Shown here piece after piece: positions 1 through 56,976 of a stretch of DNA of 56,976 nt. The stretch lies in the IMG/VR virus record IMGVR_UViG_3300042556_002360, positions 1-56,976 of that record, one strand, 5' to 3'. The notes below the pieces were generated by a model. That model was given only the letters and a program-made list of their open reading frames with translations. It made no database searches and was not told where the DNA came from. This DNA is from a virus. The position numbers were made by a program, and so were the translations under genes. Position 1 is the stretch's first letter. Each line of letters begins with the position of its first letter.

Positions 1-2
1 CA

Positions 3-2240
3 AGTGGTTCGTCAGGAAGTTCAGGTACATCAGGTTCAGGTACATCGGGTTCAAGTGGAACTAGCGGTTCATCTGGCAGTTCGGGAACATCAGGTTCGAG
101 TGGAAGTTCAGGTTCAAGCGGTTCTTCAGGAACTAGTGGTTCTTCAGGAACATCTGGTTCAAGTGGTTCTTCAGGGACATCAGGTTCGAGTGGAAGTTCA
201 GGTTCAAGCGGTTCTTCGGGAACAAGCGGTTCATCTGGTTCTTCAGGTACATCAGGTTCGAGTGGTTCTTCGGGAACATCTGGTTCAGGAACCTCAGGTT
301 CAAGTGGAACAAGCGGCTCTTCAGGGACAAACGGTTCATCAGGTAGCTCTGGAACATCGGGTTCAAGTGGTTCATCAGGAAGTTCGGGAACAAGCGGTTC
401 ATCAGGTTCAAGTGGAACATCAGGAACAAGTGGCTCAAGTGGTAGTTCAGGAAGTTCAGGTACAAGTGGTTCATCAGGTTCTTCAGGTAGTTCAGGTTCT
501 TCAGGTAGTTCAGGAACATCAGGTTCAAGCGGTTCTTCAGGTTCAAGTGGAACTAGTGGTTCATCAGGAAGTTCAGGGACAAGCGGTTCAGGAACCTCAG
601 GCTCAAGTGGCACTAGTGGTTCCTCAGGAAGTTCAGGGACAAGCGGTTCAGGTACCTCAGGCTCAAGTGGTACTAGTGGTTCCTCAGGAAGTTCAGGAAC
701 AAGTGGTTCTTCAGGCTCAAGCGGTACTAGCGGTTCATCAGGGTCAAGTGGTTCGTCAGGAAGTTCAGGTACATCGGGCTCAAGTGGTTTGTCAGGAAGT
801 TCAGGTACATCGGGCTCAAGCGGTTCATCAGGAACATCGGGTTCTTCAGGTACAAGTGGTTCTTCAGGTAGTTCAGGGTCAAGTGGAACATCAGGCTCGG
901 GTACATCAGGTTCTTCAGGAACTTCAGGTTCATCTGGTTCTTCAGGTAGTTCAGGGTCAAGTGGAACATCAGGTTCAAGTGGTAGTTCGGGAACAAGTGG
1001 TAGTTCGGGAACAAGTGGTTCGTCAGGAAGTTCAGGAACATCAGGCTCAGGTACATCGGGTTCTTCAGGAACAAGTGGCTCAAGCGGTTCTTCAGGAACT
1101 AGCGGTTCATCTGGTTCTTCAGGAACTAGCGGTTCATCTGGTTCTTCAGGTAGTTCAGGGTCAAGTGGAACATCAGGTTCAAGTGGTAGTTCGGGAACAA
1201 GTGGAACATCAGGTTTAAGTGGTAGTTCGGGAACAAGTGGTTCGTCAGGAAGTTCAGGAACATCAGGCTCAGGTACATCTGGTTCTTCAGGAACTAGCGG
1301 TTCATCTGGTTCTTCAGGAAGTGGCGGTTCATCTGGTTCTTCAGGAAGTTCAGGGACATCAGGCTCAAGCGGAACTAGTGGTTCATCAGGTTCAAGTGGC
1401 TCTAGTGGTTCATCAGGTTCTTCAGGAACATCAGGTTCAGGTAGCTCAGGCTCAAGCGGAACAAGTGGTTCATCTGGAGTGTCGGGAGCTAGTGGAACAT
1501 CAGGTTCTTCAGGTAGTTCAGGAACATCAGGGTCAGGAACATCAGGTTCAAGTGGGTCTTCAGGAACAAGCGGAAGTTCTGGTTCATCAGGTACTTCAGG
1601 TTCAGGAACCTCAGGTTCAAGTGGAACTAGTGGTTCTTCAGGAACTAGCGGTTCATCGGGTTCAAGTGGTTCTTCAGGAACTAGCGGTTCATCGGGTTCA
1701 AGTGGTTCATCAGGAACATTAAGTGCAGTTGTACAAGTCACATCTGGTACTGTAACTATGGCTACACCGAATACGGGACCTCCAGTTATAACCGATTATT
1801 ATTACGGTGGTGCTACTGCAGGGTGGAATGACGGTACTTGGAATGAACTTGTTGCAGCATCACCAGTACCATTTCCACATTTACATAATTTTGCACCAAT
1901 TTTAATATCTAATGGGGCGAGTAATTTAACTTTTAATCTTTGTGGTAATGGATATTTTTATGGGACAATTTCGACTGGAGTTACACTATATGCCGATGTT
2001 TTAATTGCAGAATGTTCACAATTTGCGGTTGGGTCACCTACAGGTGTAGAATATGTTAGGGTTTTTGATGGTGTTTCTACCGATATATCGGATGTTGGAA
2101 CCGTGTGTTTTGATTTTACAACAACATATTCAATTCCAACGGCATGTGAATATCAAGCAGCGGTTGCGCTTATTGTTGTTTCAGACGAGGTAGGTTCACA
2201 AAAGTTTGATTTTTCTTATCAACTGAGGGTTAGTCAATAA
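3..2240 (+). CDS. Collagen-like Gly-Ser/Thr repeat fibre protein (5' end outside window)
   Basis: The frame is open from the window edge, so the start and true length are unknown; at least 745 codons are present. About 570 residues are (G-S-S)/(G-T-S) triplets with glycine at almost every third position, occasionally shifted by an inserted S-G. The last ~165 residues (from about 1720) form a non-repetitive C-terminal domain rich in aromatic residues, probably a tip or trimerisation/receptor domain. Gly-X-Y tracts form triple-helical shafts in phage fibres, although this one has no proline. Codons are scrambled along the repeat, so the protein rather than the DNA repeat appears conserved. It ends 10 bp from convergent glycosyltransferase genes, suggesting that its many Ser/Thr residues are glycosylated (inference). 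Other long frames across the repeat are compositional shadows. Confidence 0.85.
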   Translation, partial: SGSSGSSGTSGSGTSGSSGTSGSSGSSGTSGSSGSSGSSGSSGTSGSSGTSGSSGSSGTSGSSGSSGSSGSSGTSGSSGSSGTSGSSGSSGTSGSGTSGSSGTSGSSGTNGSSGSSGTSGSSGSSGSSGTSGSSGSSGTSGTSGSSGSSGSSGTSGSSGSSGSSGSSGSSGTSGSSGSSGSSGTSGSSGSSGTSGSGTSGSSGTSGSSGSSGTSGSGTSGSSGTSGSSGSSGTSGSSGSSGTSGSSGSSGSSGSSGTSGSSGLSGSSGTSGSSGSSGTSGSSGTSGSSGSSGSSGTSGSGTSGSSGTSGSSGSSGSSGSSGTSGSSGSSGTSGSSGTSGSSGSSGTSGSGTSGSSGTSGSSGSSGTSGSSGSSGTSGSSGSSGSSGSSGTSGSSGSSGTSGTSGLSGSSGTSGSSGSSGTSGSGTSGSSGTSGSSGSSGSGGSSGSSGSSGTSGSSGTSGSSGSSGSSGSSGSSGTSGSGSSGSSGTSGSSGVSGASGTSGSSGSSGTSGSGTSGSSGSSGTSGSSGSSGTSGSGTSGSSGTSGSSGTSGSSGSSGSSGTSGSSGSSGSSGTLSAVVQVTSGTVTMATPNTGPPVITDYYYGGATAGWNDGTWNELVAASPVPFPHLHNFAPILISNGASNLTFNLCGNGYFYGTISTGVTLYADVLIAECSQFAVGSPTGVEYVRVFDGVSTDISDVGTVCFDFTTTYSIPTACEYQAAVALIVVSDEVGSQKFDFSYQLRVSQ

Positions 2241-2250
2241 ACTGAGGAAA

Positions 2251-3129
2251 TTAAATCCAGTCTTTAATTTTGTCAAATACCATTTCAGGTGTTATTGACG
2301 TATGACATTCAAATTGTCGGTCAGTATCTCTATGTTTGGGACACCAATACCAATCACCAGCATCAAAAGAATGTTCTTTATTAATCATATTCCAACATCC
2401 GTGACATACTGATTTGTTTGTAATTCTTTTGTAATTCTCACACGATAAATCAAATTCATTCCAATCTTCAGTAAAATTAGAAATCATTACAACTTTTTTA
2501 TTCATTGCATGCGCCAACCAAGATGTACCAGAAGAAAGTCCAATAAAAAACTCTGAATGATTTATGTAATTCATAAGGTCATCAAATGGTAAACCTAATT
2601 TTTTATTTGCCTTGGATGGCATTCCATTTCTCAGAGGAGGAACACCAAACATTTCATCTTTTTCTAATATTATTGGAGTTAAACCACTCTTTCTCAATAA
2701 ACCACAAAGGTCACTCCAATTTGGAGATTGAGGTTGAGATTTTTTTCCCAAAGGATGGTTCCAATATTTCAATTGAGAAGTTGAGTGAATACTAATAGTT
2801 ACATACCTTCCTTTAATTGGTCTTTCACGTTCAGGAACATCAACCTTAGGTTGAATATATTTCCAATCCATAAATCCAAGTTGATTTGCAAAACCTGTTT
2901 GAAGTGGTAGGTTAAAGTTATAATCCAAATCAATTTTTTTATCATAAGGTGTTCCATCGGTATAGAACCTCACCGAAGGATAGGATTTTAAAAACAAAGA
3001 ATTATATTTTGGATTTGATTTTAATAAAACATTATCATTTGTGTTTGAGATAAATTGTTCAACGCAAGGCATTGCACCAATCGTATCACCCAATGAGGTT
3101 GACTTGAGATTAATTAAAATTGTTTTCAT
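2251..3129 (-). CDS. BAHT-like O-glycosyltransferase (GT9/heptosyltransferase fold)
   Basis: 292 aa. The N-terminal LKSTSLGDTIGAMP is the nucleotide-sugar-fold start of ADP-heptose-type glycosyltransferases. FIGLSSGTSWLAHA (about 195-208) is the C-terminal-lobe loop. Four cysteines, C242, C245, C263 and C275 (CxxC...C...C), lie around a GDWYWCP segment. This layout resembles the iron-binding finger of bacterial autotransporter heptosyltransferases (BAHT), which O-glycosylate serines. The stop of the upstream gene overlaps this start by 1 nt, so the two glycosyltransferases are translationally coupled. The gene runs convergent to the Ser/Thr-rich fibre. Family assignment is by motif; sugar donor and acceptor are inferred. 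Confidence 0.75.
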   Translation of the reverse strand: MKTILINLKSTSLGDTIGAMPCVEQFISNTNDNVLLKSNPKYNSLFLKSYPSVRFYTDGTPYDKKIDLDYNFNLPLQTGFANQLGFMDWKYIQPKVDVPERERPIKGRYVTISIHSTSQLKYWNHPLGKKSQPQSPNWSDLCGLLRKSGLTPIILEKDEMFGVPPLRNGMPSKANKKLGLPFDDLMNYINHSEFFIGLSSGTSWLAHAMNKKVVMISNFTEDWNEFDLSCENYKRITNKSVCHGCWNMINKEHSFDAGDWYWCPKHRDTDRQFECHTSITPEMVFDKIKDWI

Positions 3130-5411
3130 TATATTTTACTTAAAAGATTGTTAAAAACTTGTATAGGAGTAATTGATTTTTGACAAATGTGTTGTTTTTT
3201 GGTTCCCTTATAAACAGGACACCAATCCCAATCACCAGGGTTAAAGACAAATACTTCATCATTCCAACAAAATATACAAGTATTGTCATTATAAATTCTT
3301 GTTATGTTTGATGAGAATTCGTGATTTGGTTTTGCAAAACCATTTATCATAAAGGTATGTTTTCCTAACGACCAATTAAGCCAAGATAACCCCGACCCCA
3401 AGCCAACGAAAGCTTCTGCGTGGTGTAGATAATTGGAAACAACATCTAAAGGTTCTCCCCAAACATTGGTAACTCCTTCAATATTATATGGACGTAGAGT
3501 GACGGTAACAACATCATACCCAAGTTCTTTAATTAGTTTTGATAGAGAAACCCAACTTTCATAAACCCACTCCTTACAACCTGAAGTTGCGTTGGGGGCA
3601 AAAACAACATACTTGTTTTCAATAGGTCTTTCCTTCTTTGGTAAATTAACACCATAGTTCAATTCGGTATATTCAAGACCAAGAATATCAGTTGCGGTTT
3701 GTTGAAGTGGAATTATGTTTGGTTGATTTGGATGTCGGTCAAAATCATCCCATTTATCATCCTTTCTAAACCAACCAATTCTATACACCGCATAACATTC
3801 ACGAGACTCACCTGGTTTTATGAACTCAATATTTTTATATTCGTCCAATCCCTCAAGTAATTCATTTTTAAATGTTGACAATATTACCTTGCAATTATGT
3901 TTTCTTTGGAATTCTGATGCGTATGGTGACCAAGAGATTGTATCACCCAAAGATTTTGATTCTAATGAGATGATTATTGTTTTATCGGTTAAATCAAACA
4001 CATCGTATATCTGACCATTTACCTTAATAATCCAGGGGGTGTAGTATTTTCTCCCTGCAGCAACCCACATATTGTTTGATATGGTTTCAGAGTGAACCAC
4101 CTCATCGTTGGTACTATCAATAAATTCAATATGATATTGTTTTTTTTCATCACCCAACACCTCAACTCTAGGACCATTTAAATAATTAATGATAATTTTA
4201 TTTTCTTTTTTTGGTCTATCTAACCAAGGCTTTATACCCATAAAGTCATTTAGAGTTTCAATCCCAATCTCGGCAACACGTTCCCAATTAAATTCTCTTC
4301 TAATTATTTCAGACTCCTCTAACGCTCTTTGTTTATATGTTTGATAGTTGGTTACCACATCCCACATTTGTTTTCCCAAATCATTAAAATCAGGTTCGTA
4401 GTAGTTTCCAACACTATTGTTGAAGTGATTGTATGAACTTGCACTAACAGGTAGTTCGTGTGATATTTTAACGGGAATACCTTTACCTTCGGCAAACTCT
4501 AATTGACCCGAACAATTTGAATAAATGGATGGGGTGCCACATGCCATTGCCTCGATTAAAGGTAAGTTCCAACCTTCAGCTCTTGCGCAAGATACAAACG
4601 CATCACAAGATTTTAATATCTTAATATAATCTTCTCTCGGTGGGAAATGTAAAATTTTAATTCGGTCATCTGTAAATCCGTAATATTCCAATCTTTCTTC
4701 AGTTGAATTTAACCCATCATTTGAAAACGGATTATCAACCGAAACAATTAAATCAACAGGTTCATCTTTGTCAAATGTATTTAAGAACGTTTCAATAATT
4801 TCTTTGATTGATTTTCTATAATCCCATCTGCCAGCCAAGAAGAATTTAAACCTTCCATCTGAGGTTAATTTGTGAGATGTCTTTTCAGGGAAGAACTTTG
4901 TGATATCAACACCTTCGGGAACAACCTTAATCTTATTTGGGTCATAACCTTGTGCGATTGTCATATCCCTTTGCCATTTGGACGGAACCCACATCTCGTC
5001 AAATTCTTGTAATTTGTTAAAATAATGTTGCGGTTGTAAAGTTGACTCCCAAACATTGTATGCAATTTTAGGGCCATTATATTCATCATAAAACAAATGA
5101 TGGTTTGTTTCACATAAAACAATATTAACATCAGGAACGAATTCTTTTGATGGGGTAGAATACATTTTATGATTATCTCTACCATTATCATTATTCCAAA
5201 GAATTTGTTCGTATAATATTTTTCTATCGGTTTCATTAAAATACGGTTCTTTATTGTGAGGTTCTTTACTCATACCCTCCCAACTTTTTCCAACCGTAAA
5301 ATTTCTAAATTTAATTTGAGAGTGTTTTGACAAGTGTCTGAAAAAATCCCTCGTATGATGGTTATATCCTGTGTGTCCGATGTAAGACCCGTGTCCAAAA
5401 ATTTTTAACAT
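3129..5411 (-). CDS. Two-domain glycosyltransferase: GT4 domain fused to BAHT-like GT9 domain
   Basis: 760 aa. Residues ~1-390 are a GT-B GT4 enzyme: KVVPEGVD (~162), FLAGRWDYRKS (~190-201), and the EGWNLPLIEAMACGTPS donor-binding block (~279-295). Residues ~400-460 are a linker. Residues ~478-760 repeat the fold of the neighbouring gene: ISLESKSLGDTIS, FVGLGSGLSWLNW and the four-cysteine finger C712, C715, C731, C743 around GDWDWCP. One chain could therefore add and extend a sugar. It is the first gene of a minus-strand pair, divergent by 67 bp from the methyltransferase at 5479. Confidence 0.8.
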   Translation of the reverse strand: MLKIFGHGSYIGHTGYNHHTRDFFRHLSKHSQIKFRNFTVGKSWEGMSKEPHNKEPYFNETDRKILYEQILWNNDNGRDNHKMYSTPSKEFVPDVNIVLCETNHHLFYDEYNGPKIAYNVWESTLQPQHYFNKLQEFDEMWVPSKWQRDMTIAQGYDPNKIKVVPEGVDITKFFPEKTSHKLTSDGRFKFFLAGRWDYRKSIKEIIETFLNTFDKDEPVDLIVSVDNPFSNDGLNSTEERLEYYGFTDDRIKILHFPPREDYIKILKSCDAFVSCARAEGWNLPLIEAMACGTPSIYSNCSGQLEFAEGKGIPVKISHELPVSASSYNHFNNSVGNYYEPDFNDLGKQMWDVVTNYQTYKQRALEESEIIRREFNWERVAEIGIETLNDFMGIKPWLDRPKKENKIIINYLNGPRVEVLGDEKKQYHIEFIDSTNDEVVHSETISNNMWVAAGRKYYTPWIIKVNGQIYDVFDLTDKTIIISLESKSLGDTISWSPYASEFQRKHNCKVILSTFKNELLEGLDEYKNIEFIKPGESRECYAVYRIGWFRKDDKWDDFDRHPNQPNIIPLQQTATDILGLEYTELNYGVNLPKKERPIENKYVVFAPNATSGCKEWVYESWVSLSKLIKELGYDVVTVTLRPYNIEGVTNVWGEPLDVVSNYLHHAEAFVGLGSGLSWLNWSLGKHTFMINGFAKPNHEFSSNITRIYNDNTCIFCWNDEVFVFNPGDWDWCPVYKGTKKQHICQKSITPIQVFNNLLSKI

Positions 5412-5478
5412 AATTACGTATTTTAGTTTAAAAATAAGAATTTTTGTCTATATTATCAATTATAAATTAATATAAAAC

Positions 5479-6936
5479 ATGCACTATTCAGCTTACGTTA
5501 ACGCAGAAAGATTTTACGACAAATATTGTAAAATTAACATTGAAAATAAAAAAATATTGGATGTCGGTTCATATGATGTGAACGGAACAATGAAACCAAT
5601 TTTTGAGAAAGGACAATACATAGGATTGGATATGGAGGCAGGTCCTAATGTGGATGTTGTTGGTGTCTCTCACGATATTCCTTTTGGAAATGCTGAGTTT
5701 GATATTGTGATTTCCTCATCTTGTTTTGAACACGACGATATGTTTTGGATTTCATTCCAAGAGATGTGTAGAGTATTAAAGCCAGGTGGATATATGTATA
5801 TCCAAGCACCATCAAACGGACCATACCACGGATGGCCTGGTGATAATTGGAGGTTTTATATTGATAGTTGGAAGGCTCTTGAAAAGTGGGGTAAAAGATT
5901 GGGTTATGATATTGAATTGGTTGACCATTATATTGATGAAACAACACCAGACCCAACTTACCAACGAATTTGGAATGATTCAATTGGTATTTTTAGAAAA
6001 AAGACTGTCTACACTAAAAAAGTGGCATTAATCAGTAGTTTTTGTGATACTCAAGAAAAGATAGATGTATTAGAAAGAAATATAAAAACAATTAAAGAAA
6101 ATAGGTTGGATGTTATTTTAATCAGTCCAATATCGTTACCTGAGTCACTCACAAAGTTATGCGATTATGTTTTCTTCACTAAGGATAATCCTGTCCTAAA
6201 CTGGCCTATCAGGGCAATGAGGGATTGGGTTATTATTGATATTGAAGGAACTACGCATAGGATATCAAGAACATATCCAGATTATGGATTTGCGGGTCTA
6301 ACACAAATTAAACAATTAAGTGAAATTGCCTTAAATCTCGAATACGACCAATTTTATCATATGATTTATGACATAAAAATTGATGATAATGTTATTGAGG
6401 GTTTCCGTTCAAATAGGGAATATAATGTATACCCTTCAAAACGAGGTGAAGTTATTTGGGACGTTGGACTACATTATATGATTTTCAATAGAGAAAATTT
6501 AAAAGAATTTATTTCACACATATCATTTGATAGTTACATCAGTTTAAAGGATACAGATGCATTTGAATGGTTGGCACATTTACGAAACATGCTCCCAATT
6601 CAAATTGAACAGACACCTGTTGAAGACGAGATATATTTTTATGAAAACATAGATTTTTTCAATTATTCTCCAACTGATAAGTTTAAACTATTCATTGAAA
6701 AAGATGACGAACTGTTAACACCAATTAAACTTTTATTTTATGATTTAACTAAAGAAATAGAAGTTAAAATTAAGATTGGTAACAATGATGAAGGTATTCA
6801 TTTGATTAATGAAAATAAGATTATTCCGTTAGGGTTTAACAAAACAAACTATCAAACAGTTAAGATTGAAGTGGATTCTGTGGAGTATGATTTAACTAAT
6901 ATTATTAAAGAAGTTAAACACAACACCATCAAGTAA
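5479..6936 (+). CDS. Bifunctional protein: SAM-dependent methyltransferase + C-terminal transferase-like domain
   Basis: 485 aa. Residues ~20-175 are a class I methyltransferase: KKILDVGSYDVNG is the SAM-binding loop, then GLDMEAG, FDIVISSSCFEHD and MCRVLKPGGYMYIQAPS. From about residue 185 a second domain begins (VALISSFCDTQEKIDVLERN), followed by an acidic stretch that recalls small glycosyltransferases; its identity is uncertain. The gene heads a plus-strand run with the acetyltransferase (3-nt gap) and the FkbM methyltransferase. Likely role: methylation or extension of a glycan on the virion. Confidence 0.7.
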   Translation: MHYSAYVNAERFYDKYCKINIENKKILDVGSYDVNGTMKPIFEKGQYIGLDMEAGPNVDVVGVSHDIPFGNAEFDIVISSSCFEHDDMFWISFQEMCRVLKPGGYMYIQAPSNGPYHGWPGDNWRFYIDSWKALEKWGKRLGYDIELVDHYIDETTPDPTYQRIWNDSIGIFRKKTVYTKKVALISSFCDTQEKIDVLERNIKTIKENRLDVILISPISLPESLTKLCDYVFFTKDNPVLNWPIRAMRDWVIIDIEGTTHRISRTYPDYGFAGLTQIKQLSEIALNLEYDQFYHMIYDIKIDDNVIEGFRSNREYNVYPSKRGEVIWDVGLHYMIFNRENLKEFISHISFDSYISLKDTDAFEWLAHLRNMLPIQIEQTPVEDEIYFYENIDFFNYSPTDKFKLFIEKDDELLTPIKLLFYDLTKEIEVKIKIGNNDEGIHLINENKIIPLGFNKTNYQTVKIEVDSVEYDLTNIIKEVKHNTIK

Positions 6937-6939
6937 TTT

Positions 6940-7503
6940 ATGATTGAAAATATACATCTGTGGAGGGCGGATAGGGGAAGTTATTTTGACCGAAATGTTA
7001 ATATAATATCTTGGAGCGATGACTATAAAGTTAACGTTGGAAAGTATTGTTCGATAGGTAGAGATTGTACTTTCTTCTTACATGCAAATCACAGACCCGA
7101 TTGGATAACAACCAGTTCCCAATTGTGGGGGCCTGTCACACCTGAAATTGCGGAACTACATATGCAAATGGGGCATCCGTCTTGTAAGGGTGATATTACC
7201 ATTGGTAACGATGTTTGGATTGGAGCGAAGTCAACAATAATGTCGGGTATCAAGATTGGGGATGGCGCAATTGTTGCAGCAGGAGCTTTAGTCACCAAAG
7301 ACGTAGAACCATATTCAGTTGTCGGTGGAAATCCTGCAAAACATTTAAAATATAGATTTGAGGAACAACAAATAAAAGATTTATTGTACATTTCTTGGTG
7401 GAATTGGGAAGAAGGTAAGATTAAGGAAGAAGCGATGATATTATGGAGTCAAGATATAAACTATTTTATACAAAAACATAAAAATGATAAAGGTAACATA
7501 TAA
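6940..7503 (+). CDS. Hexapeptide-repeat O-acetyltransferase (xenobiotic/CatB type)
   Basis: 187 aa. Left-handed beta-helix repeats are visible at [37 protein letters not shown] (~85-125, quoted in part), followed by the family ending [15 protein letters not shown]. The catalytic-type histidine lies in [10 protein letters not shown] (~47). It probably acetylates a sugar hydroxyl using acetyl-CoA. Its 3' end overlaps the FkbM gene by 20 bp, indicating one operon of glycan-tailoring enzymes. Confidence 0.85.
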
Positions 7504-8326
7504 TACAGAAGGTATACGAGTTGATATCGGTAATATTAGTAAATACAATAAAAATTTACCATTCAAATTAAAAATTAAAAAACACGTAAGTGGTGAAGAA
7601 CAATGGTCAATTGATATGCACGATTATTGGTATGCAACGTATCCAAACACTGAGATGTTTGATGTTGAAATCACAGATTCAAAGAGTAATGTCGTTTACG
7701 TTAAAAGGTGGGATGTTATGGAACACGGAAATCATTTTTATAAATCGTTGTGGACATATAATAAAGGATTAATCTCTAATGGTAAATTTCCAAAAGGGTT
7801 GGTTATTGGAACTCACGATGGAGAATTCGGAGAATGGGTTCCAATTGTTCAAAGAAGAGAATGTGATGTGGTTTTAGTTGAAGCATCAGACAATCAATAT
7901 CAGAAATTAAAAAATAATTACAAAAATAACTCTTTAGTTAAACCGATTCAAAATTTAATTACACCGAATGGTGGTGAGGTTGAGTTTTTTGAAGGTGGGG
8001 CGGGTTACACAAACACCATCGTTGAAAATGTTATTAGACATTGGGAGAAAGAAGAAATAAAATCAACCAAAAGAGATTCGGTTAGTATTACTGATTTGAT
8101 TTTAACCGAGTGTGGTGGTCAGATTGATTGGTTACACTTAGATGTTGAAGGATTGGATGCGCAATTAATTATGGGTATTGATGAGTCTAAAATAATTTTA
8201 CCAAATTTTATAATCTTTGAGGATTATAATTTATCTCAAGACAAAAAGGATGAAATCTATGGATGGTTACATCACAGAGGATATCAGACATATTCTGATG
8301 GTGGAATATGTGAGGCGGTTAAATAA
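7484..8326 (+). CDS. FkbM-family methyltransferase
   Basis: 280 aa. [14 protein letters not shown] (~105) is the SAM-binding loop and [16 protein letters not shown] the next strand. [14 protein letters not shown] (~225) matches the (I/L)D(V/I)EG signature of FkbM O-methyltransferases. The N-terminal ~95 residues are extra. The gene starts inside the preceding acetyltransferase gene (20-bp overlap) and ends convergently with the small gene at 8284-8502. Probable role: O-methylation of the glycan. Confidence 0.75.
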
Positions 8327-8502
8327 TTTTCAATATCTTTTTTTTCCTCTTTTGACTTATAAAGTTTCATTAATTTTAAAGAATCTTTATAATGTTTCTC
8401 AAGTCTATCTAATTCCTCAACAGTAACACAACTCTCACACGCCAAATTATATTGTTCTTCGGCTTCTTGAATTATTTTTTCAATCGTCTTAAGAAGTTTC
8501 AT
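8284..8502 (-). CDS. Small coiled-coil protein with N-terminal tag-like leader
   Basis: 72 aa, mostly helical and charged; no family recognised. It begins MKLLKTIEKIIQEAEE, which fits the leader ending (I/L)-x-E seen on other proteins here. Four bases upstream of its start is TATTTATA on the minus strand (TATAAATA at 8507-8514). It overlaps the FkbM gene end by 43 bp in convergent orientation, so one of the two ends could be misjudged. Confidence 0.55.
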   Translation of the reverse strand: MKLLKTIEKIIQEAEEQYNLACESCVTVEELDRLEKHYKDSLKLMKLYKSKEEKKDIENYLTASHIPPSEYV

Positions 8503-8506
8503 ATAA

Positions 8507-8514
8507 TATAAATA
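8507..8514 (-). promoter_or_regulatory. TATTTATA motif (candidate late promoter)
   Basis: On the minus strand TATTTATA lies just upstream of the small gene starting at 8502. The same 8-mer precedes about ten genes in this window, always in gene orientation. Confidence 0.35.
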
Positions 8515-8585
8515 TACTTGATTAGTGTGTTTATTTATCTTCTAACATTTCTATTTTTAAATTGTATAAAAAACAACTATTAGGT

Positions 8586-8593
8586 TATTTATA
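8586..8593 (+). promoter_or_regulatory. TATTTATA motif (candidate late promoter)
   Basis: Exact TATTTATA 20 bp upstream of the structural gene at 8614. It is one member of the recurring upstream element. Confidence 0.4.
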
Positions 8594-8613
8594 TAAAAAC
8601 TATTTAAGAATAA

Positions 8614-10791
8614 ATGAATCCGTTTTATTTACAGTGTTGTAGTAACCCTGCTATTATCGTATATGAACCTTTTCCTACGGTTAACGGGATACCAAACTCA
8701 ATGTTTACATTGGGAACGGTTTATTTTGATGCCAACAATGTTTGTTGGGAGGCTGTAGCAACAGGACCTCAAACACATACTAATACAACTATTGTATATA
8801 CTGCAACGATAAGTGATTGTCTTGAATGTATTGGACTACACCCTGGCGACTGCTCTTTATTACCTGAAATAACACCAACTCCAACACCGACAGTAACACC
8901 AACACCGACAGTAACACCAACAGAGACCTATGACATTTATTTATTTGAAGATTGTTGTAATTCATCAAATAAATTTAGATTTGAGAATGTGCCAGGAACG
9001 TTAAATGTTGGTGACGTTTATGATATATTAAACCCTTTATTTACAGGATGTGCAACAGTTATTGCGTATTCACCAATAGGTCCATTATATAGTGGTAGTG
9101 GCACAACATTTACACAACAAATTAGTTGTGCGAGTTGTGGCGCCTGCCCATCACCAACACCAACACCTACAATCACATCAACGAACACACCCACACCAAC
9201 AATTACGCCAACAATTACACCAACTCCTGGTTTATGTCCTTCGGTGTATTGTTTAAGAACAAGCTTACCTTCTCTTTCAGGTTATAGTGGAAATTACACA
9301 AAAATTTCAACATATAACGGTAAAGATTATTATGAGGGTGACGGTATTGATTTTGGAACAATATATTACACGGGTGATAGATGGTGTTTAAGTAATTCAT
9401 TAGGTGGTTCTTGTTTTCTTGAGGGTTCATATCCTTGTGATGTGGATTGTCCCGATATTTCGGCAAATTTATTTAACATTGGTGTGTGTCCGACTCCAAC
9501 CCCAACACAAACTGTAACATTATCGTTTGACTTTGTTGGGTATTTTGATTGTGACATACCACCAACACCGACACCACCAACATCGACTATTCCTTGTGAT
9601 GTTGTTGATTTTGATGTTACATCAACTTTATTACCACCAACACCAACTCCAACACCTGTGTGCAATGTTGGTGTGTCTTTCAGTATTTGTAGTTATAATA
9701 ACGTAACACCGACACCATCAATTACACCGACATTAACATTAACAAAAACTTGTGACGTTCAAGGTCAAGTTTCATTCGTGATGTTAGACGAAACATTCAG
9801 TTGTACTTCAGTTAAAGTTTTAGTGTCTTGTGCCGATGGAACGGAATACTACGTGGCAGGTAATTTAAATTATGGTGGAATTCCTGTTGTAATTGGTTCA
9901 ACAATGTTGGCGGTAATTAATGGAAATTATGTGTGTGTCACTTATGATAGAGACGATGCAAATATTTCTTCAAATTCATATGTAACAGAAGTTACCAACC
10001 TATACGGTTCTTGTGGAAGTTGTTCACCAACACCTACACCAACTACGACATCAACGGCAACACCGACACCAACAGTTACTCCGACAACGACTCCAACTCC
10101 AACAATAACACCAACAATAACGCCAACTTCAACAGTTACTCCGACCGTGACTCCAACACCAGGATTATCACCAACCCCAACAAGTACTGTAACTCCAACA
10201 CCAACCAAGACACCTACCAAAACTCCGACTCAAACTCCAACTATAACACCAACTATGACTTTAACACCTAATTATGTTTATGTGTATCAAACTTGTCCTG
10301 GACAAGAAATAACACCAACTGAAGTGATTCAAACAGTTCAATCTCCAATAGCTCTTATTGTTGGACAAACATTTAAAGACTCTAATGGAATTTGTTGGAC
10401 TTATGTTGGACAATTCATTAATAACTACATTCCAACTGTTGGTTACCTTGCGGTTAGCTATACAGGAAATTATTTTGCAAGTGCATTCAACACAATTTAT
10501 GAAAACTGTGAAGATTGTATAACCACACCATTATGTTATGAATATTATGTTGAAAACATAACAAGTGAAATTGGTCACGACACCTCAATAATATTTGCGG
10601 TTGGTAGTAACTACCTATGTCCTGAAAGTTCAACTGACTTAACACCTGTTGCGATTGGTAATGGTATATGTATAAGAACAACAGTACCTCTACCTGATAA
10701 TTTAGCATTAACTCCAGTGTGGGGTGATGGATTTATCCCATTACCTGTTTTAGGTGTTGATTACACTTTAACTTTAAACGGATGTCCTTAA
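8614..10791 (+). CDS. Virion surface protein with Pro-Thr linkers and Cys-rich modules
   Basis: 725 aa. Six or more compact modules, each with several cysteines and aromatic residues, are joined by linkers of T-P-T-P/T-V-T-P/T-I-T-P repeats. The longest linker is near residues 470-550. No catalytic motif and no clear signal peptide. The beads-on-a-string design suits a tail-fibre or capsid-surface adhesin, and the Thr-rich linkers are possible O-glycan sites. It begins a run of four similar plus-strand genes up to 14004. The motif TATTTATA lies 20 bp upstream. Confidence 0.7.
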   Translation: MNPFYLQCCSNPAIIVYEPFPTVNGIPNSMFTLGTVYFDANNVCWEAVATGPQTHTNTTIVYTATISDCLECIGLHPGDCSLLPEITPTPTPTVTPTPTVTPTETYDIYLFEDCCNSSNKFRFENVPGTLNVGDVYDILNPLFTGCATVIAYSPIGPLYSGSGTTFTQQISCASCGACPSPTPTPTITSTNTPTPTITPTITPTPGLCPSVYCLRTSLPSLSGYSGNYTKISTYNGKDYYEGDGIDFGTIYYTGDRWCLSNSLGGSCFLEGSYPCDVDCPDISANLFNIGVCPTPTPTQTVTLSFDFVGYFDCDIPPTPTPPTSTIPCDVVDFDVTSTLLPPTPTPTPVCNVGVSFSICSYNNVTPTPSITPTLTLTKTCDVQGQVSFVMLDETFSCTSVKVLVSCADGTEYYVAGNLNYGGIPVVIGSTMLAVINGNYVCVTYDRDDANISSNSYVTEVTNLYGSCGSCSPTPTPTTTSTATPTPTVTPTTTPTPTITPTITPTSTVTPTVTPTPGLSPTPTSTVTPTPTKTPTKTPTQTPTITPTMTLTPNYVYVYQTCPGQEITPTEVIQTVQSPIALIVGQTFKDSNGICWTYVGQFINNYIPTVGYLAVSYTGNYFASAFNTIYENCEDCITTPLCYEYYVENITSEIGHDTSIIFAVGSNYLCPESSTDLTPVAIGNGICIRTTVPLPDNLALTPVWGDGFIPLPVLGVDYTLTLNGCP

Positions 10792-10806
10792 AAGATAATA
10801 AAATAA

Positions 10807-11034
10807 ATGGCATTACAAGTAACGATTAATAGTATTACAGGACAATCACCATATGATGTTTATATATGTCAAACGGGTGGTACAGGTTGTTATTATATGA
10901 CAACAATTAGTTCTGCTCCTTATAATTTTGATATACCAGCACCATACGATACGTCAAGTTCATATATGTTAAAATTGATTGATTCAAATGGGTGCATAAT
11001 CTCAGGTAATACGGGGGTAACTGTTTGTCCGTAA
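10807..11034 (+). CDS. Small virion-associated module protein
   Basis: 75 aa. Its whole sequence corresponds to the first ~75 residues of the next protein: both have VTI-SITxxxP, a VYxC strand, PYxFxxPxPYD, and end in an I-D-(S/D)-(N/E)-G-C turn. It looks like a free-standing copy of a beta-sandwich domain found at the head of its neighbour, and is probably an accessory structural protein. Confidence 0.65.
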   Translation: MALQVTINSITGQSPYDVYICQTGGTGCYYMTTISSAPYNFDIPAPYDTSSSYMLKLIDSNGCIISGNTGVTVCP

Positions 11035-11046
11035 GAAACAAGAAAA

Positions 11047-11694
11047 ATGAGTGAATTAGTAACCATATCGTCAATAACCGCTAACACACCTGTAGAGGTG
11101 TATTATTGTAGTTCTACAAGTGGTAGTTGCGTTTTCGTAACAACAGCAACAACATTCCCATATTCATTTCAGGTTCCTGACCCATATGATAATGGAAATT
11201 TTGTCATTAAAATTATTGATGATGAAGGATGTGAAATTGGTTATACCATTAATATAACACCAACACCAACGAAAAGTCCAACGCCAACAATTACACCAAC
11301 CAATACACAAACACCAACAATTACTCCGACTCAAACAGTAACACCAAGTCAAACAGTAACACCAACAATAACTCCAACCAAAACACCGACAACAACTCCA
11401 ACACCAACTGTAACCCCTGTGGTTGCTTCTCACGCGATTGGTGATACCTTGTCTGTTAGTTCTGCAAGCACTTGTACCGATACCGTTACAATTGTTAATT
11501 ATTATACCTATATAAGCCAAGCGAATTTAACCCCTGTTATTGGAGCTACGGTTTATCAAACAGTGGTTGGTGGTGTATTATATAATCCGTTTAATGGAGG
11601 AAACAAATACCTTAAAATGGGGTTTGGTGTTAATTACTACGTGGTTCAGATAGATTCAAGTGGTAATATAATGAGTTTTCAAATTTGTCCTTAA
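11047..11694 (+). CDS. Pro-Thr-linker virion protein, paralogue of the upstream small protein
   Basis: 215 aa. Residues ~1-75 are paralogous to the protein at 10807. Residues ~76-130 are a T-P-T-(I/V/K)-T-P linker. Residues ~131-215 form a C-terminal beta-rich domain ending in FQICP, like the NGCP/TVCP ends of its neighbours. A 12-bp gap to the upstream gene suggests co-transcription. Structural role inferred from architecture. Confidence 0.65.
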   Translation: MSELVTISSITANTPVEVYYCSSTSGSCVFVTTATTFPYSFQVPDPYDNGNFVIKIIDDEGCEIGYTINITPTPTKSPTPTITPTNTQTPTITPTQTVTPSQTVTPTITPTKTPTTTPTPTVTPVVASHAIGDTLSVSSASTCTDTVTIVNYYTYISQANLTPVIGATVYQTVVGGVLYNPFNGGNKYLKMGFGVNYYVVQIDSSGNIMSFQICP

Positions 11695-11769
11695 CAATAG
11701 TAAAAACCATAAAATATCATACTTATACAATAAGATGAACAAGATAAAATTAAAAATTGATAATAAATA

Positions 11770-14004
11770 ATGGCATTAGTTAATAGAGTTTTTTCTAGTT
11801 GTGCTTTTGGTTTTTCTGTTAGTAAAATATTTGAAATAGATACGGCAGGGACTTGGGTTGCAAATAGTAGTACTGTTGTATTTTCAGGTGATAATTCTTG
11901 TTATGTGTATTTAGGTGTTCCAGGTTTAGGAACTCCTGAACAATCATTCGCAACGCCAGATTATAACTCTTGTAGTACGTGTCGAGCTGATTATCCAAGT
12001 ATATATTATTCTTTTTCATCTTGTTGTGATAGTAGTACTTTTAGTTTAAGAAGAGGTGATTTTGAATTAGAACCCATTTTTGTTGACGGAGACGTATTTT
12101 ATTGGACAATAACAAACGGCTCAACAGTTCTATTTCAAGGATGTGCAACTGCAATTGAGAATTATACCGCAAGTACCGTATATTACGGAACAGGTGTAAA
12201 TGGAAGTTATACGTATTTTGGTGCGGATTTGTGCGAAGAATGTTTAGACACATATAATATATGTGTTACTCCGACAGTCACCCCAACACCATCAACAACA
12301 CCAATTCTTTGTGGTAGTGGTGTTACAACATCTACAACTTATAGTTATTATGATTGTTGTGGTAATTTTATTCAAGGTAATACAAATACCGAGTTGATAG
12401 TTTCAATGGACTATACGAAACCGTTTATTGGTATTACCAAATTAAATTCACCATCAACAACAACTTGTCCATCACCAACTCCGACCAAAACACCAACCGC
12501 AACTCCAACACTAACACCAACACCATCGATTACCGCAACAAAAACACCAACTCCAACACCAACCGCAACTCCAACTCAAACACCATCAAATAGTCCAGTA
12601 CTTGCACCTCAAAATGATTGCACCGTTTTCACGTTATTTGATATGGGTATTCAATGTAATTCAATTACAATACCAACATCATCAACATCAAGTGATGGTG
12701 TCTTATCAATTATAGTAACGGGTGGAACTGCACCATATTCCTTTTATTGGGGTGGAGGACAAAGAAGCCAAACATTATACAATGTACCTCAAGGGTCATA
12801 TGAAGTAACTGTAGTAGATTATTATGGTGATTATACCGCAACAACAATTTGTGATTTATTCCCATTAACACCTACTCCAACTCCAACAACAACCACAACT
12901 CCAACACCGACAGTGACACCAACATACCCTAATCTATGTTTAATTTATGTTGGAACTAATGTAAGTTATGGACCAATTCAATTTACATTAAATGGAACAG
13001 TTAATGGTAAACCTACTTGGACATCAGTGTATGAACAAACTCAATTGGATGTTGAATGGTCAGAACAAAATTCAAGGTGGGAAATACAGGGATGGTCATT
13101 TACTTCAGGTATTCCTGTTAGTACGAACACATCAAATGTTCCTGACAGTTCTTGGTCAATGGCTGGGGGTCAACAAGCACAATTGTCAATGACTCAAGGA
13201 ACTTGTCCTGATTACATACCATTAATGTCTATTCCTACGGTTCAAAATCAAACCTGTCCTGCAAACAATAATGGTTCAATTACATTAAGAACTAATTATG
13301 GGGTTCCGCCATACACATATTCAATAGACAATGGTGTGACATATCAGTCAAGTAATGTATTCCAAGGATTAGGTTCAGGAACTTATACGGTTATTACGAA
13401 AGATTCGGCAACACCTACAAATAATACTCTAAGTAATATTGTTACAATTTCTTCTAATCAGAGCGGTACTATAAATTATGTGATTGGTGTTGAGTTAATT
13501 AATACAACTAATACCTCACCTGAAACTCAAATTGCAACTTGGAAGGTTAATGTAACACCACCATTATCTGCAGGGACAACAATATCGTTCGTATTGTTTG
13601 CTGGTGATTATAAAAATTACTATGGTCCTGGTAGTGGAATAATTAATGGAACTACAGTTGTAAAGAAAAACGGTTCAACAGTCACACCAACAAGTACACA
13701 ATCACCATCAGCATTGGTTACAGGACCTAGAGCTGGTTGCTCACCATATGTATCAGGAGTAACAACTTCAAGTGAAACATATAGTATGACGATAGGATAT
13801 AACGATATTATATCAGGAACTTCAACATCAATCTTGTCTATAGATAATGGTGTTATTGCAAGTAACGGTTGTGTAACTAAAGTAGAACAAAGCTTAACTA
13901 TCAACACATTCTCACCAACAATTAATGGTGGTGTATGTAATAGTGTGACAAACGACCCAACAACACGAGGAATTTTCTACCACAGTATAGATTATAACCA
14001 ATAA
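11770..14004 (+). CDS. Large virion adhesin with Pro-Thr linkers and SprB-type repeats
   Basis: 744 aa. The N-terminal half has Cys-rich modules and T-P linkers (~165-180, ~235-280, ~370-390). Two segments read as SprB-like repeats: ~295-350 (GVLSIIVTGGTAPYSFYWG ... GSYEVTVVD) and ~500-555 (NGSITLRTNYGVPPYTYS ... GSGTYTVITKD). SprB repeats are typical of gliding-motility adhesins of Flavobacteriia, so the phage may have copied a host surface module. The C-terminal ~190 residues are a further beta-rich domain. Probably a tail-fibre or decoration protein. Confidence 0.7.
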   Translation: MALVNRVFSSCAFGFSVSKIFEIDTAGTWVANSSTVVFSGDNSCYVYLGVPGLGTPEQSFATPDYNSCSTCRADYPSIYYSFSSCCDSSTFSLRRGDFELEPIFVDGDVFYWTITNGSTVLFQGCATAIENYTASTVYYGTGVNGSYTYFGADLCEECLDTYNICVTPTVTPTPSTTPILCGSGVTTSTTYSYYDCCGNFIQGNTNTELIVSMDYTKPFIGITKLNSPSTTTCPSPTPTKTPTATPTLTPTPSITATKTPTPTPTATPTQTPSNSPVLAPQNDCTVFTLFDMGIQCNSITIPTSSTSSDGVLSIIVTGGTAPYSFYWGGGQRSQTLYNVPQGSYEVTVVDYYGDYTATTICDLFPLTPTPTPTTTTTPTPTVTPTYPNLCLIYVGTNVSYGPIQFTLNGTVNGKPTWTSVYEQTQLDVEWSEQNSRWEIQGWSFTSGIPVSTNTSNVPDSSWSMAGGQQAQLSMTQGTCPDYIPLMSIPTVQNQTCPANNNGSITLRTNYGVPPYTYSIDNGVTYQSSNVFQGLGSGTYTVITKDSATPTNNTLSNIVTISSNQSGTINYVIGVELINTTNTSPETQIATWKVNVTPPLSAGTTISFVLFAGDYKNYYGPGSGIINGTTVVKKNGSTVTPTSTQSPSALVTGPRAGCSPYVSGVTTSSETYSMTIGYNDIISGTSTSILSIDNGVIASNGCVTKVEQSLTINTFSPTINGGVCNSVTNDPTTRGIFYHSIDYNQ

Positions 14005-14020
14005 TAAAATACAAAAACAA

Positions 14021-14028
14021 TATTTATA
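14021..14028 (+). promoter_or_regulatory. TATTTATA motif before tail gene
   Basis: The exact 8-mer ends 5 bp before the ATG at 14033. It is too close for an ordinary promoter with a leader, so here it may instead be an A/T-rich translation initiation region. Confidence 0.25.
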
Positions 14029-14032
14029 AAAA

Positions 14033-16270
14033 ATGGCATACGTTATAAAAAATACATCGGGATTAATTAACACTAGACTTACTGATGTTGGAAGAAGATA
14101 TATTTCACAAGGAAATTTCAATATCGCTTATTTCCAAATTGGAGATAGTGAGGTTAATTATGATGTGGCATCTTCATCAACAAGTTATAAGATAACAGAT
14201 AATAATATTTTGATGCCAGCATTCAATGCTCAAAACGACACTGGTACACCACGTTCAAACAAACAAAACATTAAATATCCTTATTACGTTCAAGGAAATG
14301 CGGGAAATACTTATGGACTTCCATTCTTAGATAGTCAATTTCAATCGGTTTACAATTCCGCAGGAGTTAAAGGGTTTTTTACAACAGGAGGAACCCAAGG
14401 AGGTTGGACAGCGCAAACAAGTTCAGCATATACAATAACTTCAAATTATGTGACAGATATGACAACTTTATCAGGACAAACTGATATTGAAATAACATTA
14501 GACACACCAATTTGTGCAACGACAACAGGTACTCCATCAATTAATGATTTTGTTACAATTATATTAGACCCGAATGGAGGTTGTGGAGACTTTGGAACCT
14601 ATCCAATTTTAACATACAAAATCCAAAATATGGTTCCAGCAACAGGTACAACTGGAACTACAAGTTATACTTTAACTTTGGACAGGGCAGTTCCTGATTA
14701 TAGTACTGTTGCCCCTGGTGGAAGTACTGCAAGAGTTTTAATTTATCCTTCAGGGATGACCGAACTTTATGATACAATAACACCAGCACCTTATTGGCAA
14801 ACAGATACACTTAACTTTGAATCACCTTGTGATGTGACAAATCGAGAAAATACTGTAATTTGGAATATGAACATTCCTTGGTCAGTTAGTCCTGCGGGGG
14901 TATTCAGTAGTACTTATGAAGACTACACCCAATACGGTTCAATATCATATATTGGAACAAAAGAATATTTGGGATATCAGGAAACAAGTGGACAAACTGA
15001 TAATAGTATTGTTTATTATTATAATTCATTTGACGAACAAATAATATTACCACCAGACCAACAAAAAGCGATTGCAATAATTCATTACACTAATCAAGAT
15101 ATTGACAATGTATATGGTGAAAAATTTGCAACAACACCATTTGACCCACAAAATCCAACAAATAATACAGGTTTGGCGAGACACTTTAAATTGACAATGC
15201 CAACATTGATGTGGCATAAATCAACAGGTGCTACTATTGGTCAAACATTCTTTATTGACCCTCCAGGGTATGATAATTTATGTAGACCATTTTACATAAA
15301 ATCAACCAAAAATATTGATATGAATGACCCTGGTATTAGATACTATCATTTATGGGATACAAACCCTGACAGTAATGGTAATCTAAACCGAGTTGGTAAA
15401 GTATTCCCTGACCAAGAAATTGTTGTAATTGACGATGAAGAAATTATTGCGGCAATGTCTTATAAGGCAAATAGAAACTGGACAATGTCAGCACCAAAAC
15501 TTTCATTATTAACTCCAAATACTTGTTTTACTAATAGTCAAGATGCTATAGGTATTATGACCAATAGTGACCAAAGAATGTGGGTGACTTATAGATTAGA
15601 TTCTACAGGATTTACAAATTCATTACATTGCAATTATTATTCGGTAATCACAGGACCTGATACGGGTTGTACGATTGATTCACAAAACGTTGCGGTTAGA
15701 TTTGGAAACGAATTTCCATTCCTATCTGATGGAAGTTTTTCAGATGCAACACTTACAGGGTATTCGGCAAACTCATTGAAATTGATTTGTCAGTTTGTTT
15801 CTGGTAACACACTACCAATTCCAACAAATTGGGTTGAAATTGATGTTACAAATCAACTTACAGGTTCAACTGTTAATGGATATCTAACCGTTAGCGGTTT
15901 AACAGGAACAACATTCCAAATTACAAACGATTTATATTATAATAGTGGAGTTACCTATAACTTAGCTAACTATATAGACATTCCTGAGAATGGATACCCT
16001 GAAATACTGAACTTTGGTGATGAATTTTATTTCTACGGAAACTTAGAAACCGATATTACCGCAACCATTTATGAAATGAGATATTTGATAAATTTAGGAA
16101 GAAATCAGTTTACAAATACATCAAATCCTACTTGGACTTCAGGAACAACATCGTATGTTACCGAAATTGGGCTTTATAATTCTAATAAAGACCTTATAGT
16201 TATATCTAAGTTACAATCACCTGAATTGAGGCAAGGTATTCAACAATATGTGGTTAAACTTGATTTTTAA
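14033..16270 (+). CDS. Tail fibre/baseplate-attached structural protein
   Basis: 745 aa. It starts NTSGLINTRLTDVGRRYISQG and has FQIGDSEVNYD (~34-44), a pattern I associate with tail or baseplate proteins of large phages. It ends VTEIGLYNSNKDLIVISKL (~707-725), the hallmark end of phage tail-collar fibre N-domains. The middle is beta-rich without catalytic motifs. It sits at the end of the structural run and directly before the replication genes. Confidence 0.65.
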   Translation: MAYVIKNTSGLINTRLTDVGRRYISQGNFNIAYFQIGDSEVNYDVASSSTSYKITDNNILMPAFNAQNDTGTPRSNKQNIKYPYYVQGNAGNTYGLPFLDSQFQSVYNSAGVKGFFTTGGTQGGWTAQTSSAYTITSNYVTDMTTLSGQTDIEITLDTPICATTTGTPSINDFVTIILDPNGGCGDFGTYPILTYKIQNMVPATGTTGTTSYTLTLDRAVPDYSTVAPGGSTARVLIYPSGMTELYDTITPAPYWQTDTLNFESPCDVTNRENTVIWNMNIPWSVSPAGVFSSTYEDYTQYGSISYIGTKEYLGYQETSGQTDNSIVYYYNSFDEQIILPPDQQKAIAIIHYTNQDIDNVYGEKFATTPFDPQNPTNNTGLARHFKLTMPTLMWHKSTGATIGQTFFIDPPGYDNLCRPFYIKSTKNIDMNDPGIRYYHLWDTNPDSNGNLNRVGKVFPDQEIVVIDDEEIIAAMSYKANRNWTMSAPKLSLLTPNTCFTNSQDAIGIMTNSDQRMWVTYRLDSTGFTNSLHCNYYSVITGPDTGCTIDSQNVAVRFGNEFPFLSDGSFSDATLTGYSANSLKLICQFVSGNTLPIPTNWVEIDVTNQLTGSTVNGYLTVSGLTGTTFQITNDLYYNSGVTYNLANYIDIPENGYPEILNFGDEFYFYGNLETDITATIYEMRYLINLGRNQFTNTSNPTWTSGTTSYVTEIGLYNSNKDLIVISKLQSPELRQGIQQYVVKLDF

Positions 16271-16273
16271 TAT

Positions 16274-16876
16274 ATGGTAAAAACTATTAATAAAACATCA
16301 CCAAAAGTCCTTGGACTTGACGTGTCAACTAAAACTATTGGATGGTCGTTATTTGACATCCAAACTCAGCAATTACTTGAATTAACGCACGTTTCCCCAG
16401 TACCCAAACCAAAAGTTGAAAATAAGATTGAAGAACTCATTCTTAAGAGTCGTATTTTCAGAGAAAAATTAGAATTATATGTGGGTATGGGAATAACTAA
16501 TGTGGTTATTGAAGAACCATTATTAAATTCAAATAACGTATATACGGTTGGAACTTTAATGAGATTTAATACGTTAGTATGTAAAGAGGTTTACGATATT
16601 CTTGGTGTCGCACCTGAATTTATTTCAACATACAATTCAAGAAAATTTGCATTCCCCCACCTTGTTCAACAAAACGATAAAGGAAAATTCGTTTTATTTG
16701 GTGGACTTCCAAAAGATACTGATAAAAAGGTAATTATTTGGGAATTGGTTGCAAAGAGAGAACCTCAGATTGTTTGGGGATACACAAAAAACAATACACT
16801 CAAGAAAGAAAATTATGATATGACCGATGCTTATACCTGTGCTTTGGGGTATATGAAATCAATATCTGTTTGGTAA
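16274..16876 (+). CDS. RuvC-like Holliday-junction resolvase
   Basis: 200 aa. RNase H-fold resolvase: LGLDVSTKTIGWS (D16), VVIEEPLL (E79/E80) and a C-terminal DMTDAYTCAL supply the expected acidic catalytic residues. It probably cuts branched DNA during recombination-dependent replication or before packaging. It lies 4 bp after the tail gene and leads into the replication block. Confidence 0.8.
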   Translation: MVKTINKTSPKVLGLDVSTKTIGWSLFDIQTQQLLELTHVSPVPKPKVENKIEELILKSRIFREKLELYVGMGITNVVIEEPLLNSNNVYTVGTLMRFNTLVCKEVYDILGVAPEFISTYNSRKFAFPHLVQQNDKGKFVLFGGLPKDTDKKVIIWELVAKREPQIVWGYTKNNTLKKENYDMTDAYTCALGYMKSISVW

Positions 16877-16900
16877 TGTAAGATATTTCATTTACCTTTG
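16869..16900 (+). promoter_or_regulatory. Bacteroidota-type promoter
   Basis: TTTG at 16869-16872, 20-bp spacer, TACCTTTG at 16893-16900; predicted transcription start near 16907. This rules out the upstream TTG codon (16898) as start of the next gene. Confidence 0.75.
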
Positions 16901-16939
16901 TTGGGTAAAATTATTATTAATAATCCAACCAACAAACTT

Positions 16940-17152
16940 ATGTTAAATACCAAAAAAAGAAAGAACATAGTTAGAGAAGCCAAATCTCTTATTAAATTAG
17001 AGATAGATGGATTTGACGACCTTCATGTCGGGGAAAGAGAATCAATCTTAGACAAATACATTCAGAGAGTTTGTGAAGAAAAAGGAACAACTCTAAATCA
17101 TTTCTATTTTGAAGAAGGGAAAAAATTAGAAAAAATATTAGGGGTAATTTAA
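16940..17152 (+). CDS. Small hypothetical protein
   Basis: 70 aa, charged and mainly helical; no family recognised. The frame is open further up to a TTG inside the promoter -7 element, so the ATG at 16940 downstream of the predicted transcription start is preferred. It is the first gene of a separate, probably early, transcription unit in front of a homing-endonuclease module. Confidence 0.6.
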   Translation: MLNTKKRKNIVREAKSLIKLEIDGFDDLHVGERESILDKYIQRVCEEKGTTLNHFYFEEGKKLEKILGVI

Positions 17153-17169
17153 TTTTTTTATTAAAATGA

Positions 17170-17186
17170 TACTTTTATAAAAAGTA
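17170..17186 (+). promoter_or_regulatory. Perfect 7+3+7 palindrome, possible operator
   Basis: TACTTTT-ATA-AAAAGTA lies 15 bp before the ribbon-helix-helix-like gene at 17201. Such regulators often bind palindromes at their own promoter, so autoregulation is possible. Confidence 0.35.
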
Positions 17187-17200
17187 AGATATTTATTATT

Positions 17201-17359
17201 ATGGGAAGAAAAAAAATAAAAGAAGATGAAAAAAAAATTAGAATGTCTATTACTGTTGACCCAGATATTGAATACATTATTAGAAATAGTCATATTAACC
17301 TTTCTTCATTAACAAATAAATTATTAAAAGAATATTTTAATGGAAAGAAAAATTTGTAG
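17201..17359 (+). CDS. Ribbon-helix-helix-like small DNA-binding protein (copy 1)
   Basis: 52 aa: a basic start (MGRKKIKEDEKK), a strand (IRMSITVDPDI), then two helices ending SLTNKLLKEYF. This is the size and layout of Arc/CopG-type regulators. It resembles the protein at 37142-37294 in the MGR start, spacing and (I)S-(I/V)-D turn. It overlaps the following HNH endonuclease gene by 20 bp. TATTTATT lies at 17190-17197. Fold assignment is by eye. Confidence 0.6.
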   Translation: MGRKKIKEDEKKIRMSITVDPDIEYIIRNSHINLSSLTNKLLKEYFNGKKNL

Positions 17360-18041
17360 TAAATGTTTAATTGAAAGGGATGTTTGTGAATTCCACAAAC
17401 ATAAAAAGACAATTGATGGGTACTTTTCTCAATGTAAAGTATGTCGTAAAATTAAATCTAAAAATAATTATTTTAAAAATAAAGAAAATGGTAAATTAGT
17501 TATTACTATTAAAACGTGTTGTTCTTGTTGTGTTGAAAAAAATATTAGCTATTTTCATAAACAATGTGGTTCAAAAGATGGGTATAGGTCAATGTGTAAA
17601 GAATGTCGAGCTATTAAGTTTAAGGATGATTATCAAAATTCGTCCGAGTTTTCAAGGGAACATAAAAAAAGAACTAAAAATTATAGATTAAATAATCGTG
17701 AAAAAGTCAATCAATACTTTAAAGATAGGTATATTGATAAACCTCATGAATATGCTTGGAGGGGAATGTTAAGTTCGGTTATTAGACGATTTGGGGGTAA
17801 AAAAGAGTTATCAACATATGAAACATTAGGGTATTCGGCGGAACAATTAAAAAAACATTTAGAAAATTTATTTACTGAGGGAATGTCTTGGGAAAATTGG
17901 GGAGAATGGCATATTGACCACAAAATACCTATTAGTTGTTTTAATAAAAATGAAGACCCCAAAGTAGTCAATTCTTTAGATAATTTACAACCATTGTGGG
18001 CGGTAGAAAATATAAAAAAGAGTAATAAAATAAATGACTGA
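17340..18041 (+). CDS. HNH homing endonuclease with N-terminal zinc motifs
   Basis: 233 aa. Two CxxC...CxxC zinc-binding units occupy ~5-35 and ~60-90 (CSKC...CKVC and CCSC...CKEC). The C-terminal HNH core is WHIDHKIPISCF followed by NLQPLWAVENIKKSNK (~190-230). This is the standard plan of free-standing phage HNH homing nucleases. It is wedged between a small RHH-like gene and the primase gene, overlapping the latter by 8 bp. It is likely a selfish element rather than a replication enzyme. Confidence 0.85.
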   Translation: MERKICSKCLIERDVCEFHKHKKTIDGYFSQCKVCRKIKSKNNYFKNKENGKLVITIKTCCSCCVEKNISYFHKQCGSKDGYRSMCKECRAIKFKDDYQNSSEFSREHKKRTKNYRLNNREKVNQYFKDRYIDKPHEYAWRGMLSSVIRRFGGKKELSTYETLGYSAEQLKKHLENLFTEGMSWENWGEWHIDHKIPISCFNKNEDPKVVNSLDNLQPLWAVENIKKSNKIND

Positions 18042-18936
18042 AGAAATTAATGTATTATTAGAGTTAATTGAAAATGTCTTGAACAAACCAAAAAAGGTTT
18101 ATGAGTCAAAACATCAATATGGTTATGACTGCCCTAATTGTATGGATATAAAGGGTCTTGATAAAGGAGACAATAAGGGTAATTTAGAAATTAATCTTAA
18201 TAAATTTGTTTTCCATTGTTGGGGATGTGGAGTTAGTGGACCATTAGGGCGTTTATTTGACGACTATGGAACTAAAAAACAAAAAAAAGTTTACAATCTA
18301 ATTAAACCTGATGAGTTAAAACAAGAAGAAGCAAAGAAACCAAAATTAAAACTACCTCAAGGATATACAACTTTTGAGGATTCCAATCCAAGATTTATTC
18401 CACACATTGAGGCGTATAGATACCTACAATCAAGAGGTATTGGTGATGAGTTAATTAAAAAACACAAAATTGGTTATACCGTAACTGGTGATTTCGCATA
18501 TAGAATTATAGTTCCGTCTTACAATAAAGAAGGTGCTTTGAATTATTTCATAGCAAGGTCTTGGGTTCCAAAAAAGATGAAATACAAGAATCCAACCGCA
18601 GCTAAAGATGAAATTATATTTAACGAGGGTTTGATTGATTGGGATAAGGATATACATATATGTGAAGGAGCATTTGATGCTTTTTTCTTGGATAATTCAA
18701 TTGTTATGTTGGGAAAAAAGATGAGTGATTTATTGTTCTCAACAATATATGAGAAGGCAAATGGGAATATTATTATATGTCTCGACGAAGATGCTTGGAC
18801 GGACGCATTAAAATTATATCACACCTTGAACGGTGGAAGATTATACAACAAAATTAAAATAATCAAACCACCAAAAGATATGGATGTTGCTGACTTAAAG
18901 GGTAACATTGATGAATATTTTGTAGAAATTAAATAA
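18034..18936 (+). CDS. DNA primase (DnaG/T4 gp61-like)
   Basis: 300 aa. Zinc-binding domain: C33-P-N-C36 and C62-W-G-C65. TOPRIM catalytic core: DIHICEGAFDAFF (~208-220, the catalytic Glu) and IIICLDEDAWTDAL (~247-261, the D-x-D pair). It makes RNA primers for lagging-strand synthesis with a phage helicase not seen in this window. Short for a DnaG and lacking a helicase-binding C-terminal domain, as in T4-type primases. Confidence 0.88.
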   Translation: MTEEINVLLELIENVLNKPKKVYESKHQYGYDCPNCMDIKGLDKGDNKGNLEINLNKFVFHCWGCGVSGPLGRLFDDYGTKKQKKVYNLIKPDELKQEEAKKPKLKLPQGYTTFEDSNPRFIPHIEAYRYLQSRGIGDELIKKHKIGYTVTGDFAYRIIVPSYNKEGALNYFIARSWVPKKMKYKNPTAAKDEIIFNEGLIDWDKDIHICEGAFDAFFLDNSIVMLGKKMSDLLFSTIYEKANGNIIICLDEDAWTDALKLYHTLNGGRLYNKIKIIKPPKDMDVADLKGNIDEYFVEIK

Positions 18937-18940
18937 AAAG

Positions 18941-18972
18941 TTTGGTGATTTATAAAAAATGTTGTATTTTTG
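18941..18972 (+). promoter_or_regulatory. Bacteroidota-type promoter
   Basis: TTTG at 18941-18944, 20-bp spacer, TATTTTTG at 18965-18972. Start of transcription is predicted near 18979, which makes the ATG at 19000 the start of the next gene rather than an upstream TTG. Confidence 0.65.
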
Positions 18973-18999
18973 CTAACCATTTATTTAAATACAACCGAT

Positions 19000-19155
19000 A
19001 TGACATTCACCATTGACACCTACAACCGATTGAAAACAGAATACAACAACGCTCGTCAGAACAATTTAGAGATATTCACATTTGATGGTCACGAGTTATT
19101 AACGGATTATGCAAAATATATGATTGAATATCTAAAGACAAAATTTGAAAAATAA
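19000..19155 (+). CDS. Small hypothetical protein
   Basis: 51 aa, helical, beginning MTFTIDTYNRLKTEYNNA; not recognised. It is promoted by the element at 18941-18972. Its end lies 4 bp before the first copy of the 16-bp direct repeat flanking the cassette-like insertion. Confidence 0.5.
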   Translation: MTFTIDTYNRLKTEYNNARQNNLEIFTFDGHELLTDYAKYMIEYLKTKFEK

Positions 19156-19163
19156 CAATATGG
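19148..19163 (+). repeat. 16-bp direct repeat, left copy
   Basis: AAAAATAACAATATGG, identical to 19768-19783 and offset by exactly 620 bp. Each copy contains the ATG of the gene that follows, so recombination between them would remove the insert cleanly and leave one start codon. Confidence 0.8.
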
Positions 19164-19582
19164 TATTTACATTAGAAGAAATAAAAAAGTATTTGCAAAG
19201 TCAAAAAAGTATTGATGACGCTATTGACAATTTGAACGAACAAAACATAGTTTGTTTAATAGATGATTTCAATAGTTTAAATTTTCAAAAGAACGATGAG
19301 AATTTAGCAAAGTATGAAATGTCAATAGGACTTTACAAACTAAAAGAAGAACAACAAACTATTTACAGAAATAGCAATGGAAAAAAAGGTAAATATTGGA
19401 TGGCACTTTCTCCAAAATGGATTGATAATGATGAAATAAAAAAGAAAGTAAATACAGAGTTTGAAATACGTTATTGGGTAAACTATGGCGATGATGATGT
19501 TTATGGATGGTTTACTGTCGAACAAATAAAACAATGGCTTACTACTCCTGATTTGAAACTTCGTTCATTAGGTGGTTCGTAG
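19160..19582 (+). CDS. Cassette-borne hypothetical protein
   Basis: 140 aa from the ATG at 19160; an upstream TTG is possible but less likely. Helical N-terminus, then an aromatic-rich part (KGKYWMALSPKWID, RYWVNYGDDDVYGWFTVEQI). No family recognised. It is followed immediately by a large palindromic element and flanked by 16-bp direct repeats, so it looks like the cargo of a mobile cassette rather than a phage core gene. Confidence 0.55.
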   Translation: MVFTLEEIKKYLQSQKSIDDAIDNLNEQNIVCLIDDFNSLNFQKNDENLAKYEMSIGLYKLKEEQQTIYRNSNGKKGKYWMALSPKWIDNDEIKKKVNTEFEIRYWVNYGDDDVYGWFTVEQIKQWLTTPDLKLRSLGGS

Positions 19583-19730
19583 CAGTTGCAGATAACGTTT
19601 TGCAGATTGCCGAAGGTGGAGCTTTGTACCACTAATGTTTAATTTAAAAACTGAATTTAATATGACCACAAATGTTGATTTGAAAAACGAAACCCCCACT
19701 TTTGGCAAACCCTTGTTATCTGCATCTGCG
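19581..19730 (+). repeat. Large imperfect inverted repeat, attC-like
   Basis: The left arm GCAG-N2-GCAGATAAC (19581-19595) is mirrored by GTTATCTGC-N2-CTGC (19715-19729). Inner arms TTGCCGAAGGTGG (19606-19618) and CCACTTTTGGCAA (about 19696-19708) pair with two mismatches. The spacers between outer and inner arms differ in length (10 and 6 bp), the asymmetry seen in recombination sites of integron cassettes. The outer core does not fit the strict GTTRRRY consensus, so this is attC-like only. I have seen similar elements in Bacteroidota genomes, from memory. Confidence 0.5.
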
Positions 19731-19767
19731 GTTTTCAAGGCAGGAAGTTTCAAATTTTAAACAATTA

Positions 19768-19783
19768 AAAAATAACAATATGG
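19768..19783 (+). repeat. 16-bp direct repeat, right copy
   Basis: Identical to 19148-19163. It contains the start codon of the nuclease gene at 19780. Confidence 0.8.
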
Positions 19784-20622
19784 AGTTAACCAATATCGCA
19801 AAAGAAATACGAGACATTATTTCAGAAAAACAAAAAACACTTGGTCTGTCCTTTAAAGAGGAAGACCACATATATACGATGAACGGAAGGACAGATTATC
19901 CATCCGTATCAAAAGTATTAAAGAAATTCTATACAGAGTTTCCAACCGAAGAAGCTGCGTATAATAAAGCAGGTGGAGACCCACAAAGACAACAAGAACT
20001 TATTGAAGAATGGGCTGCGGCTGGTGATTACTCAACTAATATGGGAAGTCGTGTTCACTTTGTTTTGGAGAGTGAAGTGATTAAAAAACACGGAAACTAT
20101 AAGGAAGTAAGACAACCTGAATTTAAATGTGATTTAACACAGATAATGAAGGGTGACAATATGATTGTTGCGGGGAAAAAATACCTAAACCTAATGGAAG
20201 AAAGGGGTGCGGTGTTACTTGATACGGAGATGGTCTTAGGTCATCCTGAGTTGGGATATACTGGACAACCCGATAAAGTTTGGTTGATGATGAACCGAGA
20301 AAAAACTGACTTTGGTATTGTAATCACCGATTGGAAAACAAACAAACCAAAGAACTTTGAATCCACCAAGTTTACCAAAAAAATGTTAAAACCTTTTGAG
20401 AAGTATGATGATACAGCTCTCGGTCACTACTATGTTCAATTACCACTTTATGGTAAATTATTACTTAAAATGTTGGAGGGTACCAAATACAACGATATTA
20501 AATTATATGGTTGTGTAATATCTCATCTTAAAGAAGATTCATTGTATGATGAATACAGAGTACCTCAAGATGTTGTTAATATTGTTCTTGGTATGAATGT
20601 CAAAGAATATTTGACTAAGTAA
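19780..20622 (+). CDS. PD-(D/E)XK nuclease (RecB/Cas4-like)
   Basis: 280 aa from the ATG at 19780. The frame extends upstream into the palindrome, which is judged non-coding. Catalytic pattern: GSRVHFVLE (H93), E150 in DTEMVLGHPE, GQPDKVW (D165) and ITDWKTNKPKN (D184, K186). This is the order of RecB-type nucleases. It probably processes DNA ends in replication or recombination, next to primase and gp47/gp46. Confidence 0.8.
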   Translation: MELTNIAKEIRDIISEKQKTLGLSFKEEDHIYTMNGRTDYPSVSKVLKKFYTEFPTEEAAYNKAGGDPQRQQELIEEWAAAGDYSTNMGSRVHFVLESEVIKKHGNYKEVRQPEFKCDLTQIMKGDNMIVAGKKYLNLMEERGAVLLDTEMVLGHPELGYTGQPDKVWLMMNREKTDFGIVITDWKTNKPKNFESTKFTKKMLKPFEKYDDTALGHYYVQLPLYGKLLLKMLEGTKYNDIKLYGCVISHLKEDSLYDEYRVPQDVVNIVLGMNVKEYLTK

Positions 20623-20654
20623 TCCAAATGACTTAAGTTTATAAAAAATATATT

Positions 20655-20855
20655 ATGGGAACTTCAAACAAAATTATTTATTCAGCTATGTTGGGGATAT
20701 CGTTATTTTCAATAACGTTTAACATTATCACACATAACTATCATTACGCGATGGCGTCCTTCACCACATTGTGTTGGGTTGGGGTGGCTTGGACTAATGA
20801 GAAAAGATGTATAAACCTTAAAAAACAAATAGACGATTTAAATGGAACAAATTAA
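20655..20855 (+). CDS. Small membrane protein
   Basis: 66 aa with two hydrophobic segments (~8-28 and ~32-48), followed by a short charged tail. Function unknown. It overlaps the next gene by 14 bp, indicating co-transcription. Confidence 0.6.
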   Translation: MGTSNKIIYSAMLGISLFSITFNIITHNYHYAMASFTTLCWVGVAWTNEKRCINLKKQIDDLNGTN

Positions 20856-21084
20856 ACCAAAAGTTAACTTGAGAGATAGTGAAACAATCAAGTGCGAAAA
20901 ATGTGAAAGTGTTTACTTCAGAGAAGTGATTTACATAAAAAAAGTATCAAAACTATTAACAGGTTCTGCAGAAGATACAATCGTACCTTTTCCAATTTAC
21001 AAATGTGATTCTTGCGGACACGTGAATAAAGGATTTAATCCTTTTGACGAGGAAGAACAACCAAAGATTACGTTAAATGATTAA
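20842..21084 (+). CDS. Zinc-ribbon protein
   Basis: 80 aa. CEKCESVYF and CDSCGHVNKGFNPF give a CxxC...CxxC zinc ribbon. Such small proteins are common beside the recombination genes of T4-like phages. It overlaps the gp47-like gene by 8 bp. Function unknown; nucleic-acid binding is plausible. Confidence 0.7.
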   Translation: MEQIKPKVNLRDSETIKCEKCESVYFREVIYIKKVSKLLTGSAEDTIVPFPIYKCDSCGHVNKGFNPFDEEEQPKITLND

Positions 21085-21856
21085 TAGATTAGTACACTTT
21101 TCTGATTTACATATCAGGTTATTCAAGGACCACGATTTATATCGTGGGATACTTGAGACCGCATTAAAGGAATGGGCAACACTCCAACCTGACCGTATTG
21201 TGTTTACAGGGGATTTGGTTCACTCAAAAAATCAAATGACACCAGAATTAGTTGAATTCGTTGCTTGGGTGTTATCTGAATGTGCTAAAATTGCCAAAAC
21301 CGTTGTTATAATTGGGAATCACGATTTCCTTGAAAATAACAATACCAGGTTGGACGCCCTCACTCCGATTATTGATTCATTAAAGAATGACAACATTGTT
21401 TATTTGAAAAATCGTGGAGTATATGAGGATGAGAACGTAAATTGGTGTGTATATTCTTTAATGGAACACAATCTTCCACCCGACATTCAAAAGTCGGATA
21501 AAAAGAACATTGGATTATTTCACGGACCAATTCAAGGGTTGTATACCGATATCGGATACAAATTTGAAGATGGTTTTGATACAGATAAATTCAGTGGATG
21601 TGATTTGGTTTTGTGTGGTGATATTCACAAAAGACAAGTGTTTGATATCCCTGGCGGGAAGAAAGCATATATGATTGGTTCAACCATTCAACAGAACTTT
21701 GGTGAAAAGATTACCAAACACGGGTATGGTGTATATGATATTCAGAAAGACGAGTATGATTTCATAGACCTACCAAACCCAAAACCATTCCTTTCATTCT
21801 ACATCAATTCAATTGATAACCTGGTTAATGGAACCGAAAAATTAGTTAATTACTAA
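21077..21856 (+). CDS. 47: Recombination endonuclease subunit, gp47/SbcD/Mre11-like
   Basis: 259 aa metallophosphoesterase: FSDLHIRLFKDHDLY, VFTGDLVHSKN, VVIIGNHDFLENN, GLFHGPIQG and LCGDIHKRQ are the five metal-binding motifs in order. It is the nuclease partner of the SbcC/gp46 ATPase encoded at 23343. Together they resect double-strand ends for recombination-dependent replication. The stop overlaps the next start by 1 nt. Confidence 0.9.
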   Translation: MINRLVHFSDLHIRLFKDHDLYRGILETALKEWATLQPDRIVFTGDLVHSKNQMTPELVEFVAWVLSECAKIAKTVVIIGNHDFLENNNTRLDALTPIIDSLKNDNIVYLKNRGVYEDENVNWCVYSLMEHNLPPDIQKSDKKNIGLFHGPIQGLYTDIGYKFEDGFDTDKFSGCDLVLCGDIHKRQVFDIPGGKKAYMIGSTIQQNFGEKITKHGYGVYDIQKDEYDFIDLPNPKPFLSFYINSIDNLVNGTEKLVNY

Positions 21857-22419
21857 TGGAAATCAAACTTGAACTTAACTCAAAAGAACATCAAGATTTA
21901 ATACGATATTGCGAATTAAATAAATTTAACCCTGAGGAGATAGTTAAGAAATCTTACTTGGGTGGGTTTATGATTGAAAAATATGGTCTATTAAGTGGTT
22001 CTGAAGAGACTAAAGAGGTTGAAGTAATAAAAGAGGTTATTAAGTATGTTGAGATTCCTGTAGTTGAGGAAAAGGAGGTTATTAAGATTGAATACGTTGA
22101 GGTTGAAAAACCAGTTGAAAAGATTGTTGAGGTAATTAAGGAAGTCCCAACTCCGCCTACGGAAGTGGAAGTTATCAAATACGTTGACAGAGAGGTTATT
22201 AAGGAGGTTATAGTTGAAAAAGATGGTGGAGATAGTCAATTGAAACCAAAATTAGATGCGCTCCAAAACACTCTTATGAAGATTAGACAAGAAACAATTG
22301 AGAAAGATAAAAAAATTAAAGAATTGGAAGAGACAATTCAAAACATTCAAAGATATCAAGAAAATAAACAAGCGGTTTATTTAAATGGGTCCAATTTGGG
22401 TAATAAATTAAACAATTAA
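21856..22419 (+). CDS. VEK-repeat coiled-coil protein
   Basis: 187 aa. The ~60-residue N-terminus ends in FMIEKYGLLSG. A Val/Glu/Lys-rich repeat follows (VEKPVEKIVEVIKEVP and variants, ~65-125), then a coiled coil (~130-170). Such VEVEK tracts are common in phage and Bacteroidota proteins of unknown function. It is placed between gp47 and gp46, suggesting an accessory role (inference). Confidence 0.6.
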   Translation: MEIKLELNSKEHQDLIRYCELNKFNPEEIVKKSYLGGFMIEKYGLLSGSEETKEVEVIKEVIKYVEIPVVEEKEVIKIEYVEVEKPVEKIVEVIKEVPTPPTEVEVIKYVDREVIKEVIVEKDGGDSQLKPKLDALQNTLMKIRQETIEKDKKIKELEETIQNIQRYQENKQAVYLNGSNLGNKLNN

Positions 22420-22432
22420 AAAAAATAAAAAA

Positions 22433-22603
22433 ATGGTAGAACAAGTAATTTTAGACACATTCATCTCTGAAACATCATTAGGAGAATTTGCGGTAACCAA
22501 CCCAATTGAACAGGATTCAATTATTGGGTATTATGGGACTAAAGAAGAAGCCGAACAAGCTTTTAATAACCACGTCACTAACGAGAACATTATTTTTGAA
22601 TAA
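22433..22603 (+). CDS. Small hypothetical protein
   Basis: 56 aa, acidic, with a C-terminal GTKEEAEQAFNNH-like helix. ATG at 22433 after an A-rich leader; its stop overlaps the next start by 1 nt, which supports it as a real gene. Not recognised. Confidence 0.6.
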   Translation: MVEQVILDTFISETSLGEFAVTNPIEQDSIIGYYGTKEEAEQAFNNHVTNENIIFE

Positions 22604-22815
22604 TGAGTGGAAGTTGTGAATGGGGAGACTGCAATTATTGCGGTAATAATGGACCCGTTGAAAGGACATATTTCCGTTATGACATTAAATGTGAATGTTG
22701 TAATAATAAACATTTTGAAATCGTTTGGCATTGTAGTAAATGCCAACCTAAAGACCCAGGAATTCGCAAAATAAAGTTAAATAACGAAGAAAGACACAAA
22801 ACAGAAAATATATGA
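22603..22815 (+). CDS. Cys-rich zinc-binding small protein
   Basis: 70 aa with four Cys pairs: CNYC, CECC and CSKC plus a leading Cys, a treble-clef or ribbon-like layout. It overlaps the upstream gene by 1 nt and the downstream gene by 4 nt. Function unknown. Confidence 0.65.
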   Translation: MSGSCEWGDCNYCGNNGPVERTYFRYDIKCECCNNKHFEIVWHCSKCQPKDPGIRKIKLNNEERHKTENI

Positions 22816-23162
22816 CACAATTAATCTTATGGATGGTAATGGCTTATGGTATAAGTAACATCTTAGTTTATGGTTCAATCTTTAACGGACCGAGAAATTT
22901 CATAAACAAATGGGGTTCTAACCCACACGCACCGCTCCAAGGGTTCGGAGCATTTTTATCAAAAATGTTGGGGTGTATTATGTGTAGTAGTACTTGGGTT
23001 GGATTTTTCTACGGAATTTTCTTATATTCACCTGTACACGAATTACTCGGAGCAACTGAAATAGTTTCTTGGTTCTTTGATGGTATGTTGGCTTCAGGGT
23101 CAGTATGGGCAATCAATGCAATCGTTGAGTGGTTTGAAGAAAATAGACCAAAACAAAATTAA
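22812..23162 (+). CDS. Membrane protein, DUF1360-like
   Basis: 116 aa with three hydrophobic segments (~3-22, ~50-72, ~80-105). CIMCSSTWVGFFYG resembles the CxxC-TG-WVG core of DUF1360 membrane proteins found in phages and bacteria. Function unknown. Confidence 0.55.
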   Translation: MTQLILWMVMAYGISNILVYGSIFNGPRNFINKWGSNPHAPLQGFGAFLSKMLGCIMCSSTWVGFFYGIFLYSPVHELLGATEIVSWFFDGMLASGSVWAINAIVEWFEENRPKQN

Positions 23163-23169
23163 AAAAAAA

Positions 23170-23343
23170 ATGAGTAAAAGAAAAAAAGAACACAGAAGAA
23201 AGGTTGCCGCGAGAAATCAAAGGATTAAATCGGAACAAAGTGCGATACAGAGATTGTTTAACGACGCAATGAAACAACAACTTGAAAAGTTGAAGGAACA
23301 AAAAGAGGCAGAAATGTCGGGAGAGACACAAACAACACTATAA
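23170..23343 (+). CDS. Small basic coiled-coil protein
   Basis: 57 aa, strongly basic N-terminus (MSKRKKEHRRKVAARNQRI) then a Gln/Lys-rich helix. The ATG at 23170 is chosen over upstream in-frame codons, because these overlap the preceding gene. Similar short proteins occur beside gp46/47 in large phages. Its last base overlaps the gp46 start. Confidence 0.6.
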   Translation: MSKRKKEHRRKVAARNQRIKSEQSAIQRLFNDAMKQQLEKLKEQKEAEMSGETQTTL

Positions 23344-25721
23344 TGAAATGGGATTTATTCAATCCGATACCAACATACAACTATAAAAAAATGTCAACAA
23401 AGTTAGATACAACAACTTTGGAGAATCCATATATCCAAGTTATTTGGGAAGATTCTCCTGAGAATTTCACACAAGAACGAATCAAATCGGTTAAACAATA
23501 TTTCCAAAAGAAATATAACTCAACCAATATCAACGTCATAACAAAGGTTAAGACAACCGAAGATACTCAACAAACGATTGATGTATCGGTAAACATTATG
23601 GATAAGAACTATCAAAAAGAACTTATCAAGACATTGTTGGAGACCAAAGGTCAAGACCAATATTACGACCAAGTGATGAGCATTGATTCTGCGGTTGAAA
23701 ACAGAATGTTGGCTAACGAGGTTGAGGTAACTCCATTTAAGAGATGGTACATTAAAAAAATTGAATTCAATAACTTCTTATCTTATGGTGAGAACCAAGT
23801 TATTGATTTTGATAAATGTAATGGTATTACGGTTGTTGAATCAGACCCACCAAACTTTGGGGGTAAGACGGTATTAACAGTTGACTTACTTTTATTCTTA
23901 TTCTTTAACACAACAACGAAAACACAGAAGGCAGAAGAAATCTTCAATAGATTTACCGATAGTAATAAGGTTAGTGTTAGAGGGGATATTGTAATTGATG
24001 GTGAGGAATACATCATTGCTCGTCAGATTGAGAGAAAGAAATCTAAATCTGGAGAATGGAATGTTAAGACCGAATTGGAGTTCTTCAAGAAACTTGCGGA
24101 TGGTCAGCTTCAAAACTTCACAGGAGAACAACGTAGGGAGACCGAGAACTTTATGAAAACCGCCATAGGTAGTATGGATGACTTCTTAATGACTATCGTT
24201 ACCACTGCGTCAAATCTTGAGGATTTATTGGAAGCTAAACCAACCGCTCGTGGTCAGGTGTTAAGTAGATTTTTGGGTCTTGAATTCTTAAAGAAGAAGG
24301 AAGAAACGGGTAAAGAGATTTATTCAGAGTTCTCAAAGGGAATGTTATCAAATGTGTATAACACAGAATCTTTGAAACAAGATAATGAAACCTCAACCGA
24401 AGAAATCCAACGACTTAAGAATGAAATTGACGACTCTAACACAAAGATTAAGGATGTTGATTTGAGGTTACAAAAGGGACAGGAATATAAAGACAATTTG
24501 TTGAAGTCAAAGTATACAGACATTGACCAAGAATTAATTGTCTTAAACCCTGTTAAATTACAATCAGACATCACTGACCTTGAGAATGGAAGTGAAAGGA
24601 TTAAAACCCAAATAAAAGAAGTTAAGATTGTTGAACCAAAAGAGTTTTATCACGAAGACAAGCACGACGAGATTAAAGATGGGATGAAAACAACCAATGG
24701 TGACCTCGTCCTTGCTCAGAATAAGGTTGAAGAAATTGAACAATTGGTTAAGAAGTTTGGGGATGGTATTCAATGTGAACATTGCGGAATCAAATTGATG
24801 GAAGCGGAGTTGACAAAGAAAAAGATTGACGAGTTGGGTGATTGGGAAAAAAAGGTGGACACCCTTTCAAAGAAATGGAAAGACCTTGACTCCAAAGAAA
24901 AATCATACACTCAACTTAAAAAAGATTTTGATGAATACGAGAGAAACAAACTAATCAAGGAAAAGTATGAGATATCTTTAGAATCTAATGAGTTAAAACT
25001 TGGTCAGGCTAAAGAGAAACTTAAACGATACGAAGAAGTTCAAGATAAGATTAAAAAGAACAATGAGATTGATGCTCAGTTGGTGAAAGCAGGATTGAGA
25101 ATTGATGAGTTAATTGGTGAGAAACGTGGATACGAAAGAATTCAAGCAACCAATCAAAATCAAATTGAAAATCTCCAATCACGTATTGAGAAGAATAATG
25201 GTTTCATCTTGAAGATTGCCGAGGAATTTGAGAAAGAAAAAGTTTATAAAATCTACACTGAGATTTATGGTAAGAATGGAATAAGTAAGATGATTATGAA
25301 AACTATGATGCCATTAATCAACTCAGAACTTCAAAGATTACTTCAGGACTCTTGTTATTTCAACTTGGAGATTCGTATCAATGACAAGAATGAAGTTGAA
25401 TTTGTAATGATTGATAACTCAACAGGAATCGAGAAATTAATGGTATCAGGTTCGGGATATGAGAGAACAATTGCGGCAATGGCATTGAGGGCGGTTTTAT
25501 CAAAAGTTTGTTCACTTCCAAAACCAAATATTATTGTTTGGGATGAGGTTTTCGGAAAGATTTCTAACGACAATTTAGAAATGGTTGGCGAATTCTTTAC
25601 CAAAATGAAAGAGTATTTTGAAAAAATATTTGTCATCACTCATAACCCACTTGTCAACAACTGGGCAAACAATGTGGTCAAGATTAATAAGACCGATAAC
25701 ATCTCAAAAGTCTCACAATAA
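23343..25721 (+). CDS. 46: Recombination endonuclease ATPase, gp46/SbcC/Rad50-like
   Basis: 792 aa. Residues 1-135 are an extra N-terminal domain absent from standard gp46. The ATPase starts at ~136 (IKKIEFNNFLSYGENQVIDF). The P-loop is PPNFGGKTVL (~169-178), a variant of GxxGxGK(S/T). The coiled coil has a zinc hook C478-E-H-C481. The signature VSGSGYERTIAAMALR (~698) and Walker B IIVWDEVFGKI (~727) follow. It partners gp47. The stop codon lies in the loop of its own terminator hairpin. Confidence 0.9.
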   Translation: MKWDLFNPIPTYNYKKMSTKLDTTTLENPYIQVIWEDSPENFTQERIKSVKQYFQKKYNSTNINVITKVKTTEDTQQTIDVSVNIMDKNYQKELIKTLLETKGQDQYYDQVMSIDSAVENRMLANEVEVTPFKRWYIKKIEFNNFLSYGENQVIDFDKCNGITVVESDPPNFGGKTVLTVDLLLFLFFNTTTKTQKAEEIFNRFTDSNKVSVRGDIVIDGEEYIIARQIERKKSKSGEWNVKTELEFFKKLADGQLQNFTGEQRRETENFMKTAIGSMDDFLMTIVTTASNLEDLLEAKPTARGQVLSRFLGLEFLKKKEETGKEIYSEFSKGMLSNVYNTESLKQDNETSTEEIQRLKNEIDDSNTKIKDVDLRLQKGQEYKDNLLKSKYTDIDQELIVLNPVKLQSDITDLENGSERIKTQIKEVKIVEPKEFYHEDKHDEIKDGMKTTNGDLVLAQNKVEEIEQLVKKFGDGIQCEHCGIKLMEAELTKKKIDELGDWEKKVDTLSKKWKDLDSKEKSYTQLKKDFDEYERNKLIKEKYEISLESNELKLGQAKEKLKRYEEVQDKIKKNNEIDAQLVKAGLRIDELIGEKRGYERIQATNQNQIENLQSRIEKNNGFILKIAEEFEKEKVYKIYTEIYGKNGISKMIMKTMMPLINSELQRLLQDSCYFNLEIRINDKNEVEFVMIDNSTGIEKLMVSGSGYERTIAAMALRAVLSKVCSLPKPNIIVWDEVFGKISNDNLEMVGEFFTKMKEYFEKIFVITHNPLVNNWANNVVKINKTDNISKVSQ

Positions 25722-25737
25722 TGTGGGACTTTTTTAT
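25706..25737 (+). terminator. Intrinsic terminator after gp46
   Basis: The arms 25706-25717 and 25722-25733 (AAAAGTCTCACA / TGTGGGACTTTT, one G-T pair) enclose an ATAA loop, followed by a T-run. Confidence 0.85.
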
Positions 25738-25770
25738 TCAAAATAAATTTACTATTATTATAGTATTGTA

Positions 25771-26298
25771 ATGAAACATTTAGAATTTAATAAGATGGGG
25801 GTTAACCACAAACCAATTAAATATTGGAAAACGGATAACATAACTGAGGTTGCCATTTATCAAGGAAGTCGTGGTGAGAGACCAGACCTTGATTTTATTG
25901 TTAAGTATAAGGAAGAAGGTAAGAGACTACGTACACCAAGTCATACCCATTGGATTGTTGATTTGTTGGTTAAGGCTGAATCCAACAAGACAGTCTTATC
26001 ACAGTATGTTGATGATATGATTAAATTGTATGATGATGCAACACCATTCACAACAGTTGAAGAAAGAATAACGTATGATTTAAAAAAACCAAATTTAATG
26101 GTATCGAAATATACTACGTTACAAGGTCACGGATATTATAGCATTCAAACCTTAACAACCTTTATTGAGTTGTTTAGTAAATGTGAAAAACAATCAACAG
26201 GAGCGTTTATGTTTAGGGGATTATTAACTCTTATTAAAGAATATTGTGACGGAAAAAAAGATTTTTATCAAATTGTCGGATATTCTAAAAGAGTTTGA
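25771..26298 (+). CDS. Hypothetical protein
   Basis: 175 aa, mixed alpha/beta, no motif recognised. It has a conserved-looking opening (MKHLEFNKMGVNHKPIKYW). First gene after the gp46 terminator, so it needs its own promoter. Leads into the sigma-factor segment. Confidence 0.6.
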   Translation: MKHLEFNKMGVNHKPIKYWKTDNITEVAIYQGSRGERPDLDFIVKYKEEGKRLRTPSHTHWIVDLLVKAESNKTVLSQYVDDMIKLYDDATPFTTVEERITYDLKKPNLMVSKYTTLQGHGYYSIQTLTTFIELFSKCEKQSTGAFMFRGLLTLIKEYCDGKKDFYQIVGYSKRV

Positions 26299-26328
26299 TT
26301 TTTTTATTGTATCTTTGTAGAAATATTT

Positions 26329-26844
26329 ATGATGAAAAAATATATAGTAACAATTTTCGGAGATTTTAAAACTAATGAAGTTTGTAATGAAATCGCAATC
26401 AATTTAACCACAATAGTAGATTCACCAAATCTTAAATTTCAATTCACAAAGGGAACATTAATATTCCATTTTGCGTCTGAGTTAGATATTGAAGAAGTTC
26501 ACGAATTTTTAGAACTATCAAGACACAATTTGTTTGATTCATTTATCTTGTCAGAATACACTGACAAAGTGTCAGTTTTTATGTCAGAAGAAAATAAGAA
26601 ACACTTATTTGATTTGGATAATAATACTGATAGTAACGGAATGGATATGGTATTTGTTCCAAAAGACGCAAATCAATGTGAAGAAGAATATGATGATGAG
26701 TTCGTGGCACTTATTTTGAATGAAGTGAAGAAAAATTTAAAAACACCAACTTTAGACCTGTTATTGGAAAAAATCAAATCCGATGGAGTTGATTCGTTGA
26801 CGACGTATGAGATTGGAATATTGGAAAATTATAGTAAAAATTAA
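26329..26844 (+). CDS. Hypothetical protein upstream of sigma factor
   Basis: 171 aa. The N-terminal ~85 residues look like a ferredoxin-like alpha/beta fold (KKYIVTIFGDFKTNE...LIFHFAS). An acidic middle and a helical C-terminus follow (TLDLLLEKIKSDGVDSLT). Unknown function. A -7 element TATCTTTG lies at 26310-26317 without a good -33. It ends 3 bp before the sigma gene; a regulator of the sigma factor is conceivable but unsupported. Confidence 0.55.
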   Translation: MMKKYIVTIFGDFKTNEVCNEIAINLTTIVDSPNLKFQFTKGTLIFHFASELDIEEVHEFLELSRHNLFDSFILSEYTDKVSVFMSEENKKHLFDLDNNTDSNGMDMVFVPKDANQCEEEYDDEFVALILNEVKKNLKTPTLDLLLEKIKSDGVDSLTTYEIGILENYSKN

Positions 26845-26847
26845 TAT

Positions 26848-27645
26848 ATGAAAGAAAAATCGACAATACCTATTAATCAAGAAGAAATCGCGGGATACCT
26901 TAAAGACATTAGAAAACTAAAAGTAATGACTCCTGAAAGGGAGAAAGAATTGGCAGAAAGAATGCTTTCTGAGACAATCACCGAAGAAGAAAAAAAAGAA
27001 ATACAAAAAGAATTATTGGAGGGTAATCTTCGTTTTGTGATTACCGTTAGTAAGCAATATCAGAATCAAGGGTTGGATTTGCCTGACTTGATTGCTGAAG
27101 GTAATTATGGTTTAATGAAAGCCATTGAGAACTTTGATTGGTCTAAACGATTGAGATTTATATCATATGCCGTATGGTGGGTCAGACAATCAATCCTTCA
27201 ATCACTGAATGAAAACGCAAGAACCATTCGACTTCCCGTTAATGTTGTTCAAGAATTACACAGAGCAAAAAAAGATATGGATACTACAGGGTCTGAACTT
27301 CCCGACAAATTCGCATCTTTACCATATACAATTAAGATTGATGAACCATTAAATGAAGATGGAGACACTTTATTGGATGTTTTAAGTAATCCAAATGCAG
27401 AATCTGCAGATGCTAACTTATCAAGTGAGGAAACACTTAAGGGTAAGTTGTTGGATATGTTAAATATATTAGATAATCGTGAACGAGTGATTATTGAAGA
27501 TTATTTTGGTCTTTCAGGTAATACAAGGACATTGGAAGATATCGGTGGGGACTTCTCATTAACAAAAGAAAGGGTCCGTCAAATTAAAGAAAAAGCGTTA
27601 CGGAAACTTAGAAACGAAACAGGTACTTTGTTTGATTACCAATAA
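26848..27645 (+). CDS. RNA polymerase sigma-70 factor (Bacteroidota RpoD-like)
   Basis: 265 aa. Region 1.2 (AGYLKDIRKLKVMTPEREKEL), region 2 (NLRFVITVSKQYQNQGLDLPD ... FISYAVWWVRQSILQSL), a shortened region 3, and region 4 with the helix-turn-helix (TLEDIGGDFSLTKERVRQIKEKA). The NQGL-LPDLI-EGN-GL and ISYAVWWIRQSI wording is that of Bacteroidota primary sigmas, so it was probably captured from a host. It could redirect host polymerase to phage promoters. Confidence 0.9.
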   Translation: MKEKSTIPINQEEIAGYLKDIRKLKVMTPEREKELAERMLSETITEEEKKEIQKELLEGNLRFVITVSKQYQNQGLDLPDLIAEGNYGLMKAIENFDWSKRLRFISYAVWWVRQSILQSLNENARTIRLPVNVVQELHRAKKDMDTTGSELPDKFASLPYTIKIDEPLNEDGDTLLDVLSNPNAESADANLSSEETLKGKLLDMLNILDNRERVIIEDYFGLSGNTRTLEDIGGDFSLTKERVRQIKEKALRKLRNETGTLFDYQ

Positions 27646-27652
27646 AACGAAT

Positions 27653-27683
27653 TAAAGGGTGTATTTATTAAGTACACCCTTTA
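27653..27683 (+). terminator. Terminator-like hairpin after sigma gene
   Basis: Perfect 11-bp stem TAAAGGGTGTA / TACACCCTTTA with a 9-nt loop. The T-tract after it is weak. Confidence 0.6.
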
Positions 27684-27710
27684 TATTTAGGATAAATTTA
27701 AAAAAAGAAT

Positions 27711-27992
27711 ATGAAAAATTTTATACAAAAAAACTTCACAATTATTGTAATGGTGATTGCATTACTTGGATTATTTAAAAGTTGTGGGGATTCAAGAGAA
27801 CTCTCCAAAATGAGAAAGGAAATTCAATCAATCAAAGATTCAACCTACACTAAAACAGAGCTAAATAAAGAGTTGAAGATTATGGGACTGGAATCTGAAA
27901 AAAGAATGATTCAGGCAACCGACAGAAAATTACTGGATGTTCAAAGACAGACACAAATTGAAGAGGAAATTAAATTACTAAAATCTAAATAA
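27711..27992 (+). CDS. Single-TM coiled-coil membrane protein
   Basis: 93 aa. One N-terminal hydrophobic segment (~8-25, ending GLFKSC), then a charged coiled coil. The topology fits an inner-membrane spanin subunit or a small structural membrane protein. It opens the run that contains the amidase, so a lysis role is plausible. Confidence 0.55.
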   Translation: MKNFIQKNFTIIVMVIALLGLFKSCGDSRELSKMRKEIQSIKDSTYTKTELNKELKIMGLESEKRMIQATDRKLLDVQRQTQIEEEIKLLKSK

Positions 27993-27993
27993 C

Positions 27994-28719
27994 ATGAATT
28001 GGATACAGAAAAATTTTAAAAAGATACTTTATATTGCTTTCTTGGTTCCAATTTTAACTGTTGCTGGTGTATCAATATCTCACGTAACTACTTGGTATGG
28101 GTTGTCAAACCCATTAAGTTGGGCAATTTATTTATCAGTTGGTATTGAAATTGCAGCACTATCAGCTCTTGCTGCGATATCAGCTAAGATGGGTAAAAAA
28201 GTATACTTCCCATTTGGGATTGTGACCTTGATTCAGTTTATTGGTAATATTTTCTTCGCATACCAATATATTAATGTAAATTCACCTCAATTTAAAGATT
28301 GGGTTGATTTGGTTGACCCTATTGTTAGTTATCTTGGTGTTGAGTCAGGTGACCCGATAGGACATAAAAGGTTTTTATCGTTATTTGCAGGAGGAATGCT
28401 CCCACTAATATCATTATCATTCCTTCATATGTTAGTTAAATTTGAGGAAGAAGAAAAGAAAAACACTAATACAGAACCTCAACCCATTAATACAGAACCT
28501 CAACAACCTGACATTGACATTGAAGAGATTAGTAAAATTGTTGGAAAGAAAGAGGCTGAGATTGAAGAAGAGAAATACACACCAACCCAAGAAGATTTAG
28601 ATAGGATTGAGGCAGAACTAAGAAGAGTTAACGAATCAAAGTTCGGTATTCTTGTTGAAAATTCAAAATCTGAAGATTCCGAAATTAAAAGATTAAGTTA
28701 CACCAAAAGAGATGATTAA
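27994..28719 (+). CDS. Polytopic membrane protein (possible holin)
   Basis: 241 aa. Four predicted membrane segments (~9-30, ~42-62, ~68-90, ~125-148), then a long Glu-rich cytoplasmic tail. It opens with the same NWIQKNFKKIL style as the preceding protein. It overlaps the amidase gene by 8 bp, making a holin role likely from position alone; the long tail is unusual for a holin. Confidence 0.5.
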   Translation: MNWIQKNFKKILYIAFLVPILTVAGVSISHVTTWYGLSNPLSWAIYLSVGIEIAALSALAAISAKMGKKVYFPFGIVTLIQFIGNIFFAYQYINVNSPQFKDWVDLVDPIVSYLGVESGDPIGHKRFLSLFAGGMLPLISLSFLHMLVKFEEEEKKNTNTEPQPINTEPQQPDIDIEEISKIVGKKEAEIEEEKYTPTQEDLDRIEAELRRVNESKFGILVENSKSEDSEIKRLSYTKRDD

Positions 28720-29308
28720 CATTGAAAAATACGGAAAATTTAAAACTTTAGGTAAACAAAAGAAAAAGAAACAAATTATTTTGTGTCATACTTCAAGGGA
28801 GGTCGAGGAATACTTGGTCTCCCTTAAATATAGATATAATTCAAAGTTTGACCGAATTCCAAACTACATTGTAACTAAAAATGGTGTAATTTTACAGCTA
28901 CTTCCAAACGACGGTCATACTAATATCTTCACTGAAGACAGGGTAAATCAAAATTCGATTGTAATTTGTTTAGAAAATTTGGGATGGTTAGAAAAGAAAC
29001 CTTTAACAAATCATTATATTAACTGGAAAGGAAGTATTTATAGTGAACAAGTTTACGAGAAAAAATGGAGAGATTTCTTCTTTTGGGAACCGTACACGAC
29101 CAGTCAGATTAATTCTACAGCTGAATTGTGTAATTACCTAATAGATGAACTTCGAATAAAAAGACAATGTGTTGGTCACAATACTAAAATTGATGGTATT
29201 GTTAATTTTGAAGGAGTTGTTTCAAGAAGCAATTTTAATTCAAAATACACAGATTTAAATCCATCTTTTAACTTTCAAAACTTAGTAAATTTAATAGAAA
29301 ATGGGTAA
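28712..29308 (+). CDS. N-acetylmuramoyl-L-alanine amidase-like endolysin
   Basis: 198 aa. Amidase_2/PGRP pattern: IILCHTSR (zinc His), PNYIVTKNGVILQLLP, IVICLENLGWL and CVGHNT (second zinc His). The usual DPG-type ending is not obvious, so the third ligand is unclear. It likely cleaves peptidoglycan at lysis. Overlaps genes on both sides by 8 bp. Confidence 0.7.
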   Translation: MINIEKYGKFKTLGKQKKKKQIILCHTSREVEEYLVSLKYRYNSKFDRIPNYIVTKNGVILQLLPNDGHTNIFTEDRVNQNSIVICLENLGWLEKKPLTNHYINWKGSIYSEQVYEKKWRDFFFWEPYTTSQINSTAELCNYLIDELRIKRQCVGHNTKIDGIVNFEGVVSRSNFNSKYTDLNPSFNFQNLVNLIENG

Positions 29309-29873
29309 TATACACAATGACAGGTATGACGAAATTAAGTCGTTATTAAAAAAATCAAAAATGTTACTTGAGCAAGACACTCAAGATAATGTGGCAGCAA
29401 GTATTCAGTCAAGAATTAATCAAGATATTGATTATGAGACAGCTTTAGATGATGAGGAAGAGGATAAGACACCGACACCTAAAGACAAGCAACAAAAATA
29501 CAGAGTCTCAGGGGGTATTTTGGCATTACACGGAAAAGACAGAAGTGATTTGGACATTACAACCGATGAAAAAATCGCATTCCAAGAAACTATGGATGAG
29601 TTCGTGGATGAAGTTTCCGATTTGGTTGATTTTAACACATTAAATGTGTATGAAAATAACGTTGATTGGTCAGGAAAAATCATTGATGAGGATATTGATT
29701 TCACATTCACCATTGGAGAAAATAGTGGAATATATATCAATGGAGAAATGATTAAAGTTGACGATGATTTCTTAAACGTGATTAATAAATTACAACAATT
29801 TTACCAAAAATTCAAATCTAAATGGGGTAAAGTTTTAGCGAGCAGAAAGAAAACTAAAGAATCACCTGAATAA
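29301..29873 (+). CDS. Acidic hypothetical protein in lysis block
   Basis: 190 aa. Helical N-terminus with KKSKMLLEQDTQ, an acidic linker, and a beta-rich C-domain (DWSGKIIDEDIDFTFTIGEN). No family recognised. The LLE-Q position (~24) resembles the (I/L)-x-E leader found elsewhere, but is further from the start. Confidence 0.55.
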   Translation: MGNIHNDRYDEIKSLLKKSKMLLEQDTQDNVAASIQSRINQDIDYETALDDEEEDKTPTPKDKQQKYRVSGGILALHGKDRSDLDITTDEKIAFQETMDEFVDEVSDLVDFNTLNVYENNVDWSGKIIDEDIDFTFTIGENSGIYINGEMIKVDDDFLNVINKLQQFYQKFKSKWGKVLASRKKTKESPE

Positions 29874-29874
29874 T

Positions 29875-30234
29875 ATGGAAAGAACTAAAAAATTCTTAGG
29901 TAAGAATTATATGAATATTATATTTTTAATTGTAATATCCATATTGGTTTATCGGGTATATTTAACCCCAAATACTGTTAGTACGATGAATGATGTAGAT
30001 AAATCAAAAATCGATTCATTAACTAATTTAGTTGTTGAAATTAAAAAACAACAAGATACAATTGAAAGTAACATTCAGAATGTTAATAATGAAATTGAAA
30101 CTATTGATGAAAATATTTCAAAGATAAAAAAAGACAGAAATAAAATAAGAAAAAAATACAATGAAGAAATTACTCGTATTGATAGCTATACTGAGCCTGA
30201 GCTTGACAGCTTTTTCTCAAACAGATACCACTAA
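29875..30234 (+). CDS. Inner-membrane spanin-like protein
   Basis: 119 aa. One N-terminal membrane segment (~12-30), then a long coiled coil (~45-105), ending TEPELDSFFSNRYH. Topology and the 74-bp overlap with the next, secreted coiled-coil protein match overlapping spanin pairs, which fuse inner and outer membranes at the end of lysis. Confidence 0.55.
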   Translation: MERTKKFLGKNYMNIIFLIVISILVYRVYLTPNTVSTMNDVDKSKIDSLTNLVVEIKKQQDTIESNIQNVNNEIETIDENISKIKKDRNKIRKKYNEEITRIDSYTEPELDSFFSNRYH

Positions 30235-30574
30235 ACAACCTACAAAGTGTTTCCCAATCCCTGTTGTTAAGTTAATAGCGAAGGATTTGTTGAGTGGAGA
30301 CTCTGCGAAGGCTCAATTGGTTTTAGTTGAACAACAATTAACTGAAACCGAAAACAAAGTGGTTATGAAAGATAGTGTTATTACTTTATTAAGAGAGAAA
30401 GAAGTAAACTATCAAACTATCATTAAAACACAAGAGGAAAAATATTCAACGTTAGAAAGTCATACAACTAAAGTTGAGTCCGATTTAAAGAAAGAAAAGG
30501 TTAAGAATAAGACCACAAAAATTTTATCAGGTGGTGTTATTACTACATTAACAATATTATTAATTCTCCTATAA
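30161..30574 (+). CDS. Secreted coiled-coil protein, spanin-partner candidate
   Basis: 137 aa. Signal peptide MKKLLVLIAILSLSLTAFS, cleaved about residue 20; no lipobox. Then a coiled coil (~50-110) and a C-terminal hydrophobic segment (~118-137). A canonical outer-membrane spanin would be a lipoprotein, so this may be a one-chain (u-spanin-like) or other periplasmic tether. Its first 74 bp lie inside the upstream gene. Confidence 0.55.
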   Translation: MKKLLVLIAILSLSLTAFSQTDTTKQPTKCFPIPVVKLIAKDLLSGDSAKAQLVLVEQQLTETENKVVMKDSVITLLREKEVNYQTIIKTQEEKYSTLESHTTKVESDLKKEKVKNKTTKILSGGVITTLTILLILL

Positions 30575-30819
30575 TGGCACTCACTAATAGCGAAACTAAA
30601 GAGATTGAAGTTATAATCCGTAAAGAAATTAAAAAATTTATGGAGAATAGCACTGTTAAACAATTTGAAGACAAATTGATGGATAAAATTTCAAAAGAAA
30701 TTAAAAGAGGTAAATTAGAAGGTGATATAAAAGACATAACCCTAAGAATGTTTCGAGAATTCTATCAATTTATGTGGATGAATCGAAGTTATTGGGAACC
30801 AAGATTAAAAAACGCATAA
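30574..30819 (+). CDS. Small helical hypothetical protein
   Basis: 81 aa, fully helical and charged, ending FREFYQFMWMNRSYWEPRLKNA. Seen in similar form in large phages by my recollection; function unknown. It abuts the preceding gene (1-nt overlap) and the next (1-bp gap). Confidence 0.6.
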   Translation: MALTNSETKEIEVIIRKEIKKFMENSTVKQFEDKLMDKISKEIKRGKLEGDIKDITLRMFREFYQFMWMNRSYWEPRLKNA

Positions 30820-30820
30820 T

Positions 30821-31846
30821 ATGAAAAGTTCTGCAAATCAATTTAAAAATGCAATTTCAAAAGCATATACAACTCAACCAAACGTCAAATTAAATAGTGA
30901 CACTATGTCTGATGCGAATAAATATATGTCTTCCTTTATGGAAAGTATGGACGATGACGAGTTCGAGATTAAGAAAAAACATATTTCAAATAAATTGGCT
31001 AAAAATAAATTTAGTGATGATTTAAAAGATGATATAGATTTTATTGATTTCAAGACCCGTAATAAATTTAAAGACGGTCCTGTTGAATATACTTTTGGAA
31101 CTCCACATGCGGTTCATAACGACCCATTTGTTAATAAGAAATTACAGAAAGAAGAAACTAAAGAGGAAAAATTAAAGGGCGGAGTATCCGATAAAAAAAC
31201 CCTTGAAGATATTGCTAAAAAACACGATAAAAAAGGTTATTATCATACGGATGATATGATTTCGTCGTTAAAAAAAGAGTTAGAAATGGGGATGAAGGTT
31301 GAAATGGAACACACCAAAGATAAAGCAAAGGCAAAAGAAATTGCAATGGACCATCTTTGGGAAAACCCAAGTTATTATACTAAATTAAAAAAAGTTGAGA
31401 CTAAAGAGGCCACTAGTTCTGGTTCTTCAGGAGCATTTGTAGGTCCAGTTGGATTTAAAAATAGTGAATTTGTTAGAAAAAGTTTTGCTGAAACTCCAAA
31501 ATTAAAAGAAAGTGAAAGTGAAAAGGTTGAAGCAACAGAAGCGACAGGTTCAGGTTCTGTTGGAGGATATTCAACACCAGCAATGTGGGCAAAATCAACA
31601 AATAAGAAAGATTGGGGGCCGAGTAGAAAAACTCAATATCCTGGTGGTGGGTTTGTTAAGATTAAGAAGAGATGTACTAAGTTCCCATATTGTAATCAAG
31701 GTGACATTAATAACTTGAAAATTAGTAAAAACGAATCGGTTAAAGAAGCGATTGAGAATGTTGCAAAGAAATATGGGTTAAGTGAAGATGTAATTATGAC
31801 TATTTTGGAACACGAATATGAAATAACAAGTAAAAGAATAAAATAA
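30821..31846 (+). CDS. DUF5661-containing phage protein
   Basis: 341 aa. Residues ~125-190 (YYHTDDMISSLKKELEMGMK, VEMEHTKDKAKAKEIAMDHL, NPSYYTKL) match my recollection of DUF5661. Two Gly/Ser cassettes follow: ATSSGSSGAFVGPVGF and ATGSGSVGGYSTPAMW. Then comes KIKKRCTKFPYCNQGD and a helical end. These motifs recur in structural or internal proteins of large phages. Exact role unknown. Confidence 0.65.
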   Translation: MKSSANQFKNAISKAYTTQPNVKLNSDTMSDANKYMSSFMESMDDDEFEIKKKHISNKLAKNKFSDDLKDDIDFIDFKTRNKFKDGPVEYTFGTPHAVHNDPFVNKKLQKEETKEEKLKGGVSDKKTLEDIAKKHDKKGYYHTDDMISSLKKELEMGMKVEMEHTKDKAKAKEIAMDHLWENPSYYTKLKKVETKEATSSGSSGAFVGPVGFKNSEFVRKSFAETPKLKESESEKVEATEATGSGSVGGYSTPAMWAKSTNKKDWGPSRKTQYPGGGFVKIKKRCTKFPYCNQGDINNLKISKNESVKEAIENVAKKYGLSEDVIMTILEHEYEITSKRIK

Positions 31847-31849
31847 AGA

Positions 31850-31857
31850 TATTTATA
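31850..31857 (+). promoter_or_regulatory. TATTTATA motif (candidate late promoter)
   Basis: Exact 8-mer 15 bp before the gene at 31873. Confidence 0.4.
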
Positions 31858-31872
31858 TTAAAAAAAGACAAG

Positions 31873-33561
31873 ATGAAAGATTTTCAAAAAAATATTGATA
31901 AATTAGTTTCAAGAATTCTAAATGAAGAAATTGAGACAAAAGTTAAACGAATTGTTGAAACCAAAGGTGAATGGGAAGAAATTGTTATGGATGAAGAACT
32001 ATCAGGTAATCAATCCAAAATTGATGTTGCAGAACCTAAAGGTAAAATCACCGCAGCTGATTTTAAAAAATTGAGAGATGCCAAGGCTCACAAGAAAGAA
32101 GTTGAAGAATACTACAACTATTCTGATGAGGATATTGAAGATGCTGAAGAATTATCTCAAGACGAGCCAACATATGTTGGAAAAGGTTTAGCAGATAACA
32201 AGATTAAAAACAAAATTAGAAACAAAATGTTTGGTTCGTTTGATGATGAACATGGTTGGTTTGACCAATCTGATAGAGAACATTCAGGTGATTTTGATTT
32301 TGATTATGATGAGGAAGAATTTGAAGATTTTCCATCATTGATGGCAAAACATGGTAAAAATCAAAGATGGTTTGGACCAAATGACGGTGAAACTTTTTTT
32401 AATAAATACAAAGAAATGTTTGGTGGTAAACCATTCAGAGTTAGAATTGCTAAAGGTTTAGAAGAAGCGGAAACAGAAGAAGGTAACGCATTTACAGGTG
32501 CTTTAGCTAAAGCTAAGAAATCTGGTAAAGATAGTTTTGAAGTTGACGGTGAGAAATATAATGTCACCGAATCTGAGGACAAGTGGATTCAAAAAACTCA
32601 TATGAAGAAAGGTGGATTACACAAAGCACTAGGAATCCCTGAAGGTGAAAAAATCCCAAAATCTAAATTGAATAAGATTAAAAAAGAACTAACAACTAAA
32701 GCCGCGGGGGATAAAAAATTATCAGCGGCGGATTCTAAGTTATTAAAACAAGTTAATATGGCTTTAACTTTAGGTGGACTTAAAGAAAGTAAGAATACAC
32801 TATCTTTAACCGAAGATGAGTTGATTGATATGATTGAAAACATTGTTAAAGAACAAATTGTTAAAGACATTGCGGAGAAAAATAATTTTAGTGTTAATAA
32901 ACCACAAGGTTTAAAGAAAACTGAAAAGGCTCAAGGTGAAAGTAAGAAAGAAAATGATGATTATGCGGGTGAAGTTGTAAAAAAGATGAAAGATTATATG
33001 AAGGATATGTATATGGGTGGTAAAGAATACGATGCTAACCCAGATGATTTCCCTCAAAGTAATTATGATATGGAGAAAGAACATAACGAAATGAAATACC
33101 ATCCATCGGACGCGGTAGAAGAATATATTGAGGCTTTCGCATATCCTGGTATGACTAATTTGGTTTATGATGAAATCAAACCAGATGATGAAATGATTGG
33201 AAAACAAATCAAGGGAGACGCCAAAAATGGTAATGCTGTTACAGGTAAAGATGGTAAAGCTTTAGGTAATGTTTCAAAAAGAAGTGAGAAAACTGGAGAA
33301 AGATTTAAGAAAAATTTTGACGACAATTTATATGGTGCTGAGCAAATGGAGGTATCTTATAAGAGACAATCACAACCTGTTGACGTTGCGGGTAGTAAGA
33401 AAGAAGCTGGTTCTTTAAAGAGCATTAAATCAAGTTCAAAAGGAAAGGCGGAGAAAATAATGTCTCAGTTAGAATCGGTTGAATCAAAAACAACAAAGAT
33501 TATTAACGAAGATTTACAAAAAATGAAGGATTTAATTTCTTATAATAGAAAAACACAATAA
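31873..33561 (+). CDS. Large acidic phage protein with tag-like N-terminus
   Basis: 562 aa. It opens MKDFQKNIDKLVSRILNEE, a leader ending LNE. An acidic region with FDFDYDEEEFEDFPS (~140-155) follows. Residues ~230-290 hold a motif common in large phages (KKGGLHKALGIPEGEKIP). LTEDELIDMIENIVKEQ (~316-332) is nearly the same segment as the start of the protein at 52969. No enzyme motif. Candidate internal or scaffold-type virion protein. Confidence 0.6.
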   Translation: MKDFQKNIDKLVSRILNEEIETKVKRIVETKGEWEEIVMDEELSGNQSKIDVAEPKGKITAADFKKLRDAKAHKKEVEEYYNYSDEDIEDAEELSQDEPTYVGKGLADNKIKNKIRNKMFGSFDDEHGWFDQSDREHSGDFDFDYDEEEFEDFPSLMAKHGKNQRWFGPNDGETFFNKYKEMFGGKPFRVRIAKGLEEAETEEGNAFTGALAKAKKSGKDSFEVDGEKYNVTESEDKWIQKTHMKKGGLHKALGIPEGEKIPKSKLNKIKKELTTKAAGDKKLSAADSKLLKQVNMALTLGGLKESKNTLSLTEDELIDMIENIVKEQIVKDIAEKNNFSVNKPQGLKKTEKAQGESKKENDDYAGEVVKKMKDYMKDMYMGGKEYDANPDDFPQSNYDMEKEHNEMKYHPSDAVEEYIEAFAYPGMTNLVYDEIKPDDEMIGKQIKGDAKNGNAVTGKDGKALGNVSKRSEKTGERFKKNFDDNLYGAEQMEVSYKRQSQPVDVAGSKKEAGSLKSIKSSSKGKAEKIMSQLESVESKTTKIINEDLQKMKDLISYNRKTQ

Positions 33562-33588
33562 AATTCACATTTACTAAATTTAAACTAT

Positions 33589-33627
33589 ATTCTCCATAGA
33601 ACTAAAACTCTATGGAGAATTTTTTTA
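33589..33627 (+). terminator. Strong terminator hairpin overlapping the next start codon
   Basis: Perfect 12-bp stem ATTCTCCATAGA / TCTATGGAGAAT, 8-nt loop, then seven Ts. The first ATG of the following gene (33612) sits inside the 3' arm. Confidence 0.85.
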
Positions 33628-34070
33628 ATTGGATGACCCAACCCGTGCCTAAAGATGAAATCATAACGTGGTTTAATATTCATAATATGACGTATGAAAA
33701 GATTGAGTTATATGGTGATATTTCTAAATCACTAACTAATATTATAATGGATACATATCTTGGTGATAACGTATCAGAGACTAAAATATCACTAACACAG
33801 GACGATAATAAACTACATTTTGATTGGTGTTGGAAAAAAGTCGTAGAAGATTTCAAAAAAGAAAACGTTATAATAAATCTTAATGGAGACCACAGAGATT
33901 ATTTTGAATATTTCTTTATGGATACATTCTATAATCAAGAAAAGGATAGTATTAGACAATCAATACCCAAATTTTTATTAGAAATATTTGATACTGAAGT
34001 AACGCACTCCAAATCAGATTTAGATTTATTGACGGAGTTATATAAATTAATGGAAAAAAATATGGAATAA
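33612..34070 (+). CDS. Hypothetical protein starting inside a terminator
   Basis: 152 aa from the ATG at 33612, which lies in the terminator stem. The in-frame ATG at 33633 (MTQPVPKDE) would lie after the T-run and may be the true start. Mixed alpha/beta, acidic, no family recognised. Confidence 0.55.
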   Translation: MENFFNWMTQPVPKDEIITWFNIHNMTYEKIELYGDISKSLTNIIMDTYLGDNVSETKISLTQDDNKLHFDWCWKKVVEDFKKENVIINLNGDHRDYFEYFFMDTFYNQEKDSIRQSIPKFLLEIFDTEVTHSKSDLDLLTELYKLMEKNME

Positions 34071-34148
34071 AATGTTGATTCTATTTACACCAGAAGGAAA
34101 AAACTTAATATTTCAGATATTAAAATAAACTATTACAAATTTTAAAAA

Positions 34149-34331
34149 ATGGAAACATTAGAACAAATCAAAGTTGCAACTGAGTTACTTTCAGTAGACA
34201 CAACAAAGTTTTTCGGCGGTAACAAAAGTGCAGGAACCAGAGCTAGAAAAACTGCTCAAGAATTAAAAGCATTACTTCAAAAATTAAGAGGTGAGATTTT
34301 AGAGCACAACAAGACAGAGAAGAATGCATAA
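34149..34331 (+). CDS. Histone H1/Hc1-like small DNA-binding protein
   Basis: 60 aa. FGGNKSAGTRARKTAQELKALLQKLRGEI (quoted in parts: NKSAGTRARK, ELKALLQKLR) matches the Hc1-like proteins widespread in Bacteroidota, where they bind DNA. In a phage it may compact DNA or alter host nucleoid structure. Overlaps the next gene by 8 bp. Confidence 0.75.
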   Translation: METLEQIKVATELLSVDTTKFFGGNKSAGTRARKTAQELKALLQKLRGEILEHNKTEKNA

Positions 34332-34512
34332 TATTGATACAATATATCTTTTTATATTTGTTTTCACAATATTGGTGTCGTTAAAAAATGTCACAAAATT
34401 TATAAGCGCCCTGTTACAGAAAGAACCAAAACCATTGGTTTACAATAACAGGGAGCTTATTCTCTTAGGAGTATCAATTAGTTATATCGTAACATATCTA
34501 TTACAAAAATGA
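34324..34512 (+). CDS. Small two-TM membrane protein
   Basis: 62 aa with hydrophobic segments ~5-20 and ~44-60. Unknown role. Overlaps neighbours by 8 and 4 bp in a tight operon. Confidence 0.55.
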   Translation: MHNIDTIYLFIFVFTILVSLKNVTKFISALLQKEPKPLVYNNRELILLGVSISYIVTYLLQK

Positions 34513-34973
34513 GTTTTTATAAAGAAATAGCACCATTCGTTGAATATATACATTCAATTAGAAAATTGGAAACATATCTAAGTTTTGATATGACATTTCC
34601 AGCCAAATGGTCAATACCCAAAAATATTGTCGATGAGGGTCAAATCATCGGATTTGAGGTTGAAGACCGAAACTCTAAAGGAGTGACGTTTGTATGTCCA
34701 ATTGGCGAAAAAGAAGTTTCTTCAATCTTAGTTAAGATTGGAAAAACCATAAAACTAAACAAAGAAAGAGAATTAAAAGAAAGATTATTCAAACAAACAG
34801 TGGAACAATTAAAACAAACTTTTGAGAAAACTGATTTAGAGAAATTACAAAATCTATATTTTGATTTTGATGAGGGTGACTTAGATACAGATTTAGATGG
34901 TGAAATTGAAGATAACTTAGAAGATGAGCAAAACAGACAGGAGTCAACAGCTACTGAATTGGTTCAACAGTGA
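34509..34973 (+). CDS. Hypothetical acidic phage protein
   Basis: 154 aa. N-terminal alpha/beta domain (FPAKWSIPKNI, GVTFVCPIGEKE), then a coiled coil and a strongly acidic tail. Not recognised. Its last 50 bp are also read as the start of the next gene. Confidence 0.55.
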   Translation: MSFYKEIAPFVEYIHSIRKLETYLSFDMTFPAKWSIPKNIVDEGQIIGFEVEDRNSKGVTFVCPIGEKEVSSILVKIGKTIKLNKERELKERLFKQTVEQLKQTFEKTDLEKLQNLYFDFDEGDLDTDLDGEIEDNLEDEQNRQESTATELVQQ

Positions 34974-35118
34974 GAAACTAAAAGACCAAAAAGAGCTTGA
35001 TAAAAATAAAGAAAAATTAGTTAGGGAAATAAAAGGTTTAAAAAAGAAAGACCTTTTCCCTGAACCAGTTAAAGTAAGTTTATGGAACAAAATAAAGATA
35101 ATACTCTTGGGACGATAG
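34924..35118 (+). CDS. Small basic helical protein, overlapping both neighbours
   Basis: 64 aa, Lys-rich coiled coil ending WNKIKIILLGR. It overlaps the upstream gene by 50 bp and the downstream gene by 37 bp, unusually deep nesting. The ATG follows AGAAG; reality is supported only by length and context. Confidence 0.45.
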   Translation: MSKTDRSQQLLNWFNSEKLKDQKELDKNKEKLVREIKGLKKKDLFPEPVKVSLWNKIKIILLGR

Positions 35119-35330
35119 CAAAATTGGCGTTAATTGCTGAGTCAGTACAAGACCTTTTTAGTGGTAAAGGAACCATTATTTTTGAATTACCTAAGGGTGA
35201 GTACAAAAGTGTAATTAATCACTTCAGAGAGATTGATAGACACCACAAACAGTTCTCAATAGATATATCAGGAACTGAATTTCACTTCATTCTGATGGAG
35301 GAACCTGCTGAGACCGAGGATAAGTCGTAA
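35082..35330 (+). CDS. Small hypothetical protein
   Basis: 82 aa alpha/beta ([29 protein letters not shown]). Unknown. Ends convergently, overlapping the minus-strand gene by 44 bp. Confidence 0.5.
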   Translation: MEQNKDNTLGTIAKLALIAESVQDLFSGKGTIIFELPKGEYKSVINHFREIDRHHKQFSIDISGTEFHFILMEEPAETEDKS

Positions 35331-35949
35331 ATTTACGATATAACACTTTCTTATCAAATCCGTTAGATTCTAAAAGACTATACAAATATTTTCGCTGAGG
35401 AGATGAGCAATCTTGAATAAAGAGGCAATCTCCTCTTTTTATTTTAAAAAAGTATTTTGATAAAGATTCAACAAATCTGGTACATTCTTCTTCGTTTTTC
35501 AACGAAAATAAATCAATTTCTTCATCTCTTTGTAAGATAACCTTATTATTAAGGACTGATACCATCTTCAACCCATCCCCCTTCAAATAACGTTTAATAA
35601 ACTCTTGGGAGGTAATCTTTGTTTTTTTCTTAACATCATATATTAGTTCCTCTTCTTTATATGTCACAAGTTCTAATATTGACATCCCACCCTCTTCTAA
35701 CTTAACCTTAACACTTCTACCAAATTCATCGGTCATATATACAGGCGAAGACTGATTAGTTGACATTTCAATCAGACCCAATTCAAATTTACAATCTTTA
35801 CCATTTTCAACCAAAACCTCAAAGATAACATCATTAGACTCAGATGATAGTTGTTTAAAATAGTTTTTGGCACGAGATAAGGTAACGAATTTCTTTATTA
35901 TTCGTTTCTTTTTCTTATTTTTGAATAAAACTATAATATAGTTGCCCAT
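35287..35949 (-). CDS. Hypothetical protein divergent from dnaJ
   Basis: 220 aa from the start at 35949 ([20 protein letters not shown]); the frame is open to 35997 but that would overlap dnaJ. N-terminal ~70 residues are a small alpha/beta domain (YIIVLF ... [10 protein letters not shown]). Not recognised. Its start codon is 2 bp from the dnaJ start on the other strand, so each gene's leader lies in the other's coding sequence. Confidence 0.6.
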
Positions 35950-35951
35950 AT

Positions 35952-36890
35952 ATGAATAATTATTACGAAATTTTAGGAGTAAGTAAAGACGCGACACAAG
36001 AAGACATTAAACGAGCATATAGAAAATTAGCCGTACAATATCATCCCGATAAGAATCCTGAAGGTGCAGAGAAGTTTAAAGAAATTGCAACCGCTTATGA
36101 AACGATTGGGGATGAAACAAAAAGACAAGAATACAACAATCGTCTAAACAACCCATTTGGTGGTAGTGGTGGTGTATCGTATGAGGATTTAATCAATCAG
36201 ATGTTTGGAAACCAAAGAGGTAATCCATTTGAAAACGGACGAAGAAGAAAATCCGCACCTGATAAAGTTGTTAGAGTTCAAATTACTCCGATTGAGTCAT
36301 ATAAAGGTTCTGAAAAATCCATCAAGTATATGAAGGATAATAAATGTGAACATTGCAGTGGGACTGGAGGGGAACAACAAAATTGTAATACCTGTGGAGG
36401 GGCGGGGTTTCAAATTAAGACATATGGGACTGGATTTATGGTTCAACAAATTAGAACTGCTTGTCCTACTTGTGCAGGTAGAGGATATACTTTAGTCCAC
36501 AGATGTTATCACTGTAATGGTAATGGTGTTAAATCCATTGCAAATGAAGTGAACATCAAACTTCCCGTTGGAGTTGATAGTGGTCAATATTTGAAATTAG
36601 TTGATTTAGGGGATTTTAAAAACGGAGAGTATGGTGATTTAGTAGTTCAGATTGAAGTGGTTCCTAACGATGGTTTTGAGAAAATGAATAATGATTTAAT
36701 TTATAATCTATTTTTGAATTTAGAAGAAGCTCAACAAGATAAATTTAACATACCACATCCTGATGGAGAATTAATAATGAGTGCATCAAAAACATTTGAT
36801 ACGTCAAAACCCCTAAGATTAAGGGGTAAAGGTTATCCAGGCGGGGATATGTATGTTAAATTAAATGTTAGGTTTGATAGACCTATTTAA
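35952..36890 (+). CDS. dnaJ: DnaJ-type co-chaperone
   Basis: 312 aa. J-domain with HPD at 31-33, Gly/Phe-type linker (NPFGGSGG), and four zinc repeats ([32 protein letters not shown]). The C-terminal substrate-binding domain ends [20 protein letters not shown]. It would drive host DnaK for folding of phage proteins or initiation complexes. Slightly shorter than bacterial DnaJ (about 375). Confidence 0.92.
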
Positions 36891-37044
36891 ACCAAGAGAT
36901 TAAATCCTTAACTAATTCAATTGTTCCGTAGATAGAAGAGAAAAGAATGTAAAATCCCAAAATTATTGTACCGATTTGAAAAGCACCTGGTCCTTTTTGT
37001 TTACATTTTTTACATCCTGCAGTTTGTTGTTCGTTGTTTTCCAT
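36883..37044 (-). CDS. Small membrane protein with CxxC
   Basis: 53 aa: an N-terminal CKKC, then a hydrophobic segment ([19 protein letters not shown], ~24-42). Unknown function. Convergent with dnaJ (8-bp overlap). Found by reading the minus strand between dnaJ and the homing module. Confidence 0.6.
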
Positions 37045-37129
37045 ATTATTATTATAGGAGATTAAAATCTTTATGTAAATATTTTTCTAAACATTTGACT
37101 TTTTAACGCACTTTTACTATACTTTCTAA

Positions 37130-37137
37130 TATTTATT
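37130..37137 (+). promoter_or_regulatory. TATTTATT element before RHH/homing module
   Basis: Near-match to TATTTATA, 4 bp before the start at 37142. The same arrangement (TATTTATTAT ahead of ATGGG) precedes the other RHH-like gene at 17201. A TTTG at 37094-37097 with a weak TATACTTT 20 bp later is also present. Confidence 0.3.
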
Positions 37138-37141
37138 ATAT

Positions 37142-37294
37142 ATGGGACGACCAAATAAAGAAGATAGATATAAAAAAGTTAAATACGGAATTAGTATTGA
37201 CCGACATCTGTTTGATAAAATGAAAAATGAGGAAATCAGTGTCTCCAAGTTTATTCAAAATTTAGTTAAAAAACATTATGAAGAAAAAAAATAA
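37142..37294 (+). CDS. Ribbon-helix-helix-like small DNA-binding protein (copy 2)
   Basis: 50 aa: MGRPNKEDRYKK, a strand (VKYGISIDRHLF), then a helix-helix end (ISVSKFIQNLVKKHYEEKK). Related to the protein at 17201. It terminates right after an A8 run. Reading past that run in another frame continues straight into the LAGLIDADG remnant. Confidence 0.6.
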   Translation: MGRPNKEDRYKKVKYGISIDRHLFDKMKNEEISVSKFIQNLVKKHYEEKK

Positions 37295-37311
37295 TCAAGG
37301 ACTTAGAGAAT

Positions 37312-37719
37312 TTGGGTGTAGTACAAAATAAAACATTTTCAGTAAAATACCCTAAAATTGATGAAAAATTGGAAAAACATTTTTTAAGGGGTTATTTTGA
37401 TGGTGATGGTTGTATAAGAACAAGTGTTGATAAAAGAGACGGTAGTCGGCGAGGCGATTTAAGAATAGTTGGGGGTTCGTTAAATATGTTAAATAAAATA
37501 AATGAAAGAATGAGCAAAATATTTGGTACCAAAATTAATAAGTTATATGGTCCTAAAGATAAAGAATTTAAATATGTTGGTTGGGCTGGAATGACAGATA
37601 TAGAAAAAATATATGAAGGGTTTTATTCTGGTAGCAATTTGTTTCTTACAAGAAAAAAAATTATATTTGATGAGGTGATTAAAATAATCAAGAATAAAAA
37701 AAAATATAGAAAAAAATAA
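37312..37719 (+). CDS. LAGLIDADG homing endonuclease remnant (N-terminally truncated)
   Basis: 135 aa from a TTG at 37312. HFLRGYFDGDGCIR (~23-36) is the second LAGLIDADG helix and the rest is one nuclease half. The open frame begins at 37282 and encodes IIKDLENLGVVQNKTF, which is normally internal to these enzymes (before the second motif). The first LAGLIDADG half is therefore missing. It is probably inactive, or expressed by frameshifting from the upstream RHH gene across the A8 run. Confidence 0.7.
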   Translation: MGVVQNKTFSVKYPKIDEKLEKHFLRGYFDGDGCIRTSVDKRDGSRRGDLRIVGGSLNMLNKINERMSKIFGTKINKLYGPKDKEFKYVGWAGMTDIEKIYEGFYSGSNLFLTRKKIIFDEVIKIIKNKKKYRKK

Positions 37720-37722
37720 ATT

Positions 37723-38565
37723 ATGGCCTTAAGTTATATTGGCGGCAAAAGCCGTATTGGAAAGTGGATTGTCCCATTCTACCCTAAAGATATGGAAACA
37801 TATGTTGAAACATTCGGGGGAATGTTTTGGTGTTTCTTTAATATGGATTTATCGAAATATCCAAATCTTAAACAAATCGTTTATAACGATTTCAACCCCC
37901 TAAACTACAATCTATTTCAATGTGTTAGACAACCATATTTGTTATTAGAGGCGATTGAGTCAATACCTTGTCAACAACGAGGCGAGGAAAACACACCATC
38001 AATATACAAAGAACAATTCAATGAATTTCAAAAAGAATTATTTGCAAGTGGGTTTACAATAAACTATCCAGACCATCAAGTTGCTGCCAAGTACGCTTAT
38101 ATTCTAACTCAAGTGTTTAGTGGTAGTAAACCTGAAACAAGTTCATTCATTGACTTGAAAGGTAAGTATAAATCAAAATATCTTACTTTTAGGGATAAAC
38201 TATCTAAACCTGAATGGGTGGAACATTTCATAAAGATAAGTAATGTTGAGAATATGGACTTTGAGGATGTTATTAAAAAATACGACTCACCAACAACCTA
38301 TATCTATTTAGACCCGCCTTATTGGAAAACTGAAAATTACTATTCTAATCACGATTTTGACCGAAATGACCACGAAAGATTAGCAAAAGTTTTACACGAA
38401 GTTAAAAGTAAGTTTAGTTTGTCTTATTATGATTTTGACTTATTACACGAGTGGTTTCCTGAAGACAAATACCGTTGGGAGAGGAAGGAATTTGCTAAAG
38501 CCGCTTCCGCAAAGAAAAATATAAAACAAAATATGGGTGAAGAGTTGTTAATCTTAAATTATTAA
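37723..38565 (+). CDS. dam: DNA adenine methyltransferase (Dam/D12 class)
   Basis: 280 aa. YIGGKSRIGKWI (~5-16) is the SAM-binding FxGGK motif in variant form; VYNDFNPLN follows. The catalytic motif is YLDPPYW (~196-202). It probably protects phage DNA against restriction or marks strands. The recognition site cannot be told from sequence. Located directly behind the homing remnant. Confidence 0.85.
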   Translation: MALSYIGGKSRIGKWIVPFYPKDMETYVETFGGMFWCFFNMDLSKYPNLKQIVYNDFNPLNYNLFQCVRQPYLLLEAIESIPCQQRGEENTPSIYKEQFNEFQKELFASGFTINYPDHQVAAKYAYILTQVFSGSKPETSSFIDLKGKYKSKYLTFRDKLSKPEWVEHFIKISNVENMDFEDVIKKYDSPTTYIYLDPPYWKTENYYSNHDFDRNDHERLAKVLHEVKSKFSLSYYDFDLLHEWFPEDKYRWERKEFAKAASAKKNIKQNMGEELLILNY

Positions 38566-38586
38566 GTTATTTTTGTACCCTCAATA

Positions 38587-38594
38587 TATTTATA
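38587..38594 (+). promoter_or_regulatory. TATTTATA motif (candidate late promoter)
   Basis: Exact 8-mer 16 bp before the LRR gene at 38611. Confidence 0.4.
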
Positions 38595-38610
38595 ATATAA
38601 AATAACGAAG

Positions 38611-39960
38611 ATGAAATTCACCTCAATATTAAAAACAGTAATTTTAGAACAATCAAGATTTGAATTGTTGTTCGACGCATTAACAAAGCCTGGTAAAAAC
38701 AAAGAAGGTAAGAAAGTGAAACCCAAGTTAACCAAAGAAGAGTTCATTCAGTTGGTTAGTGCAGACCCAACAACAAGATTAAATAATGTTGATATTGACA
38801 CTGCAAATACTGAAGAATTAGGTAAAGTTAAGGCGGGTAAATATGTTCAATGGCTAATTAAAAGTTATTTAGGGGTGGCTACTGAGAGAGAACCTGGTAC
38901 TTCAGGATATGAACAAGAACTTAGAAATGCGAAGGACTTATTTATTGAAGACATATATAAAGTAACAAACAGCCTTCAAAAATATGAGAAGTTCAAAGGA
39001 AGACTTCCTGAGGACATGAGAGATATTAATAAACTAACACCTGACACATTATATAATGCGGTTAAGGACTTTAGTTTAGAAAAAACCAAAGCATCCAAAG
39101 AAGAAAAAATAGAGGCTTCTCAAACATTCCAGCATCCTGGTGCTAAGATTGTATTCAAAGGACCAAATTGGACAGTTGCAGAGATTAGTGATACAGGTCA
39201 ATTAGGTAAAGACGCGGCTTGTTTCTATGGTGGTCATCACTTAGAGCCGTCAAAAGGTGAAACAAGATGGTGTACATCAAGCCCTGGATTAAATTATTTT
39301 GATAGATACATTAAAGATGGACCGTTGTATGTTGTGATACCTAACAACTATACTGGTAAAATGGGTGAAAAATCTGGATTACCATCGGAAAGATATCAAT
39401 TCCACTTCCCAAGTAATCAATTTATGGATGTGCATGACCATTCTGTTAGTTTGGTTGAATTGTTAAATGGTCCTATGTCAGAATTAAAAAATTACTTCAA
39501 ACCTGAATTTGCTAAAGGATTAACGGTTGGAGGTGAAAAATTAATCATTGATGATTTCAAAAATGGCGCTATAGGTAAATTTATTGCTTTGTATGGGGTG
39601 GAAGATTTAATAGATAATTTACCTGCGACTCTAAAACAATTCCAAATTATGAATAGAAATCAAAGTGGACTATTAATTAATATCCCTGACTCTATCGGTA
39701 GATTTAAAGATTTAGAGACTATATTACTTGAAAATTGTATTAATAGTTTACCTCAATCAATTTGTGAATGTACCAAATTGAGATTCATTTCTTTAACAAA
39801 TAATTCAGACCTCAGAAATATTCCCGAATGTATTGGTGATTTACCAAATCTTTTATTCTTGAATATGAAAGGATGTCCAAATGTTAAGGTACCTGAATCT
39901 ATTGTTACAAAAGGTGGTTCTGATTTGGGAGGAGGAATGTGGGATTTAACTAATGACTAA
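38611..39960 (+). CDS. Leucine-rich-repeat protein with TRWC domain and tag-like N-terminus
   Basis: 449 aa. It starts MKFTSILKTVILEQSRFE, a leader ending ILE. Residues ~190-300 hold a domain with CFYGG...GETRWCTSSPGLNYF, paralogous to the GTKWCSA region of the protein at 47228. Residues ~330-440 are leucine-rich repeats (SLPQSICECTKLRFISLTNN, NIPECIGDLPNLLFLNMKG). LRRs bind proteins, so after injection or assembly it might bind a host factor (inference). Uncommon in phages. Confidence 0.65.
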   Translation: MKFTSILKTVILEQSRFELLFDALTKPGKNKEGKKVKPKLTKEEFIQLVSADPTTRLNNVDIDTANTEELGKVKAGKYVQWLIKSYLGVATEREPGTSGYEQELRNAKDLFIEDIYKVTNSLQKYEKFKGRLPEDMRDINKLTPDTLYNAVKDFSLEKTKASKEEKIEASQTFQHPGAKIVFKGPNWTVAEISDTGQLGKDAACFYGGHHLEPSKGETRWCTSSPGLNYFDRYIKDGPLYVVIPNNYTGKMGEKSGLPSERYQFHFPSNQFMDVHDHSVSLVELLNGPMSELKNYFKPEFAKGLTVGGEKLIIDDFKNGAIGKFIALYGVEDLIDNLPATLKQFQIMNRNQSGLLINIPDSIGRFKDLETILLENCINSLPQSICECTKLRFISLTNNSDLRNIPECIGDLPNLLFLNMKGCPNVKVPESIVTKGGSDLGGGMWDLTND

Positions 39961-39977
39961 TTTTTAATTATTTTATT

Positions 39978-40271
39978 ATGAACGTTGATGTTGAAATATA
40001 CATGAATAATATGGTGAAATTTTTCAAATCTAATCCTAATGATTTGATTAATTTAATACCGAAAGATAAAGAAGAGGAGTTTTATAAAAAAATTAGGGAG
40101 GCAGCAACTGAAAACATTAATAAAGGTGAGGATGCTCCATTAACACAAAAACAAATAATTGATATTTGTGTAATTCTAAACGGAAAAACCCCAAAAAGTA
40201 AAATAGTTGAGGAGGAAAAATTGGAGAGTTATATGAGAATGACTAATTTTGGTATAATTTTTTTAAATTAA
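39978..40271 (+). CDS. Conserved small hypothetical protein
   Basis: 97 aa, helical, with SNPNDLINLIPKDKEEEFYK and LTQKQIIDICVILNG. I recall similar small proteins in phages and Bacteroidota but no function. Followed by a strong terminator. Confidence 0.6.
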   Translation: MNVDVEIYMNNMVKFFKSNPNDLINLIPKDKEEEFYKKIREAATENINKGEDAPLTQKQIIDICVILNGKTPKSKIVEEEKLESYMRMTNFGIIFLN

Positions 40272-40276
40272 TAGAG

Positions 40277-40306
40277 ATGGGAAACAATAGTTTCCCATTT
40301 TTTTAT
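40277..40306 (+). terminator. Intrinsic terminator
   Basis: 9-bp perfect stem ATGGGAAAC / GTTTCCCAT, AATA loop, then a T-rich tract. Confidence 0.85.
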
Positions 40307-40318
40307 TATATTTGAAAC

Positions 40319-41989
40319 GTGAAAGAGGTATTGTATAAAAATGAACATACTTGGTACGAAAGTATTAAATATAAAGATTGCAGTCCCATAGATTATTGTA
40401 CAAAAAGCATTAACCGAGATGTTGAGGATTTCGGGCTTATCGTGGATAAATTAACTCCAACCAAAAAATATCCATTATACTTATATGATAAAACAGAACG
40501 AACCAAAGAGGATTTTTCTGAAAACTTCTTTAATCCATTATATTCGTTAACGAGACAGTATTATTTGGTTGTTGTTGAAAAATATGATGACAAAGTTTCA
40601 ATTAAAACATTCAGAACAACCCAACACCGTAAAGTCGGGGTTAAATGGTATAAGACCTCTAAGAGAATGGATTATATAACAGTCAACACCAAAACAGGTG
40701 ATGTATACGTTGGGACTTTAACCAATTATCACTTAAAGAAAAAATGTAAAAAAACTGTTAGAAGGAATTACTTTATTAATAATCCGTTAAGTGGTATGTT
40801 GGCTTTGATTAAACATAATCTTAGTAGTGATAAAATTGGAATTGAAGCGTTAGAGGTGGCTTCAATTTTTATGAATGAAATTGACCAATTAATTAATTCT
40901 GATATGTCTTTAACTTATGGTGAAAAATTATTTAAATACTACCTCACTAAAAGAGGCGTAAAATTCCCTAATAATTTTTCAGTCTTTACTAATGAGTGGT
41001 TTGGTCCTGACATAAGGAAATGTCTTAAGAAGAAAGATAATAGAATGGTTGACGCAATAATGATGCATTACGACATTTCGGGTAAACAAGTTAAAAAGGC
41101 GTTACATAACTGTAAGAATTTCAATGTTGAACTATATAAAGCAGCACAAAAGATATTTGGTGATGATTGGATAACTCAGGAACCTGGTTTAATATTAGGT
41201 TGTTTTAATTTTGAATTGGGCACACCAGGACTACACCAAGAATTTTTAAATTATGTTTCAAATGAAGAATTAAAGAGAGTTTTTAAAGTTTTCAAAAAAG
41301 TGGTGTTAGATAAAATTTTGAATTTATATACATTCTATGACCACATCAGGATGTATACCGAATTAAAAATACTTGGTGAAACTAATTTAAAATGGATGTC
41401 CTCAAATGATGATGGACATAATTTTAGACAAGAACATTTGGATTGGACTGAGATGTTAGCACAATATCGTAATGGTGTTTATGAACGCACATATCCCGAC
41501 TATAGTTACAATTTAATAGAGAATCCAATACAATCGGGTAATGATACTTATTATCCCCTCCTATTGAAAAATAGTAATGAATATAATGAAGAAAGTAGCA
41601 CGCAATCTAATTGTGTTAAAGGTTATATTGACAGATGCGCTTCAATTATAGTATCTCTCCGTAAAGATGATAAATTGTCAGGAGAAAGAGCAACAATTGA
41701 ATACACAATAAGTAAACCATCAGATGAGATTATAATTAAAAGAGTTCAAAGTTTGGGGAGATTTAACAACAAATTATCCGAAGAATGGAATGATGTTCTA
41801 TTTAAATTGGACGAAGTAATGTTATCTTATGTTAAAGATGAAAAATTTGAAACGGTGAAGTTGGATAAAGTGTGTAAAAATGGACAAAATTTTCATTCTA
41901 ATTCTAAATGGGGTGACCGAGGACATCTTATTTGGGAAAATAATGAAGTAACTAAAAACATAGGTAGACAATTAATAGATTTATTTTAA
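40319..41989 (+). CDS. PcfJ-like protein
   Basis: 556 aa from a GTG. The C-terminal region has TQSNCVKGYIDRCASIIVSLR, then ATIEYTI and VQSLGRFNNKL, the order seen in PcfJ-like proteins of plasmids and phages. Biochemical role unknown. A -7-like TATATTTG (40307-40314) ends 5 bp before the GTG, so the message could be leaderless. Two related-looking WC motifs occur in the proteins at 38611 and 47228. Confidence 0.6.
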   Translation: MKEVLYKNEHTWYESIKYKDCSPIDYCTKSINRDVEDFGLIVDKLTPTKKYPLYLYDKTERTKEDFSENFFNPLYSLTRQYYLVVVEKYDDKVSIKTFRTTQHRKVGVKWYKTSKRMDYITVNTKTGDVYVGTLTNYHLKKKCKKTVRRNYFINNPLSGMLALIKHNLSSDKIGIEALEVASIFMNEIDQLINSDMSLTYGEKLFKYYLTKRGVKFPNNFSVFTNEWFGPDIRKCLKKKDNRMVDAIMMHYDISGKQVKKALHNCKNFNVELYKAAQKIFGDDWITQEPGLILGCFNFELGTPGLHQEFLNYVSNEELKRVFKVFKKVVLDKILNLYTFYDHIRMYTELKILGETNLKWMSSNDDGHNFRQEHLDWTEMLAQYRNGVYERTYPDYSYNLIENPIQSGNDTYYPLLLKNSNEYNEESSTQSNCVKGYIDRCASIIVSLRKDDKLSGERATIEYTISKPSDEIIIKRVQSLGRFNNKLSEEWNDVLFKLDEVMLSYVKDEKFETVKLDKVCKNGQNFHSNSKWGDRGHLIWENNEVTKNIGRQLIDLF

Positions 41990-41996
41990 AAAGTTT

Positions 41997-42320
41997 ATGG
42001 AAACTCCTTATTACATTGAAAACTATGAACAAAAGGAAGGAATCCTGTCAAGGAGTAAAGTTGTTATGCCAAAAGATTTTGACAACTACCTTAAAGACAA
42101 AAAGATGGAACTTGTCTATAGTGAATCCAGTACCGATTTTGACACAGGTAAAACAACTTTTAGTTCAAAAATTTATAAAACCAAACAAGAGTTTTATTTA
42201 TATTTATTATTTTGTGATACTAAAACAGATATAACTATTTATTATAAACAAAAACAACAAGATGAGTTAACCATCTTTATGGGACAACTAATTAAACAAT
42301 TTAAATTATCTAAAAAATAG
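41997..42320 (+). CDS. Hypothetical protein
   Basis: 107 aa, beta-rich N-terminal half and helical end; no motif recognised. Follows the PcfJ-like gene by 7 bp, likely co-transcribed. Confidence 0.55.
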   Translation: METPYYIENYEQKEGILSRSKVVMPKDFDNYLKDKKMELVYSESSTDFDTGKTTFSSKIYKTKQEFYLYLLFCDTKTDITIYYKQKQQDELTIFMGQLIKQFKLSKK

Positions 42321-42341
42321 GAATATTACGCTACTTGGTGA

Positions 42342-42349
42342 TATTTATT
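42342..42349 (+). promoter_or_regulatory. TATTTATT element before GIY-YIG gene
   Basis: Near-match to the recurring upstream motif, 11 bp before the ATG at 42361. Confidence 0.3.
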
Positions 42350-42360
42350 ATAAAACACCT

Positions 42361-43026
42361 ATGAGCATAAAAAAAGGTAAGATTTATAAAATAACTAATA
42401 AAGAAAATGGTTTAATTTATATTGGATGTACAATTAATTCATTGGAGAAGAGGTTTTATGAACATTTATATAGGTGTTTTAAAACTGATTATAAATCCAA
42501 ACTATATAACTCTATTAAAAAATATGGTGTAGATAATTTCATAATAGAGTTAATTGAAGAATGTGATTTAAACGTAATTTATGAAACTGAAAAAAAATAC
42601 ATAAAAGAATTAGATAGTTATCATAATGGATTAAATTCTACATTTGGGGGTGAAGGATGTTTAGGGTATGTTCATTCTTCGGAAATGAAGATTAAAATAT
42701 CTGAAGCAATTAAAAATGGTAACTCTCATAAAGGTAAAACGTATGAAGAGTTATATACTGATAATGCGGAATATGAAAAAGAAAAACGAAGACTATCGGT
42801 TAAAAAAAGTTGGAACGAGATTAGTGATGATAAAAAAAATAAAAGAGTTATTAATATGCGAAATGCCGTTCGTAAAAACTCAAAATATAGTGAAGATTTA
42901 ATTAAAGAAATTAAAGAAAAATTAAAAAGTGGAATAAAAATTAAAGAACTTTCAAAAGATTACCCACAGATGAGTTATAACTATTTATATTCAATAAGGA
43001 ATGGAGATAGATGGGGTGATTTATAA
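42361..43026 (+). CDS. GIY-YIG homing endonuclease
   Basis: 221 aa. KIYKITNKENGLIYIGCT holds the YKI...YIG pair, with R31 and E35 positions in SLEKRFYEHLYR and the catalytic Glu in NFIIELIEECD. The C-terminus has NUMOD-type DNA-binding segments (SVKKSWNEI) and an HTH-like end. Free-standing selfish element. It sits in front of the thioredoxin gene. Confidence 0.85.
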   Translation: MSIKKGKIYKITNKENGLIYIGCTINSLEKRFYEHLYRCFKTDYKSKLYNSIKKYGVDNFIIELIEECDLNVIYETEKKYIKELDSYHNGLNSTFGGEGCLGYVHSSEMKIKISEAIKNGNSHKGKTYEELYTDNAEYEKEKRRLSVKKSWNEISDDKKNKRVINMRNAVRKNSKYSEDLIKEIKEKLKSGIKIKELSKDYPQMSYNYLYSIRNGDRWGDL

Positions 43027-43043
43027 AATAAAATAAAAAAAAT

Positions 43044-43367
43044 ATGGAAATTACAACAAAAGAATTAAAAGAAAAAATTAAAAATGGTAATAAAGTTATT
43101 ATTGATTTCTATGGTACATTTTGCGGACCTTGTAAGGTTATGAAACCTATGTTTGAAGAAGCAAGTCAAATAACTATAGAAAATGAGTTACCTGTGGAGT
43201 TATTTACGTTTAACATAGATAATGACAGAGAATATATTACCGAAATAGGGTTAAGAAGTGTTCCAACAATTAAAGGATTTTCCAATGGAAAAGAGATTTT
43301 TTCAGAAGTCGGACTTAAACAAACAAACACCATTTTAGACATGGTTAATAATTTAAACGAAATATGA
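43044..43367 (+). CDS. Thioredoxin
   Basis: 107 aa. Active site FCGPCKVM (normally WCGPC; here Phe replaces Trp), cis-Pro loop SVPTIKGF. It could supply electrons to a phage ribonucleotide reductase outside the window. Overlaps the glutaredoxin gene by 4 bp. Confidence 0.88.
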   Translation: MEITTKELKEKIKNGNKVIIDFYGTFCGPCKVMKPMFEEASQITIENELPVELFTFNIDNDREYITEIGLRSVPTIKGFSNGKEIFSEVGLKQTNTILDMVNNLNEI

Positions 43368-43663
43368 AAGACTTAAACGTGGTTGTTTACACTATGAAAG
43401 GTTGTCCTTTCTGTACCGATTTTAAAGAGATGTTAGTTAACGAAGGTATTGAATTCTTTGATAGAGATATTGATGAATATAAAAGTGAATATGATTTGTT
43501 TGTTGAAATTACAGACAATGATATGATACCAGCATTATTAATTATTGAAGGTGATGGTGAAAACCACGAATCATTTTTATATGCACCTGAAAGAAATTAT
43601 AATGAGTTGACAGAGGCTCTTGATATCATTCAGAAACACAGAAAAAATGTTGGTGTGATTTAA
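43364..43663 (+). CDS. Glutaredoxin
   Basis: 99 aa. CPFC active site in VVYTMKGCPFCTDFKEML, then a degenerate cis-Pro loop (DMIPALLI). Paired with the upstream thioredoxin; probable nucleotide-reduction cofactor. Confidence 0.85.
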   Translation: MKDLNVVVYTMKGCPFCTDFKEMLVNEGIEFFDRDIDEYKSEYDLFVEITDNDMIPALLIIEGDGENHESFLYAPERNYNELTEALDIIQKHRKNVGVI

Positions 43664-44415
43664 AAAATCACAAAATCATTGATTTTCCTTTTAAGGAAAT
43701 CATAATCCTCAAGTGGGTTGGTTATTTCTACAGACCAATCCACTTTTTTTATTTCCGTTTCTAACCAACTCATATCAAAGTCAAAGACATCCAAAATCGC
43801 CGAGGTCAATACCTTTTCGGTTTGTAAGTTCTTTTTAACGGAAAAAATCTGCTCACCTGATGCATCTTTTTCGGTTGACAATTCAAACACCAAGGTGGTT
43901 AGGGGATATGTTGTCGGAATGTTATAGAAAATATGTTTACCATAATAATATAATAATCTTCCTTGATTCAAGGAGTACCCGTGAGGGAACTCCGAGTATA
44001 AAAATAAGGTACTATCTTCGGTTATTGGTTTTACGTGAAAATCATAATCATATGATTTTGTGTTATCCTCCTCAAATGAAATGATTTGATTATTCAAATA
44101 GGAACAATTCTGACTTTTATGGTAAGGGAAGGTCAATGTATTGGTCGGGAACAGTTTTGAATCGTATTCAATTAAATCAATCGTATGTGTTATTTTGGTC
44201 TCACCAATTAACTCTTCAAATTTACTTGTGAATTCATCTCTAAGTTCTCCAATGTTTAAGGGTTCATTATATGTTGTTTTCCCTTTAATGACGTAGAAAT
44301 TAAAACAATCAACAACTTGAATTATGGTTTCTTCTTCTTTAGGTAATTTATTTAAAATGAAGTCGGCAAATAAATTTACAAGTGCCAATCTACTAACAGG
44401 TGATTTTAATATCAT
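43660..44415 (-). CDS. Hypothetical protein
   Basis: 251 aa, alpha/beta, many Tyr/Phe; no motif recognised. Convergent with glutaredoxin (4-bp overlap); the 7-bp stem GTGATTT/AAATCAC at 43655-43671 lies at the junction. Confidence 0.6.
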   Translation of the reverse strand: MILKSPVSRLALVNLFADFILNKLPKEEETIIQVVDCFNFYVIKGKTTYNEPLNIGELRDEFTSKFEELIGETKITHTIDLIEYDSKLFPTNTLTFPYHKSQNCSYLNNQIISFEEDNTKSYDYDFHVKPITEDSTLFLYSEFPHGYSLNQGRLLYYYGKHIFYNIPTTYPLTTLVFELSTEKDASGEQIFSVKKNLQTEKVLTSAILDVFDFDMSWLETEIKKVDWSVEITNPLEDYDFLKRKINDFVIF

Positions 44416-44458
44416 TGTGTGGTTCTTAATACTTTAGTTTGACCAATTATAATAAAAA

Positions 44459-44481
44459 AAAGGGGTTAATTAAACCCCTTT
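44459..44481 (-). terminator. Terminator of the minus-strand peptidase gene
   Basis: AAAGGGGTT / AACCCCTTT stem; on the minus strand it is followed by a run of Ts (As at 44453-44461). The gene stop codon lies in the loop region. Confidence 0.75.
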
Positions 44482-45312
44482 ATTTATAATATTTCTAATT
44501 TCTTCTGTCGTGTCGTATAACATTTTAAGGAATCTTGGCCACATCTCTGGGTTGTATTTCTTAATGGTATTAATGTAAGTTAAAAAATATGGTTCCGATT
44601 TTTTATTGAATTCACTTGTTTCGGGATAGTTGGTTGGAATATCTGCAAGTAATTTAGAAATCCTATCATCATTTAAGTTTTCGTCATTTAATCTCTTAAA
44701 CACATCTAAAGATAATCTAGATAATGGTTCATGCTTTGCAAAATGATTTAAAATATTATTCAGAGAAGACAATAGAAGTTGTCTATTTTCAAAACTTGTA
44801 ATTCTATTATTTCTCCTTTTATATTCATTGACCAATGATTGTAAGAACTCATTTGTTACTGCTCTAAACTCAATCGGATGACCCCAATAACTCTCTTCAA
44901 CCTCAGGGTCAAAATCTTCAAAGTATTTCTCATTAAACTTGGTTGTGAATTGAGGGTCAGTTGCGTGCATCAATTCGTGATACAAAGTTAGGAACAAATT
45001 CTTTTTGGAACCAAATAACTTAGGGTTAAGTTGCATTACAAATTTCTGAGGATTTCTTGTTGACCTTGGTTTTAAATCCATTTGACCGTAGTTCTTATAT
45101 TTTGGATTTAAAAACACCTTAACTTTTCCATCACTACCATCTGCTGTTTTGAATTCCATTTGGTCTACCTCAACCTTTTTCGGAAAATTTTTACTACGTA
45201 ATGCCCATAATCTATTTGTTAACTCCTGTAGTCTGGTGTAATCTTCAGGAGATAGTTTATATCTTTTTTGTTCGGATATAACGTTAGATAATATGTTCAA
45301 AAATTTAATCAT
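44470..45312 (-). CDS. Zinc metallopeptidase-like protein with tag-like N-terminus
   Basis: 280 aa. It begins MIKFLNILSNVISEQKRY, a leader ending ISE. FLTLYHELMHATDP contains HExxH (H112, E113, H116). A possible third ligand Glu lies in HPIEFRAVTNEF (~144-155). Probable zinc protease; if the leader is a capsid-targeting tag it would be an injected protease (inference). Downstream partner of the gene at 45319, 6-bp gap. Confidence 0.65.
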   Translation of the reverse strand: MIKFLNILSNVISEQKRYKLSPEDYTRLQELTNRLWALRSKNFPKKVEVDQMEFKTADGSDGKVKVFLNPKYKNYGQMDLKPRSTRNPQKFVMQLNPKLFGSKKNLFLTLYHELMHATDPQFTTKFNEKYFEDFDPEVEESYWGHPIEFRAVTNEFLQSLVNEYKRRNNRITSFENRQLLLSSLNNILNHFAKHEPLSRLSLDVFKRLNDENLNDDRISKLLADIPTNYPETSEFNKKSEPYFLTYINTIKKYNPEMWPRFLKMLYDTTEEIRNIINKGV

Positions 45313-45318
45313 ATAGAA

Positions 45319-46314
45319 TTAAAGGTAGTCACCAAAATATTCATTAATGTTTTTATCAACTTCTCTTGAGTCAGGGTAATCTGGAACTCTAAATGATAAA
45401 CAACTAACACTATCCTTTAACATTGATAAATAAGAACCCCAATATTCTAAAGTCCCATTCATATAACCCTTGTTATGGTGTAAGAAATCTAAAATGTGAG
45501 TTTCAAAATCTTTAATTGGTATTACGTATCTTTGGACTTCCACTCCTTGTCTATATGAGTGAGGTCTTGATAACCATTGACCTTTACCAATAAAGTAATC
45601 ATTAATTTCACCCCATATATCTCCATACAATTCACTTTCATACGCCCAGCTATAAGCATTTCCATATATGTTGTATAAATCACTTTTCAAATCATCCAAA
45701 TCGTGTGTCAGTATGTATCTCATAGTTTCTTCATCATCCACTATTTCATCAATATTGGATTGGTCAACCACAACATATTCAGGATGACCCTGTCTTTCTG
45801 CAATAGATTCAAGTAATTCGGTATAAAGTTCAATTTGTTTACCTTCTAATTCTTTTACAATATAATCCTTCAGATATCTTAAGTTTTCTTTTGTTAATTC
45901 TTCAATTACGTCGCGATAAATATTATCGGTTAAGTCATATGATGACCAATAATCCACTTCATATTCGCCATCCAATATTTCCTCAATAGTTTTTCTTGAT
46001 ATATCTCTGTCGTCACAAAATAATTGTGCAAATTCACCAAGAGAATCAATTACCAAATATGCAACACCAACTACCATTTCAACATCACCCAAAAACTTTA
46101 AAACATATTTCCAAAACTTTTCTTTATCATTTTCATGATAAAATAATAATAACTCATTTTGGTAATTTTCGGCACGTCTACCCTCTGGGTCTAATTCATT
46201 TAATAAACCTCTTCTATCAAGAAACTTAAAAAAGACAACAACATCGTTACTGAAGTGTATAAGAAAATCGTCATCACCTTCATTAAACGAGTCTATTAAA
46301 TCTTGAACATCCAT
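45319..46314 (-). CDS. Acidic hypothetical protein
   Basis: 331 aa from the ATG at 46314 (MDVQDLIDSFNEGD); five upstream codons are open but lie in the TATTTATA element. Very acidic, with many Tyr and Trp in the middle. No family recognised. Shares an operon with the metallopeptidase. Confidence 0.6.
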   Translation of the reverse strand: MDVQDLIDSFNEGDDDFLIHFSNDVVVFFKFLDRRGLLNELDPEGRRAENYQNELLLFYHENDKEKFWKYVLKFLGDVEMVVGVAYLVIDSLGEFAQLFCDDRDISRKTIEEILDGEYEVDYWSSYDLTDNIYRDVIEELTKENLRYLKDYIVKELEGKQIELYTELLESIAERQGHPEYVVVDQSNIDEIVDDEETMRYILTHDLDDLKSDLYNIYGNAYSWAYESELYGDIWGEINDYFIGKGQWLSRPHSYRQGVEVQRYVIPIKDFETHILDFLHHNKGYMNGTLEYWGSYLSMLKDSVSCLSFRVPDYPDSREVDKNINEYFGDYL

Positions 46315-46318
46315 AACA

Positions 46319-46326
46319 TATAAATA
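46319..46326 (-). promoter_or_regulatory. TATTTATA motif (candidate late promoter)
   Basis: Minus-strand TATTTATA, 4 bp before the start at 46314. Confidence 0.35.
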
Positions 46327-46331
46327 CAAAA

Positions 46332-46356
46332 AAAGGGGTAAATTTCTTACCCCTTT
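46332..46356 (-). terminator. Terminator of the minus-strand small gene
   Basis: 10-bp perfect stem AAAGGGGTAA / TTACCCCTTT; on the minus strand it continues into a T-run. Confidence 0.75.
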
Positions 46357-46381
46357 AATAATTTTCTTTAAAGTACAACGA

Positions 46382-46546
46382 TTAGATAGTTGTTTTGTTC
46401 ACACTATAATACTTTTCAATAGTTTTTTTGATGGCACTTTTAACACTCTCAGTTGTTTGAGCTTGTTGAGATTGTGCTTGTTGAACTTGTTGAACAGTAG
46501 GTTGTTGTGATTCATTTCCTTTGTTTTTACAGCCGCATCCTGACAT
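46382..46546 (-). CDS. Small Gln-rich protein
   Basis: 54 aa: MSGCGCKNKGNESQQ, a QQxQQAQxQQAQ stretch, then a basic helix. Three close cysteines/glycines at the start could bind a metal or be modified. Unknown. It has its own terminator at 46332-46356. Confidence 0.55.
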   Translation of the reverse strand: MSGCGCKNKGNESQQPTVQQVQQAQSQQAQTTESVKSAIKKTIEKYYSVNKTTI

Positions 46547-46561
46547 AGTTTTTATTTTTAA

Positions 46562-47149
46562 TTAGTTTATTAGTTTAAATTCGTGTTTATAGCAAGTTTT
46601 TCTTATGGTACCCTTGTAACCATTATTTACTTTTTTACCTCTTAATGATAATGATAATTTTTGCCTAACGTTTCTTGGGTTTCCATTTGAATACCCATTT
46701 TCAATTAAGTAATTTGCACCATCAACTAAAGTGTTAAAAATGAATTCTTCACCAGTTTCAATATTAATCAACATAAAATTATTAATATTTCCATTTTTGG
46801 TTAAATTGTATTTGGATAGTTTGGTTTTAACTACATCATTGAATGTGTTTCTTCTGAATTCGTTAACGATTGCTAAATTATATCCCTTGTCTAACTTATT
46901 TGATTCATATTTTAAGATTAATTCATTCTCTTTATTAATTAACTCATTTATCTCACAGTATTCAATAACCTCAAATATAAAATTATCTTTACCGTATTTG
47001 TTATATGATTTTTGTAAATATTGGTTATCGTGTATTCCTTTATCTAACATCCAAAAATGTTTATATTCTCTACTGATAATATTTACACTACTACCAATAT
47101 AAAGTTTATTATTCTTAGTGTTAGTTATTTTATAGATACCACAATTCAT
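46562..47149 (-). CDS. GIY-YIG homing endonuclease
   Basis: 195 aa. CGIYKITNTKNNKLYIGSS gives GIY...YIG; REYKHFWML and NFIFEVIEYCE supply the Arg/His and catalytic Glu. A C-terminal DNA-binding segment follows (DGANYLIENG, VRQKLSLSLRG). Divergent from the gene at 47228. Confidence 0.85.
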   Translation of the reverse strand: MNCGIYKITNTKNNKLYIGSSVNIISREYKHFWMLDKGIHDNQYLQKSYNKYGKDNFIFEVIEYCEINELINKENELILKYESNKLDKGYNLAIVNEFRRNTFNDVVKTKLSKYNLTKNGNINNFMLINIETGEEFIFNTLVDGANYLIENGYSNGNPRNVRQKLSLSLRGKKVNNGYKGTIRKTCYKHEFKLIN

Positions 47150-47227
47150 TTTAAATTATATGTTAATAATAAATATTATCTTTGTGGAAATATAGGGTTA
47201 AAAGTATATTTATCAAATAAAAATAGA

Positions 47228-48985
47228 ATGGATTTTTTAAAATTGATACAAGAAGGTAGAATTGATGACTTCAAATCAAAATACTCACAGAAATTTGGTA
47301 AGGACAATGCCGATAAGATAACTAAATTAGTTCCGCTAAAATATTTGGAATGGGCTGGTAAGAATTTAGATGTAATAAACTTTGAAGATAACCTATCAAA
47401 ATTGTTGGAAGCATTAACAGCCTTTGATAAGGTATCAACCAATTTACCTATCACAGATTTAAATCAATATAAGAATGTTGGACAATTATTTAGTGCATTA
47501 GCTGAATACAAGAACCGACAAAGAAGAGAAGTTAAAAAGGTTGAAGGTGGTAATGTTGTTTATGAAGACGATAGGTTTTTTGTTGTTAATCCATTAACTC
47601 ACGAATCATCTTGTTATTATGGTAGGGGAACCAAGTGGTGTAGTGCGGCGGAAAGTGATACACACTTTAAAAGATATAATGAGGATGGTAAATTGTTTTA
47701 CATTTTGGATAAAACCCTCCCAACGAACGACCCATTTTATAAAGTGGCGTTACTTAAAAAATTTGATGGTGATAAAACATATTATGATGCCAAAGACGAT
47801 AGTTTTAATTCTGGTTGGATTATTAATACTAATAAATTAAAAACTATCTTGGATTCAATTGATGATTACCTTAACTCAGAATATGCCGAGCAAATTAAAA
47901 TTTTCTCTGATAAAGAATCGGCTAAGAAAGAAAAAGAAAGACTTGAAAGATTAAGGATTCAAAGAATTCTGTCGGATAGAAGAGATGAAGCGCAGGAAAG
48001 AAGATTAGAAGGTGAATGGGAGTTAGGTCCCGATTGTCCTGAAGAAGGTTTAAAAGCTCACGCTTTACTTGATTGGTTGTTTGATACCAGTGATATTGAG
48101 GTTATTACAAATCAAGACAGAGCTGAGATTACAAGAATTGAGAATGAAATAGAAAGGTTGCAAACCGAGTATGATAATGATGAGGAGGTCAGACAAGACC
48201 TATTGGATGAGATTAGTGATTTGGAAGATGAACTGTCGGAATTACAAGATAAGATTGATGTTTATAACATTATACCAACAGGTACATATTATGATACCAC
48301 AGAGTTTGAGGTGATTGACAGTCCTGAGCTTGAAGGTAGAAGATATGCAGTCGGAACCGAAGATGAAATGGAAACAAGTGCTTACGAATATGTTGAACAA
48401 TTAATTGATGATATAGGATATGAAGGATTCAGTGAATCTTTTGCTAAAGATTATATTGATGAAAGAGCGGTTATTGAAGTTGCTGAGGAAATATTTGAAC
48501 AAGATGTTAGAGAATCTCCTGAATCATATTTTGATGAAGATGACAGAATGTTATCTGATGACCAAGAAGAACAAATAAGTCAGTTAAGATATAGAATTTC
48601 TCAAGATGAAACATTGATTGAAAACTTTGAAAGTGAAATGGATGGTGAGAATGATGATGACTTACAGGAAAGAATTGATGAATTGAGAGAACGAATTGAT
48701 GAGATGAATGATGAAATAAGTGACATTGAGTCATCACCTGAAGGTGACTTTCCTGAGGACTTAATTGAACAAGCTATTGAAAATAGACTTTATGATGTTA
48801 AAAATAATGTTAGAGGGTTTATGGAGGACTTTGGATTGGAATGGTCAAACTATGTTGATAAAGATGACTTTATTAAAGGGGTTATTGATGTGGATGGATA
48901 TGGTCCTACTTTAAATGGTTATGATGGACTTGCGGATGATGTTAGAATTCTTGATGAGTTGTATTATGTTATGAGATTAGATTGA
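47228..48985 (+). CDS. TKWC-domain protein with acidic coiled-coil tail
   Basis: 585 aa from the ATG at 47228; upstream in-frame codons overlap the GIY-YIG gene. It opens MDFLKLIQEGRIDDF, a leader ending IQE. Residues ~125-200 contain SCYYGRGTKWCSAAESDTHF and KLFYILD, paralogous to the TRWC domain of the protein at 38611. The rest is a very acidic coiled coil. A TATCTTTG lies at 47177-47184 and TATATTTATC near 47206. Candidate packaged protein. Confidence 0.65.
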   Translation: MDFLKLIQEGRIDDFKSKYSQKFGKDNADKITKLVPLKYLEWAGKNLDVINFEDNLSKLLEALTAFDKVSTNLPITDLNQYKNVGQLFSALAEYKNRQRREVKKVEGGNVVYEDDRFFVVNPLTHESSCYYGRGTKWCSAAESDTHFKRYNEDGKLFYILDKTLPTNDPFYKVALLKKFDGDKTYYDAKDDSFNSGWIINTNKLKTILDSIDDYLNSEYAEQIKIFSDKESAKKEKERLERLRIQRILSDRRDEAQERRLEGEWELGPDCPEEGLKAHALLDWLFDTSDIEVITNQDRAEITRIENEIERLQTEYDNDEEVRQDLLDEISDLEDELSELQDKIDVYNIIPTGTYYDTTEFEVIDSPELEGRRYAVGTEDEMETSAYEYVEQLIDDIGYEGFSESFAKDYIDERAVIEVAEEIFEQDVRESPESYFDEDDRMLSDDQEEQISQLRYRISQDETLIENFESEMDGENDDDLQERIDELRERIDEMNDEISDIESSPEGDFPEDLIEQAIENRLYDVKNNVRGFMEDFGLEWSNYVDKDDFIKGVIDVDGYGPTLNGYDGLADDVRILDELYYVMRLD

Positions 48986-49015
48986 TTACAATTAAATTTT
49001 AGTTATTATTTCCGT

Positions 49016-49795
49016 ATGGGTAGAAAAAAGAAAATAGTATTCAAATTAAGCCCCGAATGGATGTTAAAAGAACCATTGGACTTTGAATATAACAAATACA
49101 CTTTGTTGGACTACATACAGAAGTGCGAAAAAAATCTCGATAATTTTGAAATATATCCTGACTTCGTTGAGTTATCATTACACTTGGCGAACATGCAATC
49201 CTTGTATAAGGAGAACACATTACTTTTAACGAATAAGAAGTTCGAATCTTGCGATGACGAGATTATGATAAAGGATTTGTATCCAAAAAAACCTCGTGAA
49301 ATGTCTAAAGACGAGGAAGAAGAGCTCCAAAAAACATTGAAGTTTTCAAATACCAAACTATTCGACACCTTTAACTTTGCAAAATCAATATGGGATATTG
49401 CATTTAATAGTGTGGAGCTCTCAATCAAAAAAAATAAAGGGGCGATAATATCTGGAATGGGATATGTTTTCTATTATAGAAAATCGGAGAATAAAGTTTA
49501 TGTGTGGGAATACCAGATAAAGAAAAACAGGAAAAATCCCACAACCAACAAAACACAAATTAATAAAATATTTGAAGATGCTCCTGATGACGTAACATTA
49601 ACATCAATCATAGAAAACAATTCATCCTTTAAGAAACACGACTATTATAAGGGTTTACCAATATTTGAAATGAATTGCACCCAAGACCTTCCAATGGAAC
49701 AAACCACTATTCCAATAATGAAAAGGAAGATTACTTCATATATTTTTCAAACAATTAACTTGGTAAAGACAAAAAATTTTGATTCTAATTTATAA
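49016..49795 (+). CDS. Hypothetical protein
   Basis: 259 aa. Basic start (MGRKKKIVFKLSPEW), helical N-terminal half, beta-rich C-terminal half (GAIISGMGYVFYYRKSENK). Not recognised. 30 bp after the TKWC protein. Confidence 0.6.
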   Translation: MGRKKKIVFKLSPEWMLKEPLDFEYNKYTLLDYIQKCEKNLDNFEIYPDFVELSLHLANMQSLYKENTLLLTNKKFESCDDEIMIKDLYPKKPREMSKDEEEELQKTLKFSNTKLFDTFNFAKSIWDIAFNSVELSIKKNKGAIISGMGYVFYYRKSENKVYVWEYQIKKNRKNPTTNKTQINKIFEDAPDDVTLTSIIENNSSFKKHDYYKGLPIFEMNCTQDLPMEQTTIPIMKRKITSYIFQTINLVKTKNFDSNL

Positions 49796-49809
49796 TTTGA
49801 TTATCTTTG
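49778..49809 (+). promoter_or_regulatory. Bacteroidota-type promoter
   Basis: TTTG at 49778-49781, 20-bp spacer, TATCTTTG at 49802-49809. It begins a unit that includes glutamine synthetase. Confidence 0.7.
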
Positions 49810-49815
49810 CCTCAA

Positions 49816-50016
49816 ATGAGTTTCAACAAAAGATATATAAACTACTCTAACACTTTATCGGCACTACAATCCGATACCCTCAGTAGTTATTATGGCAAGG
49901 CAGACGCTTTCATCTTTCAAGATACAAAAAGTGTTGAAGTGTATGAGTTATACACCAAAGGTAAAACACCTAAGGAGATTTTAAACATATTAGAAAATCA
50001 AAAAATTGAAGAATAA
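49816..50016 (+). CDS. Small hypothetical protein
   Basis: 66 aa from the ATG at 49816; the upstream TTG at 49807 lies inside the promoter -7 element. LYTKGKTPKEILNILENQKIEE forms a helical end. Not recognised. The predicted transcription start almost coincides with the ATG, so the message may be leaderless. Confidence 0.6.
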   Translation: MSFNKRYINYSNTLSALQSDTLSSYYGKADAFIFQDTKSVEVYELYTKGKTPKEILNILENQKIEE

Positions 50017-50021
50017 ATATT

Positions 50022-50216
50022 ATGGACAGTAAGACCAATAAAACACTATTAGGTAAACTCAGACAACCTATTCACATTGATTACATCTCTTCATATATCC
50101 TTCGTGATACAATGGAAAACACATTAAAAGTAATTAATACTCTTGTTGAAGAGGGAGTTGTTGAAGAATCAAAATACGCAAAAAATTATTACGTAGTTAA
50201 AACCCCCCAAAAATAA
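50022..50216 (+). CDS. Small winged-helix-like protein
   Basis: 64 aa: helix-helix-wing arrangement (LLGKLRQPIHIDYISSYIL, NTLKVINTLVEEGVVEES, YYVVKTP) like a minimal winged-helix DNA-binding domain. Directly upstream of glutamine synthetase (2-bp gap). It may regulate that unit. Confidence 0.55.
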   Translation: MDSKTNKTLLGKLRQPIHIDYISSYILRDTMENTLKVINTLVEEGVVEESKYAKNYYVVKTPQK

Positions 50217-50218
50217 AT

Positions 50219-51418
50219 ATGAAATATAAATTAGAATATGTATGGTTAGATGGTTATAAACCTGAGCCAAATTTAAGAAGCAAAGTCAGAATTACTGGCA
50301 AAGAAATTAATGGATTACAAGATATACCTGAATGGGGATTTGACGGTAGTTCAACAAAACAGGCGGAAGGTTATTCTTCAGATTGTTATTTGAAACCTGT
50401 GAGAATTTATCGTAAAGATGGTAAACAAAATAGTGATACCATTTATGTTCTCTGTGAGGTGATGGATAGTGAAGGTAATCCACACAATACAAATGACAGA
50501 GCCAAATTAGATGAAGATTTTAATTTTTGGGTTGGATTTGAACAAGAGTATTTCATACGTCACGGACACAATAAACCTATTTTAGGTTTTCAAAATGGAG
50601 GAGTTATTGACCCTCAAGGAGTATATTATTGTGGTGTTGGTGGTCAGATGTATGGTAGAAACTTGAGTGAAGAACATTTGGATATGTGTTTGAATTATAA
50701 CATTGGGATTGAAGGAACCAATGCTGAAGTGGCAATCGGACAATGGGAATACCAGGTATTTGCCAAAGGTAAATTAAAATCCGCAGATGATTTATGGATG
50801 TCTCGTTATTTCCTTTACAAAATTGCTGAGAAATACGGATATGAAATTGAATTACATCCAAAACCTTTAACAAGTGGTGATTGGAATGGTTCAGGGTTAC
50901 ATACAAACTTCTCAAACGAAAGAATGAGAGAGCAGGGAGGAGAAGAATATTTCAAATCAATTTTCCAAGTATTTGAGTCAAGAGCGGATATTCATATTCA
51001 AAACTATGGTTCAGATAATCATTTGAGATTAACAGGTAAACACGAAACACAATCAATCAATAAGTTCAGTTGGGGTGTATCAGACAGAGGGGCATCAATC
51101 AGGGCACCAAAAGTTGTTGGTGAAATATGGAAAGGATATCTTGAAGATAGACGACCAGCATCCAACGGAAACCCATATAGTATTCTTAGAGTTATTTCTG
51201 ATTCATTAGATTTGGCGGAAGATTTGGATGAGACATTACATGTGATGTATGATGATATTGATACAAGTAAGTTAAGTAAAAAGTTTGGTACACTATCAAA
51301 CAAAGAATTACTTAATGAATATCAAAACGATGAAGAGTTTGAATTAGAATCTGAGATGATGGAGTCAAAGGCAAATGTCCCATTGGAAGAAATTAAATTT
51401 AATTTAAATGAAAAATAA
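50219..51418 (+). CDS. glnA: Glutamine synthetase, eukaryote-type (GSII)
   Basis: 399 aa. GSII motifs in order: WGFDGSST (39-46), GFEQEYF (metal Glu), GTNAEVAIGQWEYQ, NGSGLHTNFS (~223), RLTGKHETQSI (~269), FSWGVSDRGASIRAPK (~281) and EDRRPASNGNPY. All recognisable active-site blocks are intact. It makes glutamine from glutamate, ammonia and ATP. A phage copy could boost purine/pyrimidine nitrogen supply. Rare as a phage gene; a host origin is likely. Confidence 0.92.
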   Translation: MKYKLEYVWLDGYKPEPNLRSKVRITGKEINGLQDIPEWGFDGSSTKQAEGYSSDCYLKPVRIYRKDGKQNSDTIYVLCEVMDSEGNPHNTNDRAKLDEDFNFWVGFEQEYFIRHGHNKPILGFQNGGVIDPQGVYYCGVGGQMYGRNLSEEHLDMCLNYNIGIEGTNAEVAIGQWEYQVFAKGKLKSADDLWMSRYFLYKIAEKYGYEIELHPKPLTSGDWNGSGLHTNFSNERMREQGGEEYFKSIFQVFESRADIHIQNYGSDNHLRLTGKHETQSINKFSWGVSDRGASIRAPKVVGEIWKGYLEDRRPASNGNPYSILRVISDSLDLAEDLDETLHVMYDDIDTSKLSKKFGTLSNKELLNEYQNDEEFELESEMMESKANVPLEEIKFNLNEK

Positions 51419-51815
51419 TATGGAAAATCAATTTAAAAATTTTATACCGTTTGAACCCTTAATGGAGAATAGATTCTTAGTAAGATTTAACAAAGAAGTA
51501 TTGGTTCCTGGATATTTGTTTAGGAAATTCAAAATAAAAAATGAAGGTGAGAAATTAATCTTCACTACCGAAATTTATGAGACAATAGAATACTCGTTTA
51601 ATCCATCAGATTTGTTTAAAATAACAGATATTGAGATTGATTATCTTGACCCAACAGGAGTTGTGGTTAATGGATTAAGATTTCAGATTGTTGGAGCAAA
51701 TATGGAACAAAAATGTGATTACACTAAAGATGGTTTAATGATAATTAAATTTAGATTTGTTGTGAACATAAACGAAGTTAAATTATTACATACAAACAAT
51801 GACAGAACAAGTTAA
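51408..51815 (+). CDS. Hypothetical, possibly structural protein
   Basis: 135 aa from the ATG at 51408 (11-bp overlap with GS) or at 51420. Beta-rich, with FEPLMENRFLVRFNKEVLVPG and GVVVNGLRFQIVGANM. The pattern resembles small beta-barrel virion proteins of T4-like phages, unproven. Overlaps the DUF3310 gene by 17 bp. Confidence 0.5.
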   Translation: MKNNMENQFKNFIPFEPLMENRFLVRFNKEVLVPGYLFRKFKIKNEGEKLIFTTEIYETIEYSFNPSDLFKITDIEIDYLDPTGVVVNGLRFQIVGANMEQKCDYTKDGLMIIKFRFVVNINEVKLLHTNNDRTS

Positions 51816-52017
51816 CCACCCTAGTCATTACGGTGGAGAAAATAATCCATACGAGGCGATTAAAGTTATTGAAGCTTGGGATTTAGATTTCCACCTCGGT
51901 AATACCGTGAAGTATATTTCAAGGGCGGGAAAAAAAGGGACCGATAAAGAACTTCAAGACCTAAAGAAAGCCTTATGGTATCTTGAAAGAAGAATACAGA
52001 ACTTGGAGAGTTTGTAA
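51799..52017 (+). CDS. DUF3310 protein (T7 gp1.7-like nucleotide-metabolism family)
   Basis: 72 aa. VNHPSHYGGENNPYEAIKVI and FHLGNTVKYISRAGKKG are the family signature, followed by DLKKALWYLERRI. T7 gp1.7, in the same family, has nucleotide kinase activity; this short version is essentially the core domain. Confidence 0.85.
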   Translation: MTEQVNHPSHYGGENNPYEAIKVIEAWDLDFHLGNTVKYISRAGKKGTDKELQDLKKALWYLERRIQNLESL

Positions 52018-52053
52018 TTCAAATAAAAATACCTATACTTTTAAAAAAAAAAT

Positions 52054-52917
52054 ATGAAGAATTTAGAAAACATTATCAATACAATAATTAATGGAGATTC
52101 AGTTGAAGTAATGAAAGAAATGCCAAATTCTTTTGTTGATTTGGTTGTAACTAGTCCAAAATATAATGTGGGTATTGATTATGATAGTTGTGATGATAGA
52201 ATGTCCATGGAGGATTATTGGTGTTGGACTAAAGAATGGTTAACAGAGGCTTTTAATGTTTTAAAAGATGATGGTAGAATCGCAGTTAACATTCCTTATG
52301 AGGTGAATGTACAAGACAGAGGTGGTAGAGTTTTATTTATGTCTGAGTTTTGGTCAGTTATGAAATCTGTTGGGTTCCAATTCTACGGGTTGGTTGACCT
52401 TGATGAAAACTCACCACACAGAAGTAAGACCACGGCTTGGGGTTCTTGGATGAGTCCATCAAGTCCTTACATTTACAACCCAAAAGAATGTGTCATCTTG
52501 GCTTACAAGAAAGACAGAATCAAAAAGGTTAAAGGTCAACCACAATGGAAGGCTGAGATTGTAGATGTGGAACAGGAAGATGGAACGATAAAGACCAAAG
52601 CTGTTTATCAAGAAGAAGATAAGAAAGAATTTATGTCTTTGGTTTACGGACAATGGGAATATTTTGCGGACACCAAACAACAAACCAAAGCAACATTCTC
52701 GATGGATATTCCAAGTAAAGCAATTAAGATTCTTACATACAAGAATGATATTATTCTTGACCCATTCGCTGGTAGTGGAACTAGTTTGGTTGCTGCAGAA
52801 ACGTTAGGACGCAGATGGATTGGTGTTGAGTTAAGTGAAAACTATAGTAAAGTTGCAAAAGAACGAGTCCAACATTTTGTCGATTTAAATAAACAAACAA
52901 AAATAGATTTTAAGTAA
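52054..52917 (+). CDS. DNA methyltransferase (N4/N6 beta class)
   Basis: 287 aa. Catalytic motif DLVVTSPKYNVG (~29-40), a variant of T-S-P-P-Y in which Lys replaces the second Pro. SAM motif DPFAGSGTSLVAAETLGRRWIGVEL (~245-268, quoted in parts: DPFAGSGTS, WIGVEL). Likely protects phage DNA. Followed by a strong terminator. Confidence 0.85.
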   Translation: MKNLENIINTIINGDSVEVMKEMPNSFVDLVVTSPKYNVGIDYDSCDDRMSMEDYWCWTKEWLTEAFNVLKDDGRIAVNIPYEVNVQDRGGRVLFMSEFWSVMKSVGFQFYGLVDLDENSPHRSKTTAWGSWMSPSSPYIYNPKECVILAYKKDRIKKVKGQPQWKAEIVDVEQEDGTIKTKAVYQEEDKKEFMSLVYGQWEYFADTKQQTKATFSMDIPSKAIKILTYKNDIILDPFAGSGTSLVAAETLGRRWIGVELSENYSKVAKERVQHFVDLNKQTKIDFK

Positions 52918-52941
52918 AAGGGTTTCACAACCCTTTTTTTG
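52916..52941 (+). terminator. Intrinsic terminator after methylase
   Basis: AAAAGGGTT / AACCCTTTT stem, TCAC loop, followed by Ts. Confidence 0.85.
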
Positions 52942-52950
52942 TTTTATGGA

Positions 52951-52958
52951 TATTTATA
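52951..52958 (+). promoter_or_regulatory. TATTTATA motif (candidate late promoter)
   Basis: Exact 8-mer directly after a terminator and 10 bp before the ATG at 52969, so the gene needs a promoter here. Confidence 0.45.
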
Positions 52959-52968
52959 TTAAAAAACA

Positions 52969-53337
52969 ATGGCAAAGAAAATTGTAAAATTAACGGAAAC
53001 AGATTTAATAAACATAGTTAAAAGAGTTATTTCGGAGGGCGGAAAACCAACAGGTAAATTATATTTTGCTCACGATGATAGTATCACACAATTACAGGCT
53101 ATTATTGGAACCGATGGTTATTTATATCCCTATGGTGAATCACTTGATACTTGGAAAGTAGGACCGATTGCAAAAGTTCCGTATACAGGTGACGTTATTG
53201 TTAAAATAGATAAAAGGGGAGGTAAAGAAGAGATTTGGGTTGGAAAGAATTTTAATAATCTCGGTAAGTTAGAGATGGCTCCAAACTATACAGTAAAAAC
53301 TGTAAACCACAATACTATTCCTAGACCTAAGAAATAA
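52969..53337 (+). CDS. Small protein with LTE-type tag-like leader
   Basis: 122 aa. It opens KKIVKLTETDLINIVKRVIS followed by E-G-G, a leader ending ISE that matches an internal segment of the protein at 31873. The rest is beta-rich (GKLYFAHDDSITQLQ). No enzyme motif. Candidate virion-packaged protein. Confidence 0.6.
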   Translation: MAKKIVKLTETDLINIVKRVISEGGKPTGKLYFAHDDSITQLQAIIGTDGYLYPYGESLDTWKVGPIAKVPYTGDVIVKIDKRGGKEEIWVGKNFNNLGKLEMAPNYTVKTVNHNTIPRPKK

Positions 53338-53347
53338 ATTATTTAAT

Positions 53348-53695
53348 TTAGAATAGGTACTCAACGGTATCACCAGCCTCAATGCCTAAATTTTCACAGG
53401 AATTACCTGCCAACTCTAATACAATATTCCCGTTACCGCAGTAACTACCACAATTATCTCCTTGACACGGAGGACAATTATGGTGAATATTAACGATTAC
53501 ATTATTTTTGATTATTATAATATCCAAATTTTGAATACAATTTTTCATCCAAAAACACTGCTTATTTCCACCCATTAAAAACAATAAACCATTGAAAGTT
53601 TCATCAAACTTTTTACCCATCATACCAATATATTTTGATTTTTCATCAACGAGAGTTTTGACATTAAAGACATTTTGATTGATTTTAACTTTCAT
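53348..53695 (-). CDS. DUF192-family protein with Cys-rich insert
   Basis: 115 aa. FWMKNCIQNLDIIIIKNNVI and VLELAGNSCENLGIEAGDTV are the DUF192 core. An unusual CPPCQGDNCGSYCG insert (~74-87) adds a metal-binding-like cluster. Function of the family is unknown. TATTTATA lies 4 bp upstream on the minus strand. Confidence 0.75.
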   Translation of the reverse strand: MKVKINQNVFNVKTLVDEKSKYIGMMGKKFDETFNGLLFLMGGNKQCFWMKNCIQNLDIIIIKNNVIVNIHHNCPPCQGDNCGSYCGNGNIVLELAGNSCENLGIEAGDTVEYLF

Positions 53696-53699
53696 TATC

Positions 53700-53707
53700 T
53701 ATAAATA
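53700..53707 (-). promoter_or_regulatory. TATTTATA motif (candidate late promoter)
   Basis: Minus-strand 8-mer before the DUF192 gene. Confidence 0.35.
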
Positions 53708-53749
53708 TAATGATATTATGAACTTTTTTATAAAAAAATAATAAAAAAG

Positions 53750-53781
53750 TTTGACTTTTGGTAATTTGTGTTATATTTATA
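53750..53781 (+). promoter_or_regulatory. Weak Bacteroidota-type promoter at the start of the RNA region
   Basis: TTTG at 53750-53753 and, 20 bp later, TATTTATA at 53774-53781 in place of TAnnTTTG. It may combine the host-type -33 with the phage 8-mer. Confidence 0.4.
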
Positions 53782-53839
53782 GTTTCTTGTCCTTAAAAGA
53801 CAAAAAAACACACCCCACCATAAAGTTTTACAAAATAAA

Positions 53840-53871
53840 TTTGACTAAATGAGAATTTGGTTGTACCTTTG
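53840..53871 (+). promoter_or_regulatory. Promoter P1 of the RNA region
   Basis: TTTG at 53840-53843, 20-bp spacer, TACCTTTG at 53864-53871. Drives the leader and the tRNA. Confidence 0.8.
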
Positions 53872-53877
53872 TAAAAC

Positions 53878-54008
53878 AATTGAGATGAACGTCTCAAAAA
53901 ACCTAAGACGAGAGTCTTAAAAAAAATGTCCCACAGATTTGACTATTTGAAAAAATATGATTAAGTTTGTGGGACTTAATCTGAAAGTTCTTAAAAATAT
54001 TAATACAT
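53878..54008 (+). ncRNA. Structured leader RNA upstream of the tRNA
   Basis: No ORF with support. Hairpins: GAGA/TCTC (53882-53895), AAGAC-GAGA-GTCTT with a GNRA loop (53905-53918), and an 8-bp stem GTCCCACA/TGTGGGAC (53928-53935 with 53968-53975). Likely processed away from the tRNA; a separate function is possible. Confidence 0.4.
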
Positions 54009-54095
54009 CGCAAGTTAGAGTAGAGGACAAACTCATTGGGCTCATAACCCAAGGTTCCGCAAGGGACACGTCAGGTTCGAATCCTGCACTTGCAA
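54009..54095 (+). tRNA. Initiator-type tRNA-Met (anticodon CAT) with extended variable arm
   Basis: 87 nt by hand-folding. Acceptor stem CGCAAGT/ACTTGCA has an unpaired C1-A72, D-stem GAGT/ACTC, anticodon arm TTGGG-CTCATAA-CCCAA (anticodon 54043-54045), T-loop TTCGAAT. The C1-A72 mismatch and three G-C pairs next to the anticodon loop are hallmarks of bacterial initiator tRNA. The variable region is 18 nt and can form GTTCC-GCAA-GGGAC, a class II-like arm not normal for tRNA-Met. The outermost T-stem pair (T-C) is mismatched. CCA is not encoded (CAA follows). Confidence 0.8.
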
Positions 54096-54182
54096 CAAAT
54101 CGGAGCACGATAAGATGATATATAAGGAGTGCTTAACCCATACACTGATAACTTCAGCTATAAGGTTTCCAGCGAGTCATCT
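54096..54182 (+). other. Non-coding stretch after the tRNA with a closing 7-bp stem
   Basis: AAGATGA (about 54111) pairs with TCATCTT (54176-54182), just before an A-run. No T-arm, so not a tRNA. An alternative pairing AGCAC/GTGCT competes. Could be the 3' trailer of the tRNA transcript. Confidence 0.3.
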
Positions 54183-54205
54183 TAAAAAAAAAACTTCACA
54201 AAAAG

Positions 54206-54237
54206 TTTGACAAATCAAAAAGTTTGTATTACCTTTG
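54206..54237 (+). promoter_or_regulatory. Promoter P2 of the RNA region
   Basis: TTTG at 54206-54209, 20-bp spacer, TACCTTTG at 54230-54237. Nearly identical context to P1 and P3. Confidence 0.8.
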
Positions 54238-54243
54238 TGAAAC

Positions 54244-54330
54244 AATTAAGGAGAACAGTAAAAATGTACCTGAAGTAAGACGAAGTAATTCGTAATAACC
54301 AAAAGGTTTGTAATCCTGAAAAAAAAGTTT
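54244..54330 (+). ncRNA. Short RNA unit between P2 and P3
   Basis: About 85 nt with ACGAA-GTAA-TTCGT (54280-54293, GNRA loop). It also holds a 4-codon reading frame (54264-54278, MYLK) behind AAGGAG (54248-54253) at good spacing. Could be a small RNA, or a leader peptide attenuating transcription into the large RNA. Confidence 0.4.
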
Positions 54331-54339
54331 ACAAAAAAG

Positions 54340-54371
54340 TTTGACAAATTGAAAAGTTTATCTTACCTTTG
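54340..54371 (+). promoter_or_regulatory. Promoter P3 of the large RNA
   Basis: TTTG at 54340-54343, 20-bp spacer, TACCTTTG at 54364-54371; predicted start near 54378. Confidence 0.85.
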
Positions 54372-54377
54372 TAGACC

Positions 54378-55407
54378 AATCAAGAAAAGGTTAACGTTGT
54401 TGTAAAACTATGGTTCCCTTTTCTCAAATTGAAAATTCGTTCTTTGAATATAAGATATTTATCCATTCAACGGATAGTAACCCCACAAAACTCTTAGGAG
54501 TCTCCAAGGTTAACTTGATGTTGATAAAGTAAATCGGCCGTATATGGTCGTTAAATAAACCACGAAAGTGGGATAAAGTGAATCTGTTGTGTTAACAGGT
54601 TTGCGGTTTGTAAAGTCTTAGGACCTTATGAACTCAAGTATACAAGCGAGATATCATCTTTGCTTTAGTAACCGAGGGTAACACTGTAGGAGAAGAGTTG
54701 AGGTGACCAAGCGATGTGGGTCGTTTGGTTGAGGTGGGAACACCAATAAGAATAACTCGTAGGAACTCTGTAAGAACTGTAACTTCCAATTACACAATTG
54801 CGGCTTCCAATACGATAGTGGACTTAAAACCGAAAGGTATGATTTTGTACAGGTGGTGCTGTTATTATCCCTACTTTGAATCTACCAAGGTTCATCGTTT
54901 GAAGTAAACTTGGCATATGGAGATGGGGACATTTCAAGGAGTAGTTTAGTATTCTGTTGTTCAAAAGATAACGGAGCTTAAGGTGGACCACTACTTCTAA
55001 CATCCACGACACAAAACTTAATATTACACTGTTAATGTAAAAATTAATTAAAAAATAATAAGCAAAAGTGTCCATCAGGTTTTGATGAAAGTTGCCTACA
55101 CAGTCACGGGTTGTCCGTGGCACGAGAGAACCGCAAGTTTAATCGTATTTTTACCAAAGACCTCTAAGGAGTCGAATCCTGAGTCAGTTCGCAAGATTGA
55201 AGAGAGTTGAGTAATAAAAGAGTAGTTGAAACCTCAAGGAGTGATTGGTCTAACCAATCGGCAATGAGTGGTATTCCTCAAAAGGGAATGGATACGAGGG
55301 GAACCCATAATACCTCAAAAGTCACTTACAAAAACTTGTAATCTCAGAGTTTTTTAGCCAACTATGAAAAACTAAATTCCCCGCCCCTAAAAAGGTGGGG
55401 TTTTTTA
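54378..55407 (+). ncRNA. Large structured non-coding RNA (about 1,030 nt), GOLLD/ROOL-like candidate
   Basis: Bounded by promoter P3 and the terminator at 55377-55407, with no gene-like ORF on either strand. Visible hairpins: CCAC-GAAA-GTGG (54560-54571), CTGTT/AACAG (54584-54598), CCAAGCGA/TCGTTTGG (54707-54728), GGTG-GGAA-CACC (54733-54744), ACC-GAAA-GGT (54829-54838), TTACA/TGTAA (55024-55040), CATCA/TGATG (55073-55087), CACGG/CCGTG (55105-55119), GATTGGT/ACCAATC (55243-55259), and ATTCC/GGAAT (55273-55289). The last two are enclosed by CCTC (55232) and GAGG (55296). Size, GNRA loops and a tRNA neighbour fit giant ornate phage RNAs. Family membership is not shown. Confidence 0.6.
55377..55407 (+). 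terminator. Terminator of the large RNA
   Basis: CCCCGCC / GGTGGGG stem (one G-T pair), 8-nt loop, then TTTTTT. Confidence 0.85.
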
Positions 55408-55417
55408 TTTTATAGTA

Positions 55418-55425
55418 TATTTATA
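55418..55425 (+). promoter_or_regulatory. TATTTATA motif
   Basis: Exact 8-mer between the large-RNA terminator and the ATG at 55429; only 3 bp from that ATG. Confidence 0.35.
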
Positions 55426-55428
55426 ACT

Positions 55429-55701
55429 ATGAGACGAACCTTACTTGAAGATATTGAAAGAATGAATCAAATATCAAGATACATAATCCCAAAAACAATT
55501 GAACGTGATTATGATGATATGGATGATATGAGAAATCATCCTCCGAAGAAATTAAAGTATAGGGGAGTTACCTTTGAAAAAGATTGGTTGGGATTGTATT
55601 CATTTGATGGGTATATGACAAATAAACTAGGAAATATGTATGACTTTATTGATAAGAAAATAGAGGAAAATCCTGACCTTGTAGATTCGGACGAAGATTA
55701 A
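55429..55701 (+). CDS. Small acidic protein with tag-like N-terminus
   Basis: 90 aa. It opens MRRTLLEDIERMNQISRY, similar in style to the next protein. An Asp-rich middle is followed by a YRGVTFEKDWLGLYSFDGY core. Unknown; candidate virion protein. Confidence 0.6.
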   Translation: MRRTLLEDIERMNQISRYIIPKTIERDYDDMDDMRNHPPKKLKYRGVTFEKDWLGLYSFDGYMTNKLGNMYDFIDKKIEENPDLVDSDED

Positions 55702-55715
55702 TAGTTATTTTAATA

Positions 55716-55723
55716 TATTTATA
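55716..55723 (+). promoter_or_regulatory. TATTTATA motif (candidate late promoter)
   Basis: Exact 8-mer 9 bp before the ATG at 55733. Confidence 0.4.
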
Positions 55724-55732
55724 AATAATACT

Positions 55733-56737
55733 ATGAAACAAACAATATATGAGGAAATTTTAAGATTCAATCTCCTTTCAAAATATGATAATTCAAAAAC
55801 CTTAACTGAACAAGCAGGTCAACCATTTGTAAAATTCCCGTGTGTTTCAAAACACCCTGGTGCTAAGGAAACTAAACTTGCTGATGGTACATCGGCATAT
55901 CTAATTAATGGTGTCTATTATTATGGTGGTGGTAGAAAAAAATTGGCTGACGGGACTATGGCGAACTATACTTGTAACGACCCTGAATTTGGTCTTCCTA
56001 ATTTTCCGTGTGTTTCAAAACACCCTGGAGCTAAACCATCTTTACGTTCTGATGGGACTTTAGAGTTTATTATAAATGGTGTTACTTATTATGGTAATGG
56101 TAGAAAAATGTTGGCTGATGGAACGATGACTAACTATACTTGTAAAAGTGCAGAATTTAAAACATGGACTGATTTTCCATGTGTTGCAAAACACCCTAAA
56201 GCGAAAGAAACTAAACTTGCTGATGGTACATCTGCATATGAAATCAATGGCGTTTTTTATTATGGGGGAGGTAGAAAAAAATTGGCTGACGGGACTATGG
56301 CGAACTATACTTGTAACGACCCTGAATTTAAAACAAAGGTGGCAGTAAAACCAGTTGCAACCCCAACTGAATTGAAAGATATTACGGGAATTAAAAAATT
56401 CCAAGATTGGTTAGACACCAATGCTGTGGGATGGGCAACAGGGTATAAGGACGGTATTATTAATAAAGGTCAAAATGGTGGAGGATACGGTTCTTTTGGA
56501 AAAAGAACTCAAAAAGCTTGGGCAACGTATAAAACCAAATATCTTGAAACTCCTGCGGCCACAACATCAGGCACTACAACATCAGGTGTTACAACACCTG
56601 CAACTACAACACCTGCAGCTACAACACCTGATACTACATCACAACAAGGTAACATACCAAAATATGGTCAAACCTATATGGGGAATGACCAAGTAGTTTA
56701 TAATTGGAATGGGACTGAATATGTTGCAGAAAGGTAA
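55733..56737 (+). CDS. Triple-repeat protein with peptidoglycan-binding-like domain
   Basis: 334 aa. It opens MKQTIYEEILRFNLLSKY, then LTEQAG (residues 24-29). Three ~52-residue repeats follow (35-86, 91-142, 148-199), each FPCV(S/A)KHP...DGT...INGV.YYG.GRK.LADGTM.NYTC. Residues ~215-268 (ITGIKKFQDWLDTN ... YGSFGKRTQKAWATY) resemble a peptidoglycan-binding helical domain. A Thr/Pro-rich linker and a short C-terminal motif end the protein. Possibly a virion cell-wall-binding or injected protein. Confidence 0.65.
   Translation: MKQTIYEEILRFNLLSKYDNSKTLTEQAGQPFVKFPCVSKHPGAKETKLADGTSAYLINGVYYYGGGRKKLADGTMANYTCNDPEFGLPNFPCVSKHPGAKPSLRSDGTLEFIINGVTYYGNGRKMLADGTMTNYTCKSAEFKTWTDFPCVAKHPKAKETKLADGTSAYEINGVFYYGGGRKKLADGTMANYTCNDPEFKTKVAVKPVATPTELKDITGIKKFQDWLDTNAVGWATGYKDGIINKGQNGGGYGSFGKRTQKAWATYKTKYLETPAATTSGTTTSGVTTPATTTPAATTPDTTSQQGNIPKYGQTYMGNDQVVYNWNGTEYVAER
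55936..56329 (+). repeat. Near-identical DNA segments in repeats 1 and 3 of the triple-repeat gene
   Basis: The stretch from about 55936 to 55989 recurs essentially base for base at about 56275-56329, whereas repeat 2 has diverged. This indicates a recent duplication or conversion between units 1 and 3. Confidence 0.7.
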
Positions 56738-56761
56738 TTAAATTTAATTCGGTAAATTTTT

Positions 56762-56793
56762 AAACCCCATCTATAAAAAAGGTGGGGTTTTAT
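56762..56793 (+). terminator. Intrinsic terminator
   Basis: AAACCCCA / TGGGGTTT stem, then TTTTATTTT. Confidence 0.8.
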
Positions 56794-56824
56794 TTTGCAC
56801 TTTGAAATTTATTATTTATCTTTG
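56794..56824 (+). promoter_or_regulatory. Bacteroidota-type promoter
   Basis: TTTG at 56794-56797, 19-bp spacer, TATCTTTG at 56817-56824. Starts a new unit right after the terminator. Confidence 0.75.
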
Positions 56825-56845
56825 CATATTAAAAAAAGAAAAGAT

Positions 56846-56976
56846 ATGGCAAAAGTAGACGAATTAAGGGATAAATACCCAAGAGTTACCAAGGCAACCT
56901 TTGAAAAACTTGTTAAGGCTGATACCACACCAACAAAGAAATACTTGGAATATATGTTAAAGATGTGGACTACTAA
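56846..56976 (+). CDS. Hypothetical protein (3' end outside window)
   Basis: 43 codons seen, starting MAKVDELRDKYPRVTKATFE and continuing helical (TPTKKYLEYMLKMW). ATG at 56846 lies about 15 nt after the predicted transcription start. The open frame runs off the window. Not recognised from this fragment. Confidence 0.6.
   Translation, partial: MAKVDELRDKYPRVTKATFEKLVKADTTPTKKYLEYMLKMWTT

Follow-up and report, generated by a model that had tools for sequence, protein, structure and literature searches.

A GOLLD RNA behind a candidate rRNA-type boxA leader in a phage with a probable Bacteroidota host

The stretch at positions 54340-55411 of the window (the whole 56,976-base virus record analysed here, with a phage primase, SbcC/SbcD-like proteins and a phage sigma factor) is identified from its sequence as encoding a GOLLD RNA. 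GOLLD is an established type of giant RNA from phages, and its copies form hollow RNA cages. The transcription unit covers about 1,030 nt of the + strand, from promoter to terminator (Table 1), and carries a candidate boxA leader that the reader behind the original prediction had missed and that was found in the follow-up analysis. This leader is a new part of GOLLD in this group of Bacteroidota phages, and no paper naming both GOLLD and boxA was found in the literature searched. The cage structure of GOLLD has been solved; the boxA leader, which has been conserved in a large group of Bacteroidota phages, adds a sequence-level clue to its synthesis and a link to host rRNA antitermination, and its conservation suggests how a phage may make so long an untranslated RNA.

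Table 1. Coordinates of the GOLLD unit and of the neighbouring tRNA gene in the window
Feature	Position	Strand	Remarks
tRNA-Met(CAT)	54009-54096	+	ARAGORN, Rfam; own promoter-like site 53938-53969
Bacteroidota-type promoter	54340-54371	+	TTTG 54340-54343, N20, TACCTTTG 54364-54371; A-rich tract before
Leader hairpin	54383-54424	+	AGAAAAGG/CCTTTTCT; follows the start site and precedes boxA; boxB-like position
boxA (candidate)	54439-54447	+	GTTCTTTGA; rRNA-operon antitermination signal by word identity; between promoter and RNA
GOLLD 5' domain	54527-54936	+	includes GAAA hairpin 54556-54575; covarying pairs, homology to Herod GOLLD
GOLLD 3' domain	54937-55350	+	Rfam RF02032, model 1-416
Variable A/U-rich linker	54999-55060	+	matches unpaired variable stretch of Rfam model
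J13/15 half of B7	55062-55063	+	pairs with 55133-55134 in L20
L20 loop GCAA, J13/15 partner (B7)	55133-55136	+	covariation, co-switching
L21a loop GTCGAA (B8)	55171-55176	+	self-pairing CG at 55173-55174
L21b loop CGCAA (B9)	55190-55194	+	self-pairing GC
Intrinsic terminator	55379-55407	+	stem 55379-55400: 7 bp, 6 G-C pairs; then T run

The Rfam check proposed in the original prediction was carried out with cmscan. The GOLLD model (RF02032, curated cut-off 150 bits) matched positions 54937-55350 of the + strand over its full length (model positions 1-416) with 321 bits and an E-value of 3.4e-91 (1.1e-92 in a short search), while ROOL, OLE and HEARO gave no Rfam match in the window, for which only GOLLD and a tRNA were reported. 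The prediction had allowed for a GOLLD- or ROOL-type RNA or for a new class. Its GOLLD part stands; ROOL, which is likewise a giant cage-forming phage RNA often found near tRNAs but unrelated in sequence to the window RNA, was rejected for want of a match, and the full-model match means that this is not a new RNA class. That the RNA belongs to a new giant class merely resembling GOLLD could be argued from its 5' half, which lies outside the Rfam model, but the full-model 3' match and the alignment of both domains with the GOLLD of Acinetobacter phage Herod (E 2e-63 with the full profile) make this extremely improbable. The Herod alignment starts just after the leader, so other GOLLDs have the 5' domain too, and what is specific to this clade is the leader. 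The layout is that of GOLLD, with a variable 5' and a conserved 3' domain, a variable linker and a length above 800 nt, and so is the setting on a virus record near a tRNA gene.

Relatives were reached from several directions. Following the neighbouring DNA methylase gene (52054-52917) led to 50 phage records, 27 of which hold a full-length GOLLD (309-331 bits), and the conserved 5' GAAA hairpin pattern was found in at least 120 phage contigs of up to about 290 kb; those loci that were checked fit the profile of the whole RNA. The same pattern had no match in genome contigs, so that neither a prophage copy nor a host genome came to light. Further loci were added from a 3' pattern; one 3' scan returned no matches, and a looser version returned 68 loci, mostly chance hits, with GOLLD in one of the 50 records checked. 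Two huge phage genomes, LR756502 and LR745206, both carry GOLLD and share 65-70% identity with the RNA. Among the matches listed, 109 distinct loci were compared, near-identical records having been left out of some of the databases searched; the alignment was built from 102 full-length sequences, of which 91 remained after redundancy was removed (identity 69% on average, 55% at the lowest).

Evolutionary evidence from this alignment independently supports the cage contacts as well as the 5' half, which lies outside the Rfam model. Covariation was assessed with an R-scape-like script of our own (not R-scape itself), using a G-test with APC and, as the null, 20 alignments generated by evolution along the tree. 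In the 91 sequences, 57 pairs were significant at E<0.05; in 54 of these, Watson-Crick or G-U combinations account for over 85%. Both halves of the RNA are covered, with 20 significant pairs in the 5' half (54535-54930). The consensus fold contains 33 helices, in line with the many local hairpins first noticed; the alignment-based structure was used because the single-sequence fold mispairs several helices. Three GNRA-closed hairpins had been claimed: GNRA-type loops were located at 54564 (GAAA), 54832 (GAAA), 55133 (GCAA) and 55191 (GCAA), but the two with GCAA are the counterparts of kissing loops in GOLLD. The proposed nested long-range CCTC/GAGG stem had to be abandoned, as these segments (55296-55301/55311-55316) pair locally, in a hairpin of the consensus fold. 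A coding region was rejected: the longest open stretches in the 91 relatives are of about the same length as in shuffled sequences (median 85 versus 77 codons, maximum 136 versus 159), which agrees with the lack of a credible open reading frame noted over some 1,030 nt. No conserved protein and many covarying pairs were thus found on two points that the original prediction had offered for its own refutation.

The GOLLD of env-38 forms a 14-mer cage by cryo-EM (Kretsch et al. 2025, PMC12286853), in which L20 kisses J13/15 of another chain (contact B7) and the L21a and L21b loops self-pair across the two half-shells (B8 and B9; PMC12286853). The env-38 helix names were mapped by order and description, and the contacts are here known from sequence alone. 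The pair 55063-55133 is significant (C-G 44, G-C 41, A-U 5), and the dinucleotides of J13/15 and L20 switch together among GC/GC, GG/CC, GA/TC and TC/GA. In nearly all relatives the L21a dinucleotide is palindromic, mainly GC, CG or AT, and the GC of L21b is kept. The inter-subunit kissing contacts B7, B8 and B9 thus appear to be kept in this GOLLD, and the pair 55293-55341 is consistent with the L27-J24/26 contact that has been reported. A 14-mer cage is likely, as expected from the GOLLD family. By the same analogy the linker would be expected to lie inside the cage; in env-38 it is disordered (PMC12286853). No tRNA was found inside the equivalent of this linker among the 109 loci compared.

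The near-consensus promoter recognized at the outset (TTTG, a 20-nt spacer and TACCTTTG) is well conserved: the pattern TTG-N16-23-TAnnTTT[GA] was found within the 130 nt preceding boxA in 80 of 90 relatives, against 2.1 expected. The terminator, also described correctly, was detected in 35 of 87 relatives against 0.4 expected. The leader hairpin (fold z -2.15) recurs in the leaders of 61 of 81 relatives as a stem 5 bp or longer, with 35 different stem sequences. One recurring form, GATTTGAAAC..GGTGATGAAAGATACTCGG..TCAAATC, lies upstream of boxA in 13 loci (L221, L191, L242, L431 and others). Three features support a Bacteroidota host, as first proposed: the type of promoter, a boxA of Bacteroidota type and a SprB-repeat protein.

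None of the searches that built the set of relatives contained boxA. The element was found as GTTCTTTRA in 88 of the 91 sequences, against 0.58 expected from dinucleotide shuffles; two of the three exceptions read GTTCTTTGT, and L002 has none. The distance from boxA to the domain anchor varies between 38 and 131 nt, and this variation, together with the 35 stem sequences in the leaders, argues that the invariance of the 9-mer is not merely due to recent ancestry. Elsewhere in the window the word also occurs, at the level of chance for a 9-mer.

The same word heads the rRNA operons of the host phylum. GTTC[TA]TT[GA]A was found in 73 of 112 Bacteroidota 16S leaders, mostly 80-200 nt before the 16S gene, whereas GTTC[ACT]TTGA was present in 3.7% of random 300-nt controls; the remaining 39 leaders had none of the boxA words searched. 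At position 8 the G/A ratio is nearly equal in the GOLLD set and the 16S leaders, while position 5 is always T in GOLLD and T or A in rRNA leaders. The leader thus has the boxA word of the rRNA leaders of the host phylum, just after the promoter, and follows the order of a Bacteroidota rRNA operon leader, in which a TAnnTTTG promoter is followed by GTTC[TA]TT[GA]A and a long untranslated RNA; the product is rRNA there and a phage cage RNA here. In gammaproteobacteria, GYTCTTTAANA serves as the boxA; it is a binding site of NusB/S10 and acts against Rho (PMC5725501).

Not all GOLLDs have this element. BoxA is absent from the GOLLDs tested in Acinetobacter and Mycobacterium phages and in the divergent phage contig L418, so it is not needed for GOLLD generally, and boxA as a universal GOLLD feature was rejected on its absence in Herod, Weiss13 and L418. 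Both domains of the window RNA align with the GOLLDs of Herod (MW316732), LR756502 and LR745206; the Herod GOLLD differs in lying inside a tRNA array without boxA, and boxA is present in LR745206 but not in LR756502. With the env-38 GOLLD the window RNA shares the full 3' domain, the two-domain layout, a similar length, the variable linker, B7/B8/B9, the phage origin and a Met-tRNA upstream. It differs in its boxA and hairpin leader behind its own Bacteroidota promoter, and the word boxA is absent from the env-38 paper (PMC12286853).

We also scanned phage contigs in reverse, using the promoter end and boxA as the query and no GOLLD sequence. Of 100 distinct sites, 75 precede GOLLD and 7 precede tRNA arrays, 11 are truncated where the contig ends, one precedes an ORF and 6 are followed by something else, four of the latter with less than 500 nt of contig remaining. 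The promoter and boxA leader therefore marks operons of stable untranslated RNA in these phages. The tRNA arrays headed by it include those of L450, L462, L467, L483, L500 and L447; a further conserved stretch without ORFs, common to L447, L483, L484 and L507, lies before the tRNAs.

These results bear on two other roles that boxA might have. RNAalifold pairs it with a conserved AAGGAG stretch (55234-55241) in an 8-bp helix with 93% of cells paired, so a structural role is conceivable, in which GTTCTTTGA would contribute to the structure of the RNA in this GOLLD clade instead of being a site for Nus factors. However, the helix has no significantly covarying pair. Its partner stretch is conserved in the Rfam consensus too, and likewise in L418 despite the lack of boxA there; it is apparently the linker for which pairing with L22 is described in env-38 (PMC12286853). 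Given further that boxA stands at a variable 38-131 nt from the domain anchor and that its word also heads tRNA arrays without GOLLD and host rRNA leaders, we regard this role as unlikely. Slightly less likely again is a decoy, by which abundant GOLLD would titrate NusB-S10, damp host rRNA synthesis and free resources for the phage. The conservation of boxA and the rise of GOLLD expression during lysis in another phage (PMC12286853) would suit it, but boxA lies directly after the promoter and before the RNA, like a cis-acting leader, outside the cage domains, and precedes phage tRNA arrays too.

We consider it probable, with good confidence, that the window encodes a GOLLD of a Bacteroidota phage, transcribed as a separate unit with the layout of a small rRNA operon, antiterminated through boxA and assembling into a cage; parts of PMC4807359 are cited in support. 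A strong host-type promoter, the leader hairpin and boxA precede about 0.9 kb of folded RNA and the terminator. Host NusB-S10, with NusA/NusG/SuhB, would bind boxA, and the Nus complex would shield the untranslated transcript from Rho and so allow processive synthesis of the full 1-kb RNA. The NusB-S10 complex could perhaps also aid folding of the RNA, as for rRNA, and the finished RNA would assemble by itself into a 14-mer cage as in env-38. Most speculatively, the cage might hold or sequester components of translation (tRNAs, ribosomal subunits) late in infection. A broader version, in which these phages operate their stable-RNA genes (GOLLD and tRNA arrays) in imitation of rRNA operons and NusB-S10-SuhB, the ribosome-building machinery of the host, also folds and assembles the cage, is offered only tentatively and seems rather doubtful; if true, cage formation would be tied to ribosome biogenesis.

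Several observations concern the surroundings of the unit. Four promoter-like sites of the design TTTG-N20-TAnnTTTG occur within 530 bp (53840-53871, 53938-53969, 54206-54237 and 54340-54371) and precede, in order, a hairpin pair, the tRNA-Met, a short stretch and GOLLD, with an A-rich tract before most of them. The hairpin pair consists of two strong adjoining hairpins at 53872-53935, directly after the promoter (fold z -4.1), and is possibly a small RNA; it has no Rfam match. Met-CAT is the commonest neighbouring tRNA in the relatives, and the tRNA in the window, with its CAT anticodon, has a long variable arm, which is unusual for tRNA-Met or tRNA-Ile. The phage gene at 50219-51418 contains both the N and C domains of glutamine synthetase. 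Among the other loci, a phage-encoded tmRNA is found in two GOLLD-bearing contigs (L455, 3921-4312; L235, 362-778), and a pistol ribozyme (L419, 837-912, - strand) precedes a divergent GOLLD 3' domain by about 360 nt. In L235, L294 and L473, a second boxA-led stretch (GAAACAGTCTAGGTCCGTAGGGCTACTG...) is located about 300 nt upstream of the leader of GOLLD itself.
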